From Microbispora hainanensis (GTDB taxonomy: Bacteria > Actinomycetota > Actinomycetes > Streptosporangiales > Streptosporangiaceae), in the NCBI RefSeq assembly GCF_036186745.1, contig NZ_CP108086.1, forward strand, positions 8,184,001 through 8,248,000: a stretch of 64,000 nucleotides of DNA. The letters are read 5' to 3'. The notes below the pieces were generated by a model. That model worked only from the letters and a program-made list of their open reading frames with translations, searched no databases and was not told the DNA's origin. The translations under genes and the position numbers were made by a program. Position 1 is the first letter of the stretch. Each line of letters begins with the position of its first letter. Below are positions 1 through 64,000 of this stretch, in pieces.

Positions 1-158
1 TGGAGCTGCACCTCGAGACCGCCCTGCGCTCGGGCGAGCTGAGCCCGGCCGAGCTGCGCGAGACGGTCGTGTTCCTCACCCTGTACGCCGGGTGGCCCCG
101 CGCCGCCCGGCTCAGCGCGAAGGTGGAGGAGCTCATCGCCCGCACCTCCGAGGCGTGA
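1..158 (+). CDS. carboxymuconolactone decarboxylase-like protein, C-terminal end (partial)
   Basis: Only the last 52 codons are in the window; the reading frame starts at base 3 and ends at TGA 156-158. The visible tail has the pattern usual for the end of carboxymuconolactone decarboxylase/AhpD-like proteins: a helix with AL-SGELSPAEL, then a hydrophobic stretch ending TLYAGWPRAA, then a charged helix. Family members are small alpha-helical proteins that act as decarboxylases or as peroxidase-like thiol enzymes. The part carrying any CxxC or catalytic site is upstream of the window, so the subfamily cannot be settled. Confidence 0.65.
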   Translation, partial: ELHLETALRSGELSPAELRETVVFLTLYAGWPRAARLSAKVEELIARTSEA

Positions 159-210
159 GCGCCGTTCCGGCGCCGGACGAGGGGACCTCCATGGTGGGTA
201 CGCTGCCGTC

Positions 211-960
211 ATGCCCACCGCACTCATCACCGGCGCGACCGCCGGGATCGGCGCCGCCTTCGCGCGCCGCCTGGCCGCCGACGGATTCTCCCTGGTCCTG
301 GTGGCCCGTGATCAGGAGCGGCTCGCCGCCTCCGCCGAGGCCCTGCACAAGCGGTACGGCGTGCCGGCCGAGCCGCTGCGCGCCGACCTCGCCACCGACG
401 AGGGGATGGCGGCGGCCGAGCGACGGCTGACCTCCGGCATCGACCTTTTGATCAACAACGCCGGGTTCGGGCACCACGGCGGCTTCCTCGACACCCCCGT
501 GGAGGACGAGGTGCGGATGCTGCGGCTGCACTGCGAGGCGGTGCTGCGGCTGACCCGGGCGGCCCTGCCGTACATGATCTCGAAGAGGCGGGGCGGCGTG
601 ATCAACGTGGCCTCGGTCGCGGCGTTCCTCCCCGGCGGCACCTACAGCGCCAGCAAGGCGTGGGTGGTGAACTACAGCGCCTCGGCGGCCGACATCGTCA
701 ACCGGCACGGCGTGCGGGTCATGGCGCTGTGCCCGGGGTTCGTACGGACCGAGTTCCACGACCGGGCCGAGCTCGACATGTCCGGGCTGCCGCGCTTCGC
801 GTGGCTGTCGGCCGACCGTGTCGCCGCCGACGCGATGCGCGACCTGGCGCGCGGGGCGTGGGTGAGCATCCCGTCGGCCCGTTACAAGGCGGTCGCGACG
901 CTCGCCCGGCTCCTGCCGCTCAACCTGACCGGCCGCGTGGCGAGGCTGCGCTACCGCTGA
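211..960 (+). CDS. short-chain dehydrogenase/reductase (SDR)
   Basis: A 249-residue classical SDR, the usual family length. It has the N-terminal dinucleotide motif TGATAGIG (residues 7-14), the NNAG motif near residue 88, a Ser near residue 131, and the catalytic YSASK (Tyr and Lys near 146-150). After that comes a CPGFVRTEF segment typical of SDRs that act on lipophilic or keto substrates. The substrate is unknown. No Shine-Dalgarno is obvious before the ATG, but a TACGCT hexamer (199-204) lies six bases upstream, so the mRNA may be leaderless. It is followed tail-to-tail, one base away, by the dehydrogenase homologue on the other strand. Confidence 0.9.
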   Translation: MPTALITGATAGIGAAFARRLAADGFSLVLVARDQERLAASAEALHKRYGVPAEPLRADLATDEGMAAAERRLTSGIDLLINNAGFGHHGGFLDTPVEDEVRMLRLHCEAVLRLTRAALPYMISKRRGGVINVASVAAFLPGGTYSASKAWVVNYSASAADIVNRHGVRVMALCPGFVRTEFHDRAELDMSGLPRFAWLSADRVAADAMRDLARGAWVSIPSARYKAVATLARLLPLNLTGRVARLRYR

Positions 961-961
961 G

Positions 962-2200
962 TCACAGCCGTTCGACGTTCGGGCCGCGGCAGCGGCCCCG
1001 GGTGTCGAAGACGAACCGGCTGGCCCGCTGCACCAGGTCGTAGTCGTAGCAGTCCTGCCCGCCGAGCACGACGACCGCGTCGGCCCTGGCCAGCTCGGCG
1101 GCGTCCGGCTCGACCACCTCGACCCCGGCGGGTACGACGAAATCGTCGGGGCAGCGGTCGTCGGCACGGGGGTCCGCGGCCCGCACCCGGGCGCCGAGCC
1201 GGCACAGCGTCTTGGCGACCTCGACGGGCGAAAGCCCCAGCAGCAGGATCCTGCTGCCCCTGATCGAGCGGCACCTGCGGTTCAGCGCGAGGCCGAGCCG
1301 GTCGACCACGTGGGCGGGCATGTGCGCGTTGACGTCGTTGGCCGCCTCGACCAGCCGGAAGCCCCGCCCGACGCCGCGCCGGATCCCCCACGGCAGGTAT
1401 GTCACGTCGAGCGGCAGGCAGGGATCCTCGATCCCCGGGCAGGGCACCGGGGTGGCGTGCCCGAAGGGCGTGGTGGCGGCGGCCTCGACCGCCTCCCACA
1501 CGTCGACGCCGAGCTGCGCGGCGAAGATCGACAGCTCGTTCGCCAGGGCCGCGCCGACGTGCGCGCGGGCGGTCTCCAGCAGCGCGCACATCTCCGACAC
1601 CCGGGGCGAGGAGACCGGGACGGTCTCCCGCACGAGCCTGCCGTAGAAGTCCGTCACCGCCCGCAGCGAGGCCGCGTCGACGCCCGAGACGACCTTGGGG
1701 GTGTTGCCGAGCCGCCAGCGCGGGTTGCCCGGCTCGGCCCGGTGCGGGCTGTGGCCCAGATGGAAGTCCTCCCCCGCGCGCAGCCCCGACCCCTGTTCGA
1801 GCAGCGGCCGTACGAACTCCTCGGTGGTGCCGGGATAGGCGGTGCCCTCCAGCACCACGGTCGCCCCCGGCCGCAGGAACGGGGCGATCCGGCGGACCGC
1901 CGAGCCGAGCGGGCCGAGGTCGGGCGCGCCGCCCCGCATCCGTACGGGCGAGGTGAGCACGCAGACGTCGAACCCGGTGGCGTCGTCCGCGTCGGCGCTG
2001 GCCGCGTACCTGCCGGAGGCGTGCGCGGCGGCGAGCGCGTCCGCGCCGACGCCTTCGGCACACGGCTCCCCCGCGTTGAGCCGCTTGACCCGCCACCCGT
2101 CCTCGTCGAGGCCGACGACGCGGAATCCCGCCTCCACGGCGCGCATCGCCAGGGGCAGCCCGGCCGGGCCCTGGCCCACGACCACCAGCTTCTCCGCCAC
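962..2200 (-). CDS. UDP-glucose/GDP-mannose dehydrogenase family protein, probably catalytically inactive
   Basis: A 412-residue homologue of WbpA/WecC-type nucleotide-sugar 6-dehydrogenases. The N-terminal Rossmann motif GQGPAG (9-14) is kept, as are AYPGTTEE (121-128), a PGNPRW segment and the CLPLD block (261-265) with the catalytic Cys and Asp positions. However, the SPE glutamate is His153, and the Lys and Asn of the KxxxN active-site helix are Ala206 and Thr210. The usual DxRESP segment of the C-terminal domain is missing, with LGL running straight into SPVEVAKTL. I infer a non-catalytic or repurposed protein. The GTG start sits six bases after TACAGT (2207-2212 complement), suggesting a leaderless transcript. 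A GTG five codons in, after GGAGAAG, is an alternative start. Confidence 0.8.
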   Translation of the reverse strand: MAEKLVVVGQGPAGLPLAMRAVEAGFRVVGLDEDGWRVKRLNAGEPCAEGVGADALAAAHASGRYAASADADDATGFDVCVLTSPVRMRGGAPDLGPLGSAVRRIAPFLRPGATVVLEGTAYPGTTEEFVRPLLEQGSGLRAGEDFHLGHSPHRAEPGNPRWRLGNTPKVVSGVDAASLRAVTDFYGRLVRETVPVSSPRVSEMCALLETARAHVGAALANELSIFAAQLGVDVWEAVEAAATTPFGHATPVPCPGIEDPCLPLDVTYLPWGIRRGVGRGFRLVEAANDVNAHMPAHVVDRLGLALNRRCRSIRGSRILLLGLSPVEVAKTLCRLGARVRAADPRADDRCPDDFVVPAGVEVVEPDAAELARADAVVVLGGQDCYDYDLVQRASRFVFDTRGRCRGPNVERL

Positions 2201-2366
2201 GCTACGACTGTAGGAGTGATCCCTCCGCCACCCCCGGGATTGGCGGACGGGACGGCTGTAAGGCTTGGGTACGGATAGGGAAAAGTCTCTTCCGGCGGCG
2301 TCCGGGAGCCCAATCGGAAGTGGGACCGCGGACTAGCTTCTCCGACATGATCAGGGAGGAGCCAGC

Positions 2367-3536
2367 ATGAAACCGGACGACCGGATTCGTGTCATGGAAA
2401 TAATCGCCCGGATGAACGTGAGCGGTCCCGCCACCCAGGTCACGGGGTTGTGCGAGCGGCTCAGCCCGGTGGAGTTCGACCACCGCCTCTACACCGGATA
2501 CGTCGACGGAGGCGAAGGCGACCACCTGCAGCTTCGCGACGCGACGATCCCGGTCCACCGGGTGCCGGGCCTCGGCCGCGCGATCAAACCGGCCGACGAC
2601 TATCGGGCCCTGTTCCGGCTGACGAACGCGATGCGCGAGTTCAAGCCACATATCGTGCACACCAGGACCACCAAGGCGGGTGCGCTCGGCCGCCTCGCGG
2701 TGCGGCTGTCGGGGGTCGGGGCCGCCCGGGTGCACAGCTATCACGGCCACCTCCTCGACGGACAGCTCTCCCGCCTGCGGCGGGCCGCCTACGTCCGCAC
2801 GGAGCGCCGGCTGGCGAAGATGACCGACCGCCTCGTCACGGTCGGCGCCCGGGTGCGCGACGACCTCCTCGCGGCCGGGATCGGCCGGCCCGAGCAGTAC
2901 GTCGTCATCCCGCCGGGCGTCGAGCTCGCCCCGCTGCCCGAGCGCTCCCAGGCCCGCGCCTCGCTGGGCGTCCCGCTGGACGCGCCGATCGTGGCGTACG
3001 TCGGCAGGCTGAAGAAGACCAAACGGCCCGACCGGCTCGCGGAGGTCGCCAAGGCGGTGCTGGCCCGGCTGCCCGGCGCCCGGTTCCTCGTCTGCGGCAG
3101 CGGTGAGCTGAAGGAGGAGGTGGAGCGGGCCGTCATGCCGATGTGGGAGTCCTTCCGGCTGCTCGGCTGGCGGCGCGACGTCGAGACCGTGTACGCCGCG
3201 GCCGACGTGGTGCTGCTCACCTCCGACAGCGAGGGCACGCCGCTGGCGCTCGTGGAGGCCGGCATGGCGGGCCTGCCGGTGGTGGCCACGCGTGTCGGCA
3301 GCGTTCCCGAGGTCGTCATGGACCATCGCACGGGATTCCTGACCGAGCCCGACCCGGACGAGATCGCCGACCGCCTCGTACGGCTGCTGGTGGACCCCGG
3401 CCTGGCGCGGCGGATGGGCGAGTCGGCCCGGACATGGACGGGCCGGGCGTTCTGCGTGGACCGGCTGGTGGCCGACACCGAGGCCCTCTATCGGACGCTG
3501 CGCGGCGCGACGCGATCGGAGGTGGGCAGCCGATGA
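2367..3536 (+). CDS. glycosyltransferase family 4 (GT-B fold)
   Basis: A 389-residue GT4-type glycosyltransferase, normal length. The N-terminal acceptor domain contains SGPATQV near residue 19 and a HTRTTKAG segment. The C-terminal donor domain has VAYVGRLKKTKRPDRL and the E-x7-E signature, Glu289 and Glu297 in SEGTPLALVEAG. It probably transfers a sugar from a nucleotide-sugar to a lipid-linked or surface-glycan acceptor on the cytoplasmic side; donor and acceptor cannot be read from sequence. A strong Shine-Dalgarno (GGAGGAG) precedes the ATG. Its stop overlaps the start of the next gene by four bases (ATGA), so the two are translationally coupled. Confidence 0.9.
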   Translation: MKPDDRIRVMEIIARMNVSGPATQVTGLCERLSPVEFDHRLYTGYVDGGEGDHLQLRDATIPVHRVPGLGRAIKPADDYRALFRLTNAMREFKPHIVHTRTTKAGALGRLAVRLSGVGAARVHSYHGHLLDGQLSRLRRAAYVRTERRLAKMTDRLVTVGARVRDDLLAAGIGRPEQYVVIPPGVELAPLPERSQARASLGVPLDAPIVAYVGRLKKTKRPDRLAEVAKAVLARLPGARFLVCGSGELKEEVERAVMPMWESFRLLGWRRDVETVYAAADVVLLTSDSEGTPLALVEAGMAGLPVVATRVGSVPEVVMDHRTGFLTEPDPDEIADRLVRLLVDPGLARRMGESARTWTGRAFCVDRLVADTEALYRTLRGATRSEVGSR

Positions 3537-4681
3537 CGCCCTTTCCGGCACTGGCGCCCGCGCTCGCGGGAGCGGTCGCCTGCCTGCTCTCCGCCGTGTG
3601 CCTGCGCCCGGTGCGGCGCATGGCGCCCTACCTGACCGGGATGGCGCTCGCGGCGGCCACGGCGGGCGCCCTGATGACGGCGTACGGCGCGCCGGACCGG
3701 TGGGTGAGCGCGATCCTGCTGGCCGCCGCGGCCGTGGCGTTGCTCGGCCTCATCGCCGACGTGGGCGCGCTGCCGCTCGTCACGCGGCTCATCGTGGAGT
3801 CGCTCGCGGCGGGCGGTGTCGTGCTGTGCGGCGTCCAGGTGACGCTGACGGGCGACTGGCTCGACGGCCCGGTCAGCGTGATGTGGATCGTCGCGATGAC
3901 CAACGCGTACGGGCTGCTCGACCGGCTCGGCGGCGCGCTGGCCGCGGTCGCCGCCGTCACCGGCGCGTTCCTCTCCGTGACGGCGCTCGTGCTGGGCGAC
4001 CCGGCACTCGCGATGCTCCCGGCCGCCCTGACCGGGGCGTGCCTCGGCGCCATCCCGTACGGCAGAGCGCGGGGCAGGGCGCGGCTCGGTCCGTCCGGGT
4101 CGCTGTTCGCCGGGTTCGTCCTGACCTGCACGGCCGCCGGGCTGACGGCCGGGCGCGGCACGGCCGTGATCGCGGCCGGGCTGCTGCTGCCGGCGCTGGC
4201 CGCCATCGTGGGGGCCGGGGCGTACGCCGCCCGCCGGGAGGCCCGGCGCGCGAGCCGGGCGACCGGACCGGCGCGGAAGGCGGCGCCCGCGCTGTGCGGC
4301 GTCTCGGCCGGCACCGGGACGGCCGGGCTCGCGGTCGCGCTCGGCTGGGTGCCCGCGGGCGCCGCGGCCACGGCCACCGCCGCGACCGCCGCCGCGGTGC
4401 TCTGCTGCACGCCCCTCAGGCACGGCCTCTTCACGCGCCTGCGGCGCGGCTACCCGGCGCGCCCTCGGCAGGCGTTCAACCCGGCGCGCCTCCGGCGCGG
4501 GTTCGACTCCGCGCGCCTCCGGCACGGGTTCGACTCCGCGCGCCTCCGGCACGACCATTCCGAGCGTGCGAGGTGGGCATCGTCGCGGATGACGGCCGGC
4601 GACGACCGGCCGCGCGGGCCTGTGCCGCCCCCGCGCTCCGCGGCCGGAAATCCCCCGCCGCGCGTCGTGCGGCGGGGGTGA
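3533..4681 (+). CDS. WecA/MraY-like polytopic membrane protein lacking the catalytic aspartates
   Basis: A 382-residue hydrophobic protein with about ten membrane segments in the order of polyprenyl-phosphate sugar-1-phosphate transferases (WecA/MraY/TagO). Family landmarks can be aligned: LLGLIAD (71-76) for LLGLIDD, NAYGLLDRLGG (124-134) for NxxNxxDGxDG, and GPSGS (186-190) for GDSGS. In each, an acidic or polar catalytic residue is replaced (Asp to Ala75, Asn to Gly127, Asp to Gly133, Asp to Pro187), so transferase activity looks lost. The cytoplasmic tail carries nine-residue Arg-rich repeats. Coupling to the upstream glycosyltransferase suggests a scaffold or flippase-like partner role (inference). 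Confidence 0.75.
   Translation: MTPFPALAPALAGAVACLLSAVCLRPVRRMAPYLTGMALAAATAGALMTAYGAPDRWVSAILLAAAAVALLGLIADVGALPLVTRLIVESLAAGGVVLCGVQVTLTGDWLDGPVSVMWIVAMTNAYGLLDRLGGALAAVAAVTGAFLSVTALVLGDPALAMLPAALTGACLGAIPYGRARGRARLGPSGSLFAGFVLTCTAAGLTAGRGTAVIAAGLLLPALAAIVGAGAYAARREARRASRATGPARKAAPALCGVSAGTGTAGLAVALGWVPAGAAATATAATAAAVLCCTPLRHGLFTRLRRGYPARPRQAFNPARLRRGFDSARLRHGFDSARLRHDHSERARWASSRMTAGDDRPRGPVPPPRSAAGNPPPRVVRRG
4457..4560 (+). repeat. 27-bp in-frame tandem repeats in the tail of the WecA-like gene
   Basis: Units begin with GCGCGCC at 4484, 4511 and 4538, a 27-base period, with a weaker copy before. They encode a nine-residue unit of the form ARLRxGFDS, giving an Arg-rich cytoplasmic tail. 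Copy number could vary between strains. Confidence 0.85.
4652..4678. terminator. GC-rich hairpin between convergent genes
   Basis: A perfect 10-bp stem (CCCCCGCCGC with GCGGCGGGGG) and a 7-base loop spans the end of the WecA-like gene, ten bases before the end of the convergent ABC ATPase gene. There is no U-tract, as is common for actinomycete terminators, and the stem also encodes the protein's last residues. It may serve both strands. Confidence 0.6.
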
Positions 4682-4687
4682 CCGGGA

Positions 4688-5908
<1,221 letters not shown>

Positions 5909-5942
5909 CCCCAGTCCTTCGCGTTCCCGAGCCAAGATGATG

Positions 5943-5956
5943 TGGATACGTTTTCA
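5943..5956. promoter_or_regulatory. LacI-family operator upstream of msiK
   Basis: The 14-mer tggatacgttttca matches the LacI/GalR consensus form TGGAAWCGWTTCCA, with the central CG and a degenerate right half. It lies 35 bases upstream of the msiK ATG, inside the divergent promoter region. Confidence 0.7.
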
Positions 5957-6019
5957 TGACTCTCCCGTGAAATACCGCCTATTGTCAAGATTTCGGTAGC
6001 AAGACCCATGGAACCATGG

Positions 6020-6033
6020 TGGAATCGTTTCCA
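6020..6033. promoter_or_regulatory. LacI-family operator overlapping the regulator's own start codon
   Basis: The 14-mer tggaatcgtttcca is an almost perfect palindrome about a central CG. Its last base is the A of the ATG at 6033, so repressor binding here should block the regulator's own transcription or its elongation. It lies 77 bases from the msiK-side copy. Confidence 0.8.
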
Positions 6034-7034
6034 TGAGTGGTCCAGTGCAGCGACGGATAACCATCAAGGAAGTGGCGGAGGCCGCCGGGGTCGGGGTGGC
6101 CACCGTGTCCCGTGTCCTGTCGGGCGGCTCGGCGAGCGCGGAGACCCGCGAGAAGGTGCTCGCCGCGGCGGCGCGGCTCGACTACCGGCCGAGCGCGCTC
6201 GGACGCAACCTGAGGCGCCAGCGGACGGGCGGCATCGGGCTGCTGGTCCCCGACATCACCGACAGCTTCTACGCGCGGCTGGCCGACGGTGTGCTCTCCT
6301 GCGCCCGCTCGTACGGCGAGCCGGTCACGGTGGGGGTCACCGGCGACGACCCCGAGCGGGAGGCCGAGCTGATCGGCACGCTCATCGAGCAGAGCATGGA
6401 CCGGCTCATCGCGGTGCCGTCCGGGGACGGCGAGATGTGGGGGCCCGCGCTGCGCGCCGGGCTCAACGTCGTGTTCGCCGACCGGCGGGTGCGCGCCGAC
6501 GTGCCCAGCGTGGTGCCCGACGACCGGGCCGGGGTGCTGACGGCCGTGGAATACCTGGCCGGGCTGGGCCACCGGAAGATCGCCTACCTCGGCAGGCACG
6601 GCCAGTCGCAGCGGGTCGCCGCGTTCACCTCGGCGATCGCCTCGCTGGGCCTGCCGGCCGACCGGGATCTGGTCGTGCACGCCCGGTCGAGCCGCGACTC
6701 CGCGTACGCGGCCGCCGCGGGCCTGCTCCAGCACCGCGCCGACGTCACGGCGGTGATCGCAGGCGGCAACGTGCTCGGTGAGGCGGCCGTGCTGGCCGCT
6801 CGCGAGCTGGACGTGCGCATCCCGAGGGACGTGTCGCTCATCATGTTCGACGACGTGCCCTGGGCCGAGCTGTGCTCCCCGCCGCTGACGGTGATCTCCC
6901 AGCCGGCCCAGGACATCGGCTACCGCGCCGCCGAACTGGTGTTCCGGCAGGGCAGGCGCCCTCCTGCCGTCACGCTGCCCACCCAGCTCGTCGTGCGGGC
7001 GAGCTGCGGGCCGAAGGCGTCGGCTAGGAGATGA
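6033..7034 (+). CDS. LacI-family transcriptional regulator
   Basis: A 333-residue regulator, typical LacI length. The N-terminal helix-turn-helix plus hinge is clear: TIKEVAEAAGVGVATVSRVL (about 9-28), then YRPSALGRNLRRQ. The rest is a periplasmic-binding-protein-like sensor domain (GGIGLLVPDITDSFYARL and onward) that should bind a sugar or sugar phosphate. It is divergent from msiK and two matching operators lie between them, so autoregulation and control of msiK are likely. Its last 11 bases overlap the end of the convergent glutathione peroxidase gene. Confidence 0.92.
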   Translation: MSGPVQRRITIKEVAEAAGVGVATVSRVLSGGSASAETREKVLAAAARLDYRPSALGRNLRRQRTGGIGLLVPDITDSFYARLADGVLSCARSYGEPVTVGVTGDDPEREAELIGTLIEQSMDRLIAVPSGDGEMWGPALRAGLNVVFADRRVRADVPSVVPDDRAGVLTAVEYLAGLGHRKIAYLGRHGQSQRVAAFTSAIASLGLPADRDLVVHARSSRDSAYAAAAGLLQHRADVTAVIAGGNVLGEAAVLAARELDVRIPRDVSLIMFDDVPWAELCSPPLTVISQPAQDIGYRAAELVFRQGRRPPAVTLPTQLVVRASCGPKASARR

Positions 7035-7512
7035 CCTTCTCGATCGCCTCGGCGATCTCCGGGGCCTCGGGGACCACGCGGGGGCGGAACCGGGCGACCA
7101 CCTGGCCGTCGGCGGCGACGAGGAACTTCTCGAAGTTCCACTGGATGTCGCCCGCCTCGCCCTCCGTGTCGGGGGTCGCGGTCAGCTCGGCGTACAGGGG
7201 GTGCCGGTCCGGGCCGTTGACCTCGGTCTTCTCCAGCAGGGGGAAGTCCACGCCGTACGTCGTGGAGCAGAACTCCTTGATCTCCTCCGCCGAGCCGGGC
7301 TCCTGGCCCATGAACTGGTTGCAGGGCACGCCGACGACCGTGAACCCCTTCCCGGCGTACGCCTTGTGGAGGGCGACCAGGCCCTCGTATTGCGGGGTCA
7401 GCCCGCACCTGGACGCCACGTTGACCACCAGGGCGGCCCCGCCGCCGAGCAGATCGCCGAGGGTCGTGCTCTCGCCGTCGATCGTGGTCACCGGAATGTT
7501 GAGAACGCTCAT
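7024..7512 (-). CDS. glutathione peroxidase family (thiol peroxidase)
   Basis: A 162-residue GPx-family protein of standard bacterial length. The peroxidatic Cys is Cys36 in VASRCGLT (a Cys form, not selenocysteine). The conserved Gln of CNQF is near residue 66 and the Trp-Asn of QWNFEKF near 125, completing the catalytic tetrad. In actinomycetes, which lack glutathione, such enzymes usually use thioredoxin to reduce peroxides; that part is family knowledge. A TAGGGT hexamer (complement of 7519-7524) six bases before the ATG suggests a leaderless transcript. Confidence 0.92.
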   Translation of the reverse strand: MSVLNIPVTTIDGESTTLGDLLGGGAALVVNVASRCGLTPQYEGLVALHKAYAGKGFTVVGVPCNQFMGQEPGSAEEIKEFCSTTYGVDFPLLEKTEVNGPDRHPLYAELTATPDTEGEAGDIQWNFEKFLVAADGQVVARFRPRVVPEAPEIAEAIEKVIS

Positions 7513-7830
7513 GTCCGCACCCTAAACGAGCGTCGCGTGCGGTCTCGCCGCAGGGCGTGCCGCGCCGCGCACGGTAAGCCGCGCCTCGTGGAAGGGTCGG
7601 CGTTGGGGGGCGGATCGGCAAAGAACCGTCCGCGGCGTGCCGCAGATGCCGTCGCGGAGGCGGGCGGCCGTATTTCAATCCGCGTGAGGACCCGTCGCGG
7701 TGCCCGCCGGAAGCTCTTGATGATCCGGTGCGGGCCGAGCGGACGGCGGCGCCCACGCCATGGGCGCGCGACCGCGCGGCGGGCGCACGCGCGCCCGCCT
7801 TCCGCACGCGACCCGACGACAAGGACCGAT
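7513..7830. other. 318-bp intergenic region
   Basis: Holds the glutathione peroxidase promoter element at 7519-7524 and the Shine-Dalgarno AAGGA (7821-7825) of the next gene. I looked for a ydaO (c-di-AMP) riboswitch because it often precedes actinobacterial cell-wall lytic genes, but saw no convincing core. Nothing else supportable. Confidence 0.5.
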
Positions 7831-8370
7831 TTGGACAGCAACAGCGTTCTACGCAGCACAGTCGCCGCCGTCATCGCGGCCACCGTCGCCGGTGGCGGAA
7901 GCGGAGTGGCCTGGGCCGGCGAGTGGGCCGCCCAGGCCGGGACCGGAGAGACGGCGCAGACCGGGGAGACGGCACGCACCGGAGAGAGCGTGCGGCCCGT
8001 CATCCACGTCGGAGTGTGGAAGACGCCGGTGACGGCACAGCCGCCGCGGTTCCGCCGGGCGCCGGCGAAGCTCCGCAGCAAGGCGTACGCCTTCCGGCTC
8101 GTCACCCGCAACACCTGGTCGGGCGAGCAGTTCCAGTGCCTCGACAGCCTCTGGACCAGGGAGAGCAACTGGAATCACCGGGCCTACAACCCGGGCTCGG
8201 GCGCCTACGGCATCCCGCAGGCGCTGCCCGGTCACAAGATGGGCTACGCCGGCAACGACTGGCGGTTCAACCCGCAGACCCAGATCAAGTGGGGGCTGCG
8301 ATACATCAAGGGCCGATACGGCTCGCCGTGCGGCGCGTGGGGCCACTTCCGGTCCCACAACTGGTACTGA
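7831..8370 (+). CDS. secreted transglycosylase-like (SLT/lysozyme-fold) protein
   Basis: A 179-residue exported protein. The TTG start is chosen because AAGGA lies five bases upstream and it puts a signal peptide at the N-terminus (hydrophobic core VAAVIAATVAGGGSG, cleavage near AWA-GE). A linker with repeated GETAxTGE follows. The C-terminal half has the SLT-like signature: CLDSLWTRESNWNHRAYNP with the likely catalytic Glu, then AYGIPQALPG, then NPQTQIKWGLRYIKGRYGSPCGAW. It probably cleaves or binds peptidoglycan outside the membrane, possibly in resuscitation or growth. A 13-bp hairpin terminator lies just downstream. Confidence 0.8.
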   Translation: MDSNSVLRSTVAAVIAATVAGGGSGVAWAGEWAAQAGTGETAQTGETARTGESVRPVIHVGVWKTPVTAQPPRFRRAPAKLRSKAYAFRLVTRNTWSGEQFQCLDSLWTRESNWNHRAYNPGSGAYGIPQALPGHKMGYAGNDWRFNPQTQIKWGLRYIKGRYGSPCGAWGHFRSHNWY

Positions 8371-8376
8371 CCCGGC

Positions 8377-8407
8377 GGAGGCGCCCGGCCTACTGCCGGG
8401 CGCCTCC
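8377..8407. terminator. perfect 13-bp hairpin between convergent genes
   Basis: Stem GGAGGCGCCCGGC pairs perfectly with GCCGGGCGCCTCC around a 5-base loop. It lies 6 bases after the transglycosylase-like stop and covers the 3' end of the convergent TetR gene, so it should work in both directions. Confidence 0.85.
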
Positions 8408-9082
8408 ACGACCGGCCCGCGCGCCGCCGCGCTCGCCCTCCCCGGCGCCGGTATGGGCGTCCGCCCGCGCCGCGGCCCGTACGGCCATCGCCTGGACCAG
8501 CAGTTCCAGGCCGAACTCGAACTCCTCGTCGTGGTCGCAAGAGTCCAGATGCGACCGCAGCTCGCTCAGCACGGGAAACAGCGCCGGATCCACCTCGGCG
8601 ACCGTCGCGCCGCCCCGTACGGGAGCGAACGTGGGGGTCACCCCCACCTCCCGCAGCAGCGAGCCGACGACGTACGCGATGAACATCCGCAGCATCCGGA
8701 CGGCCTCCCGGCTGTCGAAGCCCGCCTCGCGCAGGGTCGCCAGTGCGCGCTCCACCGGGAGAAGGCCCGCCGTCGAGTTCAACTGCCTGCTCACCACGAC
8801 CATCGTGCACCGGGGATAGTGATGGGCGATGCGCCGGAAGGCCCGCGCCTGGATGCGCACCCGCTCGGTCCAGTGGGCGGACGGGTCGTCGGTGAAGCCG
8901 ATCCGCGACAGCACGTCCTCGGCGACCGCGTCGAGCAGCGCGGCCTTGCTGGGCACGTGGTTGTACAGCGACATGACGCCGACGCCCAGCTCGGCGGCGA
9001 TCCTGCGCATCGAGACGGCGTCGGCGCCCTCTCTCTCGATGAGCTCCACGGCGGCGGCCACGATGCGGGTGCGGTTGAGCAT
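8390..9082 (-). CDS. TetR-family transcriptional regulator
   Basis: About 230 residues. The N-terminal helix-turn-helix is MLNRTRIVAAAVELIEREG followed by VSMRRIAAELGVGVMSLYNHV, a clear TetR pattern. The C-terminal ligand domain resembles the TetR_C tetracyclin-repressor-like class with long helices (RIQARAFRRIAHHYPRC). The ATG at 9082 is preceded by AGAGGA; an ATG eight codons upstream (9106) with GGAG is the alternative. It is divergent from the diiron oxygenase gene, and two matching palindromes between them are its likely operators. Confidence 0.88.
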   Translation of the reverse strand: MLNRTRIVAAAVELIEREGADAVSMRRIAAELGVGVMSLYNHVPSKAALLDAVAEDVLSRIGFTDDPSAHWTERVRIQARAFRRIAHHYPRCTMVVVSRQLNSTAGLLPVERALATLREAGFDSREAVRMLRMFIAYVVGSLLREVGVTPTFAPVRGGATVAEVDPALFPVLSELRSHLDSCDHDEEFEFGLELLVQAMAVRAAARADAHTGAGEGERGGARAGRGGARQ

Positions 9083-9125
9083 GACCGAATCCTCTCGCCG
9101 CCACATGGTCTCCGTCCATTGACGT

Positions 9126-9140
9126 ACGTACAGCGTACGT
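9126..9140. promoter_or_regulatory. TetR-type operator, copy 1
   Basis: Perfect inverted repeat ACGTAC-agc-GTACGT. It pairs with copy 2, 32 bases away centre to centre (three helical turns), in the divergent promoter region of the TetR and diiron oxygenase genes. Confidence 0.8.
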
Positions 9141-9157
9141 GACACGCTCGCAGGGAT

Positions 9158-9172
9158 ACGTACGGTGTACGT
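9158..9172. promoter_or_regulatory. TetR-type operator, copy 2
   Basis: Perfect inverted repeat ACGTAC-ggt-GTACGT, identical in its arms to copy 1. It lies 15 bases before the GTG of the diiron oxygenase gene, just upstream of the Shine-Dalgarno GAGGGAG. Confidence 0.8.
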
Positions 9173-9187
9173 CGAGGGAGGTCCCCC

Positions 9188-10300
9188 GTGTCGACCCACG
9201 AGCTCTACACCATCCCCGCCGAGCTCTCCACGTGGGACGTGGAGATGACCGGAGCGGCCCGGTTCACCTGGGAGTACGACGAAGGCCGCGACCGGATGCT
9301 CGCCCTCTACCAGAAGGGCAAGGACAAGCAGTGGGACTCCGTCAAGCGGATCGACTGGGACCTTGAGGTCGATCCCTGCAACGTCCTCGGCGTCCCCGAC
9401 ACCACGCTCGCCATCTACGGCTCCCCGCTGTGGGACCGCATGGACGCCCGGCAGCATGACGAGGTGCGCAGGCACAACGCCGCCTGGCAGTTCTCCCAGT
9501 TCCTCCACGGCGAGCAGGGCGCGATGATCTGCTCGGCCCGGATCGTGGAGTCGGTGCCCGACCTCGACTCCAAGTTCTACGCCGCCACGCAGACGATGGA
9601 CGAGGCGCGGCACGCCGAGACGTACGCGCGGTTCCTGCAGGAGAAGGTCGGGCTCGCCTACCCCATCAACGAGCACCTCAAGGCGCTGCTCGACAGCACG
9701 CTGAACGACTCGCGGTGGGACATGCCCTACCTCGGCATGCAGGTGCTGATCGAGGGCCTGGCCCTGGCCGCGTTCGGGGTGATGCGCGACATCGCCACCA
9801 CGCCGCTGCCCAAGCAGATCCTCGCGTACGTCATGCAGGACGAGGCCAGGCACGTGGCGTTCGGCCGGATGGCGCTGCGCGACTACTACCGGAACCTGTC
9901 CGAGGCCGAGTTGCGCGAGCGCGAGGACTTCGTCATCGAGGGCTGCTACCTCATGCGCGACCGGCTGCGCGGCGCGGAGATCTGGGAGACCATGGGGCTG
10001 TCGCGGCAGGAGTCCGCCGAGGCCATGGAGTGTGTGGACCGGTCGGAGTATCTGCGGCTGTTCCGTGCGCTGCTGTTCAGCCGGATCGTGCCGTGCGTCA
10101 AGGACATCGGCCTGTGGAGCCCCCGCCTCCAGAAGGCGTACGCCGACATGGGCGTGCTCGAGATGGCCGGGCAGAGCCTCGACGCGCTGATGCGGCAGGA
10201 CGAGGAGATCGCCGAGCGGCTCGACGCGGAGCGCTTCGCCCGCGAGGAGGAGGAACGGGCGGAGGAGGTCGCCGAGACCATCGCCGCCGCGGACGACTGA
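9188..10300 (+). CDS. ferritin-like diiron oxygenase/oxidase
   Basis: A 370-residue four-helix-bundle protein with two carboxylate/histidine pairs of a diiron centre: a Glu in HGEQGA (about 113), then DEARH (about 139), a Glu in LIEGLAL (about 187), and DEARHVAFG (about 220). The spacing fits R2-like/AurF-like oxygenases rather than storage ferritins. The substrate is unknown; a fatty acyl chain or an amine are the usual options. The C-terminus is a charged coiled-coil-like helix rich in Glu. GTG start with GAGGGAG upstream. The divergent TetR gene and twin operators suggest substrate-induced expression. Confidence 0.82.
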   Translation: MSTHELYTIPAELSTWDVEMTGAARFTWEYDEGRDRMLALYQKGKDKQWDSVKRIDWDLEVDPCNVLGVPDTTLAIYGSPLWDRMDARQHDEVRRHNAAWQFSQFLHGEQGAMICSARIVESVPDLDSKFYAATQTMDEARHAETYARFLQEKVGLAYPINEHLKALLDSTLNDSRWDMPYLGMQVLIEGLALAAFGVMRDIATTPLPKQILAYVMQDEARHVAFGRMALRDYYRNLSEAELREREDFVIEGCYLMRDRLRGAEIWETMGLSRQESAEAMECVDRSEYLRLFRALLFSRIVPCVKDIGLWSPRLQKAYADMGVLEMAGQSLDALMRQDEEIAERLDAERFAREEEERAEEVAETIAAADD

Positions 10301-10373
10301 CCAGGGCTCGTGACCCCCACGGCCGCGGACGTCGGAGAGATTCGCGGGCTTTGTCCACCTGTGCAGGGAATCC

Positions 10374-10955
10374 TTGTCATACTCCGTCTTCGTGACTGTG
10401 GAGCTGACGCAGAGTGGCCGCGGGTCTCGCCGCGTCGTGATCGGGGTGATCGGCCTGGTCCTCTTCCTGCTCGCCGGCGCGGGCGGGTTCGCCGTCGCGT
10501 CCGGCTATCGCGCACAGGACACGAAATACTGCGGCCACGAGTGCGTTCCCGGGTTGAAGATCGGCACCGTGGTCGAGGCGCTGCAGGGCCGGGGGCACAC
10601 CTGCGCCGACAACAGGCAGCTCTGGTCCTGCGAGCTGAAGATCGGCAAGGTGCGGTTCGAGGCGGACCTCTTCCGGGTCGCCAAGGTGACGGACTTCTAC
10701 GAGTACATCGGCAAGATCGAGGCCAGGATCGTCGACCCCGGCACCACCACGGCGGCGGCCGGGCTGGATTACATGTCGTGGTTCGCGACGCTGCCGCACC
10801 GCGACGACCCCTCGACGGCCAAGAAGGTCGGCGGCTGGCTGGCCGAGCAGCTCGCGGGCGACGGGGATGTGACCTACGTGCTCGACTGGGAGTACACGCT
10901 GGAGCGGAAGCCGGGCACCCGGTCCGTCGAGCTGACGATGAAGCGGAGACACTGA
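10374..10955 (+). CDS. membrane-anchored hypothetical protein
   Basis: A 193-residue protein not recognised as a named family. One membrane segment (about 22-42, VVIGVIGLVLFLLAGAGGFAV) is followed by an extracytoplasmic domain with four Cys (CGHEC, HTC, WSC) that could form two disulfides. The TTG start is chosen because AGGGAA lies just upstream; a GTG six codons later lacks a site. Its stop overlaps the start of the next gene by one base (TGATG). The next product has the same single-span layout and a similar WTC segment, so the two may act together. Confidence 0.7.
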   Translation: MSYSVFVTVELTQSGRGSRRVVIGVIGLVLFLLAGAGGFAVASGYRAQDTKYCGHECVPGLKIGTVVEALQGRGHTCADNRQLWSCELKIGKVRFEADLFRVAKVTDFYEYIGKIEARIVDPGTTTAAAGLDYMSWFATLPHRDDPSTAKKVGGWLAEQLAGDGDVTYVLDWEYTLERKPGTRSVELTMKRRH

Positions 10956-11929
10956 TGGCGGCTCCACCCCCCGGCCGGCCGTACTCTCCCGACGGCAGGT
11001 TCTGGTGGGACGGCGCCGCCTGGCAGCCGGTTCCGGTGCAGCAGCCGGTGCAGGCCGCGCCTCCGGGCGCTCCCCCGCAACCGGGCTTCGCCGTGCCGCC
11101 GCCTCCGGGGCCGCAGGCGCAACCGGGCTTCCCCGTGCCGCCGCCCCCGGGCTCACAGGCGCAACCGGGCTTCCCCGTGCCGCCGCCCCCGGGCTCACAG
11201 GCGCAACCGGGCTTCCCCGTGCCGCCGCCTCCGGGGCCCCAGGCGGCTCGGCCGTACGCCGCCGGGCCGCAGGCGTGGACACCGGCGCACGATCCTGCGG
11301 GGCCGCCCGGTTCCGCGGCTTCCGTCCCGGTCCCGCCGGACGCGCCGCGCCGCCGGGGGACGGCGGTGTTCGCGCTGGTCACGGCCGGCGTGCTGATCGC
11401 GGCGCTGGCCCTGGGCGGGGCCGCGGGCGCGGCCGTGGGACTCGCGACCACCGAGCCGGTGACGGACGACCGCGCGCCTTCCTTCCCCGGGAGTTTCCCC
11501 TCGGAAAAGCAGCGTTACCTGCCCAAGGTGACGTTCGGCATGCTCGCGGTGGACTGGCTGCAGGGGGCCGGCTCCTGGACCTGCGCGACGTCCACGGCGG
11601 CCGACCCGGTGACCGGCGCCACGAAGAACACGATCTGCCGGCCGGGCGACGCCTCCCGTCTCCACATGTCCGTCTCCATCTGGTACGACGCGCCGGACAA
11701 GGTGCTCTCCGTGAAGGCCCGCTGCGATCTCGGCGTCGGATCGAAGGCGTGCACGAACCTGTTCGCCATGATGGCGGACACGCTGCTGTCTCCCGACCGG
11801 ACCCTGCGCGCACGGGCGGCGAGCTGGGCGAAGAAGAACGCGGCCAAGGCGGCGGTGACGTCCGTCGGCGGCGTCCGGCTGGAGACCGCCCTGCGCCCGC
11901 ACACCATGGAGGCCGTGCGGGCGATCTGA
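10955..11929 (+). CDS. DUF2510-like, proline-rich single-span membrane protein
   Basis: 324 residues. The N-terminus has the short Trp-rich pattern of DUF2510 (YSPDGRFWWDGAAWQPV). Next comes a Pro/Gln/Gly-rich cytoplasmic linker with four near-identical 14-residue repeats (QPGFPVPPPPGSQA type), one membrane segment (about 130-152), and an outer domain with Cys pairs (WTCATS, TICRPG, RCDLG, KACTN). Proteins of this type are common in actinomycetes with unknown roles. Coupled to the upstream membrane protein. Confidence 0.7.
   Translation: MAAPPPGRPYSPDGRFWWDGAAWQPVPVQQPVQAAPPGAPPQPGFAVPPPPGPQAQPGFPVPPPPGSQAQPGFPVPPPPGSQAQPGFPVPPPPGPQAARPYAAGPQAWTPAHDPAGPPGSAASVPVPPDAPRRRGTAVFALVTAGVLIAALALGGAAGAAVGLATTEPVTDDRAPSFPGSFPSEKQRYLPKVTFGMLAVDWLQGAGSWTCATSTAADPVTGATKNTICRPGDASRLHMSVSIWYDAPDKVLSVKARCDLGVGSKACTNLFAMMADTLLSPDRTLRARAASWAKKNAAKAAVTSVGGVRLETALRPHTMEAVRAI
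11077..11244 (+). repeat. 42-bp in-frame tandem repeat, four copies
   Basis: The CAACCGGGCTTC motif recurs at 11078, 11120, 11162 and 11204, an exact 42-base period. It encodes a 14-residue proline-rich unit in the linker of the DUF2510-like protein. Confidence 0.9.
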
Positions 11930-12086
11930 CCTCCGCTGCCGCCTGGGCGCCCGCCTCGCCCGGGGGGATTCACGCGCTCGCGCCACGATCCCCGCCGGGA
12001 AGACCCTCTCCTCACCGACGACCCGGCGCGATGACGCCTCGTGGCGCGCGGGACGGTCTCGCCCGCCTGCGCGGGACGTGCGGTGT

Positions 12087-12413
12087 TCAGAGGGCCATCG
12101 TGAGCACCATGATCAGCGCCGCGGCGGCGACGGCGAGCGCGCCGGCCCAGACGATGCGGGCGTCCCTCCGGCCGTCGACCAGGCTTCCCTGCCGCAGCGC
12201 CCGTTCCAGGCGGCGGTGGCGGATCCCGGTGCGCAGCAGCAGCACCGCCCCGGCCAGCGCGGCCGCCGCGAAGGGGACGGCGAGAACGGGCAGATCCTGG
12301 CGCACCGAGATCCCGGCCGCCGCGATGCCCGAGCCCGCCATCGTCACGGCCGTGCGGACCCAGGCCAGCCGGGTCCGCTCGCTGTGCAGCCCGGGCCTCG
12401 GCTCGCCGCTCAC
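12087..12413 (-). CDS. DUF202 small membrane protein
   Basis: 108 residues with the DUF202 signature near the N-terminus (ERTRLAWVRTAVTMAGSG) and three membrane segments. The function of DUF202/YidH-like proteins is not established. GTG start, 7 bases after the stop of the upstream DUF202 gene, so the two form an operon. The 157 bases after it (11930-12086) hold no gene. Confidence 0.82.
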   Translation of the reverse strand: MSGEPRPGLHSERTRLAWVRTAVTMAGSGIAAAGISVRQDLPVLAVPFAAAALAGAVLLLRTGIRHRRLERALRQGSLVDGRRDARIVWAGALAVAAAALIMVLTMAL

Positions 12414-12420
12414 GCGCCGA

Positions 12421-12756
12421 TCACCGTTCCAGGACGATGAGGAGCAGGGCCAGTACGGCCACCCCGGCCACGCCGTACCCGAACATGGGGGCCAGGGCGG
12501 GCGGCGGGAGCGCGCGGTCCTGCCGGAGCGCCCGGTCGATGTGCCGCCAGCGGGGATAGGCCGAGCCCGCCGCCACGGCGGACAGCAGCACGAGCACGAC
12601 GGCGAGCAGCGTACGCACCCACGGCACGAAGACGTCCTCGGGGACGACCGCGATGGCGATGCCGCCCGCGCTCAGTGCGAGGGAGGTGCTGATCCAGGTG
12701 AGGAACGTGCGCTCGTTGGCGAGGACGAAGCGGGGGTCGGGTTCGTTCTCTTCCAT
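12421..12756 (-). CDS. DUF202 (YidH-type) membrane protein
   Basis: 111 residues; DUF202 signature LANERTFLTWISTSLALSAGG near residue 13 and three predicted membrane helices. A pair of adjacent, unequal DUF202 proteins is a common arrangement and may form a heteromer (inference). Confidence 0.85.
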   Translation of the reverse strand: MEENEPDPRFVLANERTFLTWISTSLALSAGGIAIAVVPEDVFVPWVRTLLAVVLVLLSAVAAGSAYPRWRHIDRALRQDRALPPPALAPMFGYGVAGVAVLALLLIVLER

Positions 12757-12808
12757 GCGATAACGCTATTTCTGCCCCTTTTCCCCTAGATTTGCCGGGT
12801 TGCCACTT

Positions 12809-13669
12809 CTACCGTGCGTGGGGCGACGCCGTCCGCGTCGTCGTGGCGGCCAGGTGCCGCAGCCTGTCCTCCGACTCCGAGCCGGGCTCGGCGGCGAACA
12901 GGTCCATCCCCTGCAGTTCGGGGTCGCCGGGCAGGCCGACGAGCTCGGCCGACAGCCGCAGCTCGCCCACGACCGGGTGATCGAGGACGTAGTCGCGGTG
13001 GGTGGCGGCGGCCACGTGATGCTCGTGCCACAGCCGCCCGAACTCGGGGCTCTGCCGGCAGATCGCGTCGACGTGCTCCATGATCTGCGCGTTCCGCGGA
13101 TAGCGCGCGGCCAGCACGCGGAGCCGGGCCACGTGCTCCCGGGCGAGCCGCGGCCACCCGTCGCCGTGCATGCGCCTGAACCCCTCGTCCAGGAAGATCA
13201 GGTGCCCGATCGTCCTGCGCTCTTCCGGCATCGCGGCGAAGTCGGCGAAGACCGCGGCCGCCAGCGTGTTCCAGGCGACCACGTTGACGTGCCGTCCGAG
13301 GACGAGCGCGGGGGTGAGCACCAGCGAGTCCAGGACCCGCTGCAGCCCCGGCCTGACCGGCGCCTGCGCGACGTCGTGACCCCGGTGCGCCGGGCGGGCC
13401 AGCGCGTGCAGGTAGGCCCGCTCGTCCCCGGTGAGCCGCAGCGTGTCGGCGATCGCGTCCAGCACCTCGGCCGAGACGTTCCGGCCGTTGCCCTGTTCCA
13501 GGCGCGTGTAGTGGCTGACGCTGACCCCCGCCGCCAGCGCCAGCTCCTCGCGGCGCAGGCCGCGCACGCGCCGCGTCCCGTCGGCCCTGTACGGCAGGCC
13601 GACGTCCTCCGGCCGCACGCGCGCCCTGCGGGACTTGAGGAACTCGCTCAGCTCGACCCCTCGATCCAC
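12809..13669 (-). CDS. XRE-family regulator with MmyB-like ligand domain
   Basis: About 286 residues. The N-terminal helix-turn-helix is LRREELALAAGVSVSHYTRLEQGNG, preceded by RRVRG as in this family. The C-terminal MmyB-like domain (NVVAWNTLAAAVFADFA, a GWPRLARE segment, W/H-rich HEHHV) resembles a PAS-like ligand pocket. The start is taken as GTG 13669 because TAGGCT (complement of 13677-13682) lies seven bases upstream, a leaderless arrangement; TTG 13687 is the alternative. It is divergent from the MFS exporter and probably controls it. Confidence 0.82.
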   Translation of the reverse strand: MDRGVELSEFLKSRRARVRPEDVGLPYRADGTRRVRGLRREELALAAGVSVSHYTRLEQGNGRNVSAEVLDAIADTLRLTGDERAYLHALARPAHRGHDVAQAPVRPGLQRVLDSLVLTPALVLGRHVNVVAWNTLAAAVFADFAAMPEERRTIGHLIFLDEGFRRMHGDGWPRLAREHVARLRVLAARYPRNAQIMEHVDAICRQSPEFGRLWHEHHVAAATHRDYVLDHPVVGELRLSAELVGLPGDPELQGMDLFAAEPGSESEDRLRHLAATTTRTASPHAR

Positions 13670-13748
13670 ATCGTCAAGCCTAGGCAACTTCTGAGTAGTC
13701 AGAACGCGGTGCTGGCTGAGGTGCCGGGCCCGCGATCAGGCTGCCCGC

Positions 13749-15221
13749 ATGAGATCTGCGTTCCCGCTCATGCTGCTCGGACTGGGCAGCTCGATCACCG
13801 CCCTCGACTTCACCGTCGTCTACGTCGCACTGCCGCAGATCGCCCACGAGGCCGGGTTCTCCCCGTACGCGCTGCAGTGGGTGGTCAGCGGCTACGCGGT
13901 GCCGTTCGGCGGCTTCCTGCTGCTCGGGGGCCGCCTGTCCGATCGGCTGGGCAGGCGGCGCATGTTCGTCGCCGGCCTGCTGCTCTACGGCGTCGCCTCG
14001 CTGCTCGGGGGGCTGGCCTCCTCTCCTGTGCCGCTGATCTGCGCCAGGGCGCTGCAGGGGCTCGGCGGTGCGGTGCTGATGCCCGCGACCCTCTCCCTGG
14101 TCGTCACCATGTTCGAGGAAGGACCGGCCCGCAACCGGGCGATGAGCGTGTGGGCGGCGTGCGGCGCCGCCGGGCTCAGTCTCGGCGCGCTGCTCGGCGG
14201 CGTCCTCACCGGCGCGTTCGGCTGGAAGGCGGTCTTCTTCGTGAACGTGCCGCTGACCGCGGTGGGCGCCGCCGCGGCGTTCGCCGTGCTCACCCCCGAC
14301 GGGCCGCGGCGGCCGGGCGCGATCGACCTGCCGGGGGCGCTCACCGGCACCACGGGCGTCACGGCACTCGTGTTCGCCGTCGCGCAGGGCCCCCGGTGGG
14401 GGTGGCGCTCCCCCGGCGTCCTGGCGTCCGCCGTCGCGGCGGCGGGGCTGCTCGCCGCCTTCCTCGTGATCGAGGCGCGCGGCCGCGACCCGTTGCTGCC
14501 GCCGCGGCTGCTCGCCGTCCGGAACACGGCCACCGGCGCCGGGGTCATCCTGGTCTACGGCCTGACCCTGCAGTGCGTGCCGTACTTCCTCACGCTGCAC
14601 TTCCAGGACGTGCTCGGCTACGACGCCATCACGTCGGGCCTGGCCTTCCTCGGGCCCACCCTCACGATCACCGTGGGCAACCTGGCCGCCGAACGGCTCA
14701 TCCCGCGCCTCGGGCTGCGCGGCACCCTGGTCTTCGGCGTCGCCGTGGGCGCGGCCGGAACGGCGGTGCTGGCGTGGCGGCTGTCGGCCGACGGCTCCTA
14801 CCTCGGCCTGCTGGCCGGTCTGGCCGGCTTCGGCCTGGGCGCGGGCGTGTGGTTCTCCGCGATGTTCATCCTTGCCTCGACCGGTGCGGCCCCGCAGGAG
14901 CAGGGCGTGGTCTCCGGCCTGTCCTCCACCGTGCTGCAGGCGGGCAGCGCCGCGGGCCTGGCCGTCCTGGTCGCGGTGGCCGGTCGCGACACCGCCGGCC
15001 TGACCGGAGAGGCGCTGCGCGCGGCCACCTCGGACGGCCTGCGCTCGGCCGTCCTGGTCGCCGCCGTGGTCTCCCTCGCCGGTGCGGCGCTGGCGGCGCT
15101 CCGTCCGGCCCGGAGGAACCGCGCCGGAGGAGACCGTACGGTGAAGGACCTTGCGCAAGGAGACCCGGCCGGAGGGGACCCGGCGGGAGGGGACTCGGTC
15201 GCCCCCGCGGGCCGCGCCTGA
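13749..15221 (+). CDS. MFS drug-type exporter (DHA2-like, 14-TM)
   Basis: 490 residues and highly hydrophobic. The N-terminal helix carries the DHA2 signature LDFTVVYVALPQIA. Loop 2-3 has GGRLSDRLGRRR, the MFS motif A. Later, RALQGLGGAVLMPATLSLV is the motif typical of multidrug exporters. The C-terminal tail has degenerate Gly/Asp repeats (GGDPAGGD). It likely exports a drug-like or secondary-metabolite compound by proton antiport. The divergent XRE regulator gives the likely control. Confidence 0.88.
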   Translation: MRSAFPLMLLGLGSSITALDFTVVYVALPQIAHEAGFSPYALQWVVSGYAVPFGGFLLLGGRLSDRLGRRRMFVAGLLLYGVASLLGGLASSPVPLICARALQGLGGAVLMPATLSLVVTMFEEGPARNRAMSVWAACGAAGLSLGALLGGVLTGAFGWKAVFFVNVPLTAVGAAAAFAVLTPDGPRRPGAIDLPGALTGTTGVTALVFAVAQGPRWGWRSPGVLASAVAAAGLLAAFLVIEARGRDPLLPPRLLAVRNTATGAGVILVYGLTLQCVPYFLTLHFQDVLGYDAITSGLAFLGPTLTITVGNLAAERLIPRLGLRGTLVFGVAVGAAGTAVLAWRLSADGSYLGLLAGLAGFGLGAGVWFSAMFILASTGAAPQEQGVVSGLSSTVLQAGSAAGLAVLVAVAGRDTAGLTGEALRAATSDGLRSAVLVAAVVSLAGAALAALRPARRNRAGGDRTVKDLAQGDPAGGDPAGGDSVAPAGRA

Positions 15222-15248
15222 GCGGACGGCGCGGCGCGGGCGGCCGGG

Positions 15249-15614
15249 TCAGAGACAGGCCTGGCTGACCTCGCGCAGGTAGGTCGCGCCGTCGGTGGCG
15301 ACCTTCTGCGCCGCGTCCACCGCCGCGTTGGCGTCGTCGACATCGAGCTTCTGGAGGCTGTCGGCCAGCCCCTGAAGGGCGTCCCTGAGCGTGGTGTCGG
15401 CGGCCTTGTTCGCCATGTCCTCCAGGTCGGCGGCACCGTCCTCGATCTTCTTGCGCATGGCGTCGGGGTCGTTCACGACCGCGCCGATGTCGCTGATGGT
15501 CCGGCTGACCAGCCGCGTCGCATCGGCGCACGTCTGCGCCTTCCCCGCGCTCGCGCAGCCGGAGGCGAACAGGACGGCGGCCGCGCAGACGGCGGCGAAC
15601 GGGAGGAGTCGCAT
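15249..15614 (-). CDS. small putative lipoprotein
   Basis: 121 residues from the ATG at 15614, chosen because TAGGGT (complement of 15622-15627) lies seven bases upstream. An N-terminal signal of Arg, a hydrophobic core and a lipobox-like FASGC (Cys about 20) point to a lipid-anchored outer-face protein. The mature part is helical with many Asp/Ala (KKIEDGAADLEDMANKAAD) and one further Cys near the end. No family recognised. Confidence 0.7.
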   Translation of the reverse strand: MRLLPFAAVCAAAVLFASGCASAGKAQTCADATRLVSRTISDIGAVVNDPDAMRKKIEDGAADLEDMANKAADTTLRDALQGLADSLQKLDVDDANAAVDAAQKVATDGATYLREVSQACL

Positions 15615-15619
15615 GCCGA

Positions 15620-16420
15620 TCACCCTACCCAACGGCGGCCCGGCCGCCGTGGCACCCGATCATGCCCATGGGGGCCTCCGCGCCCATCCCTGGTCACGCG
15701 TCCATCAGTCGTCATCACCTCGGCGACGATCGCGCGGAAGTACCCCGCGACCTCACAGGCGAATGCGGTCCTGGACAGTCCGGTCCCGCGCAGGGCCTCG
15801 CCGTGATCAAGGACGACCACGGCCAGCACTCCCGCCAGCAGCGACCACCACAGGGCCGAGGCGATCGCCCGCGAAAGCCGTGAGGATCTCCGGAAGGACG
15901 CCCGCAGCCGGTCGCGGTGGAAGGGCACGTGGCGCAGCTCGTCGGCGAGGATCCGGCCCGCGACCTCCGAGGCGAGCAGGTCCCGTACGCCGTCGCGCAC
16001 CGCGCGGTAGTAGCCGAGCGCGACCACCTCGGCGAGCATCAGGACCATCAGCTCCATGCGGAGACCGAGGAGCCGCCGGAGCCGTACGAAGACCGCGTCG
16101 GTCCAGTGACCGGCGATCGTCGCGGCACCCGCCGCCTCCAGGAGCCGGCCCAGCAGGCGGGCGTGCTCGCCCTCCTCGGCCACGAACAGGCGGACCGCCT
16201 CCGCGTAAACGGGGTCGCCCGCCCGGCGGGCCTTGTCCATGAGGCGGGCACCGTCGCCGTCCTCGCCGACCTGGAACCGCTGGAGGCTCCGTACGAGGGC
16301 GGGCTCCAGCCGTGCTCCCGCGCCCCAGTCGGGGTCGCCCCAGGTGCGCCGCAGCAGCGCCGCGCCCTCGAAGTCGTGTAACCAGGCGGTGAAGTCGCCC
16401 GTGTCGACCGTCGTCGTCAT
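15620..16420 (-). CDS. ferritin-like membrane-associated protein
   Basis: 266 residues from ATG 16420 (GGGGA upstream). Possible metal ligands lie in AEEGEHARLL (about 98), LMLAEVVAL and ADELRHVPFH (about 177), the two ExxH boxes of a diiron four-helix bundle. A hydrophobic segment near residue 210 (ALWWSLLAGVLAVVVLD) suggests membrane association, as in alternative-oxidase or hydroxylase-like members. The role is unknown. It ends about 6 bases before the lipoprotein start and overlaps its promoter element. Confidence 0.72.
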   Translation of the reverse strand: MTTTVDTGDFTAWLHDFEGAALLRRTWGDPDWGAGARLEPALVRSLQRFQVGEDGDGARLMDKARRAGDPVYAEAVRLFVAEEGEHARLLGRLLEAAGAATIAGHWTDAVFVRLRRLLGLRMELMVLMLAEVVALGYYRAVRDGVRDLLASEVAGRILADELRHVPFHRDRLRASFRRSSRLSRAIASALWWSLLAGVLAVVVLDHGEALRGTGLSRTAFACEVAGYFRAIVAEVMTTDGRVTRDGRGGPHGHDRVPRRPGRRWVG

Positions 16421-16490
16421 GGTCCCCGAACCTACGGAAGCGATGTGCAGATCACGAGGGGGAGTTCGTGGAGGTTCGGCGCACCCGGCA

Positions 16491-16521
16491 CCCTGCACCC
16501 TGCACCCTGCACCCTGCACCC
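16491..16521. repeat. 7-bp tandem repeat
   Basis: CCCTGCA is repeated four times plus a partial unit in the divergent promoter region between the ferritin-like gene and the UBP zinc-finger gene. A likely slippage-prone tract; no function assigned. Confidence 0.85.
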
Positions 16522-16572
16522 GGCGCCGGGGAGGGCGCCGGGCACGGGATCGCGCGCCGTAGCATCTGCGGC

Positions 16573-16833
16573 ATGGGGAACTGCGAACACATGCTCGTCA
16601 CGGCCGACCCGGACCCGCTCACGCCCGGAGGCTGCCAGGAGTGCCTGGAGCGCGGCATGCGATGGGTCCACCTGCGCAAGTGCCTGGAGTGCGGCCACAT
16701 CGGCTGCTGCGACTCCTCTCCCGGCAAGCACGCCACCGCCCACTTCAAGGAGACCGGCCACCCGGTGATCCGCTCGTTCGAGCCGGGAGAGGACTGGCGC
16801 TGGTGCTACGTCGACCAGCGCCTGGGCCAGTAG
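16573..16833 (+). CDS. UBP-type zinc finger protein
   Basis: An 86-residue single-domain protein. Cys and His residues are spaced as in ZnF-UBP domains: NCEH near the start, GGCQEC, RKCLECGHIGCCDSS, then KHATAHFKETGHPV. Bacterial stand-alone UBP fingers are common in actinobacteria; in eukaryotes the fold binds the C-terminus of ubiquitin, and what it binds here is unknown. TAGCAT (16560-16565) lies seven bases before the ATG, suggesting a leaderless transcript. Confidence 0.88.
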   Translation: MGNCEHMLVTADPDPLTPGGCQECLERGMRWVHLRKCLECGHIGCCDSSPGKHATAHFKETGHPVIRSFEPGEDWRWCYVDQRLGQ

Positions 16834-16914
16834 ACCGCGCCGCCGAGCCAGTAGACCGCGCCACCGGGAGCCCGCGGACCGCGCTCGGCGCGTGGACCGC
16901 GCGTCCGAGCGCGC

Positions 16915-18507
16915 TCAGCCGCGTTCGAGCGCCGCCTCCTCGAAGTCGAGCTCCTGCATGACCCGGTGGAGGACCTCGTCGTCGATGCGCCGCTCGTCGC
17001 GCAGCCGCACGAACACCTCACGTTCCGCGGCGAGCATCTCGCGGCGCAGCCGCCGGTAGAGCGAGGCGGGCGTCTCCTCGCCCTCGGGGCCGGTGCCGCC
17101 GCCGAGCCGCTCCCAGGCGTGCAGGGCCCGGCGCTCGGCGCGGGTGCGCAACTGGTCGACGACCTCCTGGTGGACGTCCAGCACGCCGTCGGCGGTGAGC
17201 TCCTCCAGCCGCGCCAGGGCCGCGGCCGCGGCGGCCTGCTGGGCACCCGCCTCCGCGAGGTCGTCGCCGTACCGCTCCTGGGCGGTGGAGACGCCCAGCC
17301 GCCTGATCAGCCAGGGGAACGACAGCCCGTGGACGATCAATGTGCCCACGACGACCGCGAACGTCAGGAACAGCAGCAGGTTGCGCTGGGGGAAGTTCTC
17401 GGGGAGGGCGAAGGCCGCGGCCAGCGACACCACCCCGCGCATCCCCGCCCAGCTCGTCAGCACCATGTTCTGCACCGACGGCGCTCTGGGCTCCTCGGCG
17501 CGCACCCGCTTCGACAGCATCCGCGGCAGGCAGGTGCTGGCCGGCACCCACACGAACCGCACGAGGACGACCACCAGGAACAGCACGATCGCGTACGTCG
17601 CCAGCTCCCCTGGCCGCTCGCCGCCCAGCCCGGCGATGATCGGGCGCAGCTGCAGGCCGATCAGGGCGAACACGATCGACTCCAGCACCAGGTCGGCGAC
17701 CTTCCAGACCGCGTTCGACAGCAGCCGCGTGCCGTACGTCGTCCGGCTGAGCTCGTGGCCCAGGTAGATGCCGACGATCACGACGGCGATCACACCGGAG
17801 GCGTGCACGGCCTCGGCCGCGAGATAGGCGGCGTACGGCACGAGCAGCGAGACCCCGTTGGCGCTCAACGGGTCGTCGAGCCGTCGCAGCACGAAGCCGG
17901 ACAGGTAGGCGATGGCGAGGCCGATCACGACGCCGAGCCCGGCGGCGAGGAGGAACTGCCCGCCGATGCCGAGCAGGCCGGCGGCGGCGCCGGTCAGCGC
18001 GCCCACCGCGGCCCGGTAGGCGGTCAGCGCGGTGGCGTCGTTGAACAGGCTCTCGCCCACGAGGATGGTCAGCGCGCGTCGCGGCAGGCCGAGCCTGCGG
18101 CCGATGGCGACCGCCGACACGGCGTCGGGAGGGGCGACGATCGCCCCGAGCGCGAAGGCCGCGGCGAGCGGGAGATCGGGGATGATCGCGTGCGCGACGA
18201 AGCCGACCACCACCGTCGTCGCCAGGACGAGCCCGACGGCCAGGAGGCCGACGGGCCTGGCGGCGTCGCGCAGCCGCAGATATGAGCTGTCGAGTGCCGC
18301 CGAATAGAGCATCGGCGGCAGGAAGACCACCAGGACGATGTGCGGGTCGAGGCTGTAGTCGGGGACCCCGGGCACGTAGGACGCGGCCAGGCCCGCCACC
18401 ACCAGGAGCAGTGGGGCCGACCAGTCACGCCATCGAGCCAGGGCTGCGACGCCGAGGGCGCCGGCCGGGAGCAGGAGGAACTGCAGTGCTGTTGCTGTGT
18501 CCATCAA
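16915..18507 (-). CDS. Na+/H+ antiporter, CPA1 family
   Basis: 530 residues: about 12 membrane helices, then a cytoplasmic tail of about 120 charged residues. The transport core has FALGAIVAPPDAVSAVAIG and GESLFNDATAL, the usual CPA1 ion-site helices. A later segment, SWAGMRGVVSLAAAFALP, is also typical. It likely exchanges Na+ or K+ for H+ at the plasma membrane for pH and salt balance. Confidence 0.92.
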   Translation of the reverse strand: MMDTATALQFLLLPAGALGVAALARWRDWSAPLLLVVAGLAASYVPGVPDYSLDPHIVLVVFLPPMLYSAALDSSYLRLRDAARPVGLLAVGLVLATTVVVGFVAHAIIPDLPLAAAFALGAIVAPPDAVSAVAIGRRLGLPRRALTILVGESLFNDATALTAYRAAVGALTGAAAGLLGIGGQFLLAAGLGVVIGLAIAYLSGFVLRRLDDPLSANGVSLLVPYAAYLAAEAVHASGVIAVVIVGIYLGHELSRTTYGTRLLSNAVWKVADLVLESIVFALIGLQLRPIIAGLGGERPGELATYAIVLFLVVVLVRFVWVPASTCLPRMLSKRVRAEEPRAPSVQNMVLTSWAGMRGVVSLAAAFALPENFPQRNLLLFLTFAVVVGTLIVHGLSFPWLIRRLGVSTAQERYGDDLAEAGAQQAAAAAALARLEELTADGVLDVHQEVVDQLRTRAERRALHAWERLGGGTGPEGEETPASLYRRLRREMLAAEREVFVRLRDERRIDDEVLHRVMQELDFEEAALERG

Positions 18508-18565
18508 CCGATGAGGTTACTTACAGCTGGAACTCCCGCCGACCGTGGCCCTCAAACCGTGGTCC

Positions 18566-19813
18566 TCACCACCCGCGCGACGCCTCCCAGCCCTCTCCCT
18601 CCTCGTCCGACCACGGGATCGGGGAGTCCCCGGAGGGCCGCCCGCCGCGCCGCCCTCGGCGCTCGCGCTCGGGGTGCTGGTCAGGAGCCTGACCCGCCGG
18701 CCACTGCTCCGGCCGCAGGCGCTCGCCCGTGGTGTAGAGCGGCGGTTCGGTCGCGTACTGCTCGTTCGGATACTGGTCGTTCGCGTACTGCTCGTTGACG
18801 TACGGCCGGGCCGGGCCGAGGCCGAGGGGGTCGCTCGGGTCGACCGCTCCGGGCTGCGGGGCCTGGGGTTGCGGGGCCTGGGGTTGCGGGGCCTGCGGCG
18901 CCGGGCGGTAGGCCGGCTGCGGGCCGGTCTGGGCCGCAGAGGACGCGACGAGGCGGTCCTGGGTGGGGGTGCCCCGGGCGACGAGCACGTCGTTGGGGCC
19001 GAGCGCGGCGGGCGCCGGGTAGGCCTCGGGGGCCGGGGCGGGCGGCGGCACCGGCGGGCGGGCGTACTGTCCCGTTCCCGGATAGTCGGGGTACTCGTAG
19101 TCGGACGGGGCGGCCTGCTCCGGATAGCCGGCGTCGCGCCCGGCGTCACGCGACGCGCGGCGGCCCCGTGGGGCGTAACCGTCCTCGCCCTGCGCGTAGC
19201 CGTCGCCGGCCCTGCCGTACCCGTCCGGGGCCTGGCCGTAGCCGTCGGGTGCGGCGGCGTGGCCCTCGTCGGCGGCGTAGCCGTCCCGGCCCTGGCCGTA
19301 CGGGGCCCGGGACACGGCGTGCGGCCCGGTCTGGGGCGCGCCGTAGAGGTCCTGGCCCCCGTATCCGTCACCGGGCTGCCCCGCGTACCCGTCCGGAGCG
19401 CCGTAGCCGTCCTGGCCTCGCCCCGCGTACGGATCGTGGACCTGCATGGCGTACGGGTCGTGCACCTGGGTCGCATAGGGGTCCTGCCCCTGGTCCTGCG
19501 GGTGCGCGGGATACGACGCGTCCTGGGGGGCGTAGCCGTCCTGGCCCGGCGCCCCCTGCCGTGGGAACGGTCCCGTCCCGGCGTCCTGTTCTTCGCCGCC
19601 GGCCTCGGCGAAACCCTCGTCGAGGGTGTCGATCAGCCGTCCCACGTCGTTCATGGGCATGCGGAAACTGGCCGTGCACATCTCGCCCCGCCACAGGCTC
19701 AGCACCAGCGTGCCGTCGTGCCACGTGACCCGGAGCACACGGTCCTGGCCTCGCGCGTCGAAGAACACCTCGCCGAACGAGGGCAATGGGACAACTTCCG
19801 ACATGGCAGACAT
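18566..19813 (-). CDS. hypothetical protein with a Tyr/Gly/Gln/Pro-rich disordered region
   Basis: 415 residues from ATG 19813 (AAAGG upstream). The first 75 residues look like a small folded domain (VLRVTWHDGTLVLSLWRGEMC, then FRMPMNDVGRLIDTLDEGF). From about residue 80 the chain is low-complexity, with many DGYG, GQD and DPYA units, then PQAPQ repeats and an NEQYA-type Tyr repeat, ending in a basic patch RRGRRGGR and an acidic tail. I do not recognise a named family. The tail could drive condensation or act as a flexible linker (inference). Confidence 0.75.
   Translation of the reverse strand: MSAMSEVVPLPSFGEVFFDARGQDRVLRVTWHDGTLVLSLWRGEMCTASFRMPMNDVGRLIDTLDEGFAEAGGEEQDAGTGPFPRQGAPGQDGYAPQDASYPAHPQDQGQDPYATQVHDPYAMQVHDPYAGRGQDGYGAPDGYAGQPGDGYGGQDLYGAPQTGPHAVSRAPYGQGRDGYAADEGHAAAPDGYGQAPDGYGRAGDGYAQGEDGYAPRGRRASRDAGRDAGYPEQAAPSDYEYPDYPGTGQYARPPVPPPAPAPEAYPAPAALGPNDVLVARGTPTQDRLVASSAAQTGPQPAYRPAPQAPQPQAPQPQAPQPGAVDPSDPLGLGPARPYVNEQYANDQYPNEQYATEPPLYTTGERLRPEQWPAGQAPDQHPERERRGRRGGRPSGDSPIPWSDEEGEGWEASRGW
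18856..18897 (-). repeat. 15-bp in-frame repeat encoding PQAPQ units
   Basis: GCGGGGCCTGGGGTT is repeated about 2.7 times inside the low-complexity part of the disordered protein gene. Confidence 0.8.
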
Positions 19814-20029
19814 AGTGCCTTTACCTGCCCTTTTCCGTCCACTCGATCTCGGGAACCCTCGCGAAACTTCCGTTTCTTCCCTTTTCGACCTCACTGGGTA
19901 GATCGTTGTTGACCTTGAGAGCACTGACATCTCAGTGTGCCATGCGCGCCGGGAGGGAGTTCCTGGAACGCCAGGATGTGGTGGGGCGGACACGCACAGG
20001 ATGTCGGTCACACCGGGTAGCGTTCTTCC

Positions 20030-22126
20030 GTGCCCAAGGACCGTGCCGATCTTCCGCCCGTCGAAGAACTCCTCACCGCCGCGGTGACCGCGCTCGGCGG
20101 GGTCGAGCGCCCTGGGCAGGTCAAGATGGCGCAGGCGGTGCGCGACGCCATCGAGAGCGAGGAGCACCTCGCGGTGCAGGCCGGCACCGGCACCGGCAAG
20201 TCCCTGGCCTATCTCGTGCCCGCGATCAGGCACGCGGCCGAAAGCGGCGACGCCGTGGTGGTGTCCACCGCCACTATCGCGTTGCAGCGCCAGCTGGTCG
20301 ACCGCGACCTGCCCCGGCTCGCGGACGCGCTGGAGGGCCTGCTGCCGCACCGTCCCGAGTTCGCGATCCTCAAGGGCCGCCGCAACTACCTGTGCCGCCA
20401 CAAGATGGCCGCCGGGATGCCCGACGACGAGGACGACCAGCTCTTCGACCCGCGCGAGGTCAGCGCCACCGGCCGGATGGTCCAGCGCATCCAGGAGTGG
20501 GCCAACGACACCGAGACCGGCGACCGCGACGAGATCGTGCCCGGGGTGAGCGACCAGGCGTGGCGGCAGTTCTCCGTGACGGCCCGGGAGTGCCTGGGGG
20601 CCCAGCGGTGCCCCAGCGGCGCCGAGTGCTTCGCCGAGCTCGCACGGGAGCGCGCGGGCGCGGCCGACGTCGTGGTGACCAACCACGCGCTGCTGGCGAT
20701 CGACGCCATGGAGGACTTCGCCGTCCTGCCCGAGCACGACGTGGTCGTGGTGGACGAGGCGCACGAGCTGGTCGACCGGGTGACGTCGGTGGTCACCGGC
20801 GAGCTGTCGGAGAGCACGGTGAACCTCGCCGCCCGCCGGGCCGGGCGGCTCATCGAGCAGGGAGTGGCCGACCGGCTCCAGGAGGCGGGCGAGGACCTGC
20901 GGGCCCTGCTGGCCGTCGCCCCGCCCGGCCGCGTCGACACCCTGCCGCAGTCGCTCGGGATGACGCTCGCGCTGGTGCGCGACGCCGCCTTCGCCTGCAT
21001 CACCGCCCTCGGGCCGCGCAACAAGGACAAGGACGACCCCGAGAACGCCGGGCTCCGCAAGGCCGCGTTCACGGCGCTCGACGAGGTGCACGACACCGCC
21101 CAGCGGATGCTCGACGCCTTCGGCCCGGCGGCCGGCCGCGACGGGGCCGGGGACGACGCGGAGGACACCGGCGATCCGGAGGACGCGCGGGATTCGGGGG
21201 GCTCGCGGGATTCGGCGGCTTCCCGGGGCGGCGGGGGAGCGGACGCCCGGTCCGAGGAGGTCCACCGGGCCGAGGTCGTCTGGCTGGAGGAGGGGCGCGG
21301 GCGCGTTCCCCCCACCCTGCGGGTGGCGCCGCTGTCGGTCGGCGGCATGCTGCGCGACAAGCTGTTCGGCGACCGCACCGTCGTTCTCACCAGCGCCACA
21401 CTCGCGCTCGGCGGCTCGTTCGACAGCCTGTCCCGCCAGTGGGGCCTGCGGTCCGGGGAGTGGACCGGCCTCGACGTCGGCTCGCCGTTCGACCATCCGC
21501 GCCGGGGCATCCTCTACGTCGCCACGCATCTCCCCCAGCCCGGCCGCGACGGCCTCCCCGAGGCGTACGTCGACGAGATCGCCGAGCTGATCGAGGCGGC
21601 CGGCGGCCGGACGCTCGGCCTGTTCTCCTCGATGCGGGCCGCGAAGGCCGCCACGGAGGCGCTGCGCGAGCGGCTCGACGTGCCGCTGCTCTGCCAGGGC
21701 GACGACTCGACCTCGCAGCTCGTCAAGCAGTTCGCGGGCGACCCCGCCACCTGCCTGTTCGGCACACTGTCCCTGTGGCAGGGCGTCGACGTGCCGGGCC
21801 CATCGCTGACCTTGGTGATCATCGACAGGATCCCGTTCCCGCGTCCCGACGACCCGCTCGCCTCGGCCCGGCAGCGGCACGTGGCGGCCACGGGGGGCAA
21901 CGGCTTCATGGCGGTGGCGGCCACCCACGCCGCGCTGCTGCTGGCGCAGGGCGCGGGCCGGCTGCTGCGGTCGATGGACGACCGGGGCGTCGTCGCCGTT
22001 CTCGACCCGCGGCTCGCCACAGCCCGTTACAGCGGCTTCCTGCTCAACTCGCTGCCGCCCTTCTGGCGCACCACCGACCCCGCGAAGGTCCGCGACGCCC
22101 TGCGCCGCCTCACCGCCGGCTCCTGA
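20030..22126 (+). CDS. dinG: DinG/XPD-like Fe-S ATP-dependent DNA helicase
   Basis: 698 residues. Walker A is QAGTGTGKS (about 57), Walker B is VVVDEAHEL and the C-terminal motifs include LFGTLSLWQGVDVPG and an Arg-rich QGAGRLLR. Four Cys (RRNYLCRH, ARECLGAQRC and AECF) fit the 4Fe-4S domain of the XPD/DinG family. It likely unwinds 5'-tailed DNA or R-loops during repair. An acidic low-complexity insertion near residues 365-405 is unusual. The GTG start has TAGCGT (20018-20023) six bases upstream, so a leaderless message is likely. Confidence 0.9.
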   Translation: MPKDRADLPPVEELLTAAVTALGGVERPGQVKMAQAVRDAIESEEHLAVQAGTGTGKSLAYLVPAIRHAAESGDAVVVSTATIALQRQLVDRDLPRLADALEGLLPHRPEFAILKGRRNYLCRHKMAAGMPDDEDDQLFDPREVSATGRMVQRIQEWANDTETGDRDEIVPGVSDQAWRQFSVTARECLGAQRCPSGAECFAELARERAGAADVVVTNHALLAIDAMEDFAVLPEHDVVVVDEAHELVDRVTSVVTGELSESTVNLAARRAGRLIEQGVADRLQEAGEDLRALLAVAPPGRVDTLPQSLGMTLALVRDAAFACITALGPRNKDKDDPENAGLRKAAFTALDEVHDTAQRMLDAFGPAAGRDGAGDDAEDTGDPEDARDSGGSRDSAASRGGGGADARSEEVHRAEVVWLEEGRGRVPPTLRVAPLSVGGMLRDKLFGDRTVVLTSATLALGGSFDSLSRQWGLRSGEWTGLDVGSPFDHPRRGILYVATHLPQPGRDGLPEAYVDEIAELIEAAGGRTLGLFSSMRAAKAATEALRERLDVPLLCQGDDSTSQLVKQFAGDPATCLFGTLSLWQGVDVPGPSLTLVIIDRIPFPRPDDPLASARQRHVAATGGNGFMAVAATHAALLLAQGAGRLLRSMDDRGVVAVLDPRLATARYSGFLLNSLPPFWRTTDPAKVRDALRRLTAGS

Positions 22127-22178
22127 CCGGGGCCGAAGATCAGGCAGGGCGTCAGGCCCCCGCGTAGAGTGCGGGGGC

Positions 22179-22433
22179 ATGAGCGCTGACGCCCCTGCCA
22201 CGCCGGTATGCCTCACTCAAGGCGGCCGGCCGGCCTTCGTCGTGAACGTCGAGGTCTTCCTGGAGCAAGACGGCCGGTGGCTGCTCATCCGGCGCGGGAA
22301 GCAGGAGGCTCACGCGCCCGGCACGCTCGCCGGTGTGGGCGGCAAGGTCGAGACCGACGGCGATCCGGGCTGCCCGCCGTGGACGGCACGCGGCCTGCGC
22401 CGCGCGACGGCACAGTCCGGCACGCCGAGGTAA
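22179..22433 (+). pseudogene. truncated Nudix hydrolase remnant
   Basis: 84 residues. The N-terminal half reads as a Nudix domain (FVVNVEVFLEQDGRWLLIRR, then APGTLAGVGGKVE), but immediately after GGKVE, where the Nudix box GxxxxxExxxxxxREUxEE should follow, the frame runs into unrelated sequence and stops. No other frame restores the box. Without its metal-binding glutamates it cannot be a hydrolase. A TAGAGT element 8 bases before the ATG is still intact. Confidence 0.7.
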
Positions 22434-22473
22434 CCGCCGGATCGGCGCGCGCCCCGGGGCCGGGGAAGAGAGA

Positions 22474-23274
22474 TCAGGACGTGGGGGCCGGGGGCAGCGG
22501 GCCGAGTTCGGGCCGCTTGGGGGCGAGGCCGTCGCCGGAGGAGGTGCCACGCAGGCGCCGCCCGATCCACGGACCGAAGTGTTCCTTGAGCCACTGCATG
22601 TCCTCGCGGCGCTTGGCCCTCGGGTCCACCCGCTCCCGGGGCGGCCAGGTCTTGCGCCAGTCGTCCTCGCCTGGCAGGCCCAGCACGTGCAGGACCCGGG
22701 CCGCGACCAGGCGGTGGCCCTCGGCGTTCATGTGCAGCCGGTCGTCGCTCCAGGCCCGCCAGTCCCGCAGCCCCTGCATCGACCACATGTCCACCAGGTG
22801 GCAGCCGTACAGGTCGGCGATCGAGCGGACGTGCATGAAGAAGATCGCGAACTTGCCGCGCAGCTGCCGCATGATCGGGGTGTCCCGCGGGTCGGTCCCG
22901 GTGAACAGCACGACGTCGGCGCCGGTGGCCCGCAGGGTCCGTACGGCGGCGGCCAGCTTCTTGGCCATCTGGTCGGGGTCGGTGCCGGGCCGGATGAGGT
23001 CGTTGCCGCCCGCGCAGAAGCTGATCAGGTCAGGCTTCATCTCGACGGCCACGGGCACCTGGTCGGCGACGATCTGGTCGATGAGCTTGCCCCGCACCGC
23101 GAGGTTGGCGTAGCGGAAGTCCGGGTCGAGCCGGGCGAGCCGCTCGGCGACCCGGTCGGCCCAGCCCCGGTAGCGGACCACCTCACCCGGCGCCGGAGGG
23201 GGCGCGTCCGGGAGGGGGTCGTTGAGCCCCTCGGTGAAGCTGTCTCCGACCGCCACGAACGACCGGTAGCCCAT
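22474..23274 (-). CDS. SGNH/GDSL-family hydrolase
   Basis: 266 residues from ATG 23274 (AAGGGA upstream). Block I FVAVGDSFTEGL carries the nucleophile Ser (about 12), block III is CAGGNDLIRPG, and block V is DDRLHMNAEGH with the catalytic Asp/His. This family cleaves esters of lipids or sugars; the substrate is not known. A C-terminal extension of about 60 residues is basic and Pro-rich. It lies 14 bases downstream of aroQ on the same strand and may be co-transcribed. Confidence 0.9.
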   Translation of the reverse strand: MGYRSFVAVGDSFTEGLNDPLPDAPPPAPGEVVRYRGWADRVAERLARLDPDFRYANLAVRGKLIDQIVADQVPVAVEMKPDLISFCAGGNDLIRPGTDPDQMAKKLAAAVRTLRATGADVVLFTGTDPRDTPIMRQLRGKFAIFFMHVRSIADLYGCHLVDMWSMQGLRDWRAWSDDRLHMNAEGHRLVAARVLHVLGLPGEDDWRKTWPPRERVDPRAKRREDMQWLKEHFGPWIGRRLRGTSSGDGLAPKRPELGPLPPAPTS

Positions 23275-23288
23275 GATCCCTTCTTTCG

Positions 23289-23723
23289 TCACTCGCCCAT
23301 GTCCGCGATCGCGCGCAGCGCGAGCTCGTACGACCGCATGCCGAACCCCGCGATCGTCCCGGTGGCCACCGCCGCCACGACAGAGGTGTGGCGGAACTCC
23401 TCCCGCGCGTTCGGGTTGGAGATGTGCACCTCGACCAGCGGAGCCGTACGCTGCGCGATCGCGTCGCGCAGCGCGTACGAATAGTGGGTGAAGGCGGCGG
23501 GGTTGAGGACCACGGGGGTCCTGCTGTCGGCCGCCTCGTGGATCCAGCTCACCAGCTCGGCCTCGTCGTCGGTCTGCCTGACCTCCACCGACAGGCCCAG
23601 CTCGCGGCCGGTCTCGCGGCACAGGGCCGCCAGGTCGTCGAAGGTCTGCGCGCCGTAGACGTCGGGCTCACGGCTGCCGAGACGACCCAGGTTGGGCCCG
23701 TTCAGCACGAGCACCTGCCTCAT
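23289..23723 (-). CDS. aroQ: 3-dehydroquinate dehydratase, type II
   Basis: 144 residues, normal for the type II dodecameric enzyme. It has NGPNLGRLG with the active-site Asn and Arg, a REPDVYG segment with the catalytic Tyr, [20 protein letters not shown] and the RHTS segment with the conserved His. It converts 3-dehydroquinate to 3-dehydroshikimate. Its ATG overlaps the stop of aroB by four bases. Confidence 0.95.
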
Positions 23724-24796
23724 CGGGCGACCTCCCGGTAAGCGGCTTCGAGCAGCTCTTCTGACGGGTTCTCCAGGCGGGCCGGCTTGGCGATGTCGTC
23801 GAGCACGACGAACCGCAGCACCGCTCCCCTGGCCTTCTTGTCCACCCGCATGTGGTCGCGCAGCCGCGGCCAGGCGTCGGCGCGGTAGGTGGTGGGCAGC
23901 CCGACCGACTCCAGGATCGAGCGGGTGCGGTCGACGACGTCGCGGCCGATGCGGCCGTCGAGATGGGACAGTTCCGCCGCGTAGACGAGCCCGATGGCCA
24001 CGGCCTCGCCGTGCCTGATGCGGTAGTCCTCGACCCGCTCGATCGCGTGGGCGAGCGTGTGGCCGTAGTTGAGGATCTCCCGCAGGCCGCTCTCGCGCAG
24101 GTCGGCCCCGACGACGTCGGCCTTCACCCGGATCTTGCGCTCGACCAGCTCGCGGGTGTGCTCGCCTTCGGGAGTGCGGGCGGCGGCGGGGTCGTCCTCG
24201 ACCAGCATGAGGATCGTGGGGTCGGCGATGAACCCGCCCTTGATGATCTCGGCGAGGCCGGCGACGTAGTCCTCGCGCGGCACGCTCGCCAGCGTGGCCA
24301 GGTCGCACAGCACGCCCTTCGGCGGGTGGAAGGACCCGACCAGGTTCTTGCCCTCGGGGGTGTTGATGCCGGTCTTGCCGCCGACCGCCGCGTCGACCAT
24401 GGCCAGCAGCGTGGTCGGCACCTGCACGACCTGGACGCCGCGCAGCCACGTCGCGGCCGCGAACCCGGCCAGGTCGGTGGTCGCGCCGCCGCCGACGCCG
24501 ACGACCGCGTCGGAACGCGTGATGCCGTAGCGGCCGAACGCCGACCACAGCTCGGCCGCGACGTGGACGGACTTGGCGTCCTCGCCGTCGGGCACGGGCA
24601 GGGCGACGACCTCGAACCCGGCGCCCTCCAGGGTCTCGCGCACCGGCCTGGCGATCTCGGGCAGCCCGGCGGGGTGGATCACGGCGACCGTGCGCACCTT
24701 CGCGTCCAGCAGCCCCGGCAGCTCCGCCAGCACGTCGGTGCCGACGACGACGTCGTACGGGCTCTCGCCCCGCACGGTGATGCGCGTCGCGGTCAC
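23720..24796 (-). CDS. aroB: 3-dehydroquinate synthase
   Basis: 358 residues, NAD+- and metal-dependent cyclisation of DAHP to 3-dehydroquinate. Motifs: [17 protein letters not shown] (NAD site), [31 protein letters not shown], and [11 protein letters not shown] plus RHGEAVAIG for metal-binding His. GTG start; it overlaps the end of aroK by four bases. Confidence 0.96.
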
Positions 24797-25305
24797 AGCG
24801 CCGCCTCGATCTCGGTCACCACGTCCTCGGGCTCGCGGCCGTCGGTGGCGACGGTGATCGCGGCGAGGCCCTCGTAGATCGGCCGGCGCTGCTCCATCAG
24901 CTGCCTGAGCCGGCTGCGCGGGTTCAGCACCAGCAGCGGCCGGGCCGAGGCGAGGCCGACGCGCTTGACCGCCTGGTCGAGCCCGACCTGGAGGTACACG
25001 ACCCGGTGGCCGGACAGCAGCTTCTGGGTGTGCTCGTGCAGGATCGCGCCGCCGCCGAGCGCGAGCACGCCGGAGTGCGTCTCCAGCGCGTCGCGTACGG
25101 CCTGCGCCTCCAGCTCGCGGAACCGCTCCTCGCCGTCCTCCACGAACACGTCGCTGACGGTCTTGCCGGCGACGGCCTCGACGTCGGCGTCGGTGTCGCG
25201 GAACGGCAGGCCGAGGCGGTCCGCGAGGAGCCGCCCGACCGTGGACTTGCCCGAGCCGGGCGGGCCGATGAGGACCGCGGCGGGTCCTTGGGACACCGAT
25301 TGCAT
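24793..25305 (-). CDS. aroK: shikimate kinase
   Basis: 170 residues. Walker [10 protein letters not shown] (about 14-22), the shikimate-binding DTDADVE segment, LALGGGAIL and the lid-type Arg segment [14 protein letters not shown]. It phosphorylates shikimate at the 3-hydroxyl with ATP. It starts 14 bases after aroC. Confidence 0.95.
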
Positions 25306-25319
25306 GATCACAAACCCTA

Positions 25320-26498
25320 TTACTTGATGACCAGGGACGACAGGTAGCCCGACAGGTTGCGCGCGACCTCTTCGACGGAGTCGCCGCCGAACTTCTCGAC
25401 GGCCGCGTCCGCGAGCACCAGCGCCACCATCGCCTCGGCGACGACCGCGGCGGCCGGGACCGCACAGACGTCCGAGCGCTCGTGGTGCGCCTTGGCCGGC
25501 TCGCCGGTCAGCACGTCGACCGTGGCGAGCGCCCGGGGCACGGTGGAGATCGGCTTCATCGCGGCGCTGACCCGCAGCGGCTCGCCATTGGTCATGCCGC
25601 CCTCGACGCCGCCGGCCCGGTTGGTGATCCGGCGCACGCCCTGGGGGGTGTTCTCGATCTCGTCGTGGGCCCGGGAGCCGGGGCGGCGGGCGGTCTCGAA
25701 GCCGTCGCCGACCGCGACCCCCTTGATCGCCTGGATGCCCATGAGCGCCGCGGCGAGGCGGGCGTCGAGACGCCGGTCCCAGTGGGTGTAGCTGCCGAGA
25801 CCCGGCGGCAGGCCGTAGGCCACGACCTCGACCACACCGCCGAGGGTGTCGCCGTCCTTGTGCGCCTTGTCGATCTCGGCGACCATCGCCGCGCTCGCGG
25901 CCGGGTCGACGCAGCGCACCGGGTCGGCGTCCACCGCCGCCATGTCGCCGGGACCGGGCAGCACGTCGCGGGGCGCGCTCGCCTCGCCGATCGAGACCAC
26001 GTGGCTGACGATGTCGACGCCGAGGGCCTGCTTGAGGAAGGATCGGGCGACCTGCCCGAGCGCCACCCGGGCGGCGGTCTCCCGCGCGCTGGCCCGGTCG
26101 AGCACCGGCCGGGCGTCGTCGAAGCCGTACTTCTGCATGCCGGCGAGGTCCGCGTGGCCGGGGCGGGGGCGCGAGCGCGGCGCGTTGCGCGCCTGGCCCT
26201 CCAGCACCGCCGGGTCGACCGGGTCGGCGGCCATCACGGTCTCCCACTTCGGCCACTCGGTGTTGCCGATGCGGATCGCGACGGGCGACCCGAGCGTGCG
26301 GCCGTGCCGTACGCCACCGGAGATCGTCACCTCGTCCTGCTCGAACTTCATCCGCGCCCCGCGGCCGTATCCGAGACGGCGGCGCCGCAGCGCCTCTGCG
26401 AGGTCGGCGGTGGTCACCTCCACCCCGGCGGGCAGGCCTTCCAGGATCGCGAGAAGCTCGGGGCCGTGTGACTCCCCGGCGGTCAACCAGCGCAGCAT
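25320..26498 (-). CDS. aroC: chorismate synthase
   Basis: 392 residues. N-terminal TAGESHGP, then [15 protein letters not shown], and later GDTLGGVVE with [27 protein letters not shown] and a C-terminal [11 protein letters not shown]. It converts EPSP to chorismate and needs reduced FMN. It is the first gene of the aroC-aroK-aroB-aroQ group; a prepilin peptidase gene lies 92 bases upstream on the same strand. Confidence 0.96.
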
Positions 26499-26590
26499 GG
26501 GGACAAGTCTTCCATGTGCACCCGACTGCGGCGTCCCCCTGACACCCCCATGACCGTATGCGGATGCCCCCAGACCGGAAACCGCACGTG

Positions 26591-27301
26591 CTAGCCACCG
26601 GGGAAAACCCCTGGGAAGACCCCTGGGAAGACCCCGGTGAGAGCCACCGCGGCGAGGGCCCCCACGAGCATGAACGGGCCGAACGGGAACTCGGTCGTGC
26701 GGGTGGCCCTGCGGGCCAGGAGCAGCCCCACGGCGTACAGCGCACCGAGCACCTGGCCCGCCATCCCGGCGACGACCGTGGCCTGCACGCCGAGCGCGCC
26801 GGTGAGCAGGCCGATCAGCCCGGCCAGCTTCACGTCGCCGAGCCCGAGGCCCGTGGGACGGGCGAACCACAGCACGGCGTAGACCGCGCCGAGCGCGCAG
26901 CCCGACGCCACCGCGGGCAGCAGGCGGCCAGACGGCGCGAGCAGGGCCAGCACGATCGGGTAGGACGGCAGCGTGATCGCGTCGGGCAACCGCCAGGTCT
27001 TCCGGTCGATCTCCGCGAGGGCGGCCCCCACCGCCACCGCGTACAACCACGCGGCGAGCACCCAGCCGTCGTGGACGCGCCAGGCCACCAGCGCCGCGGC
27101 GAGCGCGGTCGCGCCCTCGACCGCGTACGGCGGGCGGGGCAGCGGCACGGTCCGGGCCGCCGCGGCGAGGGCGGCCCGCGCCTCCGCGCGGCGGCTCTCG
27201 CGCCGGGCGTCCTGCTCCGGGCCGAAGCCGCCGGCGACCGCACGCGCGTACGCACCGGCGATCAGGCCGAGGACGGCTGCGGCGAGGACGACGAGGGGCA
27301 C
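26591..27301 (-). CDS. A24-family prepilin peptidase-like membrane protein
   Basis: 236 residues from GTG 27301. Both aspartates of the A24 peptidases are seen, in [11 protein letters not shown] and in [11 protein letters not shown], within a six- to seven-helix membrane protein. The N-terminal Cys-rich methylase domain of full-length PilD is absent, as in many actinobacterial forms. It may process type IV-like (Flp/Tad or competence) prepilins; none lies nearby. The C-terminal VFPG repeats come from a 12-bp DNA repeat. Confidence 0.82.
26601..26636 (-). repeat. 12-bp tandem repeat at the end of the prepilin peptidase gene
   Basis: Three units of GGGAARACCCCT, encoding VFPG on the minus strand. 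The last codons of the gene may vary in copy number. Confidence 0.85.
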
Positions 27302-27689
27302 GCGGCCGACCCTAACGCCCGTACGCCGCCCGGGACCGGTCCGCGGACTCCCCTGTGGACAACCACGTTCCTGTGTACGGCCGGGCGGCCGGCTGCCGGG
27401 CGGCTCGTCCCCGCCCACAGCGGGTCACGGGTCACCGGACATCAGGCCAGGGCCAGGCGGACGGTCCGGGCGCAACGGCGCAACAGCGCGCCGGGCGTCC
27501 GCGGGCGATGGCTTCACCAGCGGCCGAGACGGGGCTCACGCGCGGCGGCGGTCACCCGGCGGCCGACGCGGACTAAGTCGACGCGGACTGAGGCGACGCG
27601 GACTAAGGCGAGGCGGGCTCAGACGCGGCGACGGTCAACGAGCGCCGGTAGCGCTCGAGCGCGACGGCGGTCACCAGCGCCGGCGCCGC
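27302..27689. other. 388-bp intergenic region with a 15-bp repeat
   Basis: Lies between the prepilin peptidase start and the SseB-like gene end. No convincing gene; short frames here are Arg/Ala-rich without family patterns. The notable content is the tandem repeat at 27565-27624. Confidence 0.6.
27565..27624. repeat. 15-bp non-coding tandem repeat, four units
   Basis: Units of the form GACGCGGACTAAGGC begin at 27565, 27580, 27595 and 27610; the last unit is diverged. The units contain stop codons in some frames, so they are unlikely to be coding. Confidence 0.85.
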
Positions 27690-28259
27690 TCAGGCGCGGC
27701 GGCTCCACCAGCGGCGGCGGCGGCGCTTGTCCTCCGCGGTCCCCAGACGGGCCACCGTGGCGCCCGGCACCTCGCGGGCGAGGCGGTCCACGGCGGAGGC
27801 GTCCCTCTTGGCCTCCTCCACCGTGGCGAGTGCCTGCAGCATGCCGCCCTCGATCACGAACGGGACCGGCCCGGCCACGTCCACCACCACGGCCGCCGCG
27901 CTCTCGTGCCGCGCCGCCTGGCAGACCTGCGGAGCCGTGGCCTGCACCGGCCGGGCGTCCGGGCGCCATCTGCGCATCGGCTCGGTCCCGGTGAAGGCGA
28001 GCACGGCCTCACGACCGTCCTTGCCGACCAGTTTCGGGAGGGCCATCTCGCTCTCCTTCTCCTGGCGCAGGCCGTGCTCCCCCACTTCCGACTCGGTGAG
28101 CAGCGCGACCACGGGCACCAGCAGCCGCGCCCCGGCGAGCGCCGCCAGGACGTCGGCCGCCGTCGCCGTACCGGCCTGGAACGCCGACAGCGCGGACGCG
28201 ACGGGCGCGTCGGTGGCGCCGTCGTCGTCGGGGCGCAGCGGCTGCGGAATGACCGGCAT
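27690..28259 (-). CDS. SseB-family N-terminal domain protein
   Basis: 189 residues. The central part (VLAALAGARLLVPVVAL, then GREAVLAFTGTEPMRRW, then GPVPFVIEGGMLQAL) fits the SseB N-terminal domain found in many actinobacterial proteins of unclear role. The C-terminus is strongly basic (KRRRRRWW). ATG with TAAGGT (complement of 28267-28272) seven bases upstream; likely leaderless. Confidence 0.75.
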   Translation of the reverse strand: MPVIPQPLRPDDDGATDAPVASALSAFQAGTATAADVLAALAGARLLVPVVALLTESEVGEHGLRQEKESEMALPKLVGKDGREAVLAFTGTEPMRRWRPDARPVQATAPQVCQAARHESAAAVVVDVAGPVPFVIEGGMLQALATVEEAKRDASAVDRLAREVPGATVARLGTAEDKRRRRRWWSRRA

Positions 28260-28360
28260 GTCTGCGACCTTACCGCCCGCCCCTGGCGGTGCCGCACACG
28301 CTCGGCCCCGCCCGGACAGCCCGGCCCGGGAGGCCGGAACAGCCAGGCCGTGCGGCGGGA

Positions 28361-29467
28361 TCAGCCCAGGTCGGCGATGGCGATCACCGGGCCGCCGCCG
28401 GACGGGCCCTGGTGGACCGCCGCCACGGAGACGAACACGGCCGGGTCTCCGGTCACGCCGGCCGCCACCCCTCCGACGGTCGCCTTGATCTGGCGGTGCC
28501 AGTGGACGTCGGAGTCGTCGAGCATGATGTTGCGCCGCCCGCGTACGCGGCCCGACGGGTCGGCCTCGCACTTGATGAACAGGTTGACCAGCCGGTCGCC
28601 GAGGTCGCTCGGATGCGGCCGCTCGGGCAGCTCGATGCCCGCGCTGCGAATGGCCTCCCAGATCCCGTCGGTGTCCAGGGCGTCCTTCATGACCGAGTGG
28701 CCGGCGCGGTAGCGGCCACCGATCCCGCGTACGTTGCCCACCACGACGATCTGGGCCCGGTCGAGCTCGACGCCGCTGGAGCACGAGGCGACCGACGAGT
28801 AAAGCGACAGGTCCTTGTGGATCTGCTCGGCCGAGGGCGTCTCGATCTCCCCGAGTGCGACGGCGATGCCGAGCGCCGTGGTGGAGTTGGAGATGTCCAT
28901 CGACTTCAGCGTGTCCTCGGTGACGACCGTCTGGCCGCGCTCCTTGGCGTCGGTGATCGTGGACAGCGTGAGCAGCGGCGTCTTCGTCTGCACGTAGTGG
29001 ACGTCGGCCGGGTCGTCGATACCGGCGATCTTCATGGCCTCGCGCACCCCGGCGGCCACCTTCTCGACCATGGCGGGCCTGCCGATGTCCTCGGGGAGGA
29101 TCACCTCGCTCATGGCCACGCCGACGCTCACCCGCGGCTCGTCGGTCCGTACGGCCGTGGCCGGGTCGACGGTCGCGAAGATCGTCGCATGCGGGCTGAG
29201 CACGCCGTCGGTGCCACCGGACCACACGAGGGGCACCTGCGCGACCTCCTCGGCGGTGCGCGTGCCCTTCGCCACCAGCACCTCGCGGAAGGCCCGGTCG
29301 GCGAGGATCCGCGTGTAGTCGTTCACGCCGCCGTTGCCCTCGGTCTTGCCGATCACGGCAAGCACGCGGTCGGCCTCGATCACGCCGTCGTCGATCAGCC
29401 TCGCCAGCCCGGAGGCGTCGGTGACGCTCTCGATGGGGACCTTCCGTACCTCGATCGGATCCGGCAC
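28361..29467 (-). CDS. ring-opening amidohydrolase (barbiturase / cyanuric acid hydrolase family)
   Basis: 368 residues in three repeats, the unique fold of this family. The three Ser-bearing loops are visible: [26 protein letters not shown] and [11 protein letters not shown]. Lys partners lie in [16 protein letters not shown] and the later QIKATVGG segment. The family opens barbiturate or cyanurate rings; which one cannot be decided here. The GTG overlaps the carbamate kinase stop by one base (TAGTG), with GGAG just upstream. Confidence 0.88.
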
Positions 29468-30402
29468 TATCTCTCCACCCCTCTGTACACCCTCGTACCG
29501 ATATTTCCTGACAGCGCGGCACCGATGTGGTGCAGCGAGGTGATCACGGCCCGGCCCCCGGTCTCCTCGGCGAAGCGCAGGGCGGCCTCGACCTTGGGTC
29601 CCATGCTGCCTCCGGCGAAGTGACCGGCCGCCTGCAACTCGCGCAGGGCGGCCACGTCGATCTCCCCGATCGGGCGGGCGCGGGGCGTGCCGAAGTCCAC
29701 GGCGGCGTTCGGCACGTCGGTCGCGATCACGAGGTCGGTGGCGCCGACGGCGACCGCGAGCACGGCGGCGGCGAGGTCCTTGTCGATCACGGCCTCGATC
29801 CCGGTCAGCGTGCCGTCCTCCTGCCGCACGACCGGCACTCCCCCGCCTCCGGCGGCGACCACGGTGAATCCGGCGTCGATGAGCGCGACGGCGGCGGAGG
29901 CGTCCAGGATCTCCACGGGACGCGGCGAGGCGACCACGCGGCGCCATCCGCGGTCGAACCTCCGCCAGGCCTGGCCGTGCCCCTCGAAGCGGCGCGCCTC
30001 CTCCTCCCCGAAATACCGCCCGATCGGCTTGACGGGGTCCTGGAACGCCGGGTCGGCCGGGTCCACGAGCGTACGGGTGACGATCGCCGCCACCCGGGCG
30101 TGCCCCAGCTCATGCTGCAGGGCGTTCATGATGAGCGTGCCGATCGTGCCCTGTGTCTGGGCCACGCACCAGTCGAGCGGCACGGGCGGCACGACGTGGG
30201 CGGCGAGCTGGTTCTTCAGCAGGAGGTTGCCGACCTGGGGGCCGTTGCCGTGGGTGAGCACCACCTCGTGCCCGGCCCTGCTGAGCGCCGCCACGTGGGC
30301 CATCGCCTCGCCGATCGCCCGCTCCTGGTCGGCCGGGGACGCGCTCCCGTCGGGAGCCGTCATGGCGTTGCCGCCCAGTGCGATCAGTACGCGTCCGCCC
30401 AC
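29467..30402 (-). CDS. arcC: carbamate kinase
   Basis: 311 residues. IALGGNAM at the N-terminus, [28 protein letters not shown] and [14 protein letters not shown] near the C-terminus match the amino-acid-kinase fold carbamate kinases. It makes ATP from carbamoyl phosphate, giving NH3 and CO2. Coupling to a ring-opening amidohydrolase instead of arginine deiminase genes suggests a place in N-heterocycle breakdown. The GTG start has TAGTTT (complement of 30409-30414) six bases upstream. Confidence 0.9.
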
Positions 30403-30606
30403 ATCCGGAAACTATCCAGCCCCATCCGGGCCTTCATTGGCGAGTCTCGCCCACCCCTGCCGCATCCATGGGCAGATTTCACCAAGCCACAGCGAAGAAG
30501 CCGGGCGGCCTCCCGGGTGAATGGCCGCTCCGCCGCTTGCCGGCTCCCGTCCCAGGCGGCTTCTGCCAGAATGCTCGCCTCTGCCCCCCTTATGTTGGAG
30601 ATCCGC

Positions 30607-31248
30607 ATGGCGATGGCACAGGCGCGTCCCGGGCTCACACATGAACGTGTCAGTATCTTCGCCGACGCGATATTCGCGATCGCGATCACGCTGCTCGCCC
30701 TGGAACTACCGCGCCCGGAGGGCGAGGACTTCCGGCGGCTGGGATCGTTCTTCGGCGACCACGTCGGCTCCTTCATGGCCTTCGCCATCGCCTTTCTCAT
30801 GCTCTGGTTCACGTGGCGGGCCCATCACACGCTGTTCGACCAGATTGAGCGGGTGTCCCAGCTGACTCTCCTGCTGCACATCCCGCTGCTGTTCTTCGTG
30901 GTCTTCCTGCCGTACACGACGTCGCTCTTCGGCGAGACCAACGCCAGCCGGCTGCCGGCCGAGGCCGACGGCAGGGCCCTGGCGACGGGCCTGTTCGCCG
31001 GCAACGAGGCCATCCTGCTGCTCGCCCAGGGCGCGCTGTTCACCCTGGTGCTGGCGCAACGCCTGCACCGGCCGGACGCGGACGTGCAACGCCTGCGCGC
31101 CAACGCCTTCATCTACTGGGCCATCGGGATCTACTGGCTGCTGACCGCCGCGGCGAGCGCGTGGACGGTCGACGCGGTGCCCTTCCTGTGGCTGGCTACC
31201 CCGCTCGTCGCCGCCGGCACGGTCCGGGTGCTCAGGATGAGACGATGA
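30607..31248 (+). CDS. TMEM175-family (DUF1211) ion channel-like protein
   Basis: 213 residues. The N-terminal helix has the TMEM175 signature (RVSIFADAIFAIAITLLALEL), followed by five more membrane helices. Bacterial members form tetrameric K+-selective channels. ATG 30607 is chosen because GGAG lies six bases upstream; ATG 30592 is an alternative. Its end overlaps the end of the convergent Doc gene by 17 bases. Confidence 0.88.
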   Translation: MAMAQARPGLTHERVSIFADAIFAIAITLLALELPRPEGEDFRRLGSFFGDHVGSFMAFAIAFLMLWFTWRAHHTLFDQIERVSQLTLLLHIPLLFFVVFLPYTTSLFGETNASRLPAEADGRALATGLFAGNEAILLLAQGALFTLVLAQRLHRPDADVQRLRANAFIYWAIGIYWLLTAAASAWTVDAVPFLWLATPLVAAGTVRVLRMRR

Positions 31249-31612
31249 AGCCGCGCAACACGTCGGCGATCTCGTCGACCTCGGTCAGCTTCCCCGACGC
31301 CACCGCGCTCACCAGGTCGTAGGCCGAGTCGTCATCCATGTCCACCTCCACGCCGTTGTAGGCGAGGAAGACCACAGTGGAGACCCAGGCCACCCGCTTG
31401 TTCCCGTCGACGAAGGGGCGGTTGATCGCCAGTGAGTGCAGCAGCGCGGCCGCCTTTGCCAGGAGATCGGGGTATGCCTCCTGGTCGAACATCCTCGCCC
31501 GCGGCCGGTGGACGGCCGAGTCGAGCAGGCCGAAATCCCGGAGCTGGGGTGTGCCCTCAACGGCCAGTTCGGCCAGATCCAGAACCTGCTCGACCGAGAG
31601 GTAGCGGGTCAC
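31232..31612 (-). CDS. Doc/death-on-curing family toxin with a changed Fic motif
   Basis: 126 residues with the Doc/Fic core: the motif reads RPFVDGNKR at 65-73. The usual Fic motif begins with His, so the catalytic His position is Arg65 here; the phosphate-binding GNKR is intact. Doc toxins phosphorylate EF-Tu; without the His this one may be inactive, or the subfamily may work differently. GTG overlaps the antitoxin stop by four bases. Confidence 0.82.
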   Translation of the reverse strand: MTRYLSVEQVLDLAELAVEGTPQLRDFGLLDSAVHRPRARMFDQEAYPDLLAKAAALLHSLAINRPFVDGNKRVAWVSTVVFLAYNGVEVDMDDDSAYDLVSAVASGKLTEVDEIADVLRGFIVSS

Positions 31613-31812
31613 TGGGCGAGGCGGTCGAGCACCGGCTTCCAGCGGCGCACCGCCTCGACACCGAGGCGATGTACCTCCTCGTCGGCGGCATGCCGGGAGA
31701 GGTACTCCTCCACCGCGGCGACGACGATCTGCTGCATGCTCCGGCCCTCCTTCTCGGCGAGCCGCCGGAGGGCCTCGGTCTGCTCGTCGGTCAGGCGAAG
31801 CGTCATGGCCAT
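31609..31812 (-). CDS. ribbon-helix-helix antitoxin partner of Doc
   Basis: 67 residues. N-terminal strand and helices MTLRLTDEQTEALRRLAEKEG then MQQIVVAAVEEYL match ribbon-helix-helix DNA-binding antitoxins. Sits directly before the toxin with overlapping stop/start, the normal antitoxin-first order. ATG 31812 or 31806 are both possible starts. Confidence 0.85.
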   Translation of the reverse strand: MAMTLRLTDEQTEALRRLAEKEGRSMQQIVVAAVEEYLSRHAADEEVHRLGVEAVRRWKPVLDRLAQ

Positions 31813-31874
31813 GCCCGCATCCTGGGGATGCCGTGTCGCGCCGGCACCGGAATTGAGAGCCGGCGCTCCGCCTA

Positions 31875-33050
31875 TCACGCCACGTCCGCGCCGAGGCGGC
31901 GCAGGCGGGTCACCGCCTCGTCGATGACCTCGTCCCGCTTGCAGAAGGCGAACCGCAGGTAGTGGCGCCCCCGTTCGGGATGGTCGTAGAAGACCTGGGT
32001 CGGAATGGCCACCACTCCCGCCAGCTCGGGCAGCCGGCGGGCCAGTTCCAGGCCGTCCTCGAAGCCGAGCGGCCGGATGTCGGTCTGCACGAAGTAGGTG
32101 CCGGCCGGCCGCAGCACGTCGAACCCGGCCTCCGTCAGGCCCGTCATGAGGCGGTCCCGCTTGGCCTGCAGGGCCGCCCGCTGGGCCGCGACCCACTCCA
32201 TCTCCTCGCGGAGGGCGTACGCGACCGCGACCTGCCAGGGGGCGTTCGCGGTGAAGGTGAGGAACTGCTTGACGGTCTGCACGGCGGCGGTGAGCGGCGC
32301 CGGAGCGCACACCCAGCCGGTCTTCCAGCCGGTGACGCTGAAGGTCTTGCCCGCGGAGGAGATCATGACCGTGCGCTCGCGCATGCCGGGCAGCGTGGCG
32401 AGCGGAATGTGCTCGACGCCGTCGAAGGCGAGATGCTCGTAGACCTCGTCGGTCACCGCGATCAGGTCGTGCTCCTGGCAGACCCGCGCGACGCACTCCA
32501 GCTCCTCGCGGGTGAACACGGTGCCGGTCGGATTGTGCGGCGAGTTGACCAGGATGACCCGGGTGCGGGGCGTGATCGCGGCCTCCAGCTCGGCCGGGTC
32601 GAAGGTGAACCTCCCCGCGTCGACACGCAGCGTGACCGACCTGCGTACGGCTCCCGCGAGCGCGACGGCCGCGGCGTACGAGTCGTAGTAGGGCTCGAAG
32701 AGAACCACCTCGTCGCCCGGCTCGCAGAGCGCGAGGATCGCCGCGGAGATGGCCTCGGTGGCGCCGACGGTGACGAGGACCTCCCCGTCGGGGTCGTAGG
32801 CGAGGCCGTACCACTGCTTGCGGTGCTCGGCGACCGCCTGCCTCAGCTCTGGGAGGCCCGGTCCTGGCGGGTACTGGTTGAGACCGCCCCGCACGGCCTC
32901 GATCGCATGCTGCAGCATGCGCTCCGGCCCGTCGGTGTCGGGGAAACCCTGACCCAGGTTGATCGATCCCGTCTCCACGGCCAGCTTCGTCATCGTGGCG
33001 AACACGGTCGTCCCGAACTCCCGCATCCGCCGCACCAGCGGCTCTCTCAC
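31875..33050 (-). CDS. class I PLP aminotransferase (DapC/YbdL-like)
   Basis: 391 residues. INLGQGFPDTDGPE, NQYPPGPGLPELR, VTVGATEAI, NSPHNPTGTVF, DEVYEHLAF and the PLP-lysine segment SSAGKTFSVTGWKTG are all present. Closest to N-succinyldiaminopimelate or methionine/kynurenine-type aminotransferases; the substrate cannot be fixed from sequence. GTG start. It is the last conventional high-GC gene before the FXS locus. Confidence 0.9.
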   Translation of the reverse strand: MREPLVRRMREFGTTVFATMTKLAVETGSINLGQGFPDTDGPERMLQHAIEAVRGGLNQYPPGPGLPELRQAVAEHRKQWYGLAYDPDGEVLVTVGATEAISAAILALCEPGDEVVLFEPYYDSYAAAVALAGAVRRSVTLRVDAGRFTFDPAELEAAITPRTRVILVNSPHNPTGTVFTREELECVARVCQEHDLIAVTDEVYEHLAFDGVEHIPLATLPGMRERTVMISSAGKTFSVTGWKTGWVCAPAPLTAAVQTVKQFLTFTANAPWQVAVAYALREEMEWVAAQRAALQAKRDRLMTGLTEAGFDVLRPAGTYFVQTDIRPLGFEDGLELARRLPELAGVVAIPTQVFYDHPERGRHYLRFAFCKRDEVIDEAVTRLRRLGADVA

Positions 33051-33250
33051 TCCGTTACTCTATCCGGAAGCCAATAAGCGAACAAATGATGCCACCGAGC
33101 CTCAACAGCCAATACCTCCGACACGGGGAACCGCCTGCCGTTCTTCCCATAGTCGTAGGTGAATTAGCTTCTCGGAACATGGCGATCCTGCTACCATCCT
33201 CGTCCATTGCGAGTGCCCGAAGTCCTCAGCTCACGATTGGCACTGGTTGC

Positions 33251-33370
33251 ATGAACGACACTCCCACGCTACATACTTCGGTCGCCGACTACGCCGATAT
33301 AACACTGGAGGAGCTACCCGACAGGCAGGCAATTGAAGCGTCTACTGTTACGTTCAATTCAACCAGTTGA
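33251..33370 (+). CDS. FxsA-type RiPP precursor peptide, C-terminus FNSTS
   Basis: A 39-residue ORF (from ATG 33251) with an acidic leader-like part (SVADYADITLEELPD) and the C-terminal five residues F35-N-S-T-S, the FxSxx-COOH pattern that defines FXS-system precursors. FxsB-type maturases join an aromatic ring to the beta carbon of the third residue of a three-residue motif, here Phe35 to Ser37 (family knowledge). There is no good Shine-Dalgarno at 33251. ATG 33179 in the same frame has TAGCTT (33165-33170) eight bases upstream and would give 63 residues. The leader fits the shorter form better. An FxsB gene follows one gene later. Confidence 0.75.
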   Translation: MNDTPTLHTSVADYADITLEELPDRQAIEASTVTFNSTS

Positions 33371-33554
33371 TTGGTGTGCATCAAACCACCTTTGACGACG
33401 AAGGTTGCAGTGGCCGGCTGCGACCTGGCTACCGCGGCCTCTACATCGTAGCTCCGCAGTTGCCTGAAAGCCTCGTCATGGACGCATCCTACGAGTAACC
33501 TGCCAAGAAGGCGGTGGGACCGCCTTCCGGGAAGAACGTTCGAAGGAGCCGGTC

Positions 33555-35861
33555 TTGCCACGTCGTCGGACCTCCTGGGTTCTGACTACATCAATCATCG
33601 CGGTCGTCCTGCTGCCGACCGCGACCAATGTCGCCTCGAACGCCCTTCCCGATTCCTGGCGATCGAACCTTTGGCTGGCATGGCCCATCTGCATACTGCT
33701 CGCGATTCCCGTACTGGTCATGGAGCTGCGCACACGTCATGGCGCCCCTGCCGAGCATGCACCTCCCCCGGTGACGGTCGCTCCGAAGACCGACACTCAA
33801 ATATGGAATATTCCAGCACCCGTCAAGGAATTCAGCAATCGCAGAGCGGAGTTCCGCAGGATCGGCACCATACTGATGCGAGGAAGCGGTCGGGCGCTTC
33901 TGCTGTGCGGCATGGGAGGTATCGGGAAAACGCAACTCGCTCTCGCTTACGCACACCGCCGGCGCTCGTCCCTCACTCTGGGGTGGCGGGTGTCCGCGGG
34001 CAGCCGAACGTCGGTGGTCTCCTCCCTGGCCGAGTTGGGCCGCCAAATGAACCTGGCTTCCACCACTGCCGAGTCCACAGCCAGGAAAGTCGTCGACCTG
34101 CTGAGCGAGCGAGAGGGATGGCTCCTCATATTCGACGATGCAAAGAGCTGCGAAGATCTCCTGGATCTGATACCCGTCACATCAGGCGGGCAGGTCCTCA
34201 TAACTTCCAGAAACCCACAATTCGATCGTCTCGCGGAAACGCTGCTCCTCGAGGTGTTCCCCCAGGAGGAGGCCGCCCGGTTCTTACGCAACCGTGCCGG
34301 AGACGCCGACCAGGACTCCTCCGCGGAACTGGCGACGAGGCTCGGGGGTCTGCCTCTCGCACTGGAGCAAGCGGGCGCCTACTGCCGTGACTCCGGCATC
34401 GGGCTCCGCGACTACCTGCAGCGGTACGACTCCAGTCGCGCGCGTCTGCTTAGACAGGGCTCGGGCCACAGTCGTGTCAGCGTGGAGGCGACTCTCGATC
34501 TTTCCTTCGACTGGGTGATGCGGCGCAACCCTGCAGCCATGCAGCTCCTTCGCGTTCTCGCGTTTATGGCGCCCGCTGACATTCCTCGAAACCTGCCCAT
34601 GATGAGTCCGTCCGTGCTCCCTCGTGCGCTCGCGCGCGCCTGCGCCGATGTCGTGGCCCTCGATGAGGCCATCGCGACGCTCCTGCAGGCCTCCCTTCTC
34701 ACCTCGGCCACCGCCGAGCATATCCGCGTGCACCAGTTGATCTCAGACGTGCTTCGCGACCGGATCACGGCCGACGGAAATCGCGGACTGCGATGGTTGC
34801 GCGGCTTGCGAGCGGTGTTCACCCCGAGGAGAGACCCGTCCTCGTCCTGGAGCGTCTCACGCTGGCTGAAGGCGGCCCTGACTCTCCTGTGGGCGGGCGT
34901 GCAGGTGAACGAGCGGGACCCGGACGGTTGGAGCCGCGCCGCCACACTGCTTCCCCATGCTGACCGGGTCTGGACCTACCTGGTGAACGGAGAGGTGACA
35001 TTCCGTCAAAAAGAAATGGTTCTTGCCGCCCAGCTGTTCGGCGAGCTTGGCATTCGGCTGTTCCGAAAAGGCGACTACGCGGTGGCCGAAGAGTTGTGCC
35101 GCCGAGCCTGGCGGATCGGCCAAGAGGTGCTTTCAGAAACGGATCCACGCCTGCTGCGCCTGGCGAACTGCCTTGCCCAGGTGACCCACGGCCTTGGAAA
35201 GTTGAGCGAGGCAAAAGACCTTTATGAACAGGCACTCTCTGTTTATCGCCGCGACTATGGGGAAGATCATCCAGACACGATCCAGACGATGAATGATCTG
35301 GGCGGTGTCCTCCTGGAACAGGATGAGCACCTACTCCAGGCGAGACGCATCTACGAGCAAGTCGTTACTACGCGGCTTCGCACACTCGGCCAGCGTAACG
35401 TTCACACTCTCATGTCAATGAACAACCTCGGCAAGGTGTGCCGCTATCTTCACGATCTCCCCACTGCACATGCTCTTGCCACGGAAGTAGTGAGAATCGG
35501 GAGCGAGTTGCTGGGAGAGGAACATCCCGACAATCTTGTCTGGATAAACAATTTGGCGGAGGTCTCGCGCGCTCAGGGAGACTTAGAAAAGGCTCGCGCG
35601 CTCCATGAAAAGGTCCTCACACTGCGACGCAAGGTACTCGGCGAGACACATCCTGCGAGCATCGTCTCCATGAACAACCTCGCCCGGGTCATCCGCCTGC
35701 TCGGGGACGTGCCTTCCGCCCTCCAACTGTACGAAGAGTCCCTGGCACTGGCCCGCCAGGTCTTGGGGGAAGATCACCCGTCCTTTACCGCAGCAGAAAA
35801 AGGGGTGCAGGAGTGCCTGGCGGACCGTCACCTGCTGGACGACGGGAATGACTCCTCATAG
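33555..35861 (+). CDS. membrane-anchored STAND (NB-ARC) NTPase with TPR repeats
   Basis: 768 residues. TTG start with AAGGAG six bases upstream. Two membrane segments (about 7-25 and 37-56) are followed by an NB-ARC-like NTPase: P-loop GMGGIGKT (about 119-126), LLIFDDAKS as Walker B, VLITSRN as sensor, and LGGLPLALEQAGAYC. From about 500 a series of TPR units runs to the end, each with LGEEHPD- or LGETHPA-type joints. It lies between the FxsA-like ORF and FxsB. Such proteins act as ligand-triggered ATPase switches; here it is held at the membrane. Base composition is lower in GC than its neighbours. Confidence 0.85.
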   Translation: MPRRRTSWVLTTSIIAVVLLPTATNVASNALPDSWRSNLWLAWPICILLAIPVLVMELRTRHGAPAEHAPPPVTVAPKTDTQIWNIPAPVKEFSNRRAEFRRIGTILMRGSGRALLLCGMGGIGKTQLALAYAHRRRSSLTLGWRVSAGSRTSVVSSLAELGRQMNLASTTAESTARKVVDLLSEREGWLLIFDDAKSCEDLLDLIPVTSGGQVLITSRNPQFDRLAETLLLEVFPQEEAARFLRNRAGDADQDSSAELATRLGGLPLALEQAGAYCRDSGIGLRDYLQRYDSSRARLLRQGSGHSRVSVEATLDLSFDWVMRRNPAAMQLLRVLAFMAPADIPRNLPMMSPSVLPRALARACADVVALDEAIATLLQASLLTSATAEHIRVHQLISDVLRDRITADGNRGLRWLRGLRAVFTPRRDPSSSWSVSRWLKAALTLLWAGVQVNERDPDGWSRAATLLPHADRVWTYLVNGEVTFRQKEMVLAAQLFGELGIRLFRKGDYAVAEELCRRAWRIGQEVLSETDPRLLRLANCLAQVTHGLGKLSEAKDLYEQALSVYRRDYGEDHPDTIQTMNDLGGVLLEQDEHLLQARRIYEQVVTTRLRTLGQRNVHTLMSMNNLGKVCRYLHDLPTAHALATEVVRIGSELLGEEHPDNLVWINNLAEVSRAQGDLEKARALHEKVLTLRRKVLGETHPASIVSMNNLARVIRLLGDVPSALQLYEESLALARQVLGEDHPSFTAAEKGVQECLADRHLLDDGNDSS

Positions 35862-35978
35862 GGTCGGCCGCGAAGTAGGTCCGCTCCACCAGGGTCCTGG
35901 ATACCTGCGCAACCTGGAGGGCGTCGCAAGGGCGAGTTAAATAATTACCAAACCCGTCGGGCCCACAGAACCGAGGCT

Positions 35979-38195
35979 ATGAACTCAATGGCACTCAAGC
36001 GGCCGCCTCTAGCCACCCTGCCCTTCCGCCAGTTCGTGCTCAAGGTGGCGAGCAGGTGTGATCTGGCCTGCGACCACTGCTATGTGTACGAACACGCCGA
36101 CACCAGCTGGCGGGGACGGCCGGTGGTGATGTCCGACGAGACCGCCGTCCGGGCGGCGGACCGGATCGCAGAGCATGCCGCCGAGCATCGAATCCAGACG
36201 ACGCACGTCGTCTTCCACGGAGGCGAGCCCCTCCTCGCCGGGATCGAGCGGCTCCGGCGTTTCGCACGGACGCTCCGCCGGGCGGTCGAGGGTGTCTGCA
36301 ACCTCGACCTGCGCATCCACACCAACGGCGTGCTCCTGTCACGAGCGTTCTGCGACATGTTCACGGACGAGGGCGTCAAGGTCGGCGTGTCGATCGACGG
36401 CGACCGCGTGGCGAACGACCGCCATCGGCTCTACGCCAACGGCCGCAGCAGCTACGACCAGGTCATCCGGGCGATCACCCTGCTGCGGGACCATTACCCG
36501 CATCTCTATGCCGGGCTGTTGTGCACCATCGACGTCCGCAACGATCCCATCGCGGTATACGAGGCGCTCGTCGCGCTGCGCCCTCCGCGCGTCGACTTCC
36601 TGCTGCCGCACGCAACGTGGGACAACCCCCCACTGCGGCCCGCCGGCCGGGACACCGCCTACGCCGACTGGCTGATCACCGTGCACGACCGGTGGCGCGC
36701 GGACGGCAGGCCGGTCCCGGTCAGGATATTCGAGTCGATCATCCTGACCGCCTCGGGCGGGGACAGCCAGACCGAGTCGCTCGGCCTGCGGCCCTCCGAC
36801 CTCGTCGTCATCGAGACCGACGGTTCCTACGAGCAGGCCGATTCGCTCAAGACCTCCTTCGACGGCGCGCCCGCGACCGGATATGACGTCTTCCGTCACT
36901 CGCTGAACGAGGCCGCGGGGCATCCCGGCTTCGCGGCGCGTCAGGGCGGCCTGGACTCCCTGTCCGAGGAGTGCCGCCGCTGCCCGCTCGTCGCCAGCTG
37001 CGGCGGCGGCCTCTACGCGCACCGCTACCGGACGGGCTCGGGCTTCGCGAACCCCTCGGTTTACTGCGCCGACCTCTTCCGGCTGATCTCCCACCTGGTC
37101 GCCTACGAGCGCCGGCGCCCGGCGACCCCCGTCCACCGGCTGCCGGTCGCCACCGTGGACGCCATGGCGTCGGGAAGCGTCACGTCTGACGACGTCGCCC
37201 TCCTGCGCGCCCCGCAGCTCAGCAGAGCACGGCTGGCGGCGCGCCGCACGGCGACGGTCGTCGCCGACGAGGAGTCCTGGTCCGTCCTCGTGGACGCGGA
37301 GCGGGCGGACCGCGCCGCGGTCGACGACCTGCTGAGCCACCCCTACGTCCGTGCCTGGGCGGCGCGCTGCGCGGCCGTCGATCCCGCCTCGCTCACCACC
37401 GCCGACACGGGTCATCTCGCCGCCGTCGCCGCGGTCGCCGCCGTACGGACCGGTCTGGCCGTGAAGGTGACGGTGCCGGTCGTCCAGGACTTCATTCATC
37501 TGCCCGCCCTCGGCCGCATGCGCGCGGCCGGAGAAGACCGCGCCGATGTCGAAGCGCACGACGGGTCGTTCGCCGTGAGGGTCGGCGGCCGATGGCATTC
37601 CGAGGACAGCGGGCTCTGGGAGCCCGTCCGCCTGGTCGGCGGCGCCGGGATCCGTCTGCTGCTCGACGACGTCGATCCTTATCGCGACTGCTACGGCCTG
37701 CCCGTCGAGGACCGGCTCAGCGCCGAGACCGCCGCCGGATGGGACGAGGTCGTCCGTGCCGCGCTCGACCTCCTGACCGATGATCAGCGGGCCGCCATGC
37801 GCGACGGCCTGCGCGTCGTGACGCCCCTCTCTCCGTCCGCGACGGGCGCGACGAGCCGCGCGGCGTACGGCGCGATCGCCCTGCCGCTGAGCGCCGGCCC
37901 CGAGACGACGGCCCGGCTGCTCGCCGAGCATTTCCACCGGGCCCAGCTCGGGGCGCTGCTCGACCTGCTCGACCTCGCCGGCGGCGACGCGAACCACGAG
38001 CGCCTGCTGTGCGATGCCTACGGGCTCCTTTCTGTCGCCGATCTCCTCGGTGAGAAGGAACTCGAGCGGCTGATGGAGACGATCGGCCAGATCACCGACT
38101 GGGCGCTCCCCGCTGTGGGGCGTCGGTTCGCCAGGCAACTGGCCGACGCAGCCGCCGCTCGCGGCAGCCGACTCACCACGACGCGGCGGGAGTGA
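35979..38195 (+). CDS. fxsB: FxsB-type radical SAM/SPASM cyclophane maturase with C-terminal degenerate HExxH domain
   Basis: 738 residues. N-terminal radical SAM domain with CDLACDHC (Cys27, 31, 34), GGEPLL near residue 87 and SIDGD near 139. A SPASM-type Cys cluster lies at about 331-365 (ECRRC, ASCGGG, VYCADL). This fits FxsB enzymes that build a three-residue cyclophane in FxsA. The C-terminal half resembles the HExxH domain often fused to FxsB, linked to alpha-ketoglutarate-dependent beta-hydroxylation, but the motif reads A649-E-H-F-H, so the first His is missing. ATG 35979 or 35988. A GTG 14 bases after its stop starts the FxsT-like gene. Confidence 0.88.
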   Translation: MNSMALKRPPLATLPFRQFVLKVASRCDLACDHCYVYEHADTSWRGRPVVMSDETAVRAADRIAEHAAEHRIQTTHVVFHGGEPLLAGIERLRRFARTLRRAVEGVCNLDLRIHTNGVLLSRAFCDMFTDEGVKVGVSIDGDRVANDRHRLYANGRSSYDQVIRAITLLRDHYPHLYAGLLCTIDVRNDPIAVYEALVALRPPRVDFLLPHATWDNPPLRPAGRDTAYADWLITVHDRWRADGRPVPVRIFESIILTASGGDSQTESLGLRPSDLVVIETDGSYEQADSLKTSFDGAPATGYDVFRHSLNEAAGHPGFAARQGGLDSLSEECRRCPLVASCGGGLYAHRYRTGSGFANPSVYCADLFRLISHLVAYERRRPATPVHRLPVATVDAMASGSVTSDDVALLRAPQLSRARLAARRTATVVADEESWSVLVDAERADRAAVDDLLSHPYVRAWAARCAAVDPASLTTADTGHLAAVAAVAAVRTGLAVKVTVPVVQDFIHLPALGRMRAAGEDRADVEAHDGSFAVRVGGRWHSEDSGLWEPVRLVGGAGIRLLLDDVDPYRDCYGLPVEDRLSAETAAGWDEVVRAALDLLTDDQRAAMRDGLRVVTPLSPSATGATSRAAYGAIALPLSAGPETTARLLAEHFHRAQLGALLDLLDLAGGDANHERLLCDAYGLLSVADLLGEKELERLMETIGQITDWALPAVGRRFARQLADAAAARGSRLTTTRRE

Positions 38196-38208
38196 AGCAG
38201 GGGAGACA

Positions 38209-41200
38209 GTGAGCCAGTTCAGAAACGGCCACATCGTCACGTTCTACTCCTACAAGGGAGGGACGGGAAGGACGATGGCGCTGGCCAACACGGCCTGGAT
38301 CCTCGCCTCCAACGGCCACCGCGTGCTGGTCGTGGACTGGGACCTGGAGTCTCCCGGCCTGCACAAGTTCTTCCGGCCCTTCCTCGACGGAGACATGATC
38401 AGCGGCACGACCGGCGTGATCGACCTGATCAAGGAGTTCGCCTGGGCGGCGACCCGCCCCGAGCCGCGTCCCGCCGACTGGCACACCCGGTACGCCGACG
38501 TGGGGCGGCACGTCCTGTCGGTCGAGTGGCCCCACTTCCCCGACGGCGGCTCCCTCGACTTCCTGCCCGCCGGACGGCAGAACCGCGACTACTCGTCGCT
38601 GGTGTCCACGTTCGACTGGGACAACTTCTACGAGCGGCTGGGCGGAGGGCAGTTCCTCGATGCCCTGCGGGTGGACATGCGTCGCGGCTACGACTACGTG
38701 CTCATCGACAGCCGCACCGGCCTGAGCGACATCGCCGACATCTGCACGGTCCACTTCCCCGACACCGTGGTGACCTGCTTCACGCTCAGCGACCAGAGCA
38801 TCGAGGGGGCCGCGCGGGTCGCGTCGGAGATCGCCGAACGGTTCCCCGACCGCCGCATCAGGATCCTGCCGGTCCCCATGCGCGTGGACGACGCGGAGAA
38901 GGAGAAGCTCGACGCGGGCCGGGCCTTCGCCCGCAGCCAGTTCGAGGGGTTCCCCAGCGACCTCGGCCAGGACCAGGCCGGCAGCTACTGGGGGGCCGTC
39001 GAGATCCCCTACAAGCCGTTCTACGCGTACGAGGAGACCCTGGCGACCTTCGGTGACGCGCCCGGCTCGCCCGGCTCGCTGCTGGCCGCCTACGAGCGGC
39101 TCACGGGCGTCATCACCGGAGGCCGGGTCTCGTCCCTTCCCCCGCTGGACGAGGAACTGCGGCTGAGTCACCGGGAGCTGTTCGTCCGGCGCCGCCCGTC
39201 GCTGTCGAACGACGTCAGCCTGAGCTACGTCCCCGAGGACCGGTTGTGGGCGGAGTGGATCGCCGCCGTGCTCACCCAGGCCGGCATGCGGGTCCGTACG
39301 CAGGGGGGCGAACGCGAGGAGGACGAGAGCGGGCAGGCGCGGACGCCGGAGGCCGCGGGCCGCACGGTCGCGCTGCTGTCCCCCGCCTACCTGCGCTCAC
39401 GGCAGGCCCGGGAGACCTGGCACGCCGCCGAGGGGCCCGCCACCCTGTCCGCTCACCTCCTTCCCGTCCGCGTGTCGGACGTCCGGGTCCCGCAGACGTA
39501 CGCCGACCCGCCCGCGCTGGACCTGTTCCGGCTGGACGAGCAGCACGCGGCCGCCGCGCTGCTGCGCGCCCTCGACCGCCCGGCGGGCACCGAGGCCGTG
39601 GGGCAGGGAGGGACGCCGCGGTATCCCGGCATCCAGCCCGCCATCCTGAACCTGCCGACCAGGAACGCCGCCTTCACCGGCCGGGGCGAGGTGCTGGAGC
39701 GGCTGCGGGACCAGTTGGTCGGCGGCAGCCAGGCCGTGGTGACCCAGGTGCAGGAGGGCCGCACCCAGGCCCTGTTCGGCCTCGGCGGCGTGGGCAAGAC
39801 ACATCTGGCCATCGAGTACGCCCACCGCTTCATGAGCGACTACGACGTCGTGTGGTGGGTGTCGGCCGAGCAGCCGGAGCTGCTGAACGGAGCGATGGCC
39901 GATCTGGCCGAGCGGCTGGGCATCAGGATCGGCGACAACCTGGCGGAGGCGGCGCTCGCGGCCAAGGACGCCTTACGGCGGGGCGAGCCGTACGCCCGCT
40001 GGCTGCTCATCTTCGACAACGCCAACAGCGCGGACGACGTGCAGACCTACCTGCCCGGCGGCTCCGGCCACGTGCTGATCACCTCGCGCAGCCAGACCTG
40101 GTCGCAGATCGCCAAGCCGCTGGAGATCGACGTCTTCACCCGGGAGGAGAGCCTGGAGCACCTGCGGCGCCGGGTCGCCGATCTCAGCGACGAGGAGGCC
40201 GACCGGGTGGCGGCCGCGCTCGGCGACCTGCCGCTCGCCATCGAACAGGCCGGGGCGTGGCTGCAGGAGACCGGCATGAGCGTGGACGAGTACGTCGACA
40301 AGCTCGCGAAGCAGCCCGTACGCACGCTCGCGCTCGGAGACTCCCCGACGACCTATCCGACGCCCGTCGCCGCCACCTGGAACGTGTCGTTCCAGCGACT
40401 GCGGGAAAAGTCGCCCGCGGCGGTCCGGCTGCTCCAGTTGCTCGCGTTCTTCGCCGCGGAACCGGTGTCGCTGTCCATGCTGTACGGCGACGAGACCGTG
40501 CGCTGCCTGGTCCGGTACGACGACTCGCTGCGTGAGAAAATCATGATCGGGCGGCTGGTGCGCGAGCTGAACAGGTTCGCCCTCGCCAAGGTCGACCAGC
40601 GCAACAACTCGGTGCAGGTGCACCGGCTGGTGCAGGCCGTGCTGCGCGACCAGATGGACGACGACGAGCGCGAGCGCACCGTCCACGAGGTGCACCGCAT
40701 CCTCCTGGGTGCCCGCCCGCGCGAGGGCGACACGGACGACCCCGGCAACTGGCCGCGCTACGACGAGATCTGGCCGCACCTCGCCCCGTCCAACGCCGAG
40801 GAGTGCGACGAGGAGGAGACCCGGCAGCTGCTGATCGACCGCGTGCGCTACCTGTATCGGCGCGGCGAGTTCGACCGGGCGCTGAGCCTCGGCCGCCGCC
40901 TGGAGGAGCTGTGGATCAGGAAGCTCGGCGACTACGACCGGCAGACGCTCTACCTGCGGTTCCACATGGGCAACGTGCTGCGCTCCCAGGGCAGGTACCT
41001 CGAGGCGTGCGATCTCAACCGGGCGATCCTCGAAGACCAGCGCAGGGTCCTGCCCGACCCGCATCCCCACACCCTGCAGACCGCGGGGAGCCTCGCGGCC
41101 GACCTGCGCGCGCTGGGCGAGCTGAGCGAGTCGCTGCGTATGGAGCAGGAGACCTACGCGCGGACCAAGGAGCTGTTCTTCGACGACCACCCGCGCGTCC

Positions 41201-42138
41201 TCGCGGCGGCCAACAATCTGGCCGTCGCCCTGCGGCACGTCGGTGACATCGGCGCCGCGCGCCGGCTCGACCAGGAGACCGCGGACAAGCGCCGCGAGGT
41301 GCTCGGTCCCGCCCACCCCTTCACGCTCCTGTCCGAGACGAACCTCGCTCTGGACATCCGGGAGGCCGGAGAGTACGCGAAGTCGGCCGACCTGCTGCGC
41401 GAGACGCTGAACAGCTACGGCGAGGTGTCCGGCCCCGAGCTCCCCGACACGCTGAACACCGCGCGCAGCCTCGCCGTGTCGCTGCGCGAGACCGGCGCGC
41501 TCGCCGAGGCGCGGCGGCTCACCGAGACGACCTACGAGCGGTGTCTCCAGCGCTTCGGTCCCGAGTCGCCCGACACCGTCGCCTGCAAGCTGAGCCTCGC
41601 CTGCGACCTCGCCGCGTCGGGCGACAGGCGACGGGCGTACGAACTCGCCTCCGAGGTCAGGGCCAGCTACGAAAGCAAGCTGGGCGCGGACAACCCCTAC
41701 ACCCTGATCGCGGCCAACAACATCACGATCTACCTGCGGCACCTGGGGGAGCTCGCCGAGAGCCGGGCGCTGGGCACCCGGACCCTCGCGACGTTGCGGC
41801 GCAAGGTCGGGCCCGACCACCCCTTCTCGCTCGCCTGCGGTGTCAACGTGGCCAACACCCTCGGAGACCTGCAGGACTACCCCGAGGCCGAGAAGCTGCA
41901 GCGGGACACGCTCGACCGGCTGCGCGCGGTGCTCGGCCCCCATCACCCCACCACGCTGATCTGCGAGGCCGACCTGGCCGTCACCCTCCGCGACGTCAGG
42001 CGGACCGACGAGGCGCGGGTGCTGCGCGAGCCGCTGCTCGTCCAGCTCCGCCGGATCCTCGGGGAGGCGCACCCGGTCATCGCGGCGGTGCTGGACTGGC
42101 GCCGCGTCGACCGCGAGCTGGAGCCGCTCCCCTGGTGA
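38209..42138 (+). CDS. FxsT-like protein: MinD-type ATPase, TIR-like domain, NB-ARC, TPR
   Basis: 1309 residues. Domain order: ParA/MinD ATPase with deviant Walker A KGGTGRT (16-22) and DYVLIDSRTGLSD; a TIR-like domain about 330-440 (DVSLSYVPEDRLWAEWIAAVL); an NB-ARC NTPase with P-loop GLGGVGKT (about 524-531), LLIFDNANS and LPLAIEQAGAWL; then TPR repeats from about 870 to 1290 with GPAHPFT- and GPDHPFS-type joints. It matches FxsT, the TPR component of FXS systems, with the TIR-like part perhaps replacing a separate FxsC. GTG start after GGGGAG. A 9-bp hairpin follows the stop. Confidence 0.85.
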   Translation: MSQFRNGHIVTFYSYKGGTGRTMALANTAWILASNGHRVLVVDWDLESPGLHKFFRPFLDGDMISGTTGVIDLIKEFAWAATRPEPRPADWHTRYADVGRHVLSVEWPHFPDGGSLDFLPAGRQNRDYSSLVSTFDWDNFYERLGGGQFLDALRVDMRRGYDYVLIDSRTGLSDIADICTVHFPDTVVTCFTLSDQSIEGAARVASEIAERFPDRRIRILPVPMRVDDAEKEKLDAGRAFARSQFEGFPSDLGQDQAGSYWGAVEIPYKPFYAYEETLATFGDAPGSPGSLLAAYERLTGVITGGRVSSLPPLDEELRLSHRELFVRRRPSLSNDVSLSYVPEDRLWAEWIAAVLTQAGMRVRTQGGEREEDESGQARTPEAAGRTVALLSPAYLRSRQARETWHAAEGPATLSAHLLPVRVSDVRVPQTYADPPALDLFRLDEQHAAAALLRALDRPAGTEAVGQGGTPRYPGIQPAILNLPTRNAAFTGRGEVLERLRDQLVGGSQAVVTQVQEGRTQALFGLGGVGKTHLAIEYAHRFMSDYDVVWWVSAEQPELLNGAMADLAERLGIRIGDNLAEAALAAKDALRRGEPYARWLLIFDNANSADDVQTYLPGGSGHVLITSRSQTWSQIAKPLEIDVFTREESLEHLRRRVADLSDEEADRVAAALGDLPLAIEQAGAWLQETGMSVDEYVDKLAKQPVRTLALGDSPTTYPTPVAATWNVSFQRLREKSPAAVRLLQLLAFFAAEPVSLSMLYGDETVRCLVRYDDSLREKIMIGRLVRELNRFALAKVDQRNNSVQVHRLVQAVLRDQMDDDERERTVHEVHRILLGARPREGDTDDPGNWPRYDEIWPHLAPSNAEECDEEETRQLLIDRVRYLYRRGEFDRALSLGRRLEELWIRKLGDYDRQTLYLRFHMGNVLRSQGRYLEACDLNRAILEDQRRVLPDPHPHTLQTAGSLAADLRALGELSESLRMEQETYARTKELFFDDHPRVLAAANNLAVALRHVGDIGAARRLDQETADKRREVLGPAHPFTLLSETNLALDIREAGEYAKSADLLRETLNSYGEVSGPELPDTLNTARSLAVSLRETGALAEARRLTETTYERCLQRFGPESPDTVACKLSLACDLAASGDRRRAYELASEVRASYESKLGADNPYTLIAANNITIYLRHLGELAESRALGTRTLATLRRKVGPDHPFSLACGVNVANTLGDLQDYPEAEKLQRDTLDRLRAVLGPHHPTTLICEADLAVTLRDVRRTDEARVLREPLLVQLRRILGEAHPVIAAVLDWRRVDRELEPLPW

Positions 42139-42140
42139 CC

Positions 42141-42168
42141 CGGGCGGCCAGGCCGATCAGGCCGCCCG
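42141..42168. terminator. hairpin between FxsT-like gene and convergent hydrolase
   Basis: Stem CGGGCGGCC pairs with GGCCGCCCG around a 10-base loop. It starts 2 bases after the FxsT-like stop and overlaps the 3' end of the alpha/beta hydrolase gene. Confidence 0.75.
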
Positions 42169-43041
42169 TTCGTCCCTGGCGAGCCAGCCGAGCAGGTCGG
42201 GCAGCACGTGCAGGGCGTGGAAGTGCGCCGCGCCCCGCTGGATCCGCACCGTGGCGGTAGGTATCCGCCCGGCCAGCCAGCGGGAGTGGCTGACCGGTGA
42301 GAACACGTCGTCCTCGCCGTGCCACAGCAGCGTGGGGACCCTGATGTCGGCGGGGTCGAACCCCCATGGCGAGCAGAAGGCCATGGCGTCGTCGATCCAG
42401 CCGTACGCGGAGTTGCGCACGGCCTCCGCGTAGTTCTGGACCAGCATCGTCCGGATGCCGGCGTCCGCGATCACGCTCCTGTCCGGCTCGGGCAGCTCGT
42501 CGTAGAGGGCGTTGACGAGCCGTACGGGGTCCTCGCGGATCTCGGCGGCGGTCGGGCCGAGCCGCGCCGCGAGCCGCGCCCGTCCCTGCATCGCGGTCAT
42601 GTACTCCGCGATGTTGCCCTCGGACATGCCGTCGAACCAGTCGAGGCCCTCCGCCTCCCGCGGCGCGAGCCCGACGAGCACGGCGGCCCGGGTCACCCGG
42701 TGAGGGATCAGGGCGGCGCAGGCCAGCGCGTGCGGCCCGCCGCCGGAACGGCCCACCACCGCGAAGCGGTCCAGCCCGAAGTGGTCCGCGATGGCGGCCA
42801 CGTCCGCGGCGACGTCCCCCACACTGCGGCCCTCGTGCCGGTCGGAGTCGCCGTACCCCGGGCGGTCGTAGGTGATGAGCCGCACGCCGAGCCGATAGAG
42901 CAGTCCTTCACGTGGAAGGGGGCCGATCCTGCTGCCGGGCGTCCCGTGGAGCAGGAACACCGGTCTTCCTCCGTGGATCTTTCCCCGTTGCGCGACCGCG
43001 AGGCGCCGCTCGCGATCCGCCGACCACACCCCGTCCGTCAA
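42157..43041 (-). CDS. alpha/beta hydrolase
   Basis: 294 residues. Oxyanion-hole LLHGTPGS, ITYDRPGYGDSD, nucleophile elbow GRSGG with Ser99, acid segment WHGEDDVFSP and late His in AAHFHAL: the complete catalytic triad. Substrate unknown. The TTG start has GGAGGG seven bases upstream. It is convergent with the FxsT-like gene and divergent from the RCK-RyR gene, so it separates the two units. Confidence 0.88.
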   Translation of the reverse strand: MTDGVWSADRERRLAVAQRGKIHGGRPVFLLHGTPGSRIGPLPREGLLYRLGVRLITYDRPGYGDSDRHEGRSVGDVAADVAAIADHFGLDRFAVVGRSGGGPHALACAALIPHRVTRAAVLVGLAPREAEGLDWFDGMSEGNIAEYMTAMQGRARLAARLGPTAAEIREDPVRLVNALYDELPEPDRSVIADAGIRTMLVQNYAEAVRNSAYGWIDDAMAFCSPWGFDPADIRVPTLLWHGEDDVFSPVSHSRWLAGRIPTATVRIQRGAAHFHALHVLPDLLGWLARDERAA

Positions 43042-43224
43042 CGCCGGGCCCTCCGTGTCGATCGTCGAAGGATCTCAGGCCCAGGATCCTCCGAACCGGT
43101 GTGACGCGAAAGGGCCCGGCGGCCTCGGAACGGCAACACCTTTCCCGGACGGCCCCTGGAGCGCTCCCTTTTGGCGGGTTATTTTCGATAAAGGCACGTG
43201 CCGCCCAGCGAAGGACGAGGATTT

Positions 43225-44910
43225 ATGGCCTTTCCCGCGAGCTACGTGGTGCGTGCGGTATTCGCGGGCCTGGCGGTGGCCGCACTGGTGACCGGATATA
43301 TCGGCCTTCAGACCTATGCGAAAACGCTGAATCTGCCGTCGGGTCCCCTCGATCTCCTCTACTGGGACCTGCAACTGTTCGTATTCGACTCCGCGCCGCT
43401 CGACGAGCCGAAACCGCTGCCGGGCCTGCTGGAGTTCGCGCGTTTCGCCGCGCCCGGCGTGACGATCTACACCCTCGTCGACGGAGCCCGCCTGCTGTTC
43501 GCCGCCGAACTGCGGCGGTTGCGGGCGCGCAGGTCGAAGGAGCACGTGGTCGTGTGCGGCACGGGATCGCCGGCGCTGGCCCTGGTGGAACGGCTGCGCG
43601 CGACGAGCACGCGGATCGTGATGATCGGGTCGGCTCCGGTGGCCGCCACCGGCGATCGCAGGGTGCTCTACGTCAGGGGCGACGCGCGCAGCCCCGCCAC
43701 CCTCCGCGCCGCCGGGATCCAGCGGGCCTCCGTCCTGTACGCCTGCGAGCCGGACAGCTCGGCCAACACGGCGATCGCCCTGGCGGCGCACGGCGTGGCC
43801 AGAGCCGACGGCAGGCGGCCCCTGTCGGCGTACGCGCTGATCTCCGATCCCGACCTGTGCGCCGCGCTGCGGGCCCGCCGGCTGAGCCTTCCCGGCAGGC
43901 CCCGGCTGCGTCTCGACTTCTTCAACCTGGACGAGCTCGCCGCCCGGGTGCTCCTGGACCGGCACCCGATAGTGAACGAGCAGCCTGTCGTCGTCATCGG
44001 GCTCGACGCCTTCGGCCGCAGCCTGCTGGTCGAGATGGCGCGCAGGCGGCGGCTGATCCCCGCGCCGTACCCGCTGCCCGTGACGGTCATCGACGCCGAC
44101 GCCACCAAGACCGTCGAGGCCGTGTGCCGCAGGTTCGAGTTCGTGGCCGAGACGTGCGCGCTGACCACGCACAACGCGCCGCCCGGCGACCTGCCGCTGG
44201 GAGAGCTGCTGCCGTCCGAGCCGCCGCAGCGGGTGTTCGTGTGCCATCGCGACCAGGACCTCGCGCTCAAGACCGCGCTCACCTCGCTGCGTCTGTGGAA
44301 CTGCGGGCCGGGATCGCTCGTGGTACGGGTCGAGGAGGCCGGCACCTTCAGCCGGGCCTTCGATGACGTCCATCTGCTGGAGGGGCTGTCCGGCGCCCTG
44401 CGCGTCTTCGCGGTCAACGAGGAGGCCGGCGACCCACGACTCATCGGGGAGGACCTGGTGGAGACGCTCGCCCGGGCGATCCACGAGAGCTACATCGTGG
44501 AGAACACCGCGCGGCGCCACGTGCGGGCGACCAACCCCTCGCTGGTGCCGTGGGAGAGCCTGCCGTCCCGTCTGCGGGCGGCGAACCGGCGGCAGGCCGA
44601 GGACATCGGCCGCAAGCTGACGAGCATCGGCTGCGCCCTCGCTCCCCGCGTGGAGCCCGAGCTGCACTTCGCCTTCAAGGACTACGAGATCGAGCAGCTT
44701 GCGATGATGGAGCACGAACGGTGGCTGCGGGACCTGGTCGCCGACGGATGGACCCGCGGCCCGGTCCGCGACGACGAGAGCAGGAGGCACCCCGACCTGG
44801 ACAGCTGGGACAACATCTCGGACATGGCGAGAGAGAAGGCCCGCGACACCGTGCGGAACCTGCCGCGCATCCTGGCCACCGCGGGTTTCCAGATCGTACG
44901 GGTCGGCTGA
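43225..44910 (+). CDS. membrane protein with two RCK/TrkA-N-like domains and a C-terminal RyR domain
   Basis: 561 residues from ATG 43225 (AAGGA and GAGG upstream). Hydrophobic segments lie at about 8-30 and 74-96 with YWDLQLFVF between; no K+ filter motif is seen. Two NAD-binding-like (TrkA-N/RCK) domains follow (EHVVVCGTGSPALAL about 106, QPVVVIGLDAFGRSLL about 255). A RyR domain ends the protein (EIEQLAMMEHERWLRDLVADG, DSWDNISDMAREKARDTVRNLP). Such domain sets occur in predicted nucleotide-ligand sensing and channel systems. Four bases downstream starts the SLOG gene. Confidence 0.85.
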   Translation: MAFPASYVVRAVFAGLAVAALVTGYIGLQTYAKTLNLPSGPLDLLYWDLQLFVFDSAPLDEPKPLPGLLEFARFAAPGVTIYTLVDGARLLFAAELRRLRARRSKEHVVVCGTGSPALALVERLRATSTRIVMIGSAPVAATGDRRVLYVRGDARSPATLRAAGIQRASVLYACEPDSSANTAIALAAHGVARADGRRPLSAYALISDPDLCAALRARRLSLPGRPRLRLDFFNLDELAARVLLDRHPIVNEQPVVVIGLDAFGRSLLVEMARRRRLIPAPYPLPVTVIDADATKTVEAVCRRFEFVAETCALTTHNAPPGDLPLGELLPSEPPQRVFVCHRDQDLALKTALTSLRLWNCGPGSLVVRVEEAGTFSRAFDDVHLLEGLSGALRVFAVNEEAGDPRLIGEDLVETLARAIHESYIVENTARRHVRATNPSLVPWESLPSRLRAANRRQAEDIGRKLTSIGCALAPRVEPELHFAFKDYEIEQLAMMEHERWLRDLVADGWTRGPVRDDESRRHPDLDSWDNISDMAREKARDTVRNLPRILATAGFQIVRVG

Positions 44911-44914
44911 GCGA

Positions 44915-45400
44915 GTGAGCGGGGTGCCCACGATCGCGTTCACCGGCCACCGGGGCCTGCCCAGGGACACGGCCGTCCGGATCCGCCGCGCCCTTCGGGC
45001 CGTTCTCGCCGGCCGGGGCCGGCCGCTCGTGGGCCTGTCCTGCCTGGCGGAGGGGGCCGACCAGCTCTTCGCCCGCGAGGTGCTGCGTGCCGGCGGCGAG
45101 CTCGACGTGATCGTGCCCTCCGCCGGATATCGGGAGAGCCTGCCCCGCGCGGCCCGGGCGGGATACGACGAGCTGCTCCCGCTCGCGCGGCACGTGCACA
45201 CGATGCCGTTCGAACGGCCGGAACCGGTGGCGTACATGGCCGCCTCGGTCTTCATGCTGGAGCGGGCGGACGAGTTGCTCGCCGTCTGGGACGGGCTGCC
45301 GGCGCGCGGGTACGGCGGGACTGCCGACGTCGTCGCGCACGCCCGCGAGCAGGAGATGCGGGTGCTGGTGCTCTGGCCGCCCGGCTCGCGGAGGGACTGA
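44915..45400 (+). CDS. SLOG-superfamily protein
   Basis: 161 residues with a Rossmann-like SLOG core: AFTGHRGLPRD near the N-terminus, VGLSCLAEGADQLFA near residue 40, and a C-terminal VWDGLPARGYGGTADVVAHAR. SLOG domains are predicted to bind or process nucleotide-derived ligands and often occur beside RyR, TIR or channel genes. The GTG is four bases after the RCK-RyR stop, so the two are almost certainly one operon. Confidence 0.85.
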   Translation: MSGVPTIAFTGHRGLPRDTAVRIRRALRAVLAGRGRPLVGLSCLAEGADQLFAREVLRAGGELDVIVPSAGYRESLPRAARAGYDELLPLARHVHTMPFERPEPVAYMAASVFMLERADELLAVWDGLPARGYGGTADVVAHAREQEMRVLVLWPPGSRRD

Positions 45401-45431
45401 CACGAAGACGGGCACGAAGGGGACGGTCGGG

Positions 45432-46487
45432 GTGAAGGCGGCGGCGGACAGGATCCGGCGGGTCGACGCGCTGCGCGGGTTCGCGGTGTGCGGGATCATG
45501 CTGGTCAACGCCTGGCAGCAGAGGGTGCGGCACGGGCCGACCTCGATCGACTGGGTGATGACGAACCTGTTCCAGAGCCGCTTCTACCCGATGTTCGCGT
45601 TCCTGTTCGGGCTGTCCTTCGCGCTGTTCCTGCGCTCGGCGGGGCTGCGCACGCGGCGCCCGCGCGTCGTCATGCTGCGGCGCCTGGCCGTGCTCGCGGC
45701 CCTGGGCGCGGCGCACATGCTGATCGACCCCGGCGAGGTGCTGCTGCCGTACGCGCTGCTGGGGGTGGTCCTGTTGCTTCCGGCGAGCCTGCTGCCCCGG
45801 GGGGCCGTGCTGCTGGTGGGCTGCGGCGTCCTGGTCGCCTCCGTGCTCGACCCCCATCCGTACGTGCTGATCACCGCGCTGTTCCTGCTCGGCCTGGCCG
45901 CCGCGCCCGGCGGGGAGGCGAGGAGGGGCGCCGGGCGCCTCGGCGGGGCCGACGGCCTGGGCAGCGGGCCGCTCCTCGGCGCCGTGTGCGGTACGGCGGC
46001 CCTGCTCGCGGCCGGGCTGACCTGGTGGTGGAACCACGCGCCGCCCGGCGGCGGGGTCTACCAGGCGGCGGCGCTGTGCGGCGCGGCGGCGTACGCCACG
46101 GCGTTCCTGCTGGTCGCCCGTCGTACGGCGGTGTTCGAGGCGCTGGGCAGGATGACGCTGACCAACTACGTGACGGGCACGACGGTGATCGTGGTGGCGA
46201 TGCCGCTTCTGGAGGCCGACCACACGGGTGCCGCCGTCGTGGTGCTCACCGTCGTCACCGTGGCCGTGCAGGCGGTCTTCTGCAGGTGGTGGCTCGCCCG
46301 GCACCGGTACGGCCCGCTGGAACGGGTGTGGCGCACGCTCACGTGGTGGGGCACCTCCCTGGACGACTCCGGAGGCACCTGGTGGGGCACGGCGGCGACC
46401 GGGCAGACTGTGATCCGTGACCCGCGTAGCGCTGTGCCAGATTCCCGTCGACCACGACCCGGAGACCAACCTCTCGACCGTGCGTGA
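45432..46487 (+). CDS. DUF418-type polytopic membrane protein
   Basis: 351 residues. N-terminal RVDALRGFAVCGIMLVN and later MTLTNYVTGTTVI and RYGPLERVWRTLTWW are the DUF418 hallmarks (acyltransferase-3-like membrane fold). Function unknown. GTG start with AAGGGGA eight bases upstream. The tail after LTWWG is not conserved-looking and overlaps the next gene by 71 bases. Confidence 0.85.
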   Translation: MKAAADRIRRVDALRGFAVCGIMLVNAWQQRVRHGPTSIDWVMTNLFQSRFYPMFAFLFGLSFALFLRSAGLRTRRPRVVMLRRLAVLAALGAAHMLIDPGEVLLPYALLGVVLLLPASLLPRGAVLLVGCGVLVASVLDPHPYVLITALFLLGLAAAPGGEARRGAGRLGGADGLGSGPLLGAVCGTAALLAAGLTWWWNHAPPGGGVYQAAALCGAAAYATAFLLVARRTAVFEALGRMTLTNYVTGTTVIVVAMPLLEADHTGAAVVVLTVVTVAVQAVFCRWWLARHRYGPLERVWRTLTWWGTSLDDSGGTWWGTAATGQTVIRDPRSAVPDSRRPRPGDQPLDRA

Positions 46488-47208
46488 CGCCCTCGCACGG
46501 GCGCGGGGGGCGGACCTCGCCGTGTTCCCCGAGGCGACGCTCGCCCGGTTCGGCCCGGGGATCCTCGAGACCGCCCAGCCCCTGGACGGCCCGTTCGTCA
46601 CCGGCCTGGCCGAGGCCGCGCGCGAGCACGGCACGGCCGTCATCGCCGGCGTCTTCGAGACCGCCCCGGACGGCAGGGTGTGGAACACGGCCGTCGCCCT
46701 GCGGGAGGACGGCTCGCTCGCCGCGGCCTACCGGAAGATCCACCTGTTCGACTCCTTCGGCGCGAAGGAGTCGAAGCTGGTCGCGCCGGGGGACGTCCCG
46801 GAGGTCGTGGAGCTGGCCGGGCTCAGGATCGGCCTGATCACCTGTTATGACGTCCGCTTCCCCGAGCTGGCCCGCGCGCTGGTGGACCGGGGCGCGGACA
46901 CGTTCGCCGTGATCGCCGCCTGGGGCTCGGGCCCGCTGAAGGAGGACCACTGGACGACCCTGGTGAGGGCCAGGGCCATCGAGAACACAACCTGGACCAT
47001 CGCGGTCGGTCAAGCCCCCAATCCCGCCATACCGGACGGGTTCGGTGTGGGCCGCAGCATGCTCGTCGATCCGATGGGCGTCGCCCGGCATGACCTGGGC
47101 ACGGGCCCCGGCGTGCTGATCGCGGAGATCGACACGGCCTGGACCGAGACCGCGCGCGCCACCCTCCCCTCGCTCGAACACCGCCGGCTCGGAGTCGGCA
47201 GATCGTAA
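46417..47208 (+). CDS. nitrilase-superfamily carbon-nitrogen hydrolase
   Basis: 263 residues. The catalytic triad is Glu39 in VFPEA, Lys107 in YRKIHLFD and Cys143 in ITCYDVRFPE. The set resembles omega-amidase or deaminated-glutathione amidase (NIT1/Nit2-like). Cytoplasmic amide hydrolysis is likely; the substrate is unknown. The GTG start lies inside the end of the DUF418 gene. Confidence 0.9.
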   Translation: MTRVALCQIPVDHDPETNLSTVRDALARARGADLAVFPEATLARFGPGILETAQPLDGPFVTGLAEAAREHGTAVIAGVFETAPDGRVWNTAVALREDGSLAAAYRKIHLFDSFGAKESKLVAPGDVPEVVELAGLRIGLITCYDVRFPELARALVDRGADTFAVIAAWGSGPLKEDHWTTLVRARAIENTTWTIAVGQAPNPAIPDGFGVGRSMLVDPMGVARHDLGTGPGVLIAEIDTAWTETARATLPSLEHRRLGVGRS

Positions 47209-47218
47209 ACTTGGCCCC

Positions 47219-47677
47219 ATGAGCGAGCCGGGACGCAGGACGCGGATGCAGAAGGTGGTTCCGCCGCGGCTGCTCGTGCCGTACCTGTCGGGCCGTCGCA
47301 CGATCATCTCCGGCTACGTGTACCGGGTGCAGGACTGCGACCGCCTCACCACACCCGCCGCGCTCGTCGAGGCCCTCGACCTGAGTTTCGACGGATCGGA
47401 GCTGACGCCGGACGTGCCCGAGCTGTACATCATGCGCTGGGACGCGCGGGACATCGACACCTACGTCGTCCCGTACGGCCCGCACATGGGCGGTGATTGG
47501 AGCGATGCACCACCCTTCACCGGGAACGGCTTCACCGCCTCGCGCGAGCAGGTGGTGCCGCAGTTCCACACGATGCCCATGCCGGTCCCCGCGGGCGCGG
47601 AGATCGTCCACCTCACCGCGGCCGGGGAGCGTCCGTTCGCCGGATACGACGGCCTGACCTGGCGGCCGGCGCGATGA
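47219..47677 (+). CDS. hypothetical protein
   Basis: 152 residues, no recognised family. Soluble, with conserved-looking segments SGYVYRVQDCDRL and VPELYIMRWDARDIDTYVVPYGP. TAAACT (47206-47211), which overlaps the upstream gene's stop, lies seven bases before the ATG: probably leaderless. It overlaps the next gene by four bases (ATGA), so the two products are likely made together. Confidence 0.7.
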   Translation: MSEPGRRTRMQKVVPPRLLVPYLSGRRTIISGYVYRVQDCDRLTTPAALVEALDLSFDGSELTPDVPELYIMRWDARDIDTYVVPYGPHMGGDWSDAPPFTGNGFTASREQVVPQFHTMPMPVPAGAEIVHLTAAGERPFAGYDGLTWRPAR

Positions 47678-48120
47678 GCGACATCGAGCCGGTCGGCCTG
47701 GGATTCGTCGCCCGCTACCGCGACCGGGACTACGCCGCCGCGGTCGGGCCCGGCGGGAACGACGTCGTGCTGTTCAGCGAGACGCCGCAGGAGGGGTTCA
47801 CCGACGCGGGCGGCTACTGGCGGCTGCGGGTGAGCCGGGCGGCGCTGGACCGGCTCACCCTGCTGCGTACGGTCGGGGCGTTCGGCGGCGAGCCGTGCCT
47901 CGTGCTGGACGAGGACGACGGCGGCGACGGCGGGGAGGGCGGCCTGCACATCGCCTACACCGGCCACAACGGCCTGAAGGCCGAGGCGCTCGGCTACTGG
48001 CTGGTGGACCACGGCGCCTACGAGGTGGTCGTGCCCCGCGAGGAGGTCCACGCGATCCGGGTGGAGCGCGTGCCGGTGCCGCTCACCGTTGACCGGCCGG
48101 ACGGTCACGAGGGCCCGTGA
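47674..48120 (+). CDS. hypothetical protein
   Basis: 148 residues, not recognised. Soluble, with an acidic loop DEDDGGDGGEGG in the middle and a hydrophobic YWLVDHGAYEVVVP segment near the end. Translationally coupled to the preceding hypothetical gene. Confidence 0.7.
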   Translation: MSDIEPVGLGFVARYRDRDYAAAVGPGGNDVVLFSETPQEGFTDAGGYWRLRVSRAALDRLTLLRTVGAFGGEPCLVLDEDDGGDGGEGGLHIAYTGHNGLKAEALGYWLVDHGAYEVVVPREEVHAIRVERVPVPLTVDRPDGHEGP

Positions 48121-48142
48121 GGGCCCCGCCCCGCTGGGACAA

Positions 48143-48191
48143 CCGGTTCAGACGGCCCGTTCAGACAGCCCGGTTCAGACGGCCGGTTCAG
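48143..48191. repeat. 13-14 bp imperfect tandem repeat
   Basis: Four units of CCGGTTCAGACGGC type (TTCAGAC/TTCAGG at 48147, 48160, 48174, 48187) fill the gap before the convergent carboxyltransferase end and run into its last codons. No hairpin or function is evident. Confidence 0.75.
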
Positions 48192-49690
48192 GAGCCGAGC
48201 GACCGATAGCGAGCGAATCGGGCCGCCGTCCGCTCCTCCGCCGGGCGGTCCAGCAGGCCCGCGATCTCGTGTTCGAGCGTGCGGCCGACCCTGCGGCAGA
48301 ACTCCTCCGGCTCGTACGCCGCATCGGGCCGTTCGGGCACGATCCGGTCCACGATGCCGTCCCGCCGCAGGTCGGCGGCGCGTACGCCCTGGGCGGCGGC
48401 GATCTCCGGGGCGAAATCGACGGTCCGGTACATCAGGGCCGAGGCGCCCTCCGGCGGGAGCGGGGACAGCCAGGCGTGCTGCGCGCTGACGACCCGGTCG
48501 GCCGGGAGCAGCGCCAGCGCGGCGCCGCCCGCGCCCTCCCCCAGCAGCAGGCACACGGTCGGCGCGTCGAGCATGACGAGGTCGGCCAGGCAGCGGGCGA
48601 TCTCGGCGGCCAGGCCGCTCTCCTCGGCCGCCTTCGACAGCTCCGCCCCGCCGGTGTCGACGACCGTGACCAGCGGCAGGCCCAGTTCGCCGGCCAGGCG
48701 CATGCCGCGCCTGGCCACCCGCAGCCCGGCCGGGCCGAGCGTGCTGCCCGTCCGCTGCCGCCGCCGGTCCTGGCCGAGGACGACGGCGGGCGCGGCGCCG
48801 AACCTGGCCAGCGCCAGCAGCAGGCCGGGGTCGCGCTCCCCCACGCCGGTGCCGTGCAACGGGGTCACGTCGCGTGCGCCGTACTTGAGCAGCTCGCGCA
48901 CGCCGGGGCGGTCGTCGCGGCGCGAGCGGGTGATGGCCTCCCACGCCGGCACGGGTTCGGCCGCCTCATCGGGTTCCCCGCCGGGGTCCAGCCCCTCGCG
49001 CGGGGCGCAGAGCACGGCCAGCACCCGGATGGCGATCTCCCGCGCGTCCTCGGCCGAGACGACGGCGTCGACCAGCCCGTGGGAGTAGAGGTTCTCCGCG
49101 ACCTGGACCCCTTTGGGGAAGGGATAGCCGTGCAGCGACTCGAAGACCCGCGGCCCGAGGAAGCCGATGAGCGCGCCCGGCTCCGCGGCCGTCACGTGCC
49201 CGAGCGATCCCCACGAGGCGAGCACCCCGCCCGTCGTGGGATGGCGCAGATAGACGACGTACGGCAGGCCGGCGGCGCGGTGCGCGGCGACCGCCGCGGT
49301 GATCTTCACCATCTGGGCGAAGGCCGGCGCGCCCTCCTGCATGCGGATGCCGCCGCTGGCGGGGGCGGCGAGCAGCGGCAGGCGCTCGGCGGTGGCCCTC
49401 TCGACGGCCCGGACGAGCCGCTCGGCCGCCGCCGTCCCGATCGAGCCCCCGAGGAAGGAGAACTCGCAGGCGACGACGGCCACCCGGCGCCCGTCGAGCG
49501 TGCCCTCTCCGGTGACGACCGACTCGTCGTACCCCGTCCTGGCCCGGGCGCGGACGAGTTCGGCTGCGTAGTCCGAGCCGGGCTCGGCCCGGTCGCGCGG
49601 GGGACCGTCCCACGACTTCCACGAGTGCGCGTCGAGCACCCGCGCGATCAGCGTCCGCGCGTCCGGCCTGGCCGCGTCAGCGTTGCTCAT
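48188..49690 (-). CDS. fused acyl-CoA carboxyltransferase (AccD-AccA type)
   Basis: 500 residues made of a beta-like half (GGSIGTAAAERLVRAVE, PASGGIRMQEG, PTTGGVLASWGSLG) and an alpha-like half (PLVTVVDTGGAELSKAAEESG, LLLGEGAGGAALALLPADRV). The N-terminal zinc finger of AccD is absent. The family moves a carboxyl group between biotin and acyl-CoA; no biotin carrier or biotin carboxylase gene is nearby. Its ATG overlaps the stop of the CoA-transferase gene by four bases. Confidence 0.85.
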   Translation of the reverse strand: MSNADAARPDARTLIARVLDAHSWKSWDGPPRDRAEPGSDYAAELVRARARTGYDESVVTGEGTLDGRRVAVVACEFSFLGGSIGTAAAERLVRAVERATAERLPLLAAPASGGIRMQEGAPAFAQMVKITAAVAAHRAAGLPYVVYLRHPTTGGVLASWGSLGHVTAAEPGALIGFLGPRVFESLHGYPFPKGVQVAENLYSHGLVDAVVSAEDAREIAIRVLAVLCAPREGLDPGGEPDEAAEPVPAWEAITRSRRDDRPGVRELLKYGARDVTPLHGTGVGERDPGLLLALARFGAAPAVVLGQDRRRQRTGSTLGPAGLRVARRGMRLAGELGLPLVTVVDTGGAELSKAAEESGLAAEIARCLADLVMLDAPTVCLLLGEGAGGAALALLPADRVVSAQHAWLSPLPPEGASALMYRTVDFAPEIAAAQGVRAADLRRDGIVDRIVPERPDAAYEPEEFCRRVGRTLEHEIAGLLDRPAEERTAARFARYRSLGS

Positions 49691-50868
49691 GGCGAACGCC
49701 GCTCCCGTTCGGCCAGCCAGTCGAGCACGGCGTCGTTGTCCTGGCCCAGGGCGGGAGGCGCCGCGTGTCCCTCTCCGGCCGCCGGGGTTCCTGCTTGATC
49801 GTCACGGTCGAAGCGTAGCGGCGGGCCGGGCAGCTCGATCGGGCCGAGCACCGGATGGTCGACGGTGACGACCAGGCCCTGCGACCGGACCTGGTCCCAG
49901 GCGTACACCTCGTCGATCGACCGGATCGCGCCCGAGGGCACGCCGACCTCGCGCAACGCCGCGAGCCAGTGCTCGCGGTCGTGGGCCGCCAGCGCCTTCT
50001 CCATCTCGGCGATCAGCTCTTCCCGATGCGCGAACCTATCCCTGTTTGTCGCATATTTTGGCATTTCGGGATCGATGTCCAGTAGCTGGGCGACCTTGCG
50101 CCACTGCCCGTCGTTGGCCGCCGCGATCTGGATCATGCCGTCGGCGCAAGTGAAAGCGCCGTACGGGGCGATGGAGGTGTGGTGGTTGCCGCCCGCCCTC
50201 GGCACCGTGCCCGCGACGGTCCAGGCGGTGCCGTGATAGGAGTGCACACCCACGATCGACGCCAGCAGAGACGTCCTGACGACCCTCCCGCGGCCGGTGC
50301 GCTCGCGTTCGTACAGGGCCGCGACCACCCCGTACGCGCCGTGGATGCCCGCGAGCAGGTCGGCGATCGAGGTCCCGACCCGGTAGGGCTCGTCGGGCGA
50401 GGGCCCGGTCAGCGACATCAGCCCGGCCTCCCCCTGGGCGATCTGGTCGTAGCCCGGCCTGCCGCCCTCGGGACCGTCGTGCCCGAAGCCGGTGATGGAC
50501 AGGATCACCAGCCGGGGGTTGATCGTGTGCAGGCGCTCGACGGGGAACCCGAGGCGGTCGAGCACGCCGGTGCGGAAGTTCTCCACCAGCACGTCGCTCT
50601 GCCGTACGAGCCGCTCGACCAGAGCGCGGCCCTCCCCGGACTTCAGGTCCACCGTGATCGAGCGCTTGTTGCGGTTGGCCGCGAGAAAGTAGGTGGATAT
50701 GGCATGATCCGGGCCGACGAAGGGGCCCCACTCGCGCGACTCGTCGCCCGCGGGGTGCTCCACTTTGATCACATGGGCGCCCAGATCGCCGAGCATCTGC
50801 GTGCAGTGCGGCCCGGCGAGGGCCCGGGACAGATCGAGGACGACGATGCCGCTGAGAGGTCCCTGCAC
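49687..50868 (-). CDS. class III CoA-transferase (CaiB/BaiF family)
   Basis: 393 residues. IVVLDLSRALAGPHCTQMLGDLGAHVIKVE with the catalytic Asp later in the protein, NRNKRSITVDLK, VLVENFRTG, and GYDQIAQGEAGLMSLTG are typical. It moves CoA between acyl groups such as oxalyl, formyl, carnityl or succinyl. Coupling to the carboxyltransferase suggests a short acid-activation and (de)carboxylation route. Confidence 0.92.
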   Translation of the reverse strand: MQGPLSGIVVLDLSRALAGPHCTQMLGDLGAHVIKVEHPAGDESREWGPFVGPDHAISTYFLAANRNKRSITVDLKSGEGRALVERLVRQSDVLVENFRTGVLDRLGFPVERLHTINPRLVILSITGFGHDGPEGGRPGYDQIAQGEAGLMSLTGPSPDEPYRVGTSIADLLAGIHGAYGVVAALYERERTGRGRVVRTSLLASIVGVHSYHGTAWTVAGTVPRAGGNHHTSIAPYGAFTCADGMIQIAAANDGQWRKVAQLLDIDPEMPKYATNRDRFAHREELIAEMEKALAAHDREHWLAALREVGVPSGAIRSIDEVYAWDQVRSQGLVVTVDHPVLGPIELPGPPLRFDRDDQAGTPAAGEGHAAPPALGQDNDAVLDWLAERERRSP

Positions 50869-51007
50869 AACCAGCCTCCACGGGGGTTGCTAAGGAGAAC
50901 GTCCTTCGGTCTCCACCGGCAAGACTGTCAAATCACCCCGCCCGAAGACAGCCCCCGACCGCGCCTCCCGATGCCCCGGGCGGCACGGAGCTGCCCGGGG
51001 TTCCGGG

Positions 51008-51163
51008 TCAGTGATGCGTGCGATGGCCGCGCCACTGGTCCATCAGGCGGCGCATTCGCTGCCGGTTCTGCGGATCACGCGCCATGGTCTTGGCCTTCTC
51101 GACGTTCTCGCGCCCCTTGGGGGTGTGCAGGTATTCCCTGATGCGCTGGACGATAGATGCCAT
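51008..51163 (-). CDS. 51-residue basic small protein
   Basis: A short gene of 51 residues starting MASIVQRIREYL and ending WRGHRTHH. It is helical and strongly basic (KGRENVEKAKTMARD, RQRMRRLMDQW). GGTGAG lies six bases before the ATG. It resembles the small conserved actinobacterial proteins of unknown role that have many Arg/Lys and an amphipathic helix. I cannot assign a function. The 139 bases after it hold no gene. Confidence 0.7.
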   Translation of the reverse strand: MASIVQRIREYLHTPKGRENVEKAKTMARDPQNRQRMRRLMDQWRGHRTHH

Positions 51164-51230
51164 TTGTAACTCACCATCCCGATTGTGCCGTTATTGAACG
51201 GCTACCCACGGACACCGCCCCCAACCACCG

Positions 51231-51252
51231 CCGCCCAGGCAGCCTGGGGCGG
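51231..51252. terminator. probable terminator hairpin
   Basis: CCGCCCAGG pairs with CCTGGGGCGG, with one bulged G and a 3-base loop. It lies just after the end of hyuB (minus strand) and before the small basic gene. Confidence 0.55.
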
Positions 51253-51311
51253 CAGTGCCCCCGTACCCGTTCCGCTGAGATGGGCGAATGAGCCGCTTTC
51301 GCGGGGGCGCG

Positions 51312-53144
51312 TCAGAGGGTGTCCACCTCCGCGTGCGGGAGGCCGCCGGAGAGCTTGGGATAGCCGGGGCCGCGGTCGAAGAAGGCTGCGGGGCGGGTCT
51401 CGCGCAGGCGTTCCCGCAGGCGCTCGGTCGCCTCGGCGTCGACGACGACGTCGTCGCGGGTGCCGGTCAGCACGACGCCGTAGTCCTCCCGCGCACCCTC
51501 GAACGACACCTTCCCGTCGCGCACGTCGGCGGCCACCTTCTCCACGGGCCGGTCGTACGGGGAGCCCCAGCCGCCTCCGCCGGTGGTGCGGATGCGGATG
51601 ACCTGCCCGGCGCGTACGGGGAAGTCGTCGACCAGGCCCTCCATCTCCACCCCGTCCACGGTGACCTGGAAGCGGCGGCCCGCCCGGCCGCCGTTGACGC
51701 CCCAGCACGACAGGATCGAGCGGTCGGCGATCGACATGAAGGAGGCGTCGCGGAGCATGCGGATGTGCTTGTCGTAGCCGAGGCCGCCGCGGAACTCCCC
51801 CGGCCCGCCGCTGTCCACGGCCAGCCCCAGCCGCTCGACCCGGAACGGCCAGCGTGCCTCGGCGAACTCCACGGGGATGTTGCGGCTGTCGGGCACCACG
51901 TGGATGGTGTCCTCCCCGTCGGCGTACCAGCGCCCGCCCGAGCCGCCGCCGAGCACCTCGCGCATGAGATAGGGCCCGTCGTCCGATTCGCCGTACACGC
52001 CGGTGTAGCGGATGGTCTCCTGATCGGCGGGCATGCGGCCGCCGGTCGCCTTGGCCAGGACGCCCGCGAGAACGCCGAGCAGGCGCAGGATCACGAACGT
52101 ACGGGCGTTGGTGGGCGCGGGGAAGATCGGCGTCAGCAGGGTGCCCTTCTCCGGGAAGACCATCTTGATCAGCGGCACGACGCCCTCGTTGACGTCGAGC
52201 TCGGCCATCCGCTCGGGCGTGTCGGCGAGGTTGCGCAGGATCGGCGCCAGCCACTTCTTCAGGAAGACGCCGTCGGCGTAGTCGCCGGCGTGGTTGATCG
52301 GCCCCTTCGCCTGGGGCGAGGTGCCGGTGAAGTCGATGGTCAGCGGGGTCTCCGCCGAATGATCGACGGTGAGCGTGATCCGCTGGGCGTGCAGGCGCGG
52401 CTCGTCCACGCCGTCGTGCTCGGCGTAGTCCTCCCAGACGTGCACACCCTCGGGGATCTTCGCGAGCAGCTCGCGGCGGAACGTCTCGGTCGTCTTGTCG
52501 ATGATCGCGTCGAAGCACGCCTCGACCGCCTCCCGGCCGTACCGGCCGAACAGCTCGCCGAGCCGCCGGGCGCCCATGAGGCAGGCCGAGCACTCCGCGT
52601 CGAGGTCCCCGGCCAGCGAGTCGGGCATCCGGGAGTTGCGGGTCATGATGGTGAGCGCGGCGCGGTTGGGCACGCCCTGGTCCCACAGCTTGATCGGCGG
52701 GACCATCAGGCCCTCCTCGAACGCGCTGCGCGCGTGCGACGGCATCGACCCCGGCACCGCGCCGCCGATGTCGTCATGGTGGCCGAACGCCTGGACGAAC
52801 GCGACGACCTCGCCGCCGTGGAAGACCGGCACCGTCACGCACAGGTCGGGCAGGTGACCGATGCCGCCCTCGGAGAGGTAGACGTCGTTGTGGAAGAACA
52901 CGTCGCCGGGCCGCATCGTCTCGATCGGGAAGTCGCGGACGACCGGCTGCACCAGCGCCGAGTAGGACCGCCCGGTCAGCTTGCGCAGCCGCACGTCGTG
53001 GATGCCGGCGCGGAAGTCGTGGGCGTCGCGGATCATCGGCGACCTCGCCGTACGCGCGATCGCCGTCTCGACCTCCTTCTCGACCGAGGCGAGCGTGCCC
53101 TCCACGATCTCCACGAGCACGGGGTCGGCGGTCCTACCGGTCAT
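51312..53144 (-). CDS. hyuB: hydantoinase/oxoprolinase B subunit (HyuB)
   Basis: 610 residues, HyuB-like. RDAHDFRAGIHD, RPGDVFFHNDVYLSEGGIGHLPD, VQAFGHHDDIGG and the C-terminal GGGWGSPYDRP are typical. With HyuA it forms ATP-dependent N-methylhydantoinase, 5-oxoprolinase or acetone-carboxylase-like enzymes; the ring substrate is not evident here. Overlaps the end of hyuA by 11 bases. Confidence 0.92.
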   Translation of the reverse strand: MTGRTADPVLVEIVEGTLASVEKEVETAIARTARSPMIRDAHDFRAGIHDVRLRKLTGRSYSALVQPVVRDFPIETMRPGDVFFHNDVYLSEGGIGHLPDLCVTVPVFHGGEVVAFVQAFGHHDDIGGAVPGSMPSHARSAFEEGLMVPPIKLWDQGVPNRAALTIMTRNSRMPDSLAGDLDAECSACLMGARRLGELFGRYGREAVEACFDAIIDKTTETFRRELLAKIPEGVHVWEDYAEHDGVDEPRLHAQRITLTVDHSAETPLTIDFTGTSPQAKGPINHAGDYADGVFLKKWLAPILRNLADTPERMAELDVNEGVVPLIKMVFPEKGTLLTPIFPAPTNARTFVILRLLGVLAGVLAKATGGRMPADQETIRYTGVYGESDDGPYLMREVLGGGSGGRWYADGEDTIHVVPDSRNIPVEFAEARWPFRVERLGLAVDSGGPGEFRGGLGYDKHIRMLRDASFMSIADRSILSCWGVNGGRAGRRFQVTVDGVEMEGLVDDFPVRAGQVIRIRTTGGGGWGSPYDRPVEKVAADVRDGKVSFEGAREDYGVVLTGTRDDVVVDAEATERLRERLRETRPAAFFDRGPGYPKLSGGLPHAEVDTL

Positions 53145-55179
53145 CGCTCACCACCACGAGGTTGCCGTAGTCGTCCATGGTCGCCGTGAAGCCGGGATGC
53201 ACCGGCAGGGTCGAGCCGTACTCCTCGATCACGGCCGGGCCGCGCACCACCGCGCCCGCGCCGAGGTCGGCCCGGCGGTAGATCACGGTCCTGGCCCACT
53301 GCTCGAAGAACACGTCGCGGGTCGCGACCGGGCTCGGCTCGTCCTCCTGGAGGGGCCTGCGCGCGATCTTCGGCCGGGTGATCGGGCCGATGCCGGACAC
53401 CCGCAGGTTGACCCACTCGACGGCGTGGCGGGGGTCGTCGCGGTAGCCGTACCCGTAGAGCCTCTCGTGCTCGGCGTGGAACCGCTCGGCGACCTCGGCG
53501 AGCCATGCCGCGTCGACGGGGCCGTCGGGGGCGGGCACCCGCACCTCGTACGCCTGGCCGTAGTAGCGCAGGTCGGCGCTGCGCGCGTACACGTGCCCGG
53601 TGAAGCCCTCGCGGTCGAGCGCGGCGGCGGCCTCGGCCTCCAGGCCGGCCAGGATTCCGGCGACCACCTCGGGCGAGGGGTCGCGGGCGACGTACGTGCG
53701 GACGTAGTCGTTCTTCACGTCCACGGTGAGCAGGCCGAACGCGGACACGTTCCCGGGATCGGGCGGGACGATCGCGGCCCGCAGCCCGAGGACGTCGATG
53801 AGCCGGCAGGCCAGCAACGGCCCGGAGCCGCCGAAGGCGACCATCGGGAAGTCCCGCACGTCGAGGCCGCGCTGCACGGTGATCTGCCTGATCGCGTTGG
53901 ACTGGTTGAACGCGCTGATCTCCAGGATCCCGGTGGCGCAGCGCTCCGGGGTCAGCCCGAGACGGCCCGCCAGCGCTTCGACGCCCGCCCGGGCGGCGGC
54001 GACGTCGAGGGGGATCTCGCCGCCGAGCAGGTGCGGAGGCACCCGGCCGAGGAAGACGTGCGCGTCGGTCACCGTCACCTCGGTGCCGCCCCTGCCGTAG
54101 CAGATCGGCCCGGGGTCCGCACCCGCCGATCTCGGGCCGACCTTCAGCGTGCCCTCGGGGGAGATCCAGGCGATGGACCCGCCGCCCGCCCCGACCGTGA
54201 CGATGTCGATCATCGGGATCTTGCACGGGTAGCGGCCGATGCTGCCCTCGGTCGTCAGCGACGGCTCCCCGTCCACCACGACGGCCACGTCGGTGGAGGT
54301 GCCGCCGCCGTCGAGGGTGATGACGCTCGGGTGCCCGGCGGTGCTCGCGATAAGCGCCGCGCCGAGCGCCCCCGCCGCCGGACCGGACAGCACGGTCGTG
54401 ATCGGCTGGTGCACCACCTCGGCCGCCGACAGCACGCCGCCGTTGCTCTTCATGACCGAGAACGGCCGGCCCAGCCGCTCCGACAGGTTGTCGATGTATC
54501 GCCGCATGATCGGCTTGACCGCCGCGTCCACCAGCGTGGTCACCGACCGCTCGTACTCCCGGTATTCGCGCAGCACGTCGCTCGACAGCGACACGACCGC
54601 CTCGGGGTGCTCGCGCTCCAGCACCGCGCGCATCCGCCGTTCGTGCTCCGGGTTGGCGTAGGAGTGCAGGAAGCACACCCCGATCGCGGTGACGCCGCGC
54701 GCCTTGAACCACCGCGCGGCGTCCGCGGCCTGCTCCTCGTCGAACGGCCGGACCTCGCGGCCGAGGTGGTCGAGCCGCCCCCCGACCGTACGCACCCGGT
54801 GGACGGGCACGATCCGCGGCGGCTTGACCCAGAAGTAGGAGTTGCCGTACCCGTCCGGCACGCTCTGCCGGGCGATCTCCAGGACGAACTCGAAGCCCTC
54901 CGTGGTGACGAAGCCCAGGTGCGACGTGCCGTCCGGGCGGTCCTCCAGCAACTGGTTGGTGGCGACGGTGGTGCCGTGGACGAGTGCGGACACGGCGTCG
55001 AGGGCGCGGGACCCCGCGTGGGCCTCGAGCACCTTGTGCACGCCTGCCATGAACCCGTCGGCCGGGTTGGCAGGAGTCGAGGGAGTCTTGGTCGTGACGA
55101 TCCGGCCGGACTCCTCGTCGACGAGCACGACGTCGGTGAAGGTGCCGCCAGTGTCGACCCCGATGCGCACGCTGGACAT
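53134..55179 (-). CDS. hyuA: hydantoinase/oxoprolinase A subunit (HyuA)
   Basis: 681 residues. N-terminal IGVDTGGTFTDVVLVDE is the ATP-binding start of the actin-like fold, followed by STPANPADGFMAG and VHGTTVATNQLLE. The later segments VITLDGGGTSTDVAVV, GAGGGSIAWI and VAFGGSGPLLACRL are all as in HyuA/oxoprolinase proteins. Cytoplasmic ATP-dependent ring opening is expected with HyuB. Confidence 0.93.
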   Translation of the reverse strand: MSSVRIGVDTGGTFTDVVLVDEESGRIVTTKTPSTPANPADGFMAGVHKVLEAHAGSRALDAVSALVHGTTVATNQLLEDRPDGTSHLGFVTTEGFEFVLEIARQSVPDGYGNSYFWVKPPRIVPVHRVRTVGGRLDHLGREVRPFDEEQAADAARWFKARGVTAIGVCFLHSYANPEHERRMRAVLEREHPEAVVSLSSDVLREYREYERSVTTLVDAAVKPIMRRYIDNLSERLGRPFSVMKSNGGVLSAAEVVHQPITTVLSGPAAGALGAALIASTAGHPSVITLDGGGTSTDVAVVVDGEPSLTTEGSIGRYPCKIPMIDIVTVGAGGGSIAWISPEGTLKVGPRSAGADPGPICYGRGGTEVTVTDAHVFLGRVPPHLLGGEIPLDVAAARAGVEALAGRLGLTPERCATGILEISAFNQSNAIRQITVQRGLDVRDFPMVAFGGSGPLLACRLIDVLGLRAAIVPPDPGNVSAFGLLTVDVKNDYVRTYVARDPSPEVVAGILAGLEAEAAAALDREGFTGHVYARSADLRYYGQAYEVRVPAPDGPVDAAWLAEVAERFHAEHERLYGYGYRDDPRHAVEWVNLRVSGIGPITRPKIARRPLQEDEPSPVATRDVFFEQWARTVIYRRADLGAGAVVRGPAVIEEYGSTLPVHPGFTATMDDYGNLVVVSDDR

Positions 55180-55273
55180 GCTCCGTGTTTACCGATCGCC
55201 GCCGATCGGAAGAACCGGCGCACTCTGCCGAAGAATCGCCGTCCTGTCGTCAGACCCTGCCCGGACCAGCGGC

Positions 55274-55936
55274 CTACACCGCGCAGGCGCCGTCGTCGCA
55301 GCCGTCGCCGCCCGGCACGCGTGCGGCCCTCTCCTGCGCCGTACGCTGCTCGACCTCACGCAGGGCGGCCACGAGCGTCTCGACGGGCTGCGCGCCCGAC
55401 ACGGCGAACTTCTCCTCGAACAGGAACAGCGGGACGGCGCGGATGCCGAGCTCGCGGGCGCGGGCGAGGTCCGCGCGCACCTCGCCGGCTCCCTCGCCCG
55501 TGTCCTCGACTCCCACCTCGGCGGCGAGAGTGGCCAGCGTGGCGGGGTCGCCGACGTCGAGGCCGTCGGTGAAGTGCGCCCGGAAGAGCCGGTCGGTCAT
55601 GTCCGCGTCGCGCCCGGCGCGGCCGGCCAGCCCGATCAGCCGGTGCGCCTCGAAGGTGTTGGCGGCGATCGCGCGGTCGAAGCGGAGCTTCAGCCCGTCC
55701 TGCGCCGCCACGCCCGCGACGTGACCGGTCATCTGCGCCACCTGGGCGGCGCCGCCGAACTTGCGCTCCAGCGCGCTCAGCAGCGGCTCACCGCTGGAGA
55801 CCCCGTCCGGGTCGAGCTGGAACGGGCGATGGGCGATCTCTACGGGCCCCTCGTAGAGGCGTACGGCCTGATGGAGACGGTGGTGACCGATGTAGCACCA
55901 CGGACACACGACATCGGAGAAGATCTCGACTTTCAC
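55274..55936 (-). CDS. DsbA/FrnE-like thioredoxin-fold oxidoreductase
   Basis: 220 residues from GTG 55936. The active site is CPWC (11-14) in a cytoplasmic FrnE-type protein with no signal peptide. Family features HRPFQLDPDG, a long alpha-helical insertion (NTFEAHRLIGLAGRAG) and the cis-Pro region AVPLFLFEEKFAVSGAQP are clear. The C-terminus has an extra Cys pair (GCDDGACA). FrnE members act on disulfides or in polyketide pathways. Confidence 0.9.
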   Translation of the reverse strand: MKVEIFSDVVCPWCYIGHHRLHQAVRLYEGPVEIAHRPFQLDPDGVSSGEPLLSALERKFGGAAQVAQMTGHVAGVAAQDGLKLRFDRAIAANTFEAHRLIGLAGRAGRDADMTDRLFRAHFTDGLDVGDPATLATLAAEVGVEDTGEGAGEVRADLARARELGIRAVPLFLFEEKFAVSGAQPVETLVAALREVEQRTAQERAARVPGGDGCDDGACAV

Positions 55937-56009
55937 GACATGTCCCAACCAGCGCCTCCGGCAGTGGATTCCCCGCCGGCGGGGATTCGATCGGCCTTGC
56001 GACCCGCGT

Positions 56010-56037
56010 ACTCGCATCCGTATATTCGTGTGCGAGT
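56010..56037. promoter_or_regulatory. inverted repeat, likely PadR operator
   Basis: ACTCGCA and TGCGAGT form perfect 7-bp arms around a 14-base spacer that contains TATATT. It lies 25 bases before the padR-like start and in the promoter of the divergent DsbA-like gene. Confidence 0.65.
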
Positions 56038-56061
56038 AAACGGACAAGAGGGTGATCGTCC

Positions 56062-56709
56062 ATGGCGAAGCGGCGCAAGGTGGCGAACCTGCTGGCGCTG
56101 GCGGTGCTCTCCGCGCTCGCGCACCGGCCGATGCATCCGTACGAGATGGCGGCGGCCCTGCGCGGCTGGAACAAAGAGCACGACATGGGGATCAAGTGGG
56201 GATCCCTGTACACGGTCGTCGGAAACCTGGCCAAGCACGGGCTGATCGAGGAACTGGAGAGCGGCCGCCAGGGGCGCCGCCCGGAGCGGACCGTTTACCG
56301 GATCACCGAGGCGGGCCGGGAGGAGCTGGTCGACTGGACCCGGGAACTGCTCGGCGTCCCCCAGATGGAGTTCCCGCGCTTCCGCGCCGGGCTGTCGGTC
56401 ATGGCCGTGCTCCCCCCGGACGACGTGGCCGGGCTGCTCACCGACCGGCTCTCGGCGATCAGGAGGGGGATCGCCGAGCTGGAGGAGTTCCATGAACGTG
56501 ACGACCTGCAGGTGCCGCGTCTGTTCCTCATCGAGACGGAGTACGACCTGGCGATGCTCAGGGCGGAAGAGCGCTGGGTCGCGGCCCTGCTCGACGAGCT
56601 GACCTCCGGCACGTTCCCCGGCCTGGCGGAGTGGCGGGGCTTCCACGAGGCCGGCGGGCTGTCAGCGGAGATGAAGGAGCTCGCGGAAGAGAAGATCACT
56701 GACCTTTAG
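56062..56709 (+). CDS. PadR-family transcriptional regulator
   Basis: 215 residues. The winged helix is LALAVLSALAHRPMHPYEMAAALR, then WGSLYTVVGNLAKHGLIEE, then RRPERTVYRITEAGREEL. A C-terminal helical Vir/AphA-like dimer domain follows. It probably represses itself, the divergent dsbA-like gene or the FAD monooxygenase downstream; a 28-base inverted repeat sits at its promoter. Confidence 0.92.
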   Translation: MAKRRKVANLLALAVLSALAHRPMHPYEMAAALRGWNKEHDMGIKWGSLYTVVGNLAKHGLIEELESGRQGRRPERTVYRITEAGREELVDWTRELLGVPQMEFPRFRAGLSVMAVLPPDDVAGLLTDRLSAIRRGIAELEEFHERDDLQVPRLFLIETEYDLAMLRAEERWVAALLDELTSGTFPGLAEWRGFHEAGGLSAEMKELAEEKITDL

Positions 56710-56847
56710 TCCTGGTGGCGGTGCTGCAACACCGCCACCAGGCAGACCTTCGAACCGGCATGTGGTGGCCCGAAGATGCAGCGAATCGAGGATAACGGGT
56801 CTCCTCCCATGGCGGTTCGGCGTGCACGTCAATCGACAGGAGGAGAA

Positions 56848-58035
56848 ATGAAGCACGTCGCGATCATCGGCGGTGGCATCGCCGGCCCGGTCACCGCGCT
56901 GGCGCTGCGCAGGGCGGGCATGGACGTCACCATCTACGAGGCCTATCCGACCAGCGCCGACGAGGCAGGCGGATCACTCGGCCTCGCCCCCAACGGCCTG
57001 GCGGCGCTGGAGATCGTCGGTGTGGCCGGCGCGGTGCGGGCGGCCGCGCAGCCCGTCACGCGCTCGGTCATGTCGCTCGCCGGCCGCACGCGCCTGGAGC
57101 TGCCCAGCCTGTCCGAGGTCGGACCGATGCACATGGTCCGGCGCGCCGACATCTACCGGGCGCTGCGCGACCAGCTCGTGAAGCAGGGCGTCGCGGTCGA
57201 GTACGGCAGACGGCTCACCGGGGTCGAGGGCACCACGGCGATCTTCGCCGACGGCGGCCGGGCCGGGTTCGACGTCCTGGTCGGCGCCGACGGCGTCCAC
57301 TCCACCGTCCGCCGGCTCATCGACCCGCACGCGCCCGGCCCGAAGTGGACCGGGATGATCGGCGTGGAGGGCGTCTCGACGTACGAGGTGCCCGAGGATC
57401 CGGAGACGACGGTCTTCGCCTTCGGCAGGCGCGGCTACTACCTCTACTGGCGCAACGCCGCGGGCGGCACCACCTGGGGCGTCAACCTGCCCTACGACCG
57501 GCCCCTGTCCCTCGCCCAGGCCCGCGAGGTGCCGCGCGAGGAGTGGATGCGCACCCTGCGGAAGACGTACGGCGACGACGTGCCCGGTGGTGACCTCATC
57601 CGGCACACCCCGGTGACGTCGATGCTGGTGACGGGGGCGCTCTACATCATGCCCAGCGTGCCGCGCTGGCACCGCGACCGGATGGTCCTGGTCGGCGACG
57701 CCGCCCACGCGCCGTCGAACAGCTCGGGGCAGGGCGCGTCGCTCGCGATCGAGAGCGCCGTCCAGCTCGCCCGCTGCCTGCGGGACATCGAGGACGTGCC
57801 GCGGGCGTTCGCCACGTACGAGCGGCTCCGCCGCAGCCGGGTGGAGAAGGTGGCGGCGCGCACCGCCAAGATCAACCATGCCAAGACACCGGGCCCGGTC
57901 ATGCGGAGGCTGATTCCGCTTCTCATGCCGCTGATGCTGAAGACGGTCATGAATCCGGACAAGACCGTGGGCCCGGAGCAGCGCTACCGCATCGACTGGG
58001 ACGCGCCCGCCGCCGTCGCCTCCCCGGTCCGCTGA
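56848..58035 (+). CDS. FAD-dependent monooxygenase (PHBH/TetX-like)
   Basis: 395 residues. FAD motif AIIGGGIAGPVTALALRRAGMD at the N-terminus, the DG motif VLVGADGVHSTVR (about 155) and RMVLVGDAAHAPSNSSGQGAS (about 285) identify a class A flavoprotein hydroxylase. It hydroxylates aromatic or drug-like compounds with NAD(P)H and O2. A strong AGGAGGAG precedes the ATG. With the upstream PadR gene it makes a typical phenolic- or drug-response pair. Confidence 0.9.
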   Translation: MKHVAIIGGGIAGPVTALALRRAGMDVTIYEAYPTSADEAGGSLGLAPNGLAALEIVGVAGAVRAAAQPVTRSVMSLAGRTRLELPSLSEVGPMHMVRRADIYRALRDQLVKQGVAVEYGRRLTGVEGTTAIFADGGRAGFDVLVGADGVHSTVRRLIDPHAPGPKWTGMIGVEGVSTYEVPEDPETTVFAFGRRGYYLYWRNAAGGTTWGVNLPYDRPLSLAQAREVPREEWMRTLRKTYGDDVPGGDLIRHTPVTSMLVTGALYIMPSVPRWHRDRMVLVGDAAHAPSNSSGQGASLAIESAVQLARCLRDIEDVPRAFATYERLRRSRVEKVAARTAKINHAKTPGPVMRRLIPLLMPLMLKTVMNPDKTVGPEQRYRIDWDAPAAVASPVR

Positions 58036-58078
58036 CCACGCTCGCCCAGGTTGCCGCGGGTGAAAACTTTCCCGGCTC

Positions 58079-58200
58079 GGTGTGCGGCGACCACACCGCA
58101 CCCCGGCGGGAAAGCCCTCGACACCTCTGCGTCGTCGGGGAGGGCGGGAGCATCCGCCGCGCGGCCGAACGCTTCCAGGTCTGCCACACCACCGCGGCTC
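58079..58200 (+). pseudogene. remnant of a transposase helix-turn-helix (IS481-like)
   Basis: In the plus frame from 58079 the segment GSIRRAAERFQVCHTTAARG matches the helix-turn-helix of IS481-type transposases (RRAAERFQVSxTTAARW form). No DDE domain, terminal repeat or other transposase part is present, and the tail is unrelated. A decayed fragment. Confidence 0.5.
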
Positions 58201-58227
58201 GCGGCGTCCGCCCTTGCCCGCGGCGGC

Positions 58228-58914
58228 CTACCCGCGGCGGCTCCGGCGGCCGAGGAGCCAGCCGATGACGGCGCTGCCGAGCGCCACCCCGGCGCCGGTG
58301 CCGAACGCCGCGAGCATCGTCCAGGCCGGCACGCCCTGGCGACGCGCCGCCGGGGCGGCCTCGCGCGTGAACACGCGTGGCGCGGCCTCCCCTGTCACGG
58401 CCGCCGGCACCACCGCACGCTCGTCACCGGCCGCCGCTCCCGGCCCCGCCGCGACGACGGCCGTGCCTGCGACGGGGACCGACAGCAGGTGCCGCTCGAC
58501 GGCGGAGAAGAACTCCCCCGCGGTCTTCTTCGCGACCGAGGCGAGCATCCGCTGCCCCACGCCGCCGATCATGCCGCCGACGACGGCGTCGGCGTCGTAG
58601 TCGACCCGGGTGCCGCCCTCGGCGTCGCTGAGCCGTACGGCCACGGTCGCCTCGACCGTGCCGGGCGCGCCCTGACCGCGCGCGCCGAGCGTGAACCGGT
58701 CGGGCTCCTCCTGGTCGCGCAGCGCCACCTCGCCCTGGTAGACGCCCTTGATCGAGGCGACCCCCGCCGTCACCGTCATCGCGTACACGTTCTCGCCGAT
58801 CGTCTCCAGGCGCTCGCAACCGGGGATCGTCCTGACCAGGACGCCGGGGTCCTGGAGGGCGTCCCAGACCCGCTTGCGCTCCACCGCGACCAGCGCGCTG
58901 CCTGAGACCTTCAT
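58228..58914 (-). CDS. CoxG-like SRPBCC protein with C-terminal membrane anchor
   Basis: 228 residues from ATG 58914 (GGAGGTG upstream). The first 150 residues match CoxG (MKVSGSALVAVERKRVWDAL, PGVLVRTIPGCERLE, GVYQGEVALRDQEEPDRF, GTRVDYDADAVVGGMI). A linker and a C-terminal helix (AFGTGAGVALGSAVIGWLLG) anchor it in the membrane. CoxG helps recruit molybdenum hydroxylases to the membrane; a large subunit of that class lies at the window end. Confidence 0.88.
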   Translation of the reverse strand: MKVSGSALVAVERKRVWDALQDPGVLVRTIPGCERLETIGENVYAMTVTAGVASIKGVYQGEVALRDQEEPDRFTLGARGQGAPGTVEATVAVRLSDAEGGTRVDYDADAVVGGMIGGVGQRMLASVAKKTAGEFFSAVERHLLSVPVAGTAVVAAGPGAAAGDERAVVPAAVTGEAAPRVFTREAAPAARRQGVPAWTMLAAFGTGAGVALGSAVIGWLLGRRSRRG

Positions 58915-59250
58915 GCGCCCACCTCCGATGCCGAGCACCCTAGAGAATCACCGGTTCGGCGAGAACGGCAAGATCTGCCCCGGCACGGCGTCGTGCTCGT
59001 GCAGAGTTCACATGCCCGGCGGCGCGGCCGGCTATCGGCCGTTCTCCGCCGTCGCCGCGCAGAAGTGCCCCGGCGCGTACGCCCGTCCACCGATGCCGGC
59101 CCCCGCATGGTCAACCGCGCGGCGTACGGGGGAATCACCCGCACGACGGACGCGGCACTTGCCCTCGTTCGCCCATCCTTGATCGCGCGCCTCCCCAGGA
59201 GGCGCTCCCGGCGGTCCGGGACCGTCAGTCCCCGGCGACCGGGACGATCC

Positions 59251-59276
59251 GGCCGGCATGGCCGGCATGGCCGGCA
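59251..59276. repeat. 9-bp tandem repeat
   Basis: GGCCGGCAT occurs three times in a row (last unit partial) in the cydA upstream region. Confidence 0.85.
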
Positions 59277-59355
59277 CTGCAGGCGACGGGGACACCGCGA
59301 ACGGGGCGGGACTTCGCCCGGCTGTGACGAAGATCGCACACCGCGGAACCCTATT

Positions 59356-59404
59356 GCTCTACAGCTTGTAGTACTACTGAACATAGAACTACAAGCTGTA
59401 GAGC
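59356..59404. promoter_or_regulatory. 17-bp inverted repeat with two CTACA-N3-TGTAG palindromes before cydA
   Basis: Arms 59356-59372 and 59388-59404 are perfect reverse complements around 15 bases. Each arm contains its own palindrome, CTACA-gct-TGTAG (59359-59371) and CTACA-agc-TGTAG (59389-59401), 30 bases apart. This looks like two operators of a BlaI/CopY-type winged-helix repressor, 20 bases before the cydA ATG. A Rex-type site is not seen. Confidence 0.75.
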
Positions 59405-59423
59405 TCTCTGGCGTGAGGGAGAC

Positions 59424-60887
59424 ATGGACGCGCTTGACCTGGCACGGTGGCAGTTCGGGGTCACCACCGTCTACCACTTTCTCTTCGTACCTCTGACGAT
59501 CGGGCTGGGCGTCTACGTCGCCGGGCTCCAGACCGCCTGGCTGCGGACGGGCAAGGAGCACTACCTCAGGCTCACGAAGTTCTTCGGCAAGCTCTTCCTG
59601 ATCAACTTCGCCATGGGCGTGGTCACCGGCATCGTCCAGGAGTTCCAGTTCGGGATGAACTGGAGCGAATACTCGACCTTCGTCGGCGACGTGTTCGGCG
59701 CGCCGCTGGCGCTGGAGGCGCTGCTCGCGTTCTTCCTGGAGTCGACGTTCCTCGGCCTGTGGATCTTCGGCTGGGACCGGCTGCCCAAGCGCGTCCATCT
59801 CGCCTGCCTGTGGGCCGCCGTCATCGGCTCCAACCTGTCGGCGTACTTCATCCTCGCGGCCAACGCCTGGATGAAGCACCCGGTCGGCTACGAGGTCGTG
59901 GACGGCAGGGCCAGGATGACCGACCTGTGGGCGGTGCTGACCAACTCGACTGCCCTCGCCCAGGTGCCGCACGTCGTCGCCGGCTCGTTCGTCGTGGCGG
60001 GCGGGTTCGTCATCTCCGTCGCGGGCTACCGCATCCTGCGCGAGCGCGGCCTGCGCGTGCTGCCCGGCCGCCGGAGCGCCCAGGCCGTCCAGAACGCGAC
60101 CGTGCCGATGCGCCGCGTCCCGGACATGTGGCGTACGAGCCTGCGCGCCGCGCTCGTCATGACGGCGATCGCGGGGGCGGTCGTCGCCGGCACCGGCGAC
60201 CTGTCCGGCCGGTTGCTGCACGAGCAGCAGCCGATGAAGCTCGCCGCGGCGGAGGGCCTGCGCCACGACACCGCCGGGGCGCCGTTCTCGATCGTGCCCG
60301 GCGTCGAGGTGCCCGGGCTGCTCAGCCTGCTCTCCGCGCACGACCCCGGCGCGACCGTCCAGGGCGTCGACGACATCCAGGCGCGCTATGCGAAGGCCTT
60401 CGGACCGGCCGACTACGTCCCGAACCTGCCGGTCGTGTTCTGGTCGTTCCGCGTGATGATCGTCTTCGGCATGACCACGGTCGGCCTGTCGGTGCTCGGC
60501 CTGTGGCTGACCCGGCGGCGCCGGCGCGGCGGAACGGCGAAGCCGGTGCCCGGCTGGTTCGCCCGCCTGTGCGTTCTGGCGCTCCCGCTGCCCATCGTCG
60601 CGATCATCTCGGGCTGGCTGCTCAGCGAGATCGGCCGCCAGCCGTGGACCGTCCAGGGCGAGCTCATGACGGCCGCGAGCGTGTCGCCCGGCGTCTCGCT
60701 CGGCGAGGTCGCGATCACCCTGGCGGTCTTCACGGTCCTGTACGGCGTGCTGGCGCTGGCCGAGGGCGTGCTGCTGGTGCGGCACGTCAAGGCGGGCCCG
60801 GAGCTGCCGCCGGTCGAGAACGCGCCCTCGGGCACCGTTCCCACCCGGCCCGACGAGGCGCGGCTCACGCCGACGCTCATGTACTGA
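59424..60887 (+). CDS. cydA: cytochrome bd ubiquinol/menaquinol oxidase subunit I
   Basis: 487 residues, polytopic. His18 in VYHFLFVPLTIGLG binds heme b595, a later His lies in AQVPHVVAGSF, and SEIGRQPWTVQGELMT holds the quinol-site region. The Q-loop is short (GVEVPGLLSLLSAHDPGA), as in actinobacteria. It is a high-affinity terminal oxidase for low oxygen. GGGAG lies near the ATG. cydB follows 11 bases later; cydDC is not in the window. Confidence 0.95.
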   Translation: MDALDLARWQFGVTTVYHFLFVPLTIGLGVYVAGLQTAWLRTGKEHYLRLTKFFGKLFLINFAMGVVTGIVQEFQFGMNWSEYSTFVGDVFGAPLALEALLAFFLESTFLGLWIFGWDRLPKRVHLACLWAAVIGSNLSAYFILAANAWMKHPVGYEVVDGRARMTDLWAVLTNSTALAQVPHVVAGSFVVAGGFVISVAGYRILRERGLRVLPGRRSAQAVQNATVPMRRVPDMWRTSLRAALVMTAIAGAVVAGTGDLSGRLLHEQQPMKLAAAEGLRHDTAGAPFSIVPGVEVPGLLSLLSAHDPGATVQGVDDIQARYAKAFGPADYVPNLPVVFWSFRVMIVFGMTTVGLSVLGLWLTRRRRRGGTAKPVPGWFARLCVLALPLPIVAIISGWLLSEIGRQPWTVQGELMTAASVSPGVSLGEVAITLAVFTVLYGVLALAEGVLLVRHVKAGPELPPVENAPSGTVPTRPDEARLTPTLMY

Positions 60888-60898
60888 GGAGCCACGAG

Positions 60899-61810
60899 AT
60901 GACGACCTTCTGGTTCATCGTGATCGCGTTCCTCTGGACGGGTTACTTCGTCCTGGAGGGGTTCGACTTCGGCGTGGGGGCGCTGCTGCCGCTGCTGTCG
61001 CGGTCGGAGGCCGACCGCAGGCAGGTGCTCGGCACCATCGGGCCGGTCTGGGACGGCAACGAGGTGTGGCTGATCACCGCGATCGGGGCGATGTTCGCCG
61101 CCTTCCCCGCCTGGTATTCGGGCCTGCTCAGCAGCTTCTACCTGCCGGTCTTCCTCGTCATCACCGGCCTGATCCTCCGTGGGGTGGGCCTGGAGTGGCG
61201 GGGCAAGGTCCACTCCCGGCGCGAGGTCGCGCTGTGCGACGCCGGGATCGTCACCGGTAGCGTGCTCCCGGCGTTCCTGTGGGGCGCGATCTTCGGCAAC
61301 CTGCTGTTCGGCACGGCGCTGGCGACCATGCTGGGCGGGGCCCTGTCGCTGTCGGTGGCCGTGCTGCACGGCGCGGTGTTCGTGGCGCTCAAGACGACCG
61401 GCGGGGTCCGCGCCCGCGCCCGGCGCGCCGCGCTGCTCGCGGCCGCCGGCGCGCTGCCGGTCGCGCTCGCCGTGCTGCCGTCCGTGCCCGGCATGGGGCC
61501 GATGTGGACGCTCGGCACGGCCCTGCTCGCCGCCGCGGCGCTGGCGGCCGGGGTGACGCTGGTGTGGGGCCGCCGGGAGGGCTGGGCCTTCGTCGCGACC
61601 GCGACGGCGATCGCCGCCACGACCGCCACCGTCTTCGGCGTGCTGTGGTCCGCTCCCCTGCCCGGGCTCACGCTGGCCGAGGCGGCCTCGGCGCCGTACA
61701 CGCTGACCGTCCTCACCTGGATCGGCCTGTTCGCCCTGCCGGGCGTCATCGCCTACCAGGCCTGGACCTACTGGGTCTTCCGCAAGCGCCTCACGGCCCA
61801 AGTCTCCTGA
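60899..61810 (+). CDS. cydB: cytochrome bd oxidase subunit II
   Basis: 303 residues with about eight membrane helices. N-terminal FWFIVIAFLWTGYFVLEGFDFGVG, then GPVWDGNEVWLI, are CydB hallmarks. It starts 11 bases after cydA with GGAG upstream and is part of the same operon. Confidence 0.95.
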   Translation: MTTFWFIVIAFLWTGYFVLEGFDFGVGALLPLLSRSEADRRQVLGTIGPVWDGNEVWLITAIGAMFAAFPAWYSGLLSSFYLPVFLVITGLILRGVGLEWRGKVHSRREVALCDAGIVTGSVLPAFLWGAIFGNLLFGTALATMLGGALSLSVAVLHGAVFVALKTTGGVRARARRAALLAAAGALPVALAVLPSVPGMGPMWTLGTALLAAAALAAGVTLVWGRREGWAFVATATAIAATTATVFGVLWSAPLPGLTLAEAASAPYTLTVLTWIGLFALPGVIAYQAWTYWVFRKRLTAQVS

Positions 61811-61827
61811 TCCAGGAACGGCAGAAA

Positions 61828-61856
61828 GGGTAGAGTCCTAAGGTAGACAGGGTAGA
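61828..61856. promoter_or_regulatory. three direct repeats before vapB
   Basis: RGGTAGA occurs at 61828, 61841 and 61850 in the 57-base gap between cydB and the antitoxin gene; a possible VapB(C) autorepression site. Confidence 0.5.
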
Positions 61857-61867
61857 AAGGGGCGGCC

Positions 61868-62128
61868 ATGAGCTTGAACATCAAGAATCCCGAGGCCGAG
61901 CGATTGGCGGCCGAGATCGGGGCGCTCACTGGCGAGAGCAAGACCGCCGCCGTCATTTCCGCCCTGCGGGAGAGGCACGAGCGGCTGCTCGCCAAGCTTC
62001 GGCAGACCGAGGACGCCGCGATGGCAGACGACATCCTCGCCCTTGCCGCGAGGATCCGCTCGCGAGTGGGTGGGGTCGAGCTGTCAAGCGACTTCCTCTA
62101 CGACCCTGAGACCGGGCTTCCGTCGTGA
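61868..62128 (+). CDS. vapB: VapB-family antitoxin
   Basis: 86 residues. N-terminal LNIKNPEAERLAAEIGALTGESKTAAV is the AbrB/ribbon-helix-helix-like VapB form (PSK/Rv0623 type), and the acidic C-terminal tail (SSDFLYDPETGLPS) should block the toxin. AAAGGGG precedes the ATG. The stop overlaps the vapC GTG by four bases. Confidence 0.9.
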   Translation: MSLNIKNPEAERLAAEIGALTGESKTAAVISALRERHERLLAKLRQTEDAAMADDILALAARIRSRVGGVELSSDFLYDPETGLPS

Positions 62129-62517
62129 TCATCGACACGAGCGCGATCATCGCGATCATCAACGGAGAGCCGGACGCCGTCGACCTGGCCAGAGCCATCA
62201 GAGACGCGCCGACGCGACGGATCTCGGCGGGGACCTACGTCGAGCTGGCCGCGGTGGTCGAGCGTGCGCGTGACCCTGCTGCGTCACGGCTCCTGGACGA
62301 CCTTCTCGCCCGGATGAGGGCGCAGATCATGCCGGTCACGCCTGAGCAGGCCCGGACCGCGCGCCGGGCCTACTGGGACTACGGCAGGGGGAGCGGTCAC
62401 AAAGCGGGACTGAACTTCGGCGACTGCTTCTCCTACGCGCTCGCGAGAGAGTGCGGGGAACCACTCCTGTTCAAGGGTGACGACTTCGTTCACACGGACG
62501 TGACTCCGGCGCTCTGA
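62125..62517 (+). CDS. vapC: VapC PIN-domain toxin (ribonuclease)
   Basis: 130 residues. The PIN acidic residues are seen: Asp4 in IIDTSAIIA, Glu in TYVELAAVVERA, Asp in LNFGDCFSYALA, and the later FKGDDF. Cleaves RNA, often tRNA or rRNA, when VapB is lost. It ends 5 bases before the convergent molybdenum hydroxylase gene. Confidence 0.92.
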   Translation: MIIDTSAIIAIINGEPDAVDLARAIRDAPTRRISAGTYVELAAVVERARDPAASRLLDDLLARMRAQIMPVTPEQARTARRAYWDYGRGSGHKAGLNFGDCFSYALARECGEPLLFKGDDFVHTDVTPAL

Positions 62518-62522
62518 CGGGG

Positions 62523-64000
62523 TCAGCGGTCGTGGCGCAGGGTGTAGAGGTCGGAGGGGGAGATGGGCATCCGGGTGATCGTGATGCCCTCGGCGTCCTC
62601 GACCGCGGAGGCGATGACGGCCGAGACGGGGATGACCCCGGCCTCCCCCGCGCCCTTGATGCCGAGCGGGTTCAGCGGCGAGGGCGTCTCCAGGTGGGCC
62701 GTCTCGATGCGCGGCACCTCGGTGGCGTAGGGCATCAGGAAGTCCATGAACGAGGCGTTCAGCAGCTGGCCGTGCTCGTCGTAGGCCATCTTCTCGTAGA
62801 GCGCGCCGCCGACGCCCTGGGCGACCCCGCCGTGGATCTGGCCCTCGACGATCATCGGGTTGATCAGCCTGCCGCAGTCGTGGACGACGGCGTACCGCAG
62901 GATCCTGATCTCGGCGGTGTCGGGGTCGGTCTCCACGATGGCCGCGTGCATGCCGGCCGCGAAGGTGGACCTGATCGGCGAGTAGTAGTCCCGGCCCTCC
63001 AGCCCCGGCTCCTCGCCCTCGGCCACCGGCGGCCGGTCGTCGGAGGCGGGACCGGCGAACTGCGTGGCCCGTCTGGCCTCCTCGTCGAAGGCGTAGCGCA
63101 GCGGGTTGGACAGCACGGCGACGGTCGCCAGCGGGATCGACGCCGACGGCACGCCGGCGACGTGGACCATCCCGTCGGTGATCTCCAGGTCGCGCGGGTC
63201 GGCCTCCAGCGCCTCGGCGGCGATCCGCAGTGCCTTCTCCCTGACCTTCCGGCAGGCGAGCGCGATCGCGTTGCCGCTCATCACTGCCGCCCGTGAGGCG
63301 AAGGTGCCCACGGCGTACCCGAAACGCCGGGTGTCGCCGGTGACGACCGACACCTTCTCGATGGGCACCCCGAGCTCGGCGGCCGCGATCTGCGCGAACA
63401 CGGTCTCGTGCCCCTGCCCCTGCGAGGTCAGCCCGGTCGAGACGTGCACCCGGCCGTCGGAGGTGACCTGCACGTGCCCGCCCTCGTACGGCCCGACGCC
63501 GGTGCCCTCGACGTAGCAGCCGACGCCGATGCCGATCCGGCGGCCCTCGGCCGCCGCGCGGGCCTTCTCCTCGGGGAAGGAGTCCCAGCCGATCAGCTCC
63601 TTGAGCAGGCGCAGCGCCTCGGGATAGTCGCCGCTGTCGTAGATCAGCGGCCGTCCGTCCTGGAACGTCAGGCCCTGGTCGTACGGGAACTCGTCCGGCT
63701 GGATGAAGTTGGCCGCGCGGACCTCGGTGCGGTCCCTGCCGAGATGGGCGGCGATGCGGTCCATCGTCCGCTCCATGCAGTACACGCCCTGCGGGCGGCC
63801 CGCACCCCGATAAGGCGTGACCTGGACGGTGTTGGTGTAGATCGAGGAGAACTCGACCCGGTAGGCCCCCACCTTGTACGGCCCGAGCAGCTGCGTGGAG
63901 GTGATGATCGGCACGATGATCCCGTACGGCGTGTACGCGCCGTGGTCGTGCAGGATCTCGACGTCCAGCCCGAGGACGCGCCCCTCGTCGTCGAACCCGA
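62523..64000 (-). CDS. molybdenum hydroxylase large subunit (CO dehydrogenase/xanthine dehydrogenase family), 5' end cut
   Basis: The gene runs in from beyond base 64000 on the minus strand; about 491 C-terminal residues are visible. PYRGAGRPQGVYCMER is the type II form of the CoxL motif (AYRGAGR rather than AYRCSFR), so it is not a canonical CO dehydrogenase. Later segments GQGHETVFAQIAAAELGV, VVHDCGRLINP and GIKGAGEAGVIPV are typical. A CoxG-like gene lies 3.6 kb away. The FeS and FAD subunits are expected beyond the window. The substrate may be an aldehyde or a purine-like heterocycle. Confidence 0.9.
   Translation of the reverse strand, partial: GFDDEGRVLGLDVEILHDHGAYTPYGIIVPIITSTQLLGPYKVGAYRVEFSSIYTNTVQVTPYRGAGRPQGVYCMERTMDRIAAHLGRDRTEVRAANFIQPDEFPYDQGLTFQDGRPLIYDSGDYPEALRLLKELIGWDSFPEEKARAAAEGRRIGIGVGCYVEGTGVGPYEGGHVQVTSDGRVHVSTGLTSQGQGHETVFAQIAAAELGVPIEKVSVVTGDTRRFGYAVGTFASRAAVMSGNAIALACRKVREKALRIAAEALEADPRDLEITDGMVHVAGVPSASIPLATVAVLSNPLRYAFDEEARRATQFAGPASDDRPPVAEGEEPGLEGRDYYSPIRSTFAAGMHAAIVETDPDTAEIRILRYAVVHDCGRLINPMIVEGQIHGGVAQGVGGALYEKMAYDEHGQLLNASFMDFLMPYATEVPRIETAHLETPSPLNPLGIKGAGEAGVIPVSAVIASAVEDAEGITITRMPISPSDLYTLRHDR

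What the first reader, a model, noticed from the sequence alone, without database searches (positions are those of the whole stretch)
33179..42138. Candidate FXS cyclophane RiPP locus: FNSTS precursor, membrane STAND-TPR, FxsB, FxsT-like
A short ORF ends in FNSTS (FxSxx-COOH). It is followed by a radical SAM/SPASM protein with CDLACDHC and a long TPR protein, the set named FXSXX-COOH system. FxsB enzymes are known to build three-residue cyclophanes; here the ring would join Phe35 and Ser37 of the precursor. The extra membrane STAND protein between precursor and maturase is not part of the basic set I know.
Basis: partly seen in the sequence, partly recalled or inferred. Interest (0 to 1): 0.85.

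Follow-up and report, generated by a model that had tools for sequence, protein, structure and literature searches.

The report
FxSxx cyclophane peptide locus, rearranged
This looks like a real member of a known family of bacterial gene clusters that make a small ring-bridged peptide, but here it lacks two genes that its nearest complete relatives have, carries an extra membrane sensor gene in its middle, and sits at a site where related species hold different subsets of these genes or none.

Summary
Window 33251-33370 encodes a 39-residue FxsA-type precursor ending FNSTS; 35979-38195 is an FxsB maturase (TIGR04269, 576 bits, cut-off 370); 38209-42138 is a MinD/TIR-like/NB-ARC/TPR FxsT (NF040586, 1047 bits, cut-off 300). 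The precursor gets no HMM hit, but the model also misses relatives' precursors; homology and position confirm it. The membrane STAND-TPR protein is an FxsT relative (388 bits) and separable: orthologues hold the same site without fxsB in three congeners. fxsC (35 of 41 fused-type loci) and an AAC(3)-like gene (19 of 41) are absent. Fifteen congeneric genomes show eight states of this site; five genomes have none of the genes. FxsB's HExxH half is degenerate; across 37 precursor-enzyme pairs an intact HExxH goes with a V-x-V-A motif beside the ring (22 of 25), a degenerate one never (0 of 12), though only about four independent changes underlie this. Most likely product: one Phe35-Ser37 cyclophane without hydroxylation, perhaps a signal for STAND receptors in a conflict-type system. 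Chemistry and role are inferred. New variant of a known kind.

The parts
33251..33370 (+). fxsA, 39-residue FxSxx-COOH precursor; leader motif ADITLEELP, core FNSTS (Phe35, Ser37)
   Evidence: Its last residue, Ser, is unique among 37 paired precursors (the other 36 have I/L/V/F there, one followed by an extra Gly). No clear Shine-Dalgarno before the ATG (by eye)
33507..33527 (+). 9-bp hairpin between fxsA and the STAND gene, possible attenuator or weak terminator
   Evidence: whole 205-nt stretch z = -2.65, 2 of 200 shuffles fold as well; coordinates counted by hand; no U-run follows
33555..35861 (+). membrane STAND-TPR protein, 768 aa, TTG start: two hydrophobic stretches, NB-ARC/STAND NTPase, DUF7779, TPR repeats; FxsT relative
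   Evidence: NF040586 388.5 bits (cut-off 300); PF00931, PF25000, PF13374, PF13424; hydropathy; 80-85% identical orthologues in G001, G003, G011 aligned from residue 1; window-branch N/S ratio 0.14
35979..38195 (+). fxsB (FxsBH form): radical SAM/SPASM maturase, residues 16-373, with a C-terminal HExxH-type domain whose motif is degenerate (EHFHR)
   Evidence: TIGR04269 576 bits; NF040587 146 bits, below its cut-off of 225; seven cysteines conserved in 41 of 41 fused-type FxsB; motif column
38209..42138 (+). fxsT, 1309 aa: MinD/ParA-like (KGGTGR), TIR-like, NB-ARC, DUF7779, TPR
   Evidence: NF040586 1047.5 bits, NF047398 152.7 bits; PF13676, PF00931, PF25000
38196..38208 (.). place where G010 and G012 carry an AAC(3)-like gene and fxsC; absent here, a GGGGAG stretch before fxsT kept

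Best explanation
A FxSxx-COOH (triceptide-type) RiPP locus of the fused FxsBH class. Shown: fxsA, fxsB and fxsT are homologous to the family parts and have open frames; the HExxH half of FxsB is degenerate; the AAC(3)-like gene and fxsC of the nearest complete relatives are missing; a membrane STAND-TPR gene lies between fxsA and fxsB. Inferred: the radical SAM half of FxsB joins the Phe35 ring carbon to the Ser37 beta carbon of FxsA (loss of 2 H), with no beta-hydroxylation or HExxH-dependent cleavage. Inferred more weakly: the ring-bearing C-terminal peptide is a ligand or trigger read by STAND NTPases, cytosolic FxsT and perhaps the membrane STAND protein, in a conflict or self-recognition system. 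The gain and loss at one site among congeners fits such a role.
For: Family models; precursor conservation and adjacency; 138 of 139 near-invariant FxsB columns kept; constraint on the window branch in the radical SAM half (7 non-synonymous, 14 synonymous codons, ratio 0.18), FxsT (14/38, 0.13) and STAND (32/82, 0.14), with the HExxH half relaxed (18/15, 0.49); pairing of HExxH state with the V-x-V-A motif; eight locus states in 15 genomes; the MinD-like stretch of FxsT matches the phage-defence candidate PDC-M28B (80.6 bits over residues 8-55). Literature: MscB joins C4(Phe) to Cb(Ser) (PMC11002830, passages; that its family IPR026335 is FxsB is recalled). Kaur et al. 2020 describe standalone actinobacterial FxSxx-type systems with an AP-ATPase bearing an additional MinD/ParA-like domain that they call inactive, and propose a peptide toxin or signal (PMC7159879, section 24 read).
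Against: The precursor lies 2.6 kb from fxsB, ends in Ser where the other 36 of 36 paired precursors have I/L/V/F, and has no clear ribosome site, so it may be eroding. fxsC, present in 35 of 41 fused-type loci, is absent here, and its C-terminal model finds nothing in the window's genome (it hits 4 of 4 congeners). PADLOC models give nothing for STAND and only the MinD-like stretch for FxsT. The branch counts are small and cannot date the rearrangement. Nothing shows that the peptide binds FxsT.
Confidence: 0.7

Rival explanations
1. The locus is decaying: fxsA is no longer expressed or modified, fxsB and fxsT linger, and STAND is the gene kept by selection, as in G003 where only an fxsA remnant and STAND are left.
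For: fxsA remnant upstream of STAND in G003 (seen by eye); absence of fxsC and AAC(3); Ile-to-Ser type change at the C-terminus; pieces of fxsC in G004 and G009 and of STAND in G006.
Against: FxsB radical SAM half and FxsT show about the same constraint on the window branch as on that of G012, which has the complete operon (0.18 vs 0.21; 0.13 vs 0.11); fxsB and fxsT frames are open; fxsA ORF, leader motif and FNS intact. The relaxed HExxH half is shared with relatives that have complete operons, so it is not a sign of decay here.
Confidence: 0.2
2. The membrane STAND protein is a working third component, a membrane receptor for the FxsA peptide beside FxsT, replacing fxsC.
For: It is an FxsT relative by NF040586; it lies inside the gene run; an fxsA remnant precedes it in G003; in a second genus (G052) its orthologue lies about 0.75 kb from an FxsT relic on the other strand.
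Against: It persists under constraint without fxsA or fxsB at the site in G001 and G011 (dN/dS 0.156 between them); in G001 and G003 the best FxsB match in the whole genome is only E 1.2e-14 and 1.6e-7. No FxsB (16-17.5 kb searched) and no FxSxx ORF (1200 nt upstream searched) beside the four orthologues in G052, G198, G275, G072. Its synonymous distance to G003 (0.49) is 2.5 times that of the neighbouring aminotransferase (0.20), so it moves independently of the flank.
Confidence: 0.25
3. The short ORF is a chance FxSxx match and fxsB has another substrate.
For: No HMM hit; five F-x-S-x-x-stop ORFs in the window; not adjacent to fxsB.
Against: Leader and core homology to the G010 precursor; it lies beside the aminotransferase gene as do the precursors of G010, G012 and G013; in the 3.5 kb upstream of fxsB the only other candidate is FPSTG inside STAND.
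Confidence: 0.05

Closest known systems
FxSxx-COOH systems (fxsA, fxsB, fxsC, fxsT; TIGR04268, TIGR04269, NF040588 with TIGR04276, NF040586)
   Same: FxsA-type precursor, FxsB over cut-off, FxsT over cut-off, same order A-B-T
   Different: no fxsC, membrane STAND between A and B, last precursor residue Ser
Standalone actinobacterial FxSxx peptide-processing systems of Kaur et al. 2020 (PMC7159879, section 24 read)
   Same: SPASM radical SAM gene plus AP-ATPase/TPR protein with MinD/ParA-like domain
   Different: they describe a zincin-like metallopeptidase at the core; here the fused HExxH domain is degenerate
Fused radical SAM/alphaKG-HExxH enzymes (ChlBH; as cited in PMC12636437, passages seen; original paper not read)
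   Same: same domain order
   Different: HExxH motif lost, so only the ring-forming half is expected to work
Triceptides made by MscB (PMC11002830, passages seen)
   Same: expected Phe C4 to Ser C-beta three-residue ring
   Different: product not demonstrated here

Membership tests
FxsB maturase (TIGR04269) | profile score over curated cut-off | tested here: met
   576 vs 370 bits
FxsB maturase (TIGR04269) | CxxxCxxC and SPASM-region cysteines | tested here: met
   C27, C31, C34, C182, C332, C335, C341 in 41 of 41 fused-type rows
FxSxx-COOH precursor (TIGR04268) | C-terminal F-x-S-x-x and homologous leader | tested here: met
   FNSTS, leader homologous to G010
FxSxx-COOH precursor (TIGR04268) | directly beside fxsB | tested here: not met
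   2609 nt away; 35 of 41 fused-type loci have it within 60 nt
FxSxx-COOH precursor (TIGR04268) | score over the model's cut-off (28 bits) | tested here: not met
   no hit; the model also misses 4 of 5 close relatives' precursors and scores the fifth 13.9 bits, so this says little
FxsT (NF040586) | profile score over curated cut-off | tested here: met
   1047.5 vs 300 bits; the STAND protein 388.5 bits
FxsABCT operon | fxsC present | tested here: not met
   0 hits of TIGR04276 in own genome; same search hits 4 of 4 congeners
alphaKG-HExxH beta-hydroxylase fusion (active form) | HExxH motif | tested here: not met
   EHFHR at the motif column
Triceptide | three-residue aromatic-to-C-beta cyclophane | not testable with these tools
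   needs mass spectrometry and NMR
VMAP ternary conflict system | vWA and MoxR partner genes | not tested
   only six further window proteins were scanned; none matched vWA or MoxR, the rest of the window was not scanned

The most novel reading that the evidence does not exclude
One chromosomal site in Microbispora exchanges receptor modules of a peptide-triggered conflict system: the FxsA cyclophane peptide is the ligand, and a cytosolic MinD-TIR-STAND (FxsT) and a membrane STAND are alternative or paired readers, with FxsC dispensable. In the same family the HExxH half of FxsB works on the V-x-V-A segment next to the ring, and both were lost together in several lineages, including this one.
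Probability: 0.2. Interest if true: 0.7.

Novelty: new variant of a known kind. Interest (0 to 1): 0.38.

Why it matters
The biological role of FxSxx systems is, as far as I know, open. This locus gives a ring-only natural case (hydroxylase half dead) for testing FxsB chemistry, a set of congeners with the system complete, partial or absent for testing its role, and a sequence prediction of where the HExxH domain acts (the V-x-V-A segment).

Tried and rejected
HMM proof of the precursor: no hit, shown to say little by the control. TIR catalysis: the usual Glu region is not conserved in 38 FxsT rows (where the catalytic Glu lies is recalled), so no NADase claim is made. PADLOC: viperin models on the radical SAM part of FxsB (34.7 and 23.9 bits), PDC-M28B on the MinD-like part of FxsT (80.6 and 41.6 bits), nothing on STAND or on the FxsC of G010. 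AAC(3) in trans: one PF02522 gene elsewhere in the genome, context not examined. Independent-pairs test of the HExxH/V-x-V-A pairing: four pairs on all branches, two on starred branches, median p 0.5, so not significant (quick tree only). The pairing was noticed in the loci and then counted on mostly the same loci; only L165 and L166 were new fused-type pairs, and both fit. Dropped before that count: four fused-type loci without a found precursor (L048, L098, L103, L135), and all loci with a separate HExxH gene or no HExxH match. The fxsA remnant of G003 was judged by eye; FxsA did not hit it by tblastn at E 0.05 (L031). The stretches between the flanks in the five genomes without fxs genes, and those before fxsC pieces in G004 and G009, were not read for fxsA remnants. 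Paper searches for FxSxx names and cyclophane terms listed one paper that I recognised as treating these systems (PMC7159879); two others holding the string fxsxx (PMC12734244, PMC8618054, by title on fungi) were not opened. Most subscription papers are not held, so absence from print is not claimed.
Full report
What is there. The window lies at 8184001-8248000 of an 8.8-Mb single-contig genome. The genus is Microbispora by inference: G003, in the same genus group, has a 387015-base contig like that of NZ_VIRL01000004.1 of M. bryophytorum, with the same alignment to the window. Along the + strand: an aminotransferase on the minus strand (31875-33050, PF00155), fxsA (33251-33370), a membrane STAND-TPR gene (33555-35861), fxsB (35979-38195), fxsT (38209-42138), then minus-strand genes, the first an alpha/beta hydrolase.

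Precursor. The 39-mer MNDTPTLHTSVADYADITLEELPDRQAIEASTVTFNSTS has no model hit, but the model also fails on the precursors of relatives: 4 of 5 without hit, one at 13.9 bits against a cut-off of 28. The table of FxsB loci has 82 rows (two loci entered twice, both with a separate HExxH gene); 41 are of the fused FxsBH type, 36 have a separate HExxH gene, 5 gave no HExxH match. Of the 41, 35 have an FxSxx ORF ending within 60 nt of the fxsB start, L034 adds one by eye (extra C-terminal Gly), four gave none with my pattern, and in the window fxsA is 2609 nt away. The distance is due to the STAND gene.

Maturase. FxsB scores 576 bits (cut-off 370) with TIGR04269. Seven cysteines that never vary in 41 rows and 138 of 139 near-invariant columns are kept; the exception (residue 504) lies in the C-terminal half. 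That half is an HExxH-type domain, described in print as an alphaKG-dependent beta-hydroxylase when fused to a radical SAM enzyme (PMC12636437, passages), while Kaur et al. describe a zincin-like peptidase in these systems (PMC7159879, section 24). Here the motif HEFQH of relatives reads EHFHR. On the window branch the ratio of non-synonymous to synonymous change is 0.18 in the radical SAM half and 0.49 in this half; the G012 branch gives 0.21 and 0.70, so this is a property of the clade. The counts are small (7 to 18 codons each).

Enzyme-substrate pairing. In 37 fused-type loci with a precursor, the residues before Phe were read. Intact HExxH: 22 of 25 carry V-x-V-A-x next to F (exceptions SVSAF, PAAKF, AAVNF). 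Degenerate HExxH: 0 of 12 carry it. Fisher p = 2.5e-7 ignores kinship. On a quick tree of the radical SAM half the HExxH state changes at least four times (two if only starred branches count). In 200 random pairings over starred branches the motif never went the other way, but in part it did not differ, and so few events cannot reach significance. The reading is that the HExxH domain acts on, or recognises, V-x-V-A; this is a hypothesis found and counted on largely the same loci.

FxsT and STAND. FxsT has a MinD-like KGGTGR domain, a TIR-like domain without a conserved catalytic Glu region, NB-ARC and TPR. The STAND protein has the NB-ARC/TPR part plus two N-terminal hydrophobic stretches. In a search of 297 genomes of the family, 16 have a match at E up to 1e-60; three besides the window are 80-85% identical, four more (56, 47, 42, 37%) align from the hydrophobic N-terminus, the other eight only from about residue 73-86. 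None of the loci of these four (L081-L084) has an FxsB match; one (G052) has an FxsT relic about 0.75 kb away on the other strand.

One site, eight states. Both flanks were found in 15 of 15 genus genomes. Between them (precursors): A-STAND-B-T in the window; A-B-AAC(3)-C-T in G010 and, over two contigs, G012; A-B in G013; FxsC pieces plus FxsT in G004 and G009; an fxsA remnant plus STAND in G003; STAND in G001 and G011; STAND pieces in G006; none of these genes in G002, G005, G007, G008 and G014. Several of these genomes have FxsB loci elsewhere. The FxsC C-terminal model finds nothing in the window's genome (0 of 1) and hits 4 of 4 congeners tried. The window's genome has one FxsB over cut-off. 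STAND's synonymous distance to G003 (0.49) is well above that of the flanking aminotransferase (0.20), which suggests exchange between lineages.

How it most likely works. FxsB joins Phe35 to Ser37 of FxsA; without an active HExxH half nothing else is done to the core by FxsB. The C-terminal ring peptide then acts on STAND NTPases. The first step follows from the family (MscB joins C4 of Phe to C-beta of Ser, PMC11002830, passages; that MscB is an FxsB is recalled). The second is an inference from gene association and patchy presence, in line with the proposal of Kaur et al. that the peptide is a toxin or signal. Whether the membrane STAND takes part is open: it lasts without fxsB at the site in three congeners, two of which have no good FxsB match in the genome at all (G001 and G003), which speaks for an independent role.

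Spread. In a phylum-wide draw, 11 of 396 genomes (the window's own among them) match this FxsB at E up to 1e-90, against many in the window's family.

Verdict. A genuine, rearranged member of the FxSxx-COOH family: a new variant of a known kind. The main new points are the eight-state site, the ring-only maturase, and the HExxH/V-x-V-A pairing.

Noticed in passing
L107 3178-7696 (G004), L108 3002-7312 (G009): Full-length fxsT downstream of fxsC pieces with no fxsB at this site; both genomes carry another FxsB locus elsewhere.
   Followed up: partly
L034 9619-10623 and 18 other fused-type loci: An AAC(3)-like (PF02522) gene sits in 19 of 41 fused-type fxs loci, in most of those I looked at between fxsB and fxsC; role unknown, possibly acylation of the peptide.
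   Followed up: partly
36 table rows among L050, L051, L102, L104 and L133-L172: A second FxsB type: about 370-440 aa with a separate HExxH gene; in 32 of 36 rows an FxsT-like gene lies on the opposite strand, 0 of 36 have fxsC in the stretch held, and 4 of 36 show an FxSxx ORF within 450 nt upstream, two of them short and doubtful. Two loci are entered twice.
   Followed up: partly
L167 (G597), ending 154 nt before the fxsB start: A precursor with two copies of a GNFNSFI core separated by a spacer.
   Followed up: no
L088 (G073): Two FxsA precursors in tandem, one ending NVSAFQSSI about 400 nt upstream and one ending VAVAAFNSSI next to fxsB.
   Followed up: no
window 29527-31248: ORF with a TMEM175-type potassium channel domain (PF06736) near the site.
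   Followed up: no
window 43075-45255 and 45252-46688: Two minus-strand ORFs downstream without a Pfam match at E 0.001 or an NCBIfam match at E 1e-5; the first is absent or in short pieces in several relatives at this site.
   Followed up: no
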